Origin: a bacterium
GTDB taxonomy: Bacteria > UBP18 > UBA7526
Direction: 5' to 3'
DNA length: 24,359 bases
Assembly (NCBI GenBank): GCA_030615855.1
Contig: JAUWYL010000021.1
Coordinates: forward strand, 1-24,359
Below, in pieces: positions 1-24,359 of the stretch; the first letter of the stretch is position 1, and each line of letters begins with the position of its first letter. A model generated the notes under the pieces. The model was given only the letters and a program-made list of their open reading frames with translations, ran no database searches and was not told where the DNA came from. A program made the translations under genes and the position numbers.

Positions 1-1352
1 TCAACTTCGTTGGGGCCTTAGCCCTTCCTACAAGCCTAAGGACAGACTATTTCATCTTTTCTCTGCCCATGCTCTTGTCTTATTCCCTCCTTGTCTCCTG
101 GAGATGGAGAGGGTGGCGGAGGCAAAAGATTGAGGCGTTAATTCTTTTCTTTATCATAGCAATAGGTCTCTTTTTCCTCTTTCCTAAGACCGGGCAGTAT
201 AACCATGTCTGGCAAACAACGCTCTATAAGATAAGGTATTTAGGAATAAAACCGACCGATCCCTCTCTTCTTCCCTTTGAGGCCAGGCACTACTGGACTC
301 CTCCTTATTCCTCACCCACCCTATTTAGATTCTTGAACGAGTTCTCAGTTCTCATTCTTTTGGCTTCCTACCCTGTATTTACCTTTTTCAAAAGACTCTT
401 TCAGAAGAAGATTACTCTGGAGGAAGGCTTCCTCCTTTATGCGCTTTTTGCCTTTTTCGGCTGTTATCTTCTGTTCTATAAACTCAAGACCTTCTTCATC
501 TTCTTCTTGGTCATCTTCATCGCCCATCTATTCTTTCTCGCCAAGAGGCGCTCTTCAAGGATTCTCATCTTGCTCCTGCTCTTGGTTGGTCTCTCCTTCC
601 AGGTCTATCAAACCTTCTCCTGGCAAAATTCATTTTTGGTAAAGGGGATGCTAAAGGTAGGGATAAAACCCCTGGAGTTCCCTCCCAGTGGGAATAGATT
701 GGCGATAAGAGAGGTCCTTTCCTGGATAAGGGAGAATACCGAACCTCAAGACGCCTTTCTCGCCCCCCTCTCCCTTTCTCCACAGATCGCAGCCTATAGC
801 CACCGACCGACTGTCCTTCACTGTTACTTTGAGACCGGGATAAGAGAAACCTACCGAGAATATTGTCAAGCCCTCTTCCAGAAAGAGGGTGATTTAACAG
901 ACCTCTGTAAGAGATATAAGGTAGATTATCTTATCTATCGGGCGGGTCAACTCTTACGCACTGATCCCATAATGGCCTATAGGTATGTGGCCAATAGGAT
1001 GAATCTAGATGAAAACTGGCCAGCCCATAAACTCCATTTTGCTCCCGAGAAATTAGAGAATTTCACCCTGGTATATGAAAATTACTTCTACCGCATCTAT
1101 CGTCCAAGAAAAGGGAAAGGGATTCAGATTAAAGAATATCATCCTCTCTTCGATGAGAGAATATTTAAGGAGCTGGGAAGGGGGACAGATACCTTCTATA
1201 AGAGAGTCATGGGGGGCTACGATTATTACTTCCAGGCTCTGGTATTATTGCAGAAAGGAAAAGAGAAAGAAGCAGGAGAAGCGCTTTTACTTTCCCAGAA
1301 GTACTGCCCCTATATTCCAGAAGTAAGGACTCTTTTAGAGAAATTAAAATGA
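1..1352 (+). CDS. GT-C-like multi-pass membrane protein, C-terminal part (5' end outside window)
   Basis: The frame is open from base 3, so the gene begins upstream and the ATG at 69 is probably internal. The visible part has several hydrophobic helices in its first 200 residues. These are followed by a soluble region with an 'S-W-I-R-E-N-T-E-P-Q-D-A' segment (near base 717) and a later 'S-H-R-P-T-V-L-H' segment. This arrangement (a W-x-R-x-N-T-P-like turn, then an H-R-P-x-V segment) is familiar from the periplasmic ends of GT-C glycosyltransferases and related polyprenyl-sugar enzymes, so a role in envelope glycan or protein glycosylation is likely but not proven. The catalytic N-terminal loop is not in the window. 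The stop codon overlaps the moaA start in an ATGA, which suggests translational coupling although the functions differ. The C-terminal 30-40 residues look helical and TPR-like. Confidence 0.55.
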   Translation, partial: NFVGALALPTSLRTDYFIFSLPMLLSYSLLVSWRWRGWRRQKIEALILFFIIAIGLFFLFPKTGQYNHVWQTTLYKIRYLGIKPTDPSLLPFEARHYWTPPYSSPTLFRFLNEFSVLILLASYPVFTFFKRLFQKKITLEEGFLLYALFAFFGCYLLFYKLKTFFIFFLVIFIAHLFFLAKRRSSRILILLLLLVGLSFQVYQTFSWQNSFLVKGMLKVGIKPLEFPPSGNRLAIREVLSWIRENTEPQDAFLAPLSLSPQIAAYSHRPTVLHCYFETGIRETYREYCQALFQKEGDLTDLCKRYKVDYLIYRAGQLLRTDPIMAYRYVANRMNLDENWPAHKLHFAPEKLENFTLVYENYFYRIYRPRKGKGIQIKEYHPLFDERIFKELGRGTDTFYKRVMGGYDYYFQALVLLQKGKEKEAGEALLLSQKYCPYIPEVRTLLEKLK

Positions 1353-2320
1353 AAGGATTGATTGACAGATATAATCGGAAGATCACTTATTTGAGAATCT
1401 CTGTAACTGATAGATGCAACCTGCGGTGCATTTACTGCATGCCTCTAGGAGGGATAAAACCCTTGAGGCATGAGGATATCCTCAAGTTTGAAGAGATAGA
1501 AGAGATAGTAAGATATAGCATAGATTGGGGGGTTGATAAGGTCAGGATTACTGGTGGGGAGCCTTTAGTGAGAAAGGGGGTAGTCTATTTAGTAGAGATG
1601 CTTGCTCATCTTAAAGGCATCGAAGATTTAAGCATGACCACCAACGGAATCCTCTTAAAGGGTTATGCTAAAGATTTGAAGAATGCCGGACTCCAAAGGA
1701 TAAATATTAGTCTGGATAGTCTGGATGCTAATAAGTTCCATCGCATTGCCAAGGCAGGAAGACTATCTCTTGTTTTAGATGGAATAGAGGAGGCCTTGAA
1801 AAGGGGTCTTGAGCCAGTGAAGATAAATGTTGTAGTCATGAAGGGAATAAATGATGATGAAGTTCTGGACTTTGCTAAGATGAGCCGGGATCGACCACTG
1901 CACATTAGATTCATTGAGTATATGCCCTTTGGTTATAAAGGCTTTGCAAAGGAAGATAGATTTTTTCCTACATCACAGATTGAGGAGAGGCTAAGAGAAT
2001 TGGGAGAATTGATTCCAGCAGAGGTGAGGGGTGCTGGGCCAGCGAAATCTTTTAAATTTAAGAAATCTTTAGGAACCATAGGATTTATAACGCCTATGAG
2101 TGAGCATTTCTGCGCTACCTGCAATCGCCTGAGACTAACAGCGGATGGAAAGTTATATCCCTGCCTCTTCTCTGATTATGGAGTAGATATCAAGACGCCC
2201 TTACGGACTGGAGCAGGCTATAGAGAGATCAAGGAATTATTTGAAGAGGCTTTAAAGAATAAACCGGAGAAGCATTCCCTGAAAGGAAATAATCAGGTTA
2301 TGTCCAAGATAGGAGGCTAA
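1349..2320 (+). CDS. moaA: GTP 3',8-cyclase MoaA (radical SAM)
   Basis: This is the first enzyme of molybdopterin synthesis. It rearranges GTP to 3',8-cH2GTP in the cytoplasm, using two [4Fe-4S] clusters and S-adenosylmethionine. The radical SAM triad is C23-x3-C27-x2-C30, followed by a GGEP segment (TGGEPL). The second cluster ligands are C255-x2-C258-x13-C272. The protein ends in the conserved Gly-Gly needed for catalysis. At 323 aa it has normal MoaA length. The ATG overlaps the stop of the preceding membrane gene by 4 bases. moaC starts 1 base after the stop, so moaA, moaC and mogA form a tight operon. No key residue is missing. Confidence 0.96.
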   Translation: MKGLIDRYNRKITYLRISVTDRCNLRCIYCMPLGGIKPLRHEDILKFEEIEEIVRYSIDWGVDKVRITGGEPLVRKGVVYLVEMLAHLKGIEDLSMTTNGILLKGYAKDLKNAGLQRINISLDSLDANKFHRIAKAGRLSLVLDGIEEALKRGLEPVKINVVVMKGINDDEVLDFAKMSRDRPLHIRFIEYMPFGYKGFAKEDRFFPTSQIEERLRELGELIPAEVRGAGPAKSFKFKKSLGTIGFITPMSEHFCATCNRLRLTADGKLYPCLFSDYGVDIKTPLRTGAGYREIKELFEEALKNKPEKHSLKGNNQVMSKIGG

Positions 2321-2321
2321 G

Positions 2322-2795
2322 ATGGTAAAACTTACTCATTTTGATAGGAAAGGAAGGGCTAAGATGGTAGATATCAGTGGGAAGAGGGTTACAAAACGAG
2401 AAGCGATAGCCTCTGCAAAGGTTATTATGAAGCCTAAGACCTTAACTATGATTAGGGAGGGGAGGATGGCAAAGGGGGATGTCTTATCTGTTGCCAAGGT
2501 AGCCGGGATTATGGCTGCCAAAAGAACCAGCGAACTCATTCCCATGTGCCATCCCTTGGAGATCAGCAATATAGAGATCGCTTTTAATCTAAAAGGAAAG
2601 GATAGAATCCAGATAAAGTCGAAGGTGAAATGTCTGGGAAGGACCGGTGTAGAGATGGAGGCCTTAATGGCAGCAAGTATCAGCGCTTTAACCATCTACG
2701 ATATGTGTAAGGCAGTAGATAGGGAGATGGTCATCTTAGATGTGAAGTTACTTAAGAAGATGGGCGGAAAGAGCGGCGTCTTCATTCGAAAGTAA
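2322..2795 (+). CDS. moaC: cyclic pyranopterin monophosphate synthase MoaC
   Basis: MoaC converts 3',8-cH2GTP, the MoaA product, to cyclic pyranopterin monophosphate. The family core is complete: K51 in the K-G-D-V-L segment, the M-C-H-P-L segment at 75-79, the G-V-E-M-E-A segment at 109-114, D-M-C-K-A-V with K130, and the K-K-M-G-G-K-S-G end. The two lysines correspond to the known catalytic pair. At 157 aa the length is standard. The start is 1 base after the moaA stop, with the AGGAGG-like sequence inside the end of moaA serving as ribosome binding site. MoaA and MoaC function as a sequential pair, which fits this spacing. Confidence 0.96.
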   Translation: MVKLTHFDRKGRAKMVDISGKRVTKREAIASAKVIMKPKTLTMIREGRMAKGDVLSVAKVAGIMAAKRTSELIPMCHPLEISNIEIAFNLKGKDRIQIKSKVKCLGRTGVEMEALMAASISALTIYDMCKAVDREMVILDVKLLKKMGGKSGVFIRK

Positions 2796-2806
2796 AGGAG
2801 TGGAGT

Positions 2807-3292
2807 ATGATAAAAGTAGGAATATTAGTTATCAGCGATAAGGCTTCGAAGGGAGAGAGGAAGGATGAGAGCGGTCCAATTATGAAAGAGATAGTTAAAA
2901 AATTACCAGCAGAGGTCTCAAAGTACAAGATCATACCAGACGAGAAAGACCAAATTAAAGAGAATTTGATAAATTGGGTAGATAAACTAAGGCTCGATCT
3001 GATCCTGACCAGTGGAGGAACGGGTATTGGGCCGAGGGACATTACTCCAGAGGCAACGAAAGAGGTAATTGAAAAGGAATTACCTGGTTTCGTAGAGACC
3101 ATGAGGATAAAGGGACTGGAGAAGACCCCCTTTAGCATGCTCTCCCGAGCAATAGTGGGAACACGAAAGAAGAGCCTCATCATTAACCTGCCAGGAAGCC
3201 CCAAGGCGGTTAGGGAAAACCTTAAGGTCATTCTACCAGCAGTGAAGCACGGGATTGAAATATTAAAAGGGAACACTAGCCACTGTTTATAG
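2807..3292 (+). CDS. mogA: molybdopterin adenylyltransferase, MogA/MoaB family
   Basis: Proteins of this family adenylylate molybdopterin before metal insertion. The diagnostic S-G-G-T-G-x-G-x-R-D segment is at residues 69-78, followed by T-P-E-A-T and later N-L-P-G-S-P-K-A. The protein is 161 aa, the single-domain length of MogA/MoaB, and has no MoeA fusion. The start has a good Shine-Dalgarno sequence (AAAGGAG, about 7 bases upstream), and the gene begins 11 bases after moaC. MogA and MoaB cannot be told apart safely by eye. The other molybdopterin genes (moaD, moaE, moeA) are not in the window. The stop codon overlaps the start of a strongly folded element. Confidence 0.9.
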   Translation: MIKVGILVISDKASKGERKDESGPIMKEIVKKLPAEVSKYKIIPDEKDQIKENLINWVDKLRLDLILTSGGTGIGPRDITPEATKEVIEKELPGFVETMRIKGLEKTPFSMLSRAIVGTRKKSLIINLPGSPKAVRENLKVILPAVKHGIEILKGNTSHCL

Positions 3293-3379
3293 CGGGTCCT
3301 GCCTCGGCATTCTCTCTTCGCGGGCCCCTCCGCCCGGTGTGGATCCTCCCACTCATAGAGATCTGCCGAGTCACCCGCT
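3291..3379 (+). other. unassigned 89-nt folded element (possible structured RNA)
   Basis: Three nested stems close this element: AGCGGGT (3291-3297) with ACCCGCT (3373-3379), CTCGGCA (3303-3309) with TGCCGAG (3364-3370), and TCTCT (3311-3315) with AGAGA (3357-3361). All pairs are Watson-Crick. Inside, GCGGGC (3320-3325) can pair with GCCCG (3332-3336). The bulges are asymmetric (5 nt against 2 nt). The stretch is clearly more GC-rich than its surroundings. It starts within the mogA stop codon. I cannot match it to SRP RNA, 6S RNA, tRNA, tmRNA or a molybdenum-cofactor riboswitch. The strand is not certain because a perfect hairpin folds on both. Confidence 0.45.
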
Positions 3380-3387
3380 TATTATGA

Positions 3388-3465
3388 GGGCGCGCTTTCG
3401 TTTACTCCCTTTACTAAGAAAGCCCGAATAACAAGGTTCTCCGATTTATCGGAGGCTTCCTTATT
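3388..3465 (+). terminator. two hairpins after mogA, possible terminator
   Basis: GGG (3388-3390) and CTTTC (3395-3399) face GAAAG (3418-3422) and CCC (3423-3425). A second hairpin is CTCCGA (3439-3444), loop TTTA, TCGGAG (3449-3454). It lies inside a looser pair, AATAA...AGG (3427-3436) with CCTTATT (3459-3465). The tail after the second hairpin is only moderately T-rich, so termination is plausible but weak. The pair could instead belong to the folded element just upstream. Confidence 0.35.
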
Positions 3466-3510
3466 AAAGTTATACTTTTAATTCAGTAAAGATTATGGTA
3501 AAATAATAAT
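3461..3510. other. AT-rich stretch (14% GC), possible unwinding region
   Basis: By hand count only 7 of 50 bases are G or C, far below the flanking genes. It sits on the left side of the gap that also holds four DnaA-box-like sites, so it could be a DNA unwinding element if the gap is an origin. It could equally be promoter-type spacer DNA. Confidence 0.35.
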
Positions 3511-3562
3511 CGCAGATTACGCAGATGGCAAGTAAGATTAAATGGAAAGGGGACGCAGATGC

Positions 3563-3585
3563 CGGATGCACCTCGTTGGCATCCG
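3563..3585. repeat. hairpin, 7-bp stem
   Basis: CGGATGC (3563-3569) and GCATCCG (3579-3585) form a perfect stem with a 9-base loop, immediately after one CGCAGAT word. Confidence 0.5.
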
Positions 3586-3629
3586 AGAGAGCATAAATAT
3601 TAAGCAATGACCGCAGATAGTTTAGTTAG

Positions 3630-3688
3630 GAGTTCGGAGTCTCCGAACACCGAACTCAAGCGAGGCGAAGCCGAGCGTGCTCCGAACT
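3630..3688. repeat. hairpin array with one left arm and three possible right arms
   Basis: The left arm around GAGTTCGGAG (3630-3639) can pair with TCCGAAC (3642-3648), with CCGAACTC (3650-3657) or with CTCCGAACT (3680-3688). A GGCGAAGCC mini-hairpin lies between the last two. Such competing palindromes resemble extragenic palindromic repeats. Confidence 0.55.
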
Positions 3689-3745
3689 GCTGAATCAGCA
3701 ATAATCAGGGTTTAAAATCCGTGATGATCCGTGTTCAGGGCCAGG

Positions 3746-3954
3746 TTATCCACAGTCCATCCTCCTTCGTCGAAAAGTTTCTAAGAAGCTCTGAAGCCAG
3801 GGAGTCTATAAAATTAGTATTCTATTTTCCTAAACCCTTGTGAATAAAGGACTTAGAGTCAATATCGACTGTAATCCAAACCACTGGACCTAAGGAGGAC
3901 TAATTGGCCTCTACTTACAGGTTTACATTAAGAGTTATCCACAAGTTATCCCCA
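3746..3954 (+). promoter_or_regulatory. cluster of four DnaA-box-like sites (candidate origin or DnaA-regulated region)
   Basis: TTATCCACA occurs exactly at 3746-3754 and 3935-3943. TTATTCACA lies on the minus strand at 3839-3847, and TTATCCCCA at 3946-3954. The first three fit the consensus TTATNCACA and the last differs by one base. The last two sites are 11 bases apart in the same orientation, one helical turn. The cluster lies 90-300 bases upstream of a DNA polymerase III clamp-loader gene. Against an origin: the genes on both sides run in the same direction, and dnaA, dnaN, rpmH and rnpA are not nearby. Confidence 0.5.
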
Positions 3955-4040
3955 TACGCAGATACTCAACGCACTTCATTTGCCTTGAGGTATTAGCCGC
4001 AGATATCAACGCAGATTACCGCAGATTAAGGGTAATAGAG

Positions 4041-5105
4041 ATGAGTTTTAAAGATATTGTTGGGCAGGAGGGGGCGATTAAAATACTTCAGAGCGCCATC
4101 AAGAATAATCGTTTATCCCACGCCTATCTCTTCGTTGGGCCAAATGGTGTGGGCAAAGGACTTACTGCCAAGACCCTAGCTAAAACACTGAACTGCCAAA
4201 AAGGCGATATTGATTCTTGCGATAAATGTAGAAATTGTATCCGAATCGATCTTGATAAGTATCCAGATGTCAAAGTAATTGAACCGACCGGAACTTCCAT
4301 AAAGATTGAGGAGATGAGAAAGATTCGCAGGGAGGCTTCTTTCAAGCCCTTAGAGGGAAAGAAGAAGGTCTACATCATTCAAGAGGCATCTGCCATGACC
4401 CAACCAGCAGCCAACTCCCTCTTAAAAACTTTAGAAGAACCAAAAGGGGAGATGCTCTTTATCCTTACTACATCTAATATCCATGGACTACTTCCCACCG
4501 TCGTCTCTCGCTGCCAGTTAGTCAGATTCAAGCCGCTATCTGTTAAAGTTATCGGGGATTTTCTGACTAAAAAAGAGGGAATGGCAAAAGACGAGGCCTA
4601 CATGGCCTCAAATCTCTCAGAAGGAAGCCTGGGGAAAGCTCTAAGAATTGCGGGCCCTGAAGAGAAAGAGCTAAGGGACCAAGTTATAGACTTAATAGCG
4701 AAGACATCTCTGGAAGATATCGACGAAGTCTTCAAAACTGCCCGTCAGTTCACCCAAGATAGGGATCAGATTCCCTTTATCTTGAGTATTATTTCCAGCT
4801 GGTACCGAGACCTCCTCGTCTTTAAGGAGTCACAAGATTCTACTTCCCTGGTCAATATAGATAAAAAAGAGGAGATACAAAGAGAGATAGAGAAGTATTC
4901 AAAGGAAGAGATAGAAGAGACGATCTCCCTTGTCTTAAGGACCATAGATTATGTCAAAAGGAATGTTAATCCCCAGTTAGCAATAGAGAATATGTTACTT
5001 AAAATTGCGAGACACGAATATACGCGAACTGAAAAGCAGAGAGCGAAAAAACAGAACACGAATAAATTCACGAAAATTTGCGTCCAAGGAGAAATTAATG
5101 ATTGA
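4041..5105 (+). CDS. holB: DNA polymerase III clamp loader subunit delta' (HolB)
   Basis: This subunit helps open and load the sliding clamp. Residues 33-40 form a P-loop-like segment, but the usual Ser/Thr after the lysine is Gly (G-V-G-K-G). The Walker B position reads Q-E-A-S rather than D-E-A-H. Both changes fit delta', which is the non-hydrolysing subunit, and argue against DnaX. A zinc module is present (C52, C60, C63, C66), and the Ser-Arg-Cys finger is at 156-158. At 354 aa it has HolB length and lacks the long DnaX tail. The ribosome binding site is weak. It overlaps ricT by 8 bases; the holB-ricT order also occurs in Bacillus, which supports the call. Confidence 0.87.
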   Translation: MSFKDIVGQEGAIKILQSAIKNNRLSHAYLFVGPNGVGKGLTAKTLAKTLNCQKGDIDSCDKCRNCIRIDLDKYPDVKVIEPTGTSIKIEEMRKIRREASFKPLEGKKKVYIIQEASAMTQPAANSLLKTLEEPKGEMLFILTTSNIHGLLPTVVSRCQLVRFKPLSVKVIGDFLTKKEGMAKDEAYMASNLSEGSLGKALRIAGPEEKELRDQVIDLIAKTSLEDIDEVFKTARQFTQDRDQIPFILSIISSWYRDLLVFKESQDSTSLVNIDKKEEIQREIEKYSKEEIEETISLVLRTIDYVKRNVNPQLAIENMLLKIARHEYTRTEKQRAKKQNTNKFTKICVQGEIND

Positions 5106-5892
5106 AATCGTTGAGATAAAGTTTGAGGATACCGGCCCAACCCATCCCTTCGATTCCCAGGGTCTGGATTTGAATGTAGGGGATGCCTGCATCCTCCAGA
5201 CAGAGAGGGGAAGGGAGTTTGGAAGGGTGGTGTCTGGACCCCGGATGGTGGAGAGGAAAGAGATAGGGGGTTTCCTGGGGAAAGTAATCAGGAAGACAAC
5301 AGAAGAGGACTTCGAACAATTGAAGGAGAATGAGAGAAGGGAGAAAGAGGCCTTCAGGTTCTGTCTCGAGAGGATTAAAGAAAGAGAACTTCCCATGAAA
5401 CTCACCGAGGTCGAGTATCTCTTCGATGGAAGCAAGATAACCTTCTACTTTGTCTCTGAGACTAGGGTGGACTTCCGGGAACTGGTCAAAGACCTGGCCC
5501 ATGAGTTCAAGAGCAGGATTGAGCTGCGCCAGATAGGGGTGAGAGATGAGGCTAGGATGCATGGGGGGTTTGGTCTCTGTGGAAGACCATTATGCTGCAC
5601 TACTTTCTTAAAGGAATTCCAGCCGGTCTCCATGAAGGTGGCCAAGGTTCAGGATCTGGCCCTAAACCCTGCTAAACTCTCTGGGATATGTGGAAGGCTC
5701 ATGTGCTGTTTGGCTTATGAGAGCGAGACCTATAGAGAAGAGAAGAAAAAGTTGCCCAGAGAAGGGAGTAAGATAACCATTCCCCAGGGGGTGGGCAGAA
5801 TAAAATCAGTGAATATCATAAAGAAGAGCATCGTAGTTGAATTAGAGGATGGAAGGGAAGTAGAAATTCCTGTAGAGAAACTAAAGGAGTAA
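5098..5892 (+). CDS. ricT: RicT/YaaT family protein (PSP1 domain)
   Basis: PSP1-domain proteins such as Bacillus RicT form a complex with RicA and RicF that carries iron-sulfur clusters and promotes RNA maturation by RNase Y. The two cysteine clusters of the family are complete: C161, C166, C167 and C198, C203, C204, within the C-G-R-P-L-C-C and C-G-R-L-M-C-C segments. I chose ATG 5098 over an upstream in-frame start at 5005. It has AAGGAG six bases before it, gives the family N-terminus (M-I-E-I-V-E-I-K-F), and avoids a 100-base overlap with holB. The length is then 264 aa. Whether RNase Y and the partner Ric proteins exist here cannot be seen. Confidence 0.88.
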   Translation: MIEIVEIKFEDTGPTHPFDSQGLDLNVGDACILQTERGREFGRVVSGPRMVERKEIGGFLGKVIRKTTEEDFEQLKENERREKEAFRFCLERIKERELPMKLTEVEYLFDGSKITFYFVSETRVDFRELVKDLAHEFKSRIELRQIGVRDEARMHGGFGLCGRPLCCTTFLKEFQPVSMKVAKVQDLALNPAKLSGICGRLMCCLAYESETYREEKKKLPREGSKITIPQGVGRIKSVNIIKKSIVVELEDGREVEIPVEKLKE

Positions 5893-5893
5893 G

Positions 5894-6730
5894 ATGCCTG
5901 AACTGCCAGAAGTAGAGACTATTAAAGAAGACTTAAAGGATATTATAAGAAATAAACGAATTAAGAAGGTTGAGATAAGATTAGCAAAAGCGATTAAAAA
6001 TACTTCTGGTAGAAGATTCATTCAAGAATTAAAAGGGGATACTTTTAAATCTCTTTCTCGGAGGGGAAAATATCTTATCTTCTCTTTGAAATCTGGCAAG
6101 AGTATAGTCATCCATCTGGGAATGACGGGAAGGCTCATTCATTCTAAAGCTAATAAAGAAATATCTGACTACAACAAGAGATTCAGCCGAGTAATGTTCG
6201 TTCTGGAGAATAAGAACACCCTTCGCTTCATTGATATGCGGGGCTTTGGGAAAGTCTATCTCATTTCTAAAGGAAGATTGGAAAGGTTCTCAAGATTAAT
6301 TAGTCTCGGCCCAGAGCCTCTGAATAGAAATTTCACTCCACAGGCCTTTAAGAATTTATTGAAGAGGCATAGGGCAAGGATCAAGCCTCTATTACTGAAT
6401 CAGCAATTCCTCGCTGGCTTAGGCAATATCTATTCTTTAGAGAGCCTCTACAGGGCAAGAATAAGCCCTTTGAGGAAAGCAGATTCTCTTTCCGATAAAG
6501 AGGTGAAGAGACTTCATAGTGCAATTCAGAAAGTTTTAATAGGTGCCATAACAAGCCATGGAACCTCTATCGATGCTTATGTCGATGCTAAAGGAAGAAA
6601 GGGAAGTTATCAGTTTAAACTCAAGGTCTATCGCCGGGAAGGAGAAAGATGCCCTCGCTGTGGAGGAAAAATAAAGCGCATTAAACAGAGTAACAGAAGC
6701 ACCTACTTCTGCCCTGAATGTCAAAAGTAA
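5894..6730 (+). CDS. mutM: formamidopyrimidine-DNA glycosylase (Fpg/MutM)
   Basis: This bifunctional base-excision repair enzyme removes 8-oxoguanine and related lesions and cuts the abasic site. The catalytic N-terminus is exact (M-P-E-L-P-E-V-E-T; Pro2 is the nucleophile and Glu3 assists). K59 in R-R-G-K-Y-L matches the conserved lysine of the N-terminal domain. The helix-two-turn-helix region contains L-A-G-L-G-N-I-Y, with the DNA-binding asparagine. The C-terminal zinc finger has all four cysteines (C-x2-C-x16-C-x2-C). At 278 aa it is standard length. It starts 1 base after the ricT stop, so it is probably cotranscribed. Nei is excluded by the N-terminal sequence and the finger type. Confidence 0.96.
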   Translation: MPELPEVETIKEDLKDIIRNKRIKKVEIRLAKAIKNTSGRRFIQELKGDTFKSLSRRGKYLIFSLKSGKSIVIHLGMTGRLIHSKANKEISDYNKRFSRVMFVLENKNTLRFIDMRGFGKVYLISKGRLERFSRLISLGPEPLNRNFTPQAFKNLLKRHRARIKPLLLNQQFLAGLGNIYSLESLYRARISPLRKADSLSDKEVKRLHSAIQKVLIGAITSHGTSIDAYVDAKGRKGSYQFKLKVYRREGERCPRCGGKIKRIKQSNRSTYFCPECQK

Positions 6731-6737
6731 TGTTGGA

Positions 6738-6763
6738 ATCATTCGCACGAATGAGCGAATGAT
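6738..6763. promoter_or_regulatory. alternative hairpins upstream of metG
   Basis: ATCATTCGC (6738-6746) pairs perfectly with GCGAATGAT (6755-6763). The same left arm (TCATTCG) can instead pair with the nearer CGAATGA (6748-6754). The two folds exclude each other. The structure ends 4 bases before an AAAAGGTGG ribosome binding site. It might control metG translation, but it is also one of the short-period repeats found in other gaps (CGAATGA twice, 8 bases apart). Confidence 0.4.
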
Positions 6764-6780
6764 AAATAAAAGGTGGAAAA

Positions 6781-8325
6781 ATGGCGAAAGAGAAGTTTTA
6801 TTTGACGACGCCTCTCTATTATGTGAATGATGTTCCCCATATTGGCCATGCCTATACCACCATTGCTGCTGATACCCTGGCTAGGTTCAAGAGGTTGGCG
6901 GGATACGATGTCTATCTTCTGACCGGAACGGATGAGCATGGACTGAAGGTTCAGAAGGCAGCCAAGGAAGCCAACCTTCCACCAAAGGATTTGGCAGATA
7001 AGGTAGTAGTGACCTTCATTGACCTCTGGAAAAGACTGAGTATCTCCTATGATGACTTCATCAGGACTACTGAGAAGAGACATAAAAAAGTAGTTCTGGA
7101 GATATTCAACAAATTATATGAGAAGGGGGATATCTATAAGGGAGAATACGAGGGAAACTACTGCACACCCTGTGAGACCTTCTGGCCGGATGCTCAGGTT
7201 AAGGATGGAAAGTGTCCGGACTGCGGAAGGCCGACAGAGAGATTGAAAGAAGAAAGTTACTTCTTCAAGATGAGTAAATACCAGGATGAGTTACTGGACT
7301 ACATTAAAAAGCATGAAAACTTTATTCAACCTATCTCTCGACGCCATGAGATAATAAACTTCGTGAAGGAAGGATTGAGAGATATAAGCATTTCCCGGAC
7401 GGCCTTCAAGTGGGGAATTCCTATCCCCTTTGATAAGAAGCACATCATCTATGTTTGGATTGATGCCTTAACAAACTATATCTCAGCCATTGGATATTTG
7501 GAAGATAAGAAAAAGTTCAATCGGCTCTGGCCAGCAGACCTTCATATCATTGGAAAGGATATACTGAAGTTCCACGCCATCATCTGGCCCTGTATCCTCC
7601 TTGCTGCAGAGATCGAGCCGCCTAAAAGAATATTTGCCCATGGGTGGTGGACAGTGGAAGGGGAAAAGATGAGTAAGTCTAAAGGGAATGTTGTCGATCC
7701 CTATGAGATGGTGGATGAGTTTGGAGTGGACGCCTTTAGATACTTCTTATTGAGAGAGGTTCCCTTCGGTTTAGATGGCGACTTTTCCCGGGATGCCTTG
7801 ATCAATAGGATCAACTCCGACTTAGCAAATGACTTAGGAAACTTAGTGAGCAGGGCCTTGACCATGGTGAAGAGATACTTTACAGGAGTAGTTCCCAGGC
7901 CAGATAAGGAAGAAAGAGAAGACAAGGAATTAAAATCTTTGGCTTCAGATATTCTGCCTAAGATAGAGAAATTTATAAATAATCTCCAATTTAGCGAGGC
8001 CCTAGAAGAAATCTGGAAGTTAGTGAGGGAGACGAATAGGTATATCGATCATTCCCAACCCTGGGTCTTGGCAAAGGATAAAGCAAGAGAAAAAAGATTA
8101 GGAACGGTTCTCTATAATTCCCTGGAGTCTCTGCGAATAATTACTATCTTAATCTTTTCCTTCATGCCTGTATCCTCAGAGAAGATATGGAAACAACTGG
8201 GAATCAAAGAGAGATTGGATAAAAAGACTCTGGAGTCAGCAAAGGAATGGGGCAGACTTCCTTCTGGAATTAAGATCGGCAAGATCGAAGCCGTCTTTCC
8301 ACGTATAGAGGTAAAAAAAGTTTAG
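6781..8325 (+). CDS. metG: methionyl-tRNA synthetase
   Basis: This class I synthetase charges tRNA-Met. The HIGH signature is at residues 20-23 (P-H-I-G-H) and KMSKS is at 296-300. The connective-peptide zinc knuckle is C128-x2-C131-x13-C145-x2-C148, so this is a one-knuckle, MetG2-like form. The helical anticodon-binding domain follows, with the conserved N-R-Y-I-D-x-x-x-P-W segment. At 514 aa it ends right after that domain. The EMAP-II-like tRNA-binding C-terminal domain of longer MetRS proteins is absent, as in many bacteria. The start has AAAAGGTGG a few bases upstream. pcrA follows after 28 bases. Confidence 0.96.
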   Translation: MAKEKFYLTTPLYYVNDVPHIGHAYTTIAADTLARFKRLAGYDVYLLTGTDEHGLKVQKAAKEANLPPKDLADKVVVTFIDLWKRLSISYDDFIRTTEKRHKKVVLEIFNKLYEKGDIYKGEYEGNYCTPCETFWPDAQVKDGKCPDCGRPTERLKEESYFFKMSKYQDELLDYIKKHENFIQPISRRHEIINFVKEGLRDISISRTAFKWGIPIPFDKKHIIYVWIDALTNYISAIGYLEDKKKFNRLWPADLHIIGKDILKFHAIIWPCILLAAEIEPPKRIFAHGWWTVEGEKMSKSKGNVVDPYEMVDEFGVDAFRYFLLREVPFGLDGDFSRDALINRINSDLANDLGNLVSRALTMVKRYFTGVVPRPDKEEREDKELKSLASDILPKIEKFINNLQFSEALEEIWKLVRETNRYIDHSQPWVLAKDKAREKRLGTVLYNSLESLRIITILIFSFMPVSSEKIWKQLGIKERLDKKTLESAKEWGRLPSGIKIGKIEAVFPRIEVKKV

Positions 8326-8353
8326 TCTGTTTAATTTGGAAAAGCGAACTGAA

Positions 8354-10624
8354 ATGGATATTCTGAAAGATTTGAATCAGAGGCAACGGGAGGCGGTGAA
8401 GTGGGTTCAGAGCCCGGTGCTTATTTTGTCCGGCCCGGGAAGCGGGAAGACCAGGGTCATCACTCATAGAATCGCCTATCTCATAAAAGAGTTGGGAGTG
8501 GAACCTTTCAATATCTTAGCAGTTACCTTTACCAATAAGGCAGCGGATGAGATGAAGGAGCGGGTAGCCAGGTTGCTCAAGGCAAAGAAGGTGAAAGTGA
8601 GAAAGTGGGAAAGTGGGAAAGTGGGTGAGATGCCCTGGATTGCGACCTTTCATTCTACTTGTGCTCGGATACTCCGTCATGACATCCATAGGATCGGCTT
8701 CGATAAGAACTTCGTCATCTACGATGACTTGGATCAGGTGAATCTAATTAAGGAGTGTCTAAAAGAATTAGAGATCGATCCCAAGGAGTATCGAGCTCCA
8801 GCCTTCGCTAGTGCCATCTGTAGAGCAAAGGAGAATCTGATAGATTACCAGTCCTATGATATTTATACCAGGGCACATTTAGAGGAAATAAAGGATGATC
8901 TTTTAAAGAGAAGAGTGGAAGACGATTCTTTTAGAATCTATGGCGTCTTTTGGCCTGAAGTAAAGAAAAGAGCAAAGCCTGACTTTTATAGGGCAATGGT
9001 TAATCAGGTCTATAAAAAATACCAAGAAAAACTCTATAAGAATAATGCTTTAGACTTCGATGATTTAATTATGAAGACCGTGGAACTCTTTAGGGAGAAG
9101 CCGAAGGTCTTGGAGAAGTATCAGGAGAGATTCATCCATATCCTGGTTGACGAGTATCAGGATACCAACCATGCCCAGTACGCCTTTACCAAACTCCTCG
9201 CTTCCAAGTATAAGAATATCTGCGTGGTGGGGGACGAGGATCAAGCAATTTATAAGTTCCGTGGAGCAGACATTAGAAACATCTTGGAATTCGAAAAGGA
9301 CTATAAGGATTGCGATTCTGAGGTATTCGTGCTGAATATGATGGAAGATTACCGCTCAACCCAGCCCATCATTGATCTTGCCAATAACTTGATTATCTAC
9401 AATGAGGAGAGAAGGAAGGATAAGAGGAAGATTATTCTTCCCAAAGGAAAAAAGAAGAAAGAGAAGGATTTAATTCCCATCTTGCAAGCACTACCCAATG
9501 AGTTGGAAGAAGCAGAATATGTGATGGATGAAGTGAGACGTCTTCATAAAAAGGAAAGGATTCCTTATCATGCTATGGCGGTATTCTACAGGGTAAATGC
9601 CCAATCCCGTGTCTTAGAGGACGCCTTCCGAAAGGTGAGGATTCCCTATGCTGTGGTGGGCGCTTTAGGCTTCTACGAGCATAAGGAGATAAAGGACATC
9701 TTAGCTTATTTGAGGGTCTTGATAAACCCCAAGGATTCTCTTTCCCTTAAGCGGATTATTAATGTTCCCCCTCGGGGAATAGGGAAGGTTACCGTCCAGA
9801 AAATGATGGATTTCGCGAACAAGAATAAGATTACTCTCTGGGAGGGAGTGAAGAAGATTGAGAACGTAAAGGGTCTTTCTCCAAGAGCGCAATGGCTGGT
9901 AAAAAATTTCAGGAACCTGATGTTTAAATATATGGAATTGGCAAAGAGCCTGGGGGTGGGAGAACTGATCAAGAAGTTAATTAAGGAGATAGGATATATT
10001 AAGCAATTGGAGAAGGAGGATACCTTTACCTCTGAGATGAGGATTGAGAACCTGAAGGAGTTAATGGATGCTGCCTATCAGTTTGAGGAGAGAAGTGAAG
10101 ATAAGAGCACCCAGGCATTCTTGGAGAACGTCTCTCTAATCAGCGAGATAGACACCTGGGACGATAAAGCCAAGGCGGTTACCCTGATGACCCTGCATAA
10201 TGCTAAAGGGTTGGAGTTCGATACGGTATTCATCACCGGAATGGAGGAGGGCTTTCTCCCCCATTCCAATGCCTTCAGCGAAGAAACAGAACTTGAAGAG
10301 GAGAGAAGATTGTGCTATGTTGGTATTACCAGAGCAAAGAGGCACCTTTATCTAACCTATACGGATAGAAGAAGACTCTATGGTAATACTTACTGGGGAC
10401 TGGCCTCAAGATTCATCGCTGAAGCAAGTATAGAAGGAGAGGCGGCTTTCATACCCAGGGGAGAGAGATTTAAAGTAGGAGTGACCATCATTCACCCTGA
10501 GTTCGGAAAGGGAAAGATAATAAAGGCAACTGGCTTCGGTAAGGATAGAAAGATAGAGGTTGTCTTCGCTGGTGGAAAGAGAGAAAAGTTAGCAGTAAAG
10601 TATGCTAACTTGCAGAGAATATAG
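8354..10624 (+). CDS. pcrA: UvrD/PcrA-type 3'-5' DNA helicase
   Basis: This superfamily 1A helicase unwinds DNA in nucleotide excision repair, mismatch repair and replication-conflict removal. Seen in order: Q motif (L-N-Q-R-Q-R-E-A-V), Walker A G-P-G-S-G-K-T at 27-33, F-T-N-K-A-A-D-E-M, D-E-Y-Q-D-T from 266, G-D-E-D-Q-x-I-Y-x-F-R-G-A, D-Y-R-S-T, T-L-H-N-A-K-G-L-E-F, and V-G-I-T-R-A-K. It ends in the Tudor-like PcrA C-terminus (H-x-E-F-G-K-G-K-I). I chose ATG 8354, giving 756 aa, because M-D-I-L-x-x-L-N is the usual family start; a TTG six codons earlier is possible. An extra loop of about 10 residues before T-F-H-S-T is encoded by a 29-bp repeat that also occurs in intergenic DNA. Confidence 0.95.
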   Translation: MDILKDLNQRQREAVKWVQSPVLILSGPGSGKTRVITHRIAYLIKELGVEPFNILAVTFTNKAADEMKERVARLLKAKKVKVRKWESGKVGEMPWIATFHSTCARILRHDIHRIGFDKNFVIYDDLDQVNLIKECLKELEIDPKEYRAPAFASAICRAKENLIDYQSYDIYTRAHLEEIKDDLLKRRVEDDSFRIYGVFWPEVKKRAKPDFYRAMVNQVYKKYQEKLYKNNALDFDDLIMKTVELFREKPKVLEKYQERFIHILVDEYQDTNHAQYAFTKLLASKYKNICVVGDEDQAIYKFRGADIRNILEFEKDYKDCDSEVFVLNMMEDYRSTQPIIDLANNLIIYNEERRKDKRKIILPKGKKKKEKDLIPILQALPNELEEAEYVMDEVRRLHKKERIPYHAMAVFYRVNAQSRVLEDAFRKVRIPYAVVGALGFYEHKEIKDILAYLRVLINPKDSLSLKRIINVPPRGIGKVTVQKMMDFANKNKITLWEGVKKIENVKGLSPRAQWLVKNFRNLMFKYMELAKSLGVGELIKKLIKEIGYIKQLEKEDTFTSEMRIENLKELMDAAYQFEERSEDKSTQAFLENVSLISEIDTWDDKAKAVTLMTLHNAKGLEFDTVFITGMEEGFLPHSNAFSEETELEEERRLCYVGITRAKRHLYLTYTDRRRLYGNTYWGLASRFIAEASIEGEAAFIPRGERFKVGVTIIHPEFGKGKIIKATGFGKDRKIEVVFAGGKREKLAVKYANLQRI
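8597..8625 (+). repeat. 29-bp repeat of GAAAGTGG units inside pcrA
   Basis: The stretch is GTGA followed by GAAAGTGG three times and a final G. It is identical, base for base, to the minus strand of 24134-24162. It keeps the pcrA frame and codes for a K/W/E/S/G loop between motif Ia and the T-F-H-S-T segment, a place where related helicases are shorter. Related copies lie at 12470-12498 and 20052-20070. Confidence 0.8.
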
Positions 10625-10632
10625 TAAACATA

Positions 10633-10660
10633 GTTTACCGTTAACCGTTTACCGTAAACG
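10633..10660 (+). repeat. 7-bp period repeat, GTTTACC type
   Basis: Four units in a row, GTTTACC, GTTAACC, GTTTACC and GTAAACG, fill the gap between pcrA and gatC. The ends are mutually complementary (GTTTAC and GTAAAC), so the array can also fold. It ends at the gatC ribosome binding site. Confidence 0.75.
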
Positions 10661-10671
10661 AGGTGCTCATT

Positions 10672-10959
10672 GTGAAAATCAGTAAAAAAGATGTTGAGTA
10701 TGTAGCAAAATTAGCAAAATTAAAACTATCTGAAAAAGAGAAGGAGAAGTTTACTAAACAACTTGATCAGATATTAAAATATGTTGATAAGTTAAATGAA
10801 TTGGATACGGAAAAGGTGAAGCCTACCTCTCATGTTCTTCCTTTGAAGAATGTATTTAGGGAGGATAAGGTAGGGAAGTCCCTTGAAGTTGAGAAAGTTT
10901 TGGAGAACGCTCCAGAGAAGGCAAGAGGTTTCTTTAAAGTTCCCAAGATCATCGATTAA
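10672..10959 (+). CDS. gatC: Asp/Glu-tRNA(Asn/Gln) amidotransferase subunit C
   Basis: GatC is the small belt that holds GatA and GatB together. The protein has the family pattern: a start of V-x-Y-V-A-K-L-A-K-L-x-L, a middle segment with D-Q-I-L-K-Y-V-D-K-L-N-E-L-D, then P-T-S-H-V and F-R-E-D. It ends in a region with E-N-A-P-E-K and F-F-K-V-P-K-I. Starting at GTG 10672 it is 95 aa, the usual length, with GAGG eight bases upstream. A GTG three codons earlier overlaps that ribosome binding site and is less likely. It heads gatC-gatA-gatB, which implies that Gln-tRNA, Asn-tRNA or both are made by transamidation. Confidence 0.93.
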   Translation: MKISKKDVEYVAKLAKLKLSEKEKEKFTKQLDQILKYVDKLNELDTEKVKPTSHVLPLKNVFREDKVGKSLEVEKVLENAPEKARGFFKVPKIID

Positions 10960-10960
10960 A

Positions 10961-10977
10961 CGCAGATGACCGCAGAT
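10961..10977 (+). repeat. CGCAGAT pair between gatC and gatA
   Basis: CGCAGAT at 10961 and again at 10971, 10 bases apart, is the same word and spacing as in the gap before holB. The pair begins one base after the gatC stop. Confidence 0.7.
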
Positions 10978-11003
10978 AAAAATCAGCGTTAAGGAAGAAA
11001 AAG

Positions 11004-12464
11004 ATGAAGCTGAATGAGTTGACGGCCCATGAGATAAGGGAATTGATTAGAAAAGGTGAGGTCTCTTCTGAGGAAGTAACAAAGAGCGTCTTTGAGAGGA
11101 TAGAGAAGGTAGAGAAGAAAATTAATTCTTTTGTTACCTTGACGAAGGAAGAGGCTTTAAGAGAGGCGAGATCAGTTGATGAGAAGATAAGGAAGAAAAA
11201 GAAGATTTCTCCATTGGCTGGAGTACCCATAGCCATTAAGGATAATATGTGTATCGATGGAGTCTTGACCACCTGCTCTTCAAAGATATTGGAGAATTTC
11301 AGATCTCCTTATGATGCCACAGTGATTAAAAGATTAAAAGCGAACGATTTAGTATTCATTGGGAAGACGAATATGGATGAGTTTGCCATGGGCTCCTCCA
11401 CAGAGAATTCTGCTTTTGAGATTACTCATAACCCCTGGGACCTGGAGGCCATTCCTGGTGGCTCGAGCGGTGGTTCGGCAGCAACGATAGCCAGTGACGA
11501 AGCCATCCTTGCTTTGGGGAGCGATACTGGGGGTTCCATAAGGCAGCCGGCCTCTCTCTGCGGGGTAGTAGGTTTAAAACCAACCTATGGAAGGGTATCG
11601 AGATATGGCCTGATTGCCTTTGCCTCTTCTTTAGATCAGATCGGTCCCATAACCAAGGATGTCAGAGACTCTGCATTGCTGATGAATGTGATAAGCGGTT
11701 ATGATGAGAGGGATTCTACCTCTTGTAATTATCCTGTTCCAGATTATACGGAGTCCTTAATAAGTGATGTCAAAGGAGTAAAGATTGGCGTTCCCAAAGA
11801 ATATTTTGTCAAGGGGATGGATGAAGAAGTAGAGAAATCTGTAAAGGATGCCATAGGGTTATTGGAGAAATTGGGTGCGAAGGTAGAAGAAGTATTTTTA
11901 CCTCATACAGAATATGCCTTGGCGACCTATTGTTTGATAGTCAGTACAGAGGCTTCTACTGATCTTGCTTACTATGATGGAGTGGGATATGGCTATCGTG
12001 CCCAATCCCGGAATTTAGACGAAATGTACCAGAATACTAGAGAAAAAGGGTTTGGGGATGAAGTGAAGAGGAGAATAATGTTGGGAACCTATGTCTTTAG
12101 TCATTATGATTATTATCTTAAGGCCCAGAAGGTGAGGACATTAGTCAAGGAGGACTTTGACAAGGTCTTTGAGAAATGCGATTGCCTCATTACTCCTACC
12201 AGTCCCACTCCAGCCTTTAAGATTGGGGAGAAGATGGACGATCCTTTAAGGATGTATTTCCCTGATATCTTCACCGTCCCTGCTAATTTAGCTGGAATTC
12301 CGGGGATCTCTATCCCTTGTGGTTTCACTAAGAAAGGTCTTCCCGTAGGATTACAGATATTGGCCAAGCCCTTTGCAGAAGAGACCATTCTTAGAGTTGC
12401 CTATAGCTACGAGCAGAATACGGGTTGGCACCGTCGCAGACCAGCTATCTGTGATAGTCAATAG
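11004..12464 (+). CDS. gatA: Asp/Glu-tRNA(Asn/Gln) amidotransferase subunit A
   Basis: GatA is the amidase-signature subunit that releases ammonia from glutamine for GatB. The catalytic triad is at the canonical positions: K79 in I-A-I-K-D, S154 in G-G-S-S-G-G-S, and S178 in T-G-G-S-I-R-Q-P. The segment [13 protein letters not shown] that follows is typical of GatA, as against other amidases. At 486 aa it is standard. A GGAAG sequence lies about ten bases before the ATG. The gene has its own short gap to gatC with a CGCAGAT pair and a 44-base gap to gatB made largely of another repeat. Confidence 0.96.
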
Positions 12465-12469
12465 TCACT

Positions 12470-12498
12470 GAGCAGGTGGGAAAGCGAGAAAGTGAGAG
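12470..12498 (+). repeat. GAGCAGG/GAAAGTG repeat between gatA and gatB
   Basis: This copy starts GAGCAGGTGGGAAAG and continues with GCGAGAAAGTGAGAG. It shares the GAGCAGGYGRGAAAG core with 20052-20070 and the minus strand of 24131-24168. Its 3' side runs into GGGAG, which acts as the gatB Shine-Dalgarno sequence. Confidence 0.7.
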
Positions 12499-12508
12499 AG
12501 GGAGAAAG

Positions 12509-13921
12509 ATGGAATACGAAGCAATAATCGGTCTGGAGATACATGTCCAGTCAAAGACAGAGTCTAAGATGTTCTGTTCTTGCAGTACGGAGTTCGGAGC
12601 TCCGCCCAATTCTCAAGTCTGTCCAGTATGTCTTGGATTACCGGGCGCCCTTCCCGTATTGAATGAGAAAGTGGTTGAGCAGGCGGTTAAAGCGGCCCTG
12701 GTGTTGAACTGTGATGTCTTAAAGGTTTCCTCATTTGATAAGAAGATCTACTTCTATCCTGATCTACCAAAGGGCTACCAGATATCCCAATATTATCAGC
12801 CACTTGCTAAGTCAGGTTACGTTGACATCAAAGTAAAAAATAAGCGAAGAAGGGTAAGAATAAGGCATCTTCATATGGAAGAGGATGTGGGCAAACTCAT
12901 CCATCAGAAAGGAATGAGTCTTGTTGATTTCAACCGGGCTAGCTTACCTCTGATTGAGATCGTTGCCGAGCCAGATATCCGTAGTTCTGAGGAAGCGGGT
13001 GAATTCTTGATGTGCCTGAGGAGTAACCTACGCTATGCCGGGGTTTCGGAGTGCAATATGGAGGAAGGGTCCCTACGCTGTGATGCCAATGTTTCCCTCA
13101 GGCCTTTGGGAACCCGTAAGTTATATACTAAAACTGAAGTTAAAAACATGAACTCCTTTAAGCATGTAATGAAAGCCATTGAATACGAAATAAAGCGCCA
13201 AAAAAGATCAGTGAAAAAGGGTGAAGCAGCAGTACTTCATACCCGTTGTTGGGATCCGGAGCGGGGAGTAACTGTTCCTATGCGTGGTAAGGCGCCGGCA
13301 CCTTGTATTTCCCATTCCGATCTGGGTCCGGTCATTTTAGATGAAGAGTTCATCGCCTCCCTGCGCAGTCAACTCCCCGAACTTCCCCTTGATCGTTCAG
13401 AAAGATTTATCCAACAGTATGGTATTCCAGCCTCTGATGCCAGCATCTTGACCTCTTCCAAGGAGTTAGCGGATTACTATGAGGAATGCGTCAAACTATA
13501 CAAGAAGCCGAAAGTGATTGCTAATTGGATAATGAGTGATTTATTGAGGGAACTGAAGGAGAAGGATATTGGAATAAGAGAGTGTAAGGTCAGTCCAGAG
13601 CATCTGGCGGAGATGATCACCTTGATAGATAAAGGAAGCATCTCGGGGAAGATGGCCAAGGATGTCTTCGTTGAGATGTTTGAGACGGGAGAGAAGGCCT
13701 CTCAGATTGTGAAAGAGAAAGGCCTTGCCCAGATAAGCGACAAAGAGGCGCTTGTCAAAATAGTCGACAAGACATTACAAGAGAATCCCAAGGTAGTTGA
13801 AGATTATAAGAAGGGAAAGGAGAAAGCCTTAGGATACTTAGTTGGTCAGGTGATGAAGGAGACCAAAGGGAGAGCCAATCCTAAATTAGTCAATAAACTT
13901 CTTGAGAAAAAATTAAAGTAG
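12509..13921 (+). CDS. gatB: Asp/Glu-tRNA(Asn/Gln) amidotransferase subunit B
   Basis: GatB phosphorylates the Glu or Asp on the mischarged tRNA and amidates it with ammonia from GatA. The start is clear: M-E-Y-E-A-I-I-G-L-E-I-H-V-Q, with the zinc ligands C23, C25, C38 and C41. The kinase core follows (F-Y-P-D-L-P-K-G-Y-Q-I-S-Q, H-x-E-E-D-x-G, D-F-N-R-A-x-x-P-L-I-E-I-V). The helical and YqeY tail domain ends in K-G-R-A-N-P-K-L-V-N-K-L-L. ATG 12509 is preceded by GGGAG; an upstream in-frame GTG lies inside the repeat and is rejected. At 470 aa it is full length. Its last 49 bases recur, diverged, at 18376-18424. Confidence 0.96.
   Translation: MEYEAIIGLEIHVQSKTESKMFCSCSTEFGAPPNSQVCPVCLGLPGALPVLNEKVVEQAVKAALVLNCDVLKVSSFDKKIYFYPDLPKGYQISQYYQPLAKSGYVDIKVKNKRRRVRIRHLHMEEDVGKLIHQKGMSLVDFNRASLPLIEIVAEPDIRSSEEAGEFLMCLRSNLRYAGVSECNMEEGSLRCDANVSLRPLGTRKLYTKTEVKNMNSFKHVMKAIEYEIKRQKRSVKKGEAAVLHTRCWDPERGVTVPMRGKAPAPCISHSDLGPVILDEEFIASLRSQLPELPLDRSERFIQQYGIPASDASILTSSKELADYYEECVKLYKKPKVIANWIMSDLLRELKEKDIGIRECKVSPEHLAEMITLIDKGSISGKMAKDVFVEMFETGEKASQIVKEKGLAQISDKEALVKIVDKTLQENPKVVEDYKKGKEKALGYLVGQVMKETKGRANPKLVNKLLEKKLK
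13873..13921 (+). repeat. gatB 3' end, left copy of island-flanking direct repeat
   Basis: These 49 bases align without gaps to 18376-18424, with 41 identities (84%). The frame, the stop codon and most residues are kept (A-N-P-K-L-V-N-K-L-L-E-K-K-L-K here). Two copies of a gene's 3' end around foreign-looking genes is the usual footprint of site-specific integration into that gene. Confidence 0.7.
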
Positions 13922-13933
13922 AAAAAACCCTAT

Positions 13934-13950
13934 CCCACCTCGTAGGTGGG
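13934..13950 (+). terminator. hairpin after gatB, possible terminator
   Basis: CCCACCT (13934-13940) and AGGTGGG (13944-13950) form a 7-bp stem with a 3-base loop. The flanks can extend it imperfectly (CCTA before, TAAGG after). The T-rich stretch comes only about 15 bases later (13966-13976), so intrinsic termination is uncertain. Confidence 0.45.
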
Positions 13951-13981
13951 TAAGGTTGGTGGAACTTTTATTTTGTATGGA

Positions 13982-14020
13982 TTGTTGCAAATCTTGTCCG
14001 ATCGGACACAAGTTGCAACA
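13982..14020. promoter_or_regulatory. palindromic element, copy 1
   Basis: The core TGTCCGATCGGACA is a perfect 14-bp palindrome. It is flanked by TTGTTGCAA on the left and TTGCAACA on the right, so the arms extend to about 39 bases with one or two offsets. The element recurs almost unchanged at 18587-18625. Its right arm contains the TTGCAA that could be the -35 box of the promoter below, which would make it a possible operator. No T-run follows, so it is not a typical terminator. Confidence 0.55.
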
Positions 14021-14040
14021 ATTGGGATTTATGTTATAAT
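14013..14040 (+). promoter_or_regulatory. sigma-70-like promoter
   Basis: TTGCAA (14013-14018), a 16-base spacer, then TATAAT (14035-14040). A start near 14047 would give a leader of about 210 nt before the lipoprotein gene at 14259, passing through the transposase-like remnant. The promoter may originally have served that transposase. Confidence 0.45.
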
Positions 14041-14129
14041 CTTTGGTAGTATGGCGAAAGATAAAGTTAAGAACTATACGTCCATAATTTTAAGGCAGAA
14101 ACTCGGTAAGATCTTTGAGGGTTTTGGCG

Positions 14130-14243
14130 ATGAAACCAGAACCGTCCCCAATACACATCGCGGAACAAAAGTTTTCGTTTGTTTTAAAAGTCCTTCAGGG
14201 CAACAAAACGGTCTCCAAAATATGCAGGGAGGAAGGTGATTTA
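14130..14243 (+). pseudogene. N-terminal remnant of a transposase-like HTH protein
   Basis: From ATG 14130 the reading gives a segment with A-E-Q-K-F, then V-L-K-V-L-Q-G-N-K-T-V-S-K-I-C-R-E-E-G. This is the pattern of the first helix-turn-helix of IS3/IS66-group OrfA transposases (E-Q-K-x-x-x-V-L-x-x-L-x-G-x-K-T-V-x-x-I-C-R-E-x-G). It breaks off after 34-38 residues, exactly where the usual 'I-S-x-x-x-F-Y-x-W' would follow. The frame then runs without a stop into the lipoprotein gene at 14259. I read it as the 5' stub of a lost insertion sequence. Confidence 0.5.
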
Positions 14244-14258
14244 ATGGAGGTACGACTA

Positions 14259-15326
14259 ATGAATAGAATAGGAAAATTTATTTTGTTATTTCTACCTTTA
14301 ATGCTTGTTGGATGTGCAGGTGGAATGAGAACTTCGTTTACTACCTTTGAAAAAGATAGAGTTGAAATAACAAAAAGTTCACCAGTTGAAGAAGCAATTC
14401 ATGACCTGTCTAAACAATTGAAACAAAAGGGAATAGAAAAATTGAAAATATGCATGGGGCAATATACTTATCAGGATAGTAATATGAGCGCTGCCTTTAG
14501 TACGTTTATTTCATCAGAATTAAGCAAAGTCGTGATAAGCTGTCCTGCTTTTGAGGAAATTTCACGCAAAGAGTTAAACCAGATACTGGAAGAGCAAAAA
14601 TTATCTTTGACTGGGCTGATTGACCCAACTGAAGTTACTGAAGTAGGGAAAATTAAGGGTGTTGATGCAATTTTAACTGGCAACTATTGGGAACAAGATA
14701 CAGATGTAAGAGTAAATCTTTTCTTAATTAAAGTAGTAACAGCAGAGAAAATTGCTGGTACTTCTTTTGTCCTTGCAGAAAATACTCTACCTCAGGGATT
14801 GGGGCTGAAACCTAAAAATTACGATGATTGCCTATCAAATATTCAAACCTGGAATGAAGAAAAAGGTTCTGCCAAGGACCTTAAAATTAAAGTGTGGGTA
14901 GATAAAGGGAAGAGTGGTATTTACAAAGAAGAAGAAAATATAAAGGTAATTTTCAAAGCAAATCGGAACTGTTATGTTCGTTTATATCATGTTAATGCTG
15001 AAATGGAAATCCAGATGCTTTTCCCCAATCTTTATGACAAAAATGACTATATTAAAGCGAATCAAGTTTACTCAATTCCTGACGAAGCAAGTGCTTTTGA
15101 ATTTAAAATATCTCCACCTTTTGGTGCCGAGATTATAAAAGCAGTAGCAAGTTTACAGCCCTTTCCCACTGAAGAAATTCCTTCTGATAATAAAATGGTT
15201 TTCCGTTCTTTAGGCCGGGCTACACAAAACAATATTCGGGGAATAATGACGAGAAGCATATCAATCATTCCAGTTAATGCTCGTACCGAAGATATGTGTA
15301 TATTTACAACAATAGAAAATAAATAA
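14259..15326 (+). CDS. FlgO/CsgG-like lipoprotein with C-terminal DUF4384 domain
   Basis: The signal peptide ends in a lipobox (L-V-G-C, Cys19), so the protein is lipid-anchored. Residues about 45-180 resemble the FlgO/CsgG-type domain. They share the pattern L-x-x-I-L-E-E-Q-K-L-S-L-T-G, then E-V-G-K-I-K-G-V-D-A-I-L-T-G, with the proteins at 18704 and 20155. Residues about 206-300 match DUF4384: a K-V-W-V-D-K start, then C-Y-V-R-L-Y-H and I-Q-M-L-F-P-N. I chose ATG 14259, which has GGAGG eight bases upstream, because it gives a clean signal peptide; ATG 14244 is possible. The gene is AT-rich (35% GC in a sampled 60 bases). In other genomes DUF4384 often accompanies peptidases and CHAT proteins, as here. 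Function is unknown. Confidence 0.75.
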   Translation: MNRIGKFILLFLPLMLVGCAGGMRTSFTTFEKDRVEITKSSPVEEAIHDLSKQLKQKGIEKLKICMGQYTYQDSNMSAAFSTFISSELSKVVISCPAFEEISRKELNQILEEQKLSLTGLIDPTEVTEVGKIKGVDAILTGNYWEQDTDVRVNLFLIKVVTAEKIAGTSFVLAENTLPQGLGLKPKNYDDCLSNIQTWNEEKGSAKDLKIKVWVDKGKSGIYKEEENIKVIFKANRNCYVRLYHVNAEMEIQMLFPNLYDKNDYIKANQVYSIPDEASAFEFKISPPFGAEIIKAVASLQPFPTEEIPSDNKMVFRSLGRATQNNIRGIMTRSISIIPVNARTEDMCIFTTIENK

Positions 15327-15518
15327 TAAAAGAAGATAAAAACATGTCAAACGCATTTCACTCCCCTATTACGGCCCCGGACGCAGCTTCAAAACCATGG
15401 AAAAGTATATCCATCTGCACTCAAACTCCGTCATGCTCGTAAAGGCGAGAAGAAATAAAGAAAGACTTTGATAGCTTAAAGGGGAAGGCTTTTGATGAAA
15501 TTTAACAGCAGGTAAAAT

Positions 15519-15722
15519 GTGTTTAAATTTAAGAGTTTATTCCGCTTTTTAGCGGTCGGGTTTGGAATTATTGCCATACTGTCAATCAGCCCTGTTTGTG
15601 TCTCTGCCTCTGAAAAGTCCGAGGTTTTTGTGCCGCGGGGGTATATTATTCATGAGGTGATTAAATTGCGAAGGACAAAATCCCAAAGCAATCGCAATTC
15701 TTTAAAACCAAAAACGAAGTGA
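15519..15722 (+). CDS. small exported protein, 67 aa
   Basis: A GTG start follows a weak AGG. The N-terminal 31 residues form a clear signal peptide: K-F-K, then a hydrophobic core, then V-S-A with cleavage before S-E-K. The mature part is about 36 residues, basic at its end (K-L-R-R-T-K-S and K-P-K-T-K). The stop lies three bases before the CHAT gene start, so the two are almost certainly cotranslated. I know no family for it. The preceding 192 bases (15327-15518) contain no gene I can support, only short broken frames. It could be a substrate, an inhibitor or an accessory of the CHAT protein, but nothing in the sequence shows which. Confidence 0.5.
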   Translation: MFKFKSLFRFLAVGFGIIAILSISPVCVSASEKSEVFVPRGYIIHEVIKLRRTKSQSNRNSLKPKTK

Positions 15723-15725
15723 ATC

Positions 15726-18011
15726 ATGAAAAATATCCTTAAGTTTTTGATAATTGCAGTCCTTCTGATATTCAGCAGCGGCTGTGCCGGTTTCTTCAAG
15801 GTCATTAAAGTCAGTTCCCTCATGCAGAAAAAACGCCATCACGAGGTAATCCAGATCCTCCAGCAGGATATTGACCGTAAGGAGGCGATCTCCTCGTTTC
15901 AGTTATATTTTCTAAGCGCCGCCTACTATGAGATCAAGGATTATGAAAAAATGCTCTTGACTGTAGATCTGATGGAAAAACAGATCGCCCGTGGCGACGC
16001 CCGCCATTATTTCGGCGCCGACCTTTCCGTGTTCCCCGGGATTCTCCGCGGCTACGCCTATCTTGACATGGGGGATTACGACAAGGCTATCAAGGCGGCG
16101 TCCGCGGCCAATTCCATCCTGAACCGGGCTGGCGGCAAATCCAATCTTTTGTATCGCGCACAACTTATTGATATCGTTGGTATTCTGGGTGTAGCCCATG
16201 CCCATCTGAACCACGATGCAGAGGCGGATCGCTGGATCGAAGTCCTGCGGACTATAGATATCAGCGAAACCAATCTGGGTCCCGAAAAATTCATCGCCAT
16301 CGCTAGGATTCACATGGCGAAAAAACAGTATCCCCAAGCCTTATCCGCCATACAGGAACCGGAGGCAAAAGTCCCCGGCTTTGGTACGGTTTTCTATGAC
16401 CAGACCTTTCAGGAACTTCCAAAATTCTTTATTTTGACGAAGTGTCTATATGAAACAGGAAAAATGCATGAGGCCAGAGAGAATTATGACCAGCTCCTGA
16501 AACATCCCCAAATCAAGCAGATAGGAGGACTTCACTGGCCAATCCTTTTAGATCGGGCCAGAATCGCCCGCATGGAAGGTAAGGAAGCAATAGCTGAACA
16601 GCTTCTCAGAGAGGCTGTCGATGTGATCGAGAAGCAACGATCCTCCATCAGGTCGGAGGCCGGGAGGATCGGTTATGTAGGCGATAAACAGGCCGTTTAT
16701 CAGGAATTGGTTGCTCTGCTGATTTCCGGAGGCCGTCCGGCGGAAGCCTTTGAATATGTGGAGCGCTCAAAATCCAGGGCGCTTGTGGATTTACTGGCTT
16801 CAAATAAAGAGTTTGGTGTTTCAAAAGATAAAGAACAGGTTGTCTCCATGCTAAAAGAGCTTGAAACAATTGAGTCAGAAGGCAAGGCCATTGATGTCAG
16901 CAGTCTCGCCCCGGAAAAGGTAAATCAAAGAAATATCAGAAGCATTCAGATTAAAGAGAGGATAAAGACCTTAGCGCCTGAACTGACATCTCTTATTACT
17001 GTCTCTATGCCCCCTCTGAACGAAATCCAGTCATACATCGCCGGTGATGAGGCACTCATTGAGTATTATTATCATGGAGAAGACCTTTATGTGTTTGTGT
17101 TGACTAAAAATACATTAAAGGCTGTAAAACTGGACGGTAAAGATATTTTGAAAGATATAGAGCAACTCAGAAAATTACTGCAAGACCCAAAATCAACTCA
17201 TTATCTTGAACCCTCGCAAAGACTATATCAGAGACTTATAAAGCCCGTTGAACATCTCATTAATACTCAAAGGCTTATCATTGTGCCTCATGGAATCCTT
17301 CACTATCTGCCCTTTAATGCCCTAAACAGCGGGAGCAGCTATCTTATAGACAAATATAGTGTCAGTTACCTGCCGAGCGCAAGCGTAATGAAATTTTTAA
17401 AACATAGGAAAACACAAAAGAAAGACATTGCATTGATTTTTGGAAATCCTGACTTAGGCGACCCCAGATATGACCTTAAACATGCGGAAGAGGAGGCAGT
17501 TGCAATATCAAAGGAATTCTTACAGGCAAAGGTGCTTTTAAGGAAAGATGCAACAGAGACAGACTTTAAGAAATCTGCAAATCAGTTCAACTACATCCAT
17601 TTTGCAACTCACGGCATGTTTGAATCCGACTCGCCTTTGAACTCAGGACTCTTTCTTTCAAAGGATGCTGAAAACGATGGATTAGTGAGCGTAAACGAAC
17701 TATATTCCCTTAGTCTGAACGCAGACCTTGTTACATTGAGCGCCTGTGAGACAGCATTGGGTAAAATCAATCCCGGAGATGATGTTGTGGGACTTCAAAG
17801 GGGATTCCTCTATGCAGGAAGCAGTTCAGTCATAGCCAGCCTATGGAAAGTGGATGACTTGGCAACCTCACAATTAATGACAGGATTTTATTCCAATCTG
17901 AAAAAGACAAATAAGCGTGATGCCCTGAGAGATGCGCAGTTGGCAGTCAAAAAGAATTTTGAACATCCCTATTTCTGGGCTGCCTTTCAGTTGACCGGGA
18001 TGGCTGAGTAG
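15726..18011 (+). CDS. lipid-anchored TPR-CHAT peptidase
   Basis: CHAT proteins are caspase-like cysteine peptidases of clan CD. The signal peptide ends in a lipobox (S-S-G-C, Cys20), which puts the protein in the envelope. Residues about 30-340 are helical TPR-like repeats. The CHAT domain covers about 410-755 and has the dyad H629 in F-A-T-H-G and C674 in S-A-C-E-T-A. It also has the family segments P-H-G-I-L-H-Y-L-P-F-N-A-L and S-V-I-A-S-L-W-K-V-D-D. At 761 aa it looks complete. It begins three bases after the small exported gene and 400 bases after the FlgO/DUF4384 gene. The N-terminal half is GC-rich (58% in one sampled line), the CHAT half is not (40%), so the gene may be a fusion. The substrate is unknown. 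Confidence 0.85.
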   Translation: MKNILKFLIIAVLLIFSSGCAGFFKVIKVSSLMQKKRHHEVIQILQQDIDRKEAISSFQLYFLSAAYYEIKDYEKMLLTVDLMEKQIARGDARHYFGADLSVFPGILRGYAYLDMGDYDKAIKAASAANSILNRAGGKSNLLYRAQLIDIVGILGVAHAHLNHDAEADRWIEVLRTIDISETNLGPEKFIAIARIHMAKKQYPQALSAIQEPEAKVPGFGTVFYDQTFQELPKFFILTKCLYETGKMHEARENYDQLLKHPQIKQIGGLHWPILLDRARIARMEGKEAIAEQLLREAVDVIEKQRSSIRSEAGRIGYVGDKQAVYQELVALLISGGRPAEAFEYVERSKSRALVDLLASNKEFGVSKDKEQVVSMLKELETIESEGKAIDVSSLAPEKVNQRNIRSIQIKERIKTLAPELTSLITVSMPPLNEIQSYIAGDEALIEYYYHGEDLYVFVLTKNTLKAVKLDGKDILKDIEQLRKLLQDPKSTHYLEPSQRLYQRLIKPVEHLINTQRLIIVPHGILHYLPFNALNSGSSYLIDKYSVSYLPSASVMKFLKHRKTQKKDIALIFGNPDLGDPRYDLKHAEEEAVAISKEFLQAKVLLRKDATETDFKKSANQFNYIHFATHGMFESDSPLNSGLFLSKDAENDGLVSVNELYSLSLNADLVTLSACETALGKINPGDDVVGLQRGFLYAGSSSVIASLWKVDDLATSQLMTGFYSNLKKTNKRDALRDAQLAVKKNFEHPYFWAAFQLTGMAE

Positions 18012-18101
18012 ATGAAGTGAGCCCTGTACGCATTTTTTATAAGCTAGTTTGTTTGCAAATTTAAATGATTGAGAATCACATGTCTGTAGTGAGGAGGAGA
18101 A

Positions 18102-18353
18102 ATGTCAATAATATTGCGCATGCTTACAATTGTTCTAATGATATTCATCTTCGCTGGAAATGCCTTTGCCGGCGAAGATGATCAGCCTAAAAAACTTTCT
18201 GACTACCAGACCCTCCTTAAACGGGTAATGAGTTTCGACCGCTCCGTTGACTTCAAGGTATTAAGAATTTCTTATGCGGAAACTGCCGACTATAACCCTT
18301 ACGGCGACGATAGGGTAAAAAAAACTGAAATATTTGTCAAAAGAACGATTTAA
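18102..18353 (+). CDS. exported protein fragment, resembles N-terminus of DUF4919-like proteins
   Basis: The start has a very strong ribosome binding site (AGGAGGAG). The signal peptide ends A-F-A before G-E-D-D. The mature part has L-x-D-Y-Q-x-L-L-x-R-V, D-F-K-V-L-R-I-S-Y-A and D-Y-N-P-Y-G. From memory this is the pattern of the first part of DUF4919-type periplasmic proteins, which are normally 200 residues or more. This one stops at 83 aa, and 22 bases later the gatB 3'-end copy begins. It therefore looks cut short at the edge of the inserted island. It may still be expressed. Confidence 0.5.
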   Translation: MSIILRMLTIVLMIFIFAGNAFAGEDDQPKKLSDYQTLLKRVMSFDRSVDFKVLRISYAETADYNPYGDDRVKKTEIFVKRTI

Positions 18354-18375
18354 ACCTTTTTTTCAACAATTTATT

Positions 18376-18424
18376 AGCCAATCCTCAGTTAGCCAATAAA
18401 CTTCTTAAGGAAAGATTGAAATAG
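18376..18424 (+). pseudogene. second copy of the gatB 3' end, right flank of island
   Basis: It codes, in the gatB frame, for A-N-P-Q-L-A-N-K-L-L-K-E-R-L-K and a stop, aligned without gaps to the true gatB end. There are 41 identical bases out of 49. Identity stops abruptly on the 5' side. The differences are mostly single-base changes that keep similar residues (K/Q, V/A, E/K, K/E, K/R). No start or rest of gatB is present. The stretch 18425-18640 after it has no gene, only two palindromes. Confidence 0.75.
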
Positions 18425-18533
18425 AATAAGTATGGAAACATTGCTGTAACGGTCGTCACCAGATTGTTTCCTCAGATATTAGGTAATCATAGAAAAGTCA
18501 TGCCATTGCAGATGTAGTGGCTTTTACTTTCAA

Positions 18534-18573
18534 ATGAGACAAATTTTGTGCGATCGCACATTTTTCGCCTCAT
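18534..18573. repeat. palindrome centred on CGATCG, related type
   Basis: TGTGCGATCGCACA is a perfect 14-bp palindrome. It sits within a 40-base element whose ends are ATGAG and CTCAT; the intervening arms match partly. The design (outer arm, spacer, TGTxCGATCGxACA) is the same as in the two copies at 13982 and 18587, with one symmetric base change. Confidence 0.5.
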
Positions 18574-18586
18574 CTAAGGTTCTGTT

Positions 18587-18625
18587 TTGTTGCAAGTCTT
18601 GTCCGATCGGACACAAGTTGCAACA
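18587..18625. promoter_or_regulatory. palindromic element, copy 2
   Basis: This repeats 13982-14020 with a single A-to-G change in the left spacer. The core is TGTCCGATCGGACA, with arms TTGTTGCAA and TTGCAACA. It ends 31 bases upstream of the -35 box of the promoter for the lipoprotein at 18704. Both copies lie upstream of FlgO/CsgG-like lipoprotein genes, and both lie downstream of a gatB 3' end. Confidence 0.55.
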
Positions 18626-18656
18626 TTTCTGATTAGAACAAAGAAGGAAGAATGTA

Positions 18657-18686
18657 TTGACTTTTCTCATCAAGATGTTATATAAT
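18657..18686 (+). promoter_or_regulatory. sigma-70-like promoter for the 18704 gene
   Basis: TTGACT (18657-18662), an 18-base spacer, and a perfect TATAAT (18681-18686). Transcription would start near 18693, only about 11 bases before the ATG, with the GGGGGT ribosome binding site at the very 5' end of the message. Confidence 0.65.
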
Positions 18687-18703
18687 TTGTATTGGGGGTC
18701 AAT

Positions 18704-19960
18704 ATGAATAGAAGATTACTGATTAGTCTATTAATTCTGACTCTCTTTCTTACAGGATGCGCTACGACAAAGGTGAAGTTCCAGAGGTTGAATAAGGCCC
18801 ACCGGGATATCAGGGGAGTGAAGAGGGTTGCGGTTCTTGAATTCCGAAGTTACGGTGGTCGTACGGAATCAGGAAGTGCAGCCTCTGATCTGCTCATCTC
18901 TGGGCTCGTAGAGCCGGGATTCTATGAGATTGTGGAGAGACAGAGGATTGATGCGGTGGTGCAAGAGCATAAGTTTAATCTCTCAGGAATGGTATCCGAT
19001 TCTACCATAAGAAAAATGGGAAGAATATTAGGGGTGGACGCAGTAATCTTCGGCACGGTTTCGGGATATGATGTGGAGAGCAGAAGGGGTTATACAACTA
19101 CTGCAGGATATTATGATAAGAAAAGCGGGGTTTATGTTCCCCCCAAGAAGCGCTTCTATACCATAAAGAGTGGGAGTGTGGCGGTAAGTTATCGGATGAT
19201 AAATATCGAGACAGGAAGGGTAATTGCCGCAAAATCGTTTCGCGAAAATTTTAGTCAAAAGCGCTATGATGGCGCTTTTTTCATGAGTAGGCTCCCTTCA
19301 GATGATTCTATCTTAAACGACCTTTTGGAGAAAGTAACCTCCCGGTTCGTGAATGAGATCTCTCCTCATTATGTAAGCAAGAAAAGGAAGCTGGAGAAAG
19401 GGAAGGGTTCCTTCCATACCAAGTACGGAGTAAGACTTGCTAAGACGGGGATGTGGGATGCGGCCATTGGGGAGTGGCAGAAAGCTTTAGAGAAGGACCC
19501 CAAGAACGCCTGGGCCCATAATAACTTAGGGATTGCCTATGAGAAGAGGGGCGAGGTCGCTAAGGCGAGAAGAGAATACCAGAAGGCAAATAAGTTAAAT
19601 CCCAAGGAGAAGGAGTATAAGAAAAGTTTAGTGGATTTAAAGAAAGCCCATGATAAAGCCCGTGGGGAGTATCTTGCTACCGGTTCCTTGAAAATGGTCA
19701 TTAGAAGAAAGGGCGATACGGTCTATATCGACCTGGGCAAGAAGCATGATGTAGGTGTAGGAGAGGTCTTCATCGTCTATCGTGAAGTAGCCATAAAGCA
19801 TCCGGTTACGGATGAGGTAATCGGGACAGAAGAGGAGAAGATTGGTAAGATAAAGGTAAACAAAGTTTCGGAGAAAATGTCTATTGCGCAAATAATAAAG
19901 GAGGACCCAGAGGATAAGATAAAGGTTAAGGATAAGGTGAGGAAAAGAGGAGGAAATTAA
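18704..19960 (+). CDS. CsgG-like lipoprotein with TPR and FlgT-C-like domains
   Basis: The lipobox is L-T-G-C (Cys19). Residues about 38-225 form a CsgG/FlgO-type domain (R-V-A-V-L-E-F, then E-H-K-F-N-L-S-G-M-V, then I-L-G-V-D-A-V-I-F-G). Residues about 238-310 hold TPR units (W-D-A-A-I-G-E-W-Q-K-A-L, then A-W-A-H-N-N-L-G-I-A-Y-E-K-R-G). Residues about 328-415 resemble the C-terminal domain of FlgT (V-Y-I-D-L-G-x-x-x-x-V-G-V-G-E-V-F-x-V-Y). I chose ATG 18704 over an upstream TTG because the TTG overlaps the ribosome binding site. CsgG proteins form outer-membrane pores and FlgT belongs to the Vibrio flagellar H ring; a pore or ring component is plausible here. Confidence 0.8.
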   Translation: MNRRLLISLLILTLFLTGCATTKVKFQRLNKAHRDIRGVKRVAVLEFRSYGGRTESGSAASDLLISGLVEPGFYEIVERQRIDAVVQEHKFNLSGMVSDSTIRKMGRILGVDAVIFGTVSGYDVESRRGYTTTAGYYDKKSGVYVPPKKRFYTIKSGSVAVSYRMINIETGRVIAAKSFRENFSQKRYDGAFFMSRLPSDDSILNDLLEKVTSRFVNEISPHYVSKKRKLEKGKGSFHTKYGVRLAKTGMWDAAIGEWQKALEKDPKNAWAHNNLGIAYEKRGEVAKARREYQKANKLNPKEKEYKKSLVDLKKAHDKARGEYLATGSLKMVIRRKGDTVYIDLGKKHDVGVGEVFIVYREVAIKHPVTDEVIGTEEEKIGKIKVNKVSEKMSIAQIIKEDPEDKIKVKDKVRKRGGN

Positions 19961-19964
19961 GTCA

Positions 19965-19990
19965 GGTTATCAGGTGATCGGGTTATCAGG
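19965..19990 (+). repeat. 8-bp period repeat, GGTTATCA type
   Basis: Units GGTTATCA, GGTGATCG and GGTTATCA, plus two more bases, follow directly after the stop of the preceding gene. This is the same style of array, with a different word, as in other gaps. Confidence 0.65.
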
Positions 19991-19999
19991 GAAAGTGAG

Positions 20000-20029
20000 C
20001 CCCGACGAGCACGAAGCTGGGGGTCGGGG
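20000..20029. repeat. hairpin, 7-bp GC-rich stem
   Basis: CCCCGAC (20000-20006) and GTCGGGG (20023-20029) pair perfectly. A CGCTC tandem (20034-20043) follows. It lies after a convergent-looking gap filler and has no T-run, so I do not call it a terminator. Confidence 0.5.
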
Positions 20030-20051
20030 TCTCCGCTCCGCTCCGAAAAGT

Positions 20052-20070
20052 GAGCAGGCGAGAAAGTGAG
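20052..20070 (+). repeat. GAGCAGG/GAAAGTG repeat, short copy
   Basis: GAGCAGGCGAGAAAGTGAG shares the core of the copies at 12470-12498 and 24131-24168. It ends 17 bases before the promoter copy at 20088. Confidence 0.7.
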
Positions 20071-20087
20071 CAATGCAAAGGTTGAAA

Positions 20088-20116
20088 TTGATATTTTTCT
20101 GAATTTGTGATAAAAT
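20088..20116 (+). promoter_or_regulatory. sigma-70-like promoter, copy 1 of a 30-bp duplication
   Basis: TTGATA (20088-20093), a 17-base spacer ending in an extended -10 TG, then TAAAAT (20111-20116). The whole 30 bases from 20087 are identical to 21427-21456. It lies 39 bases before the ATG at 20155. Confidence 0.7.
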
Positions 20117-20154
20117 TATAAATAAGTAAAGTGCAAAGGTAGAAGAAAAGAATA

Positions 20155-21090
20155 ATGAAAAAAGCAAAGTTACTGACTTTTATTATTGTCATCTTTGTTA
20201 TTTCTATAATAATAGGTTGGGCTTGGGTCTTGATAGCCGAAACTCCTGAGGTTAAGGAGACGATAAAAGACCCGGTGGACGAGATTGCCCAGGAAATCAT
20301 CAGGAAATCAGAGAAATTTGCTATCAAAAGGGTGGCCGTAATAGAATTTTTGGATATCGAGGGTAAAAGTACCCGGCAAGGAAAACTTCTGGCTGAGAGA
20401 TTGACCACCAAGCTGGTGGCCTCCGAGAGATTGGAGGTCATAGAGAGGAGCCAACTGAATAAGGTATTGCAAGAATTAAAGCTGTCTCTTAGTGGAATTG
20501 TGGATGTTAAATCTGCCCAAAAAATAGGTAAGATATTGGACGTAGAAGCCATAGTGAGCGGCACCATTGTTGATTTGAAAGAGAAGATGGAAGTGAATGC
20601 TCGGATGATTAATACTGAGACCGGAAAGATTATGGCTGCGGTCACTGTTCGGGGGAAAAAAGAAAGGTTTGAGGAGAAGGTCAGCAAATTTCCGGAAACC
20701 AAATTTGTAAGAAGACGCTATGTAATAAGGGAGGAATACAGGAAGAAACGAGCGGTAAGAATGTCAGCGCTTCGTAACCTCGCTTTATTGGACGATGCGG
20801 GCAATCAGTATCCAGCATTAAATAGGATGAAATTGCATAATTATTGGAGAGGTTATTATGGTTCAGGTATAGAGGGATTAAGGGAGGCAATGGATAAGGG
20901 AAGGACCTATGAAAAGGTAATGTTTCCAAGAAGAGAATCCATTTATCCTGGTGGTAAATGCAAGGGATATGTTGCCTTCCCCAAATTAAAACCAGGTAGT
21001 AGGAATGTTACGGTGATTGTTCCATTACGCATCGGCTCTGAAGATTTAGAGTTTAGATTTAACTTCACCCAGAAAACAATCCAGAAATAA
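20155..21090 (+). CDS. membrane-anchored or exported FlgO/CsgG-like protein
   Basis: An N-terminal hydrophobic helix (about 7-27) acts as a signal peptide or anchor; there is no lipobox cysteine. Residues about 57-170 are a FlgO/CsgG-type domain: K-R-V-A-V-I-E-F, then E-R-S-Q-L-N-K-V-L, then L-S-L-S-G-I-V and K-I-L-D-V-E-A-I-V-S-G. This is clearly paralogous to the proteins at 14259 and 18704. Residues about 185-311 form a second domain with a beta-rich end (G-Y-V-A-F-P-K-L, then V-I-V-P-L, then L-E-F-R-F-N-F) that could be Ig-like; I do not recognise the family. It has its own promoter. A small lipoprotein gene follows after 29 bases. Confidence 0.7.
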   Translation: MKKAKLLTFIIVIFVISIIIGWAWVLIAETPEVKETIKDPVDEIAQEIIRKSEKFAIKRVAVIEFLDIEGKSTRQGKLLAERLTTKLVASERLEVIERSQLNKVLQELKLSLSGIVDVKSAQKIGKILDVEAIVSGTIVDLKEKMEVNARMINTETGKIMAAVTVRGKKERFEEKVSKFPETKFVRRRYVIREEYRKKRAVRMSALRNLALLDDAGNQYPALNRMKLHNYWRGYYGSGIEGLREAMDKGRTYEKVMFPRRESIYPGGKCKGYVAFPKLKPGSRNVTVIVPLRIGSEDLEFRFNFTQKTIQK

Positions 21091-21119
21091 TGAGAACAAG
21101 GAAGAAAGGTAGCGGTTAA

Positions 21120-21431
21120 ATGCTAAGGGACGAAAAGATAAAAAAGAGAATCTTATTAATAGTTCTATTCTTTATATTCATATCTTTAACAATAGCGGGA
21201 TGTGCCGTCACCAAAACGGTCATGGTTCCGGTATCCAAAGATGAGGATTATACAGTTAATCTTGGCTCTCGTTCTATGACTACTATTCAAAAAGGGATAA
21301 AGGTAACTATGAGATATCCTTCATTAGAAGAGTTAAGGAAGATAGAAAATGCTCCTTTTACCACTTTTAATAGAACACACTTTACTGTCTTCTTTATTAC
21401 TGTTGAAAATTTAAAAGAAGAGGAAGATTGA
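21120..21431 (+). CDS. small lipoprotein, probably truncated at its C-terminus
   Basis: The signal peptide is long and ends in a lipobox (I-A-G-C, Cys28). The mature 75 residues end in F-T-V-F-F-I-T-V-E-N-L-K and a short acidic tail. F-x-V-F-x-x-x-V-E-N usually sits in the middle of DUF4352-like or related beta-sandwich proteins, with more strands after it, so the protein looks cut short. The stop codon lies within the first bases of the second 30-bp promoter copy (21427-21456), which suggests that a duplication replaced the rest of the gene. It is 29 bases downstream of the FlgO-like gene and probably cotranscribed with it. Confidence 0.6.
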   Translation: MLRDEKIKKRILLIVLFFIFISLTIAGCAVTKTVMVPVSKDEDYTVNLGSRSMTTIQKGIKVTMRYPSLEELRKIENAPFTTFNRTHFTVFFITVENLKEEED

Positions 21432-21456
21432 TATTTTTCTGAATTTGTGATAAAAT
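21428..21456 (+). promoter_or_regulatory. sigma-70-like promoter, copy 2 of a 30-bp duplication
   Basis: Same TTGATA, 17-base spacer and TAAAAT as at 20088-20116, with no mismatch over 30 bases. It starts inside the stop codon of the small lipoprotein gene. It can serve the lipoprotein gene at 21576, giving a leader of about 115 nt that contains an 8-bp-period repeat. Confidence 0.65.
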
Positions 21457-21465
21457 ATGTTTAGT

Positions 21466-21528
21466 AGTTGACCAGTTAACCAGTTTGCCAGTTAATCAGT
21501 TGGTTGATAAGTTGATCCGTTAATACGT
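21466..21528 (+). repeat. 8-bp period repeat, AGTTAACC type
   Basis: AGTT recurs at 21466, 21474, 21482, 21490 and 21498, exactly every 8 bases, with variable second halves (GACC, AACC, TGCC, AATC). Looser copies continue to about 21528. It would lie in the leader of the 21576 gene. Confidence 0.75.
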
Positions 21529-21575
21529 TGATAAGGGACAAAAAATCCGTGTTTAGAAGGGAGGTGAGATAGAGG

Positions 21576-22196
21576 ATGAAGAAGGTTTTAATTCTATTGA
21601 TTCTGCTTCTGGTTTCCATAGGCCTTATCATCGGTTGTGCCCGAAGGCTACCCATCGGAGCCCAGAAGGTAGTAGAGACCTCTGGCTCCCGGCCAGACTG
21701 GATCACAGTAATCCCCAAGGCAAAGAAGGGGATGATGTTCTTTCGGGGAATAAAGACCAGAGCCCCCAATCTGGATGGTGGTTTGACAGATTCCAGGATG
21801 CATGCTGCCCGCCAGGTAGCGGAGATGGTGGAGACCAAGGCCAATGTGGATTACGAGAATGCCCGCTTGGAATATGGCATTCCCAGGGATGATAAAGATA
21901 TTGGCACCGTAATCCGGGACGGCCTCATCATGCTCTCTGATGCCATGATTCAGGGAGTGAAGGAGAAGGAGCTTTTCTACGAGAAAGTGGAAGAGGTTAT
22001 TCCCGAGGGCGTCACCTACTTCTACAACTGCTATATTCTGATGACCATCTCTGAACAGGATTACAGAAGGATCGCTGCCCAGGTCATCGATCGGCAGAAG
22101 GCCAAGGCTCGAGCCATGAAGAACAAGAAGGCAGAAGAATTCTTGGACAAGATGAGAGAGAGGGTGATGCAGACCAGGTTCGAAGCAGAAGAGTAA
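21576..22196 (+). CDS. LPP20/FlgP-like lipoprotein
   Basis: The lipobox is I-I-G-C (Cys21). The mature N-terminus has R-P-D-W-I, then F-F-R-G-I-K-T-R-A, then D-S-R-M-H-A-A-R-Q-V-A-E-M. This is the W...G......A...A arrangement of LPP20/FlgP-type proteins, where a short alpha/beta domain follows a 'P-x-W' motif. The same pattern opens the protein at 22360, so the two are paralogues. The C-terminal 40 residues are strongly charged and helical. GGAGGTG lies nine bases before the ATG. FlgP forms a ring around the flagellar base in Vibrio and Campylobacter relatives; LPP20 in Helicobacter is an outer-membrane lipoprotein. The role here is unknown. Confidence 0.65.
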   Translation: MKKVLILLILLLVSIGLIIGCARRLPIGAQKVVETSGSRPDWITVIPKAKKGMMFFRGIKTRAPNLDGGLTDSRMHAARQVAEMVETKANVDYENARLEYGIPRDDKDIGTVIRDGLIMLSDAMIQGVKEKELFYEKVEEVIPEGVTYFYNCYILMTISEQDYRRIAAQVIDRQKAKARAMKNKKAEEFLDKMRERVMQTRFEAEE

Positions 22197-22343
22197 AAGC
22201 TATATAGGCCGCAGGTTACAGGTTCACCCCGTTAGATGGACTTACCTTGTTAGATATGAAATGTTATTTGACAGGATACGCCGCTATCTAACGGGGCAAG
22301 GGTTATAGAAGGCTCGGGGCTTGAAACCTGCGGCTTAAAGCTT
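22197..22343. repeat. nested inverted repeats, MITE-like
   Basis: Three pairs nest: AAGC (22197-22200) with GCTT (22340-22343), GCCGCAGGTT (22208-22217) with AACCTGCGGC (22325-22334), and CCCCGTTAGAT (22227-22237) with ATCTAACGGGG (22286-22296). A second TTAGAT (22250-22255) and a second CGGGG (22315-22319) allow alternative pairs. The element fills the whole gap between two lipoprotein genes and begins right after a stop codon. Confidence 0.65.
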
Positions 22344-22359
22344 ACGAGCGGAGTACAGG

Positions 22360-23901
22360 ATGCGTTCAGTCTTTAAAGTTACTATTGGAATATTGGCCAT
22401 CTCTTTGATTAGCGGGTGTGCTCTATTCTCTTTGAGGCCGGGATGGAAATTGGTGGAAAGATCCCAGAAGAAGAAGCCAGACTGGGTGACAAGAGAGAAG
22501 GAGGCAGATGAGAAGTTTCTCTACTTCAGCGGGATGCGCACGGAAGCCCGGCGATTGGAGGATGGGGAGAGCGATGCGGTAAAGAACGCGGCGCGTAAGA
22601 TCGTGGAGTATTTCGGTCAGGAGGGGATCATCCTCTATGAAAAGAAGCGAACAGAGATCGAGACCGAGTTACTGGATCAGGTAAAGTTCAAAGGGGCGGC
22701 TGCTGTCCGGGCAGCAAAACTACAAGAAATGTATTATGAGAAGTGGCAGAGCACCACAAAGGATAGGGTCCGGTTCAGTTACGATGTCTATGTCTTAATA
22801 AGATATCCCATAAAAGAGTTGGAAAAGGAGAAAGCAGCCCAGAGGAAGAAGGCCATAGAGTTAACTAAGGGAGCCCTTGCCCTCTCCCAGAATGCCAGGA
22901 GAGCCCTGGCCCAGGGAAGGGTGAGAGAAAGCATCTCCCAATATGCCAAGGCCCTGGATTTTCTATCCCGGGTAAGTATCCTGGTAGAGATTTCACCAGA
23001 AGTGAATAATGAGACGCTCAAGGCCAAGATAAGGAGCGATTTAGAAGGAATAATATCTAAGATGAAGACCGAAGGAAAGGGAAGTGGTCAGGAGGCTATA
23101 GTTAAAAAACCTCTTAGGCAACCCCTTATTTTAGAGGTCAGTTATCAGGAGAAAGAGAAACCTATTCCGGTAAGGGGTCTTCCCGTATCCTTTGAATTTG
23201 TAAAAGGAGAAGGAAGCCTGAGGACTCTGACCAGAACGAATAATAACGGTGTAGCAAGTTGTAGGGTATGGCGGGTTGATTCTTCCCTCAAGCCAAACGT
23301 AATTGAGGGAAGAATAGATATTAGAAGACTCCTGGGCAAGAAGAAGGATGAGGAGATAGATAAGACCCTTTTGAAATTAGCCGGTCTCAAAGAGAGGTAT
23401 ACCTTCAACTCCTACCTTCCCAGAGAGAAGAAGGTCTTCCTTGTCAAAGTTATAGAGAGGAACTTAAAAGAGAAGGTTACCCCTTCCCTGGTTCAGGGAG
23501 AAATAGAAAAGTGGCTCATTGACGATGATTATCAACTCAAGAAGAAGGGGGAGATTACAGATAGCCAGGCAAGAGAGATCCTTAGAGGGAATAAAACGCT
23601 TATCCAAAACTTGGGCAGAGAATTAGGCTTCGATGTCTTGGTCATTGGCCAGGCCCGGACAGAATATATGGGAAGCACCATTCCCATGTATGGAAAAGAG
23701 ATGGAATTTGTTCCTTGTTGTCGGGCAAGCGTCTCAATAAAGGTGATGGAAGCCCAAAGCGGTAGAATGATAGCCTCGGTGAGCGAAGGAAGGATAAAGG
23801 AGTTCGGCCGGACGAAGGAAGAGGCCGGCGAGAAGGCCTTGAAAAAGGCAGGAGAGAAAATCTCTCAATCCCTGCTCAATCAACTGGATCCCCTCTTTTA
23901 G
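22360..23901 (+). CDS. LPP20-like lipoprotein with helical, Ig-like and FlgO-like regions
   Basis: The lipobox is I-S-G-C (Cys20). Residues about 25-155 are LPP20-like (K-P-D-W-V, then F-L-Y-F-S-G-M-R-T-E-A, then A-V-K-N-A-A-R-K-I-V), paralogous to the protein at 21576. Residues about 160-240 are helical, and 250-345 look like an Ig-type beta domain (G-L-P-V-S-F-E-F, then N-N-N-G-V-A-S-C-R-V, typical of Big_1-like strands). Residues about 360-513 resemble a FlgO/FlgT-middle-type domain (L-G-R-E-L-G-F-D-V-L-V-I-G-Q-A, then A-Q-S-G-R-M-I-A-S). The gene ends the lipoprotein series. It may be a scaffold joining an outer-membrane ring to peptidoglycan or surface partners, but that is inference. 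Confidence 0.65.
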   Translation: MRSVFKVTIGILAISLISGCALFSLRPGWKLVERSQKKKPDWVTREKEADEKFLYFSGMRTEARRLEDGESDAVKNAARKIVEYFGQEGIILYEKKRTEIETELLDQVKFKGAAAVRAAKLQEMYYEKWQSTTKDRVRFSYDVYVLIRYPIKELEKEKAAQRKKAIELTKGALALSQNARRALAQGRVRESISQYAKALDFLSRVSILVEISPEVNNETLKAKIRSDLEGIISKMKTEGKGSGQEAIVKKPLRQPLILEVSYQEKEKPIPVRGLPVSFEFVKGEGSLRTLTRTNNNGVASCRVWRVDSSLKPNVIEGRIDIRRLLGKKKDEEIDKTLLKLAGLKERYTFNSYLPREKKVFLVKVIERNLKEKVTPSLVQGEIEKWLIDDDYQLKKKGEITDSQAREILRGNKTLIQNLGRELGFDVLVIGQARTEYMGSTIPMYGKEMEFVPCCRASVSIKVMEAQSGRMIASVSEGRIKEFGRTKEEAGEKALKKAGEKISQSLLNQLDPLF

Positions 23902-23902
23902 A

Positions 23903-23941
23903 CACGGATAGGCACGGATTATAATACGGATGAGCACGGAT
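23903..23941 (+). repeat. CACGGAT repeat, about 10-bp period
   Basis: CACGGAT at 23903, 23913 and 23935, with a variant TACGGAT at 23925, starts one base after the stop of the preceding gene. The complement, ATCCGTG, appears at 3717 and 3727 and once at 21545. Confidence 0.75.
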
Positions 23942-23958
23942 AATGAATGGAGAAAGAA

Positions 23959-24359
23959 ATGAGAGAATGCAGAATACGTCCAAGGGTTAAGGTAACCTGT
24001 CCGCTGCACATAGCGTGCTATGGAAGGCGGGCGAAGCCCGTATCGTCATTCGTTTATCGGTTACGGCTTTTGACGAACTACGTAACCACTAAACGAAACG
24101 GGCATCGTAACCCTAACCAACTGCCGATTACCTCCCACTTTCCCACTTTCCCACTTTCTCACCTGCTCCTCTTCCTAACTCTATTGTTCACTGTTCACTG
24201 TTCACTGTTCACTGATTTTGTCGGAGCGCAGCCACCAGAGATAGTCTCTGTCTCTCCTTCCAAAGGAGCCCAGGAAGTAAAGACTAATACCCTAATCAGG
24301 ATCAACTTCAGTAAGGAGATGGATAAGAAGAGCGTGGAAGATAACTTCGCTATCAATCC
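23959..24359 (+). CDS. exported protein with Big_5-type Ig-like domain, N-terminal part (3' end outside window)
   Basis: An open frame runs from ATG 23959 (GGAG six bases upstream) to the window end. The last 45 residues read P-P-E-I-V-S-V-S-P-S-K-G-A, then T-N-T-L-I-R-I-N-F-S-K-E-M-D. That is the beginning of the SbsA-type Ig-like domain (Big_5). Just before it is a signal-peptide-like stretch (L-L-L-F-L-T-L-L-F-T, later G-A-Q before P-P-E). The first 65 residues are basic and unlike any family I know. The DNA for this whole N-terminal part consists of hairpins, the GAAAGTGG repeat in reverse, and a TTCACTG tandem. The true start may be internal (TTG 24184 or CTG 24163) and the ATG start may be fortuitous. 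Confidence 0.6.
   Translation, partial: MRECRIRPRVKVTCPLHIACYGRRAKPVSSFVYRLRLLTNYVTTKRNGHRNPNQLPITSHFPTFPLSHLLLFLTLLFTVHCSLFTDFVGAQPPEIVSVSPSKGAQEVKTNTLIRINFSKEMDKKSVEDNFAIN
24009..24040. repeat. two adjacent hairpins
   Basis: CATAGC, GT, GCTATG (24009-24022) and CGGGC, GAA, GCCCG (24028-24040) are both perfect. A third pair, GGTTACG (24059-24065) with CGTAACC (24081-24087), follows. TCATTCG at 24046 repeats the word found before metG. Confidence 0.6.
24131..24168 (-). repeat. GAGCAGG/GAAAGTGG repeat, longest copy
   Basis: On the minus strand it reads GAGCAGGTGA, then GAAAGTGG three times, then GAGG. Bases 24134-24162 are identical to 8597-8625 in pcrA. On the + strand it is in the open frame of the Big_5-type gene and codes for a Pro/Phe/Thr/Ser/Leu stretch leading into the signal-peptide-like core. 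Confidence 0.8.
24187..24214 (+). repeat. TTCACTG tandem repeat, four exact copies
   Basis: Four perfect 7-base units at 24187, 24194, 24201 and 24208. Because 7 is not a multiple of 3, the units are read in shifting frames, and 28 bases give a hydrophobic F-T-V-H-C-S-L-F-T run. Slippage by one unit would shift the frame of the gene if translation starts upstream. Confidence 0.8.

Follow-up and report, generated by a model that had tools for sequence, protein, structure and literature searches.

Displaced 3' ends are known from T6SS effector-immunity arrays and as Rhs orphan 3' ends, and homology-facilitated illegitimate recombination, events of which are rare, has been proposed to produce them (PMC5361080). 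In such footprints, a new module is placed beside an anchor of homologous sequence, and what remains of the ancestral 3' end is found shifted downstream (PMC5361080). In a second class of systems, the integrative elements and genomic islands that enter a gene at its 3' end and rebuild it, cargo is flanked by a direct repeat of the gene end, and relatives contain an empty site. The locus described here, downstream of gatB in an uncultured UBP18 bacterium, resembles both. In contrast to the T6SS/Rhs footprints, however, its presumed anchor gatB is a housekeeping gene that is still functional, the remnant is just a 54-bp tail, and a single genome is the basis of the inference. Unlike integrative elements at gene 3' ends, the locus displays no integrase, no intact right terminus, and no recurrence at gatB elsewhere.

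The window (the whole stretch of DNA that was analysed, 24,359 nucleotides) comprises the entire contig C37 of a MAG of 1.375 Mb in 45 contigs, and close relatives of this genome fall within the candidate phylum UBP18. Five other genomes of the family were used for comparison, two of the same genus (G001 and G002) and three from two other genera, namely G003 (UBA7526), G004 (KR13_S3.mb.88), and G005 (UBP18 genome). The features of the locus are as follows.

12509 to 13921, forward strand: gatB, functional and mosaic (Pfam GatB_N and GatB_Yqey; codon-window identities; codon usage)
13873 to 13926, forward strand: left copy of the gatB tail, which completes the functional gatB (repeat search, 45/54 to the right copy)
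13928 to 13957, forward strand: dispersed UBP18 intergenic repeat of the CCCACCTCGTAGGTGGG type (copies at G000:C23, C34 and G003:C3)
13982 to 14022, no strand assigned: dispersed 40-nt palindrome (further copies in the genome)
14133 to 14240, forward strand: what may remain of the helix-turn-helix of an IS3-type transposase (HTH_Tnp_1 at E 0.09-0.16, short of the family cut-off)
14257 to 15326, forward strand: CsgG/DUF4384 lipoprotein gene, cargo (DUF4384 1.9e-23, CsgG 2e-7)
15519 to 15722, forward strand: small exported protein, 67 aa (open reading frame with a signal-like N-terminus; no family in Pfam)
15726 to 18011, forward strand: TPR-CHAT lipoprotein gene, cargo (CHAT 4.6e-74)
18102 to 18353, forward strand: DUF4919 gene without its C-terminal ~110-130 codons (BLAST 1e-7; N-terminal motif of a DUF4919 protein)
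18376 to 18429, forward strand: gatB tail, right copy; this is the old end, now displaced (BLAST, 89% to the G003 gatB end)
18432 to 18525, forward strand: native gatB 3' flank with a terminator-like hairpin at 18502-18521 (G003 match; terminator scan)
18587 to 18625, no strand assigned: the 40-nt palindrome again, here ahead of the native csgG (repeat search)
18692 to 19960, forward strand: native CsgG-TPR gene, directly after gatB in relatives (G005 84%; G004 76% after the scar)

The preliminary description had reported that the 3' end of gatB recurs ~4.5 kb downstream, and this was confirmed. The last 49 bases of gatB (13873-13921) match 18376-18424 at 41 of 49 positions, gapless and in frame through the stop codon, and the match extends to 13926/18429 with 45 of 54 positions identical. 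A genome-wide search with the gatB tail gave no third copy; the E value of the second was 2.0e-9. The local alignment score of tail against tail was 29, vs. a maximum of 14.5 among 300 shuffles and of 15.5 across ~90 gatB loci from elsewhere. The homology of the two tails begins abruptly at 13873/18376, and the displaced tail is still gatB-like in its reading (ANPQLANKLLKERLK). The copies are 83% identical and thus differ at 17% of positions, which is about the between-genus divergence in this family, where core genes are ~81-85% identical between genera. Compared with the gatB end of G003, the displaced non-coding copy matches at 47/54 positions and the functional copy at 42/54. Outgroup tails split the changes roughly evenly between the two copies, and neither is polarised as the more changed.

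The polarity of the arrangement was obtained from the relatives. In G005, the homologue of the CsgG-TPR gene (window 18692) begins 40 bp past gatB and is followed by homologues of 21576, 22360, and 24222. In G003, gatB continues into sequence that matches 18376-18428 at 89% and 18462-18504 at 91% and that is followed by the 24222 homologue; immediately 3' of gatB, 44 nt match the window flank at 91%. Because part of this flank match is a dispersed repeat, a type to which the 18432-18525 flank also belongs, the G003 match was set aside as sole proof of polarity, and G005 and G004 were added. G004 carries a gatA::gatB deletion scar (L045:599-810), in which gatA codons 1-~48 are fused to the gatB tail, followed by csgG; the joint lies at TGATGAAGGA, which is common to gatA-like and gatB-like sequence when compared with the gatB ends of the window and G005. 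Besides this in-place scar, gatA, gatB, and a second gatC of G004 sit on another contig. The entire gatB region is absent from G001 and G002, and these two genomes are uninformative on polarity.

The unoccupied site is thus represented by G003 and G005, plus the G004 scar, showing that the ancestral order was uvrD-gatC-gatA-gatB-csgG. Comparison at the sequence level establishes 13927-18375 as an insertion after gatB and 18376-18429 as the old gatB end. This bears out the earlier proposal that the 14-18 kb block was inserted and that the downstream copy is the displaced end, and relatives in which the downstream sequence directly follows gatB do exist. The opposite pattern, with the 14-18 kb genes in all relatives and no second gatB end, was not seen: the island CHAT gene was found in 0/5 of the other family genomes, two of which (G001 and G002) are without the whole region. 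As in the window, the gatB tail remains upstream of csgG in the G004 scar. Unlike in G004, where gatAB was replaced in place, the window keeps a full gatB adjacent, with cargo in between.

The gene content listed for the island in the preliminary description (DUF4384, small exported, CHAT, and truncated exported proteins) also held, with refinements. The 'truncated exported protein' of 83 aa proved to be a DUF4919 protein reduced to its N-terminus. The transposase-like stub gives only a weak match to HTH_Tnp_1. The TPR-CHAT protein has both the His motif HFATHG and the Cys motif SACETA, and its best relative is 43% identical. The CHAT and DUF4384 genes also occur side by side in an unrelated genome (G211, L200). 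In codon usage and strand skew, the CHAT and DUF4919 genes are the most host-unlike. The CsgG/DUF4384 and TPR-CHAT pair (14257-18011), with its caspase-like dyad motifs, may represent a membrane-anchored protease module.

The two edges of the island were compared with what an intact element would present. At the right edge, the DUF4919 gene retains 83 aa, compared with 193-221 aa in full-length members (family ~190-220 aa), and breaks off ~25 bp ahead of the right gatB tail; since the gene is cut, no intact element terminus is present there. At the left edge, the first 100 bp past the tail consist of two dispersed UBP18 intergenic repeats, and the clearly acquired DNA therefore starts after ~14030 rather than at the gatB end. 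Judged by these repeats, the left edge looks like a chromosomal fragment of a UBP18 relative, although the repeats may postdate the insertion.

The palindromes at 13982 and 18587, which have a 29-nt exact run in common and follow both gatB tails, were considered as island borders and rejected, as the copies on C35 sit between ordinary chromosomal genes. Such ~40-nt palindrome families, with the core TTGTCCGATCGGACA or GTGCGATCGCAC, are dispersed in UBP18 intergenic regions (13982-14022, 18534-18571, and 18587-18625 in the window; also L046, L047, L048, and L049). Their outer arms vary while complementarity is kept, and the first type has ~10 copies in the window genome. The right arm of the palindrome at 13982 gives a promoter-like TTGCAA-16-TATAAT (14013-14040) ahead of the DUF4384 gene.

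Recombination at this locus is also evident within gatB. Over the N-terminal ~320 codons, the window is 82-92% identical to G003 vs. 40-75% to G004/G005, and the GatB catalytic domain (12509-13450) is 88% identical in amino acids to that of G003. The GatB proteins of the window and G003 are without the (H/F)(D/E)YRYFPEPDL motif, which nearly all of 98 other GatB proteins contain, and the N-terminal part of gatB shows host-unlike codon usage. On these identities and this codon usage, the N-terminal ~320 codons are a xenolog common to the window and G003, and the C-terminal part is native to UBP18. In this C-terminal part, the three relatives all stand at about the same distance from the window (75-80%), so the left crossover of the island event can be placed no closer than in or after gatB.

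The reading that best fits these data, to which we assign a probability of about 0.5, is that incoming DNA was anchored through homology in gatB while its other end was joined illegitimately, pushing the old tail downstream. The incoming DNA would have combined a foreign lipoprotein operon (CsgG/DUF4384, the small exported protein, TPR-CHAT, and part of DUF4919) with intergenic sequence of the UBP18 type and a tail of gatB, and would have recombined with the chromosome through gatB-like sequence on its left. Its other end, broken inside DUF4919, may then have been joined to the recipient gatB ~54 bp before the gatB end. The functional gatB would now carry the incoming tail; the old tail, with the native 3' flank and terminator, lies 4.5 kb downstream as a non-coding scar. 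Such a course would not require a dedicated integrase, and the pattern is the one expected from homology-facilitated illegitimate recombination. The right junction fits this expectation, with no extended homology and the donor DUF4919 gene cut at an arbitrary point. No possible donor genome, with this operon behind gatB, was found. Taken together, the polarity, the absence of the CHAT gene from relatives, the cut in DUF4919, the UBP18 repeats on the left, the genus-level divergence of the tails, and the other recombination at the gatB locus appear to favour capture anchored in gatB, which we rank above a decayed integrative element and, third, a trimmed duplicate of gatB.

An integrative element, whose integrase inserted it at the gatB 3' end with a replacement tail and whose right part and integrase were later lost, is a tentative and rather unlikely second choice. 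Several features of such elements were found, namely a direct repeat at either junction, of which one copy completes gatB and the distal copy is the displaced gene end, and the empty site in relatives; in addition, a divergent replacement tail is typical of attP copies. In contrast, no integrase was found, intact ends do not abut the repeats, and other elements were not seen at the site. Neither a tyrosine recombinase nor a remnant of one was detected in the island, in open reading frames or in reading frames searched with Pfam and an integrase profile, in agreement with the preliminary description, which had seen no integrase. The scope for serine recombinases was the Pfam scans of the island proteins. 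The single tyrosine recombinase match of the genome was a XerC/D-like protein of 295 aa. A stretch at 15362-15470 (PGRSFKTMEKYIHLHSN) resembles an integrase tyrosine box by eye, but a local integrase profile, like searches against Pfam, plasmids, and phages, gave no match. The cut gene at the right terminus and the host-type repeats in the 100 bp past the left tail also stand against an integrative element.

The suggestion that gatB serves as an integrase attachment site did not gain support. Among 80 other gatB loci, which were searched for integrases beside gatB over 565 kb of DNA downstream, none had a second gatB end and none had an integrase, and no report of gatB as an attachment site was found in the open literature that was searched. 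With no integrase or remnant, no re-use in these loci, and a right end that truncates a gene, the idea of an attachment site, though conceivable, lacks support. In its specific form, gatB would be a real attachment site of a UBP18 integrative-element family, the attP having a diverged tail, and this copy would be one deprived of integrase and right end, or one mobilised in trans; we regard this as improbable.

According to a third explanation, a second gatB once stood past the island, derived from single-crossover integration or tandem acquisition, and a deletion running from DUF4919 into it spared only the last 54 bp. This would account for both the truncation of DUF4919 and the divergence of the tails, and the gatA::gatB scar of G004, whose gatA, gatB, and second gatC lie on another contig, offers a comparable case. 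It requires two events, however, and a tandem intermediate was found in no genome; we consider it unlikely, slightly behind the integrative element.

Transposition that left a target-site duplication as long as ~54 bp is disfavoured and very improbable: a transposase-like stub does lie near the left end, but target-site duplications of ~54 bp are rare and identical at birth, whereas the copies here differ at 17%, and the displaced, non-coding copy is not the more degraded of the two, as it matches G003 no worse than the functional copy does. The repeat search also revealed no terminal inverted repeats at the junctions. An assembly artefact, in which the contig would join two strains or organisms at a repeat, is similarly remote: the contig belongs to a MAG and the palindromes at 13982/18587 share their 29-nt run, but the longest exact run common to both gatB tails is 13 nt, so that an assembler would not be expected to join contigs there, and a misjoin at the palindromes alone would not set a gatB tail beside the native flank.

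The locus therefore provides a clean, polarised case, from a poorly sampled phylum, of a housekeeping gene whose old 3' end lies downstream of captured cargo. It also calls for caution, as a duplicated gene end alone does not prove an integrase attachment site. With its domain-level mosaic in gatB and the in-place gatAB deletion, the UBP18 gatB locus illustrates, on a small scale and in nature, how recombination can recur around an essential gene.
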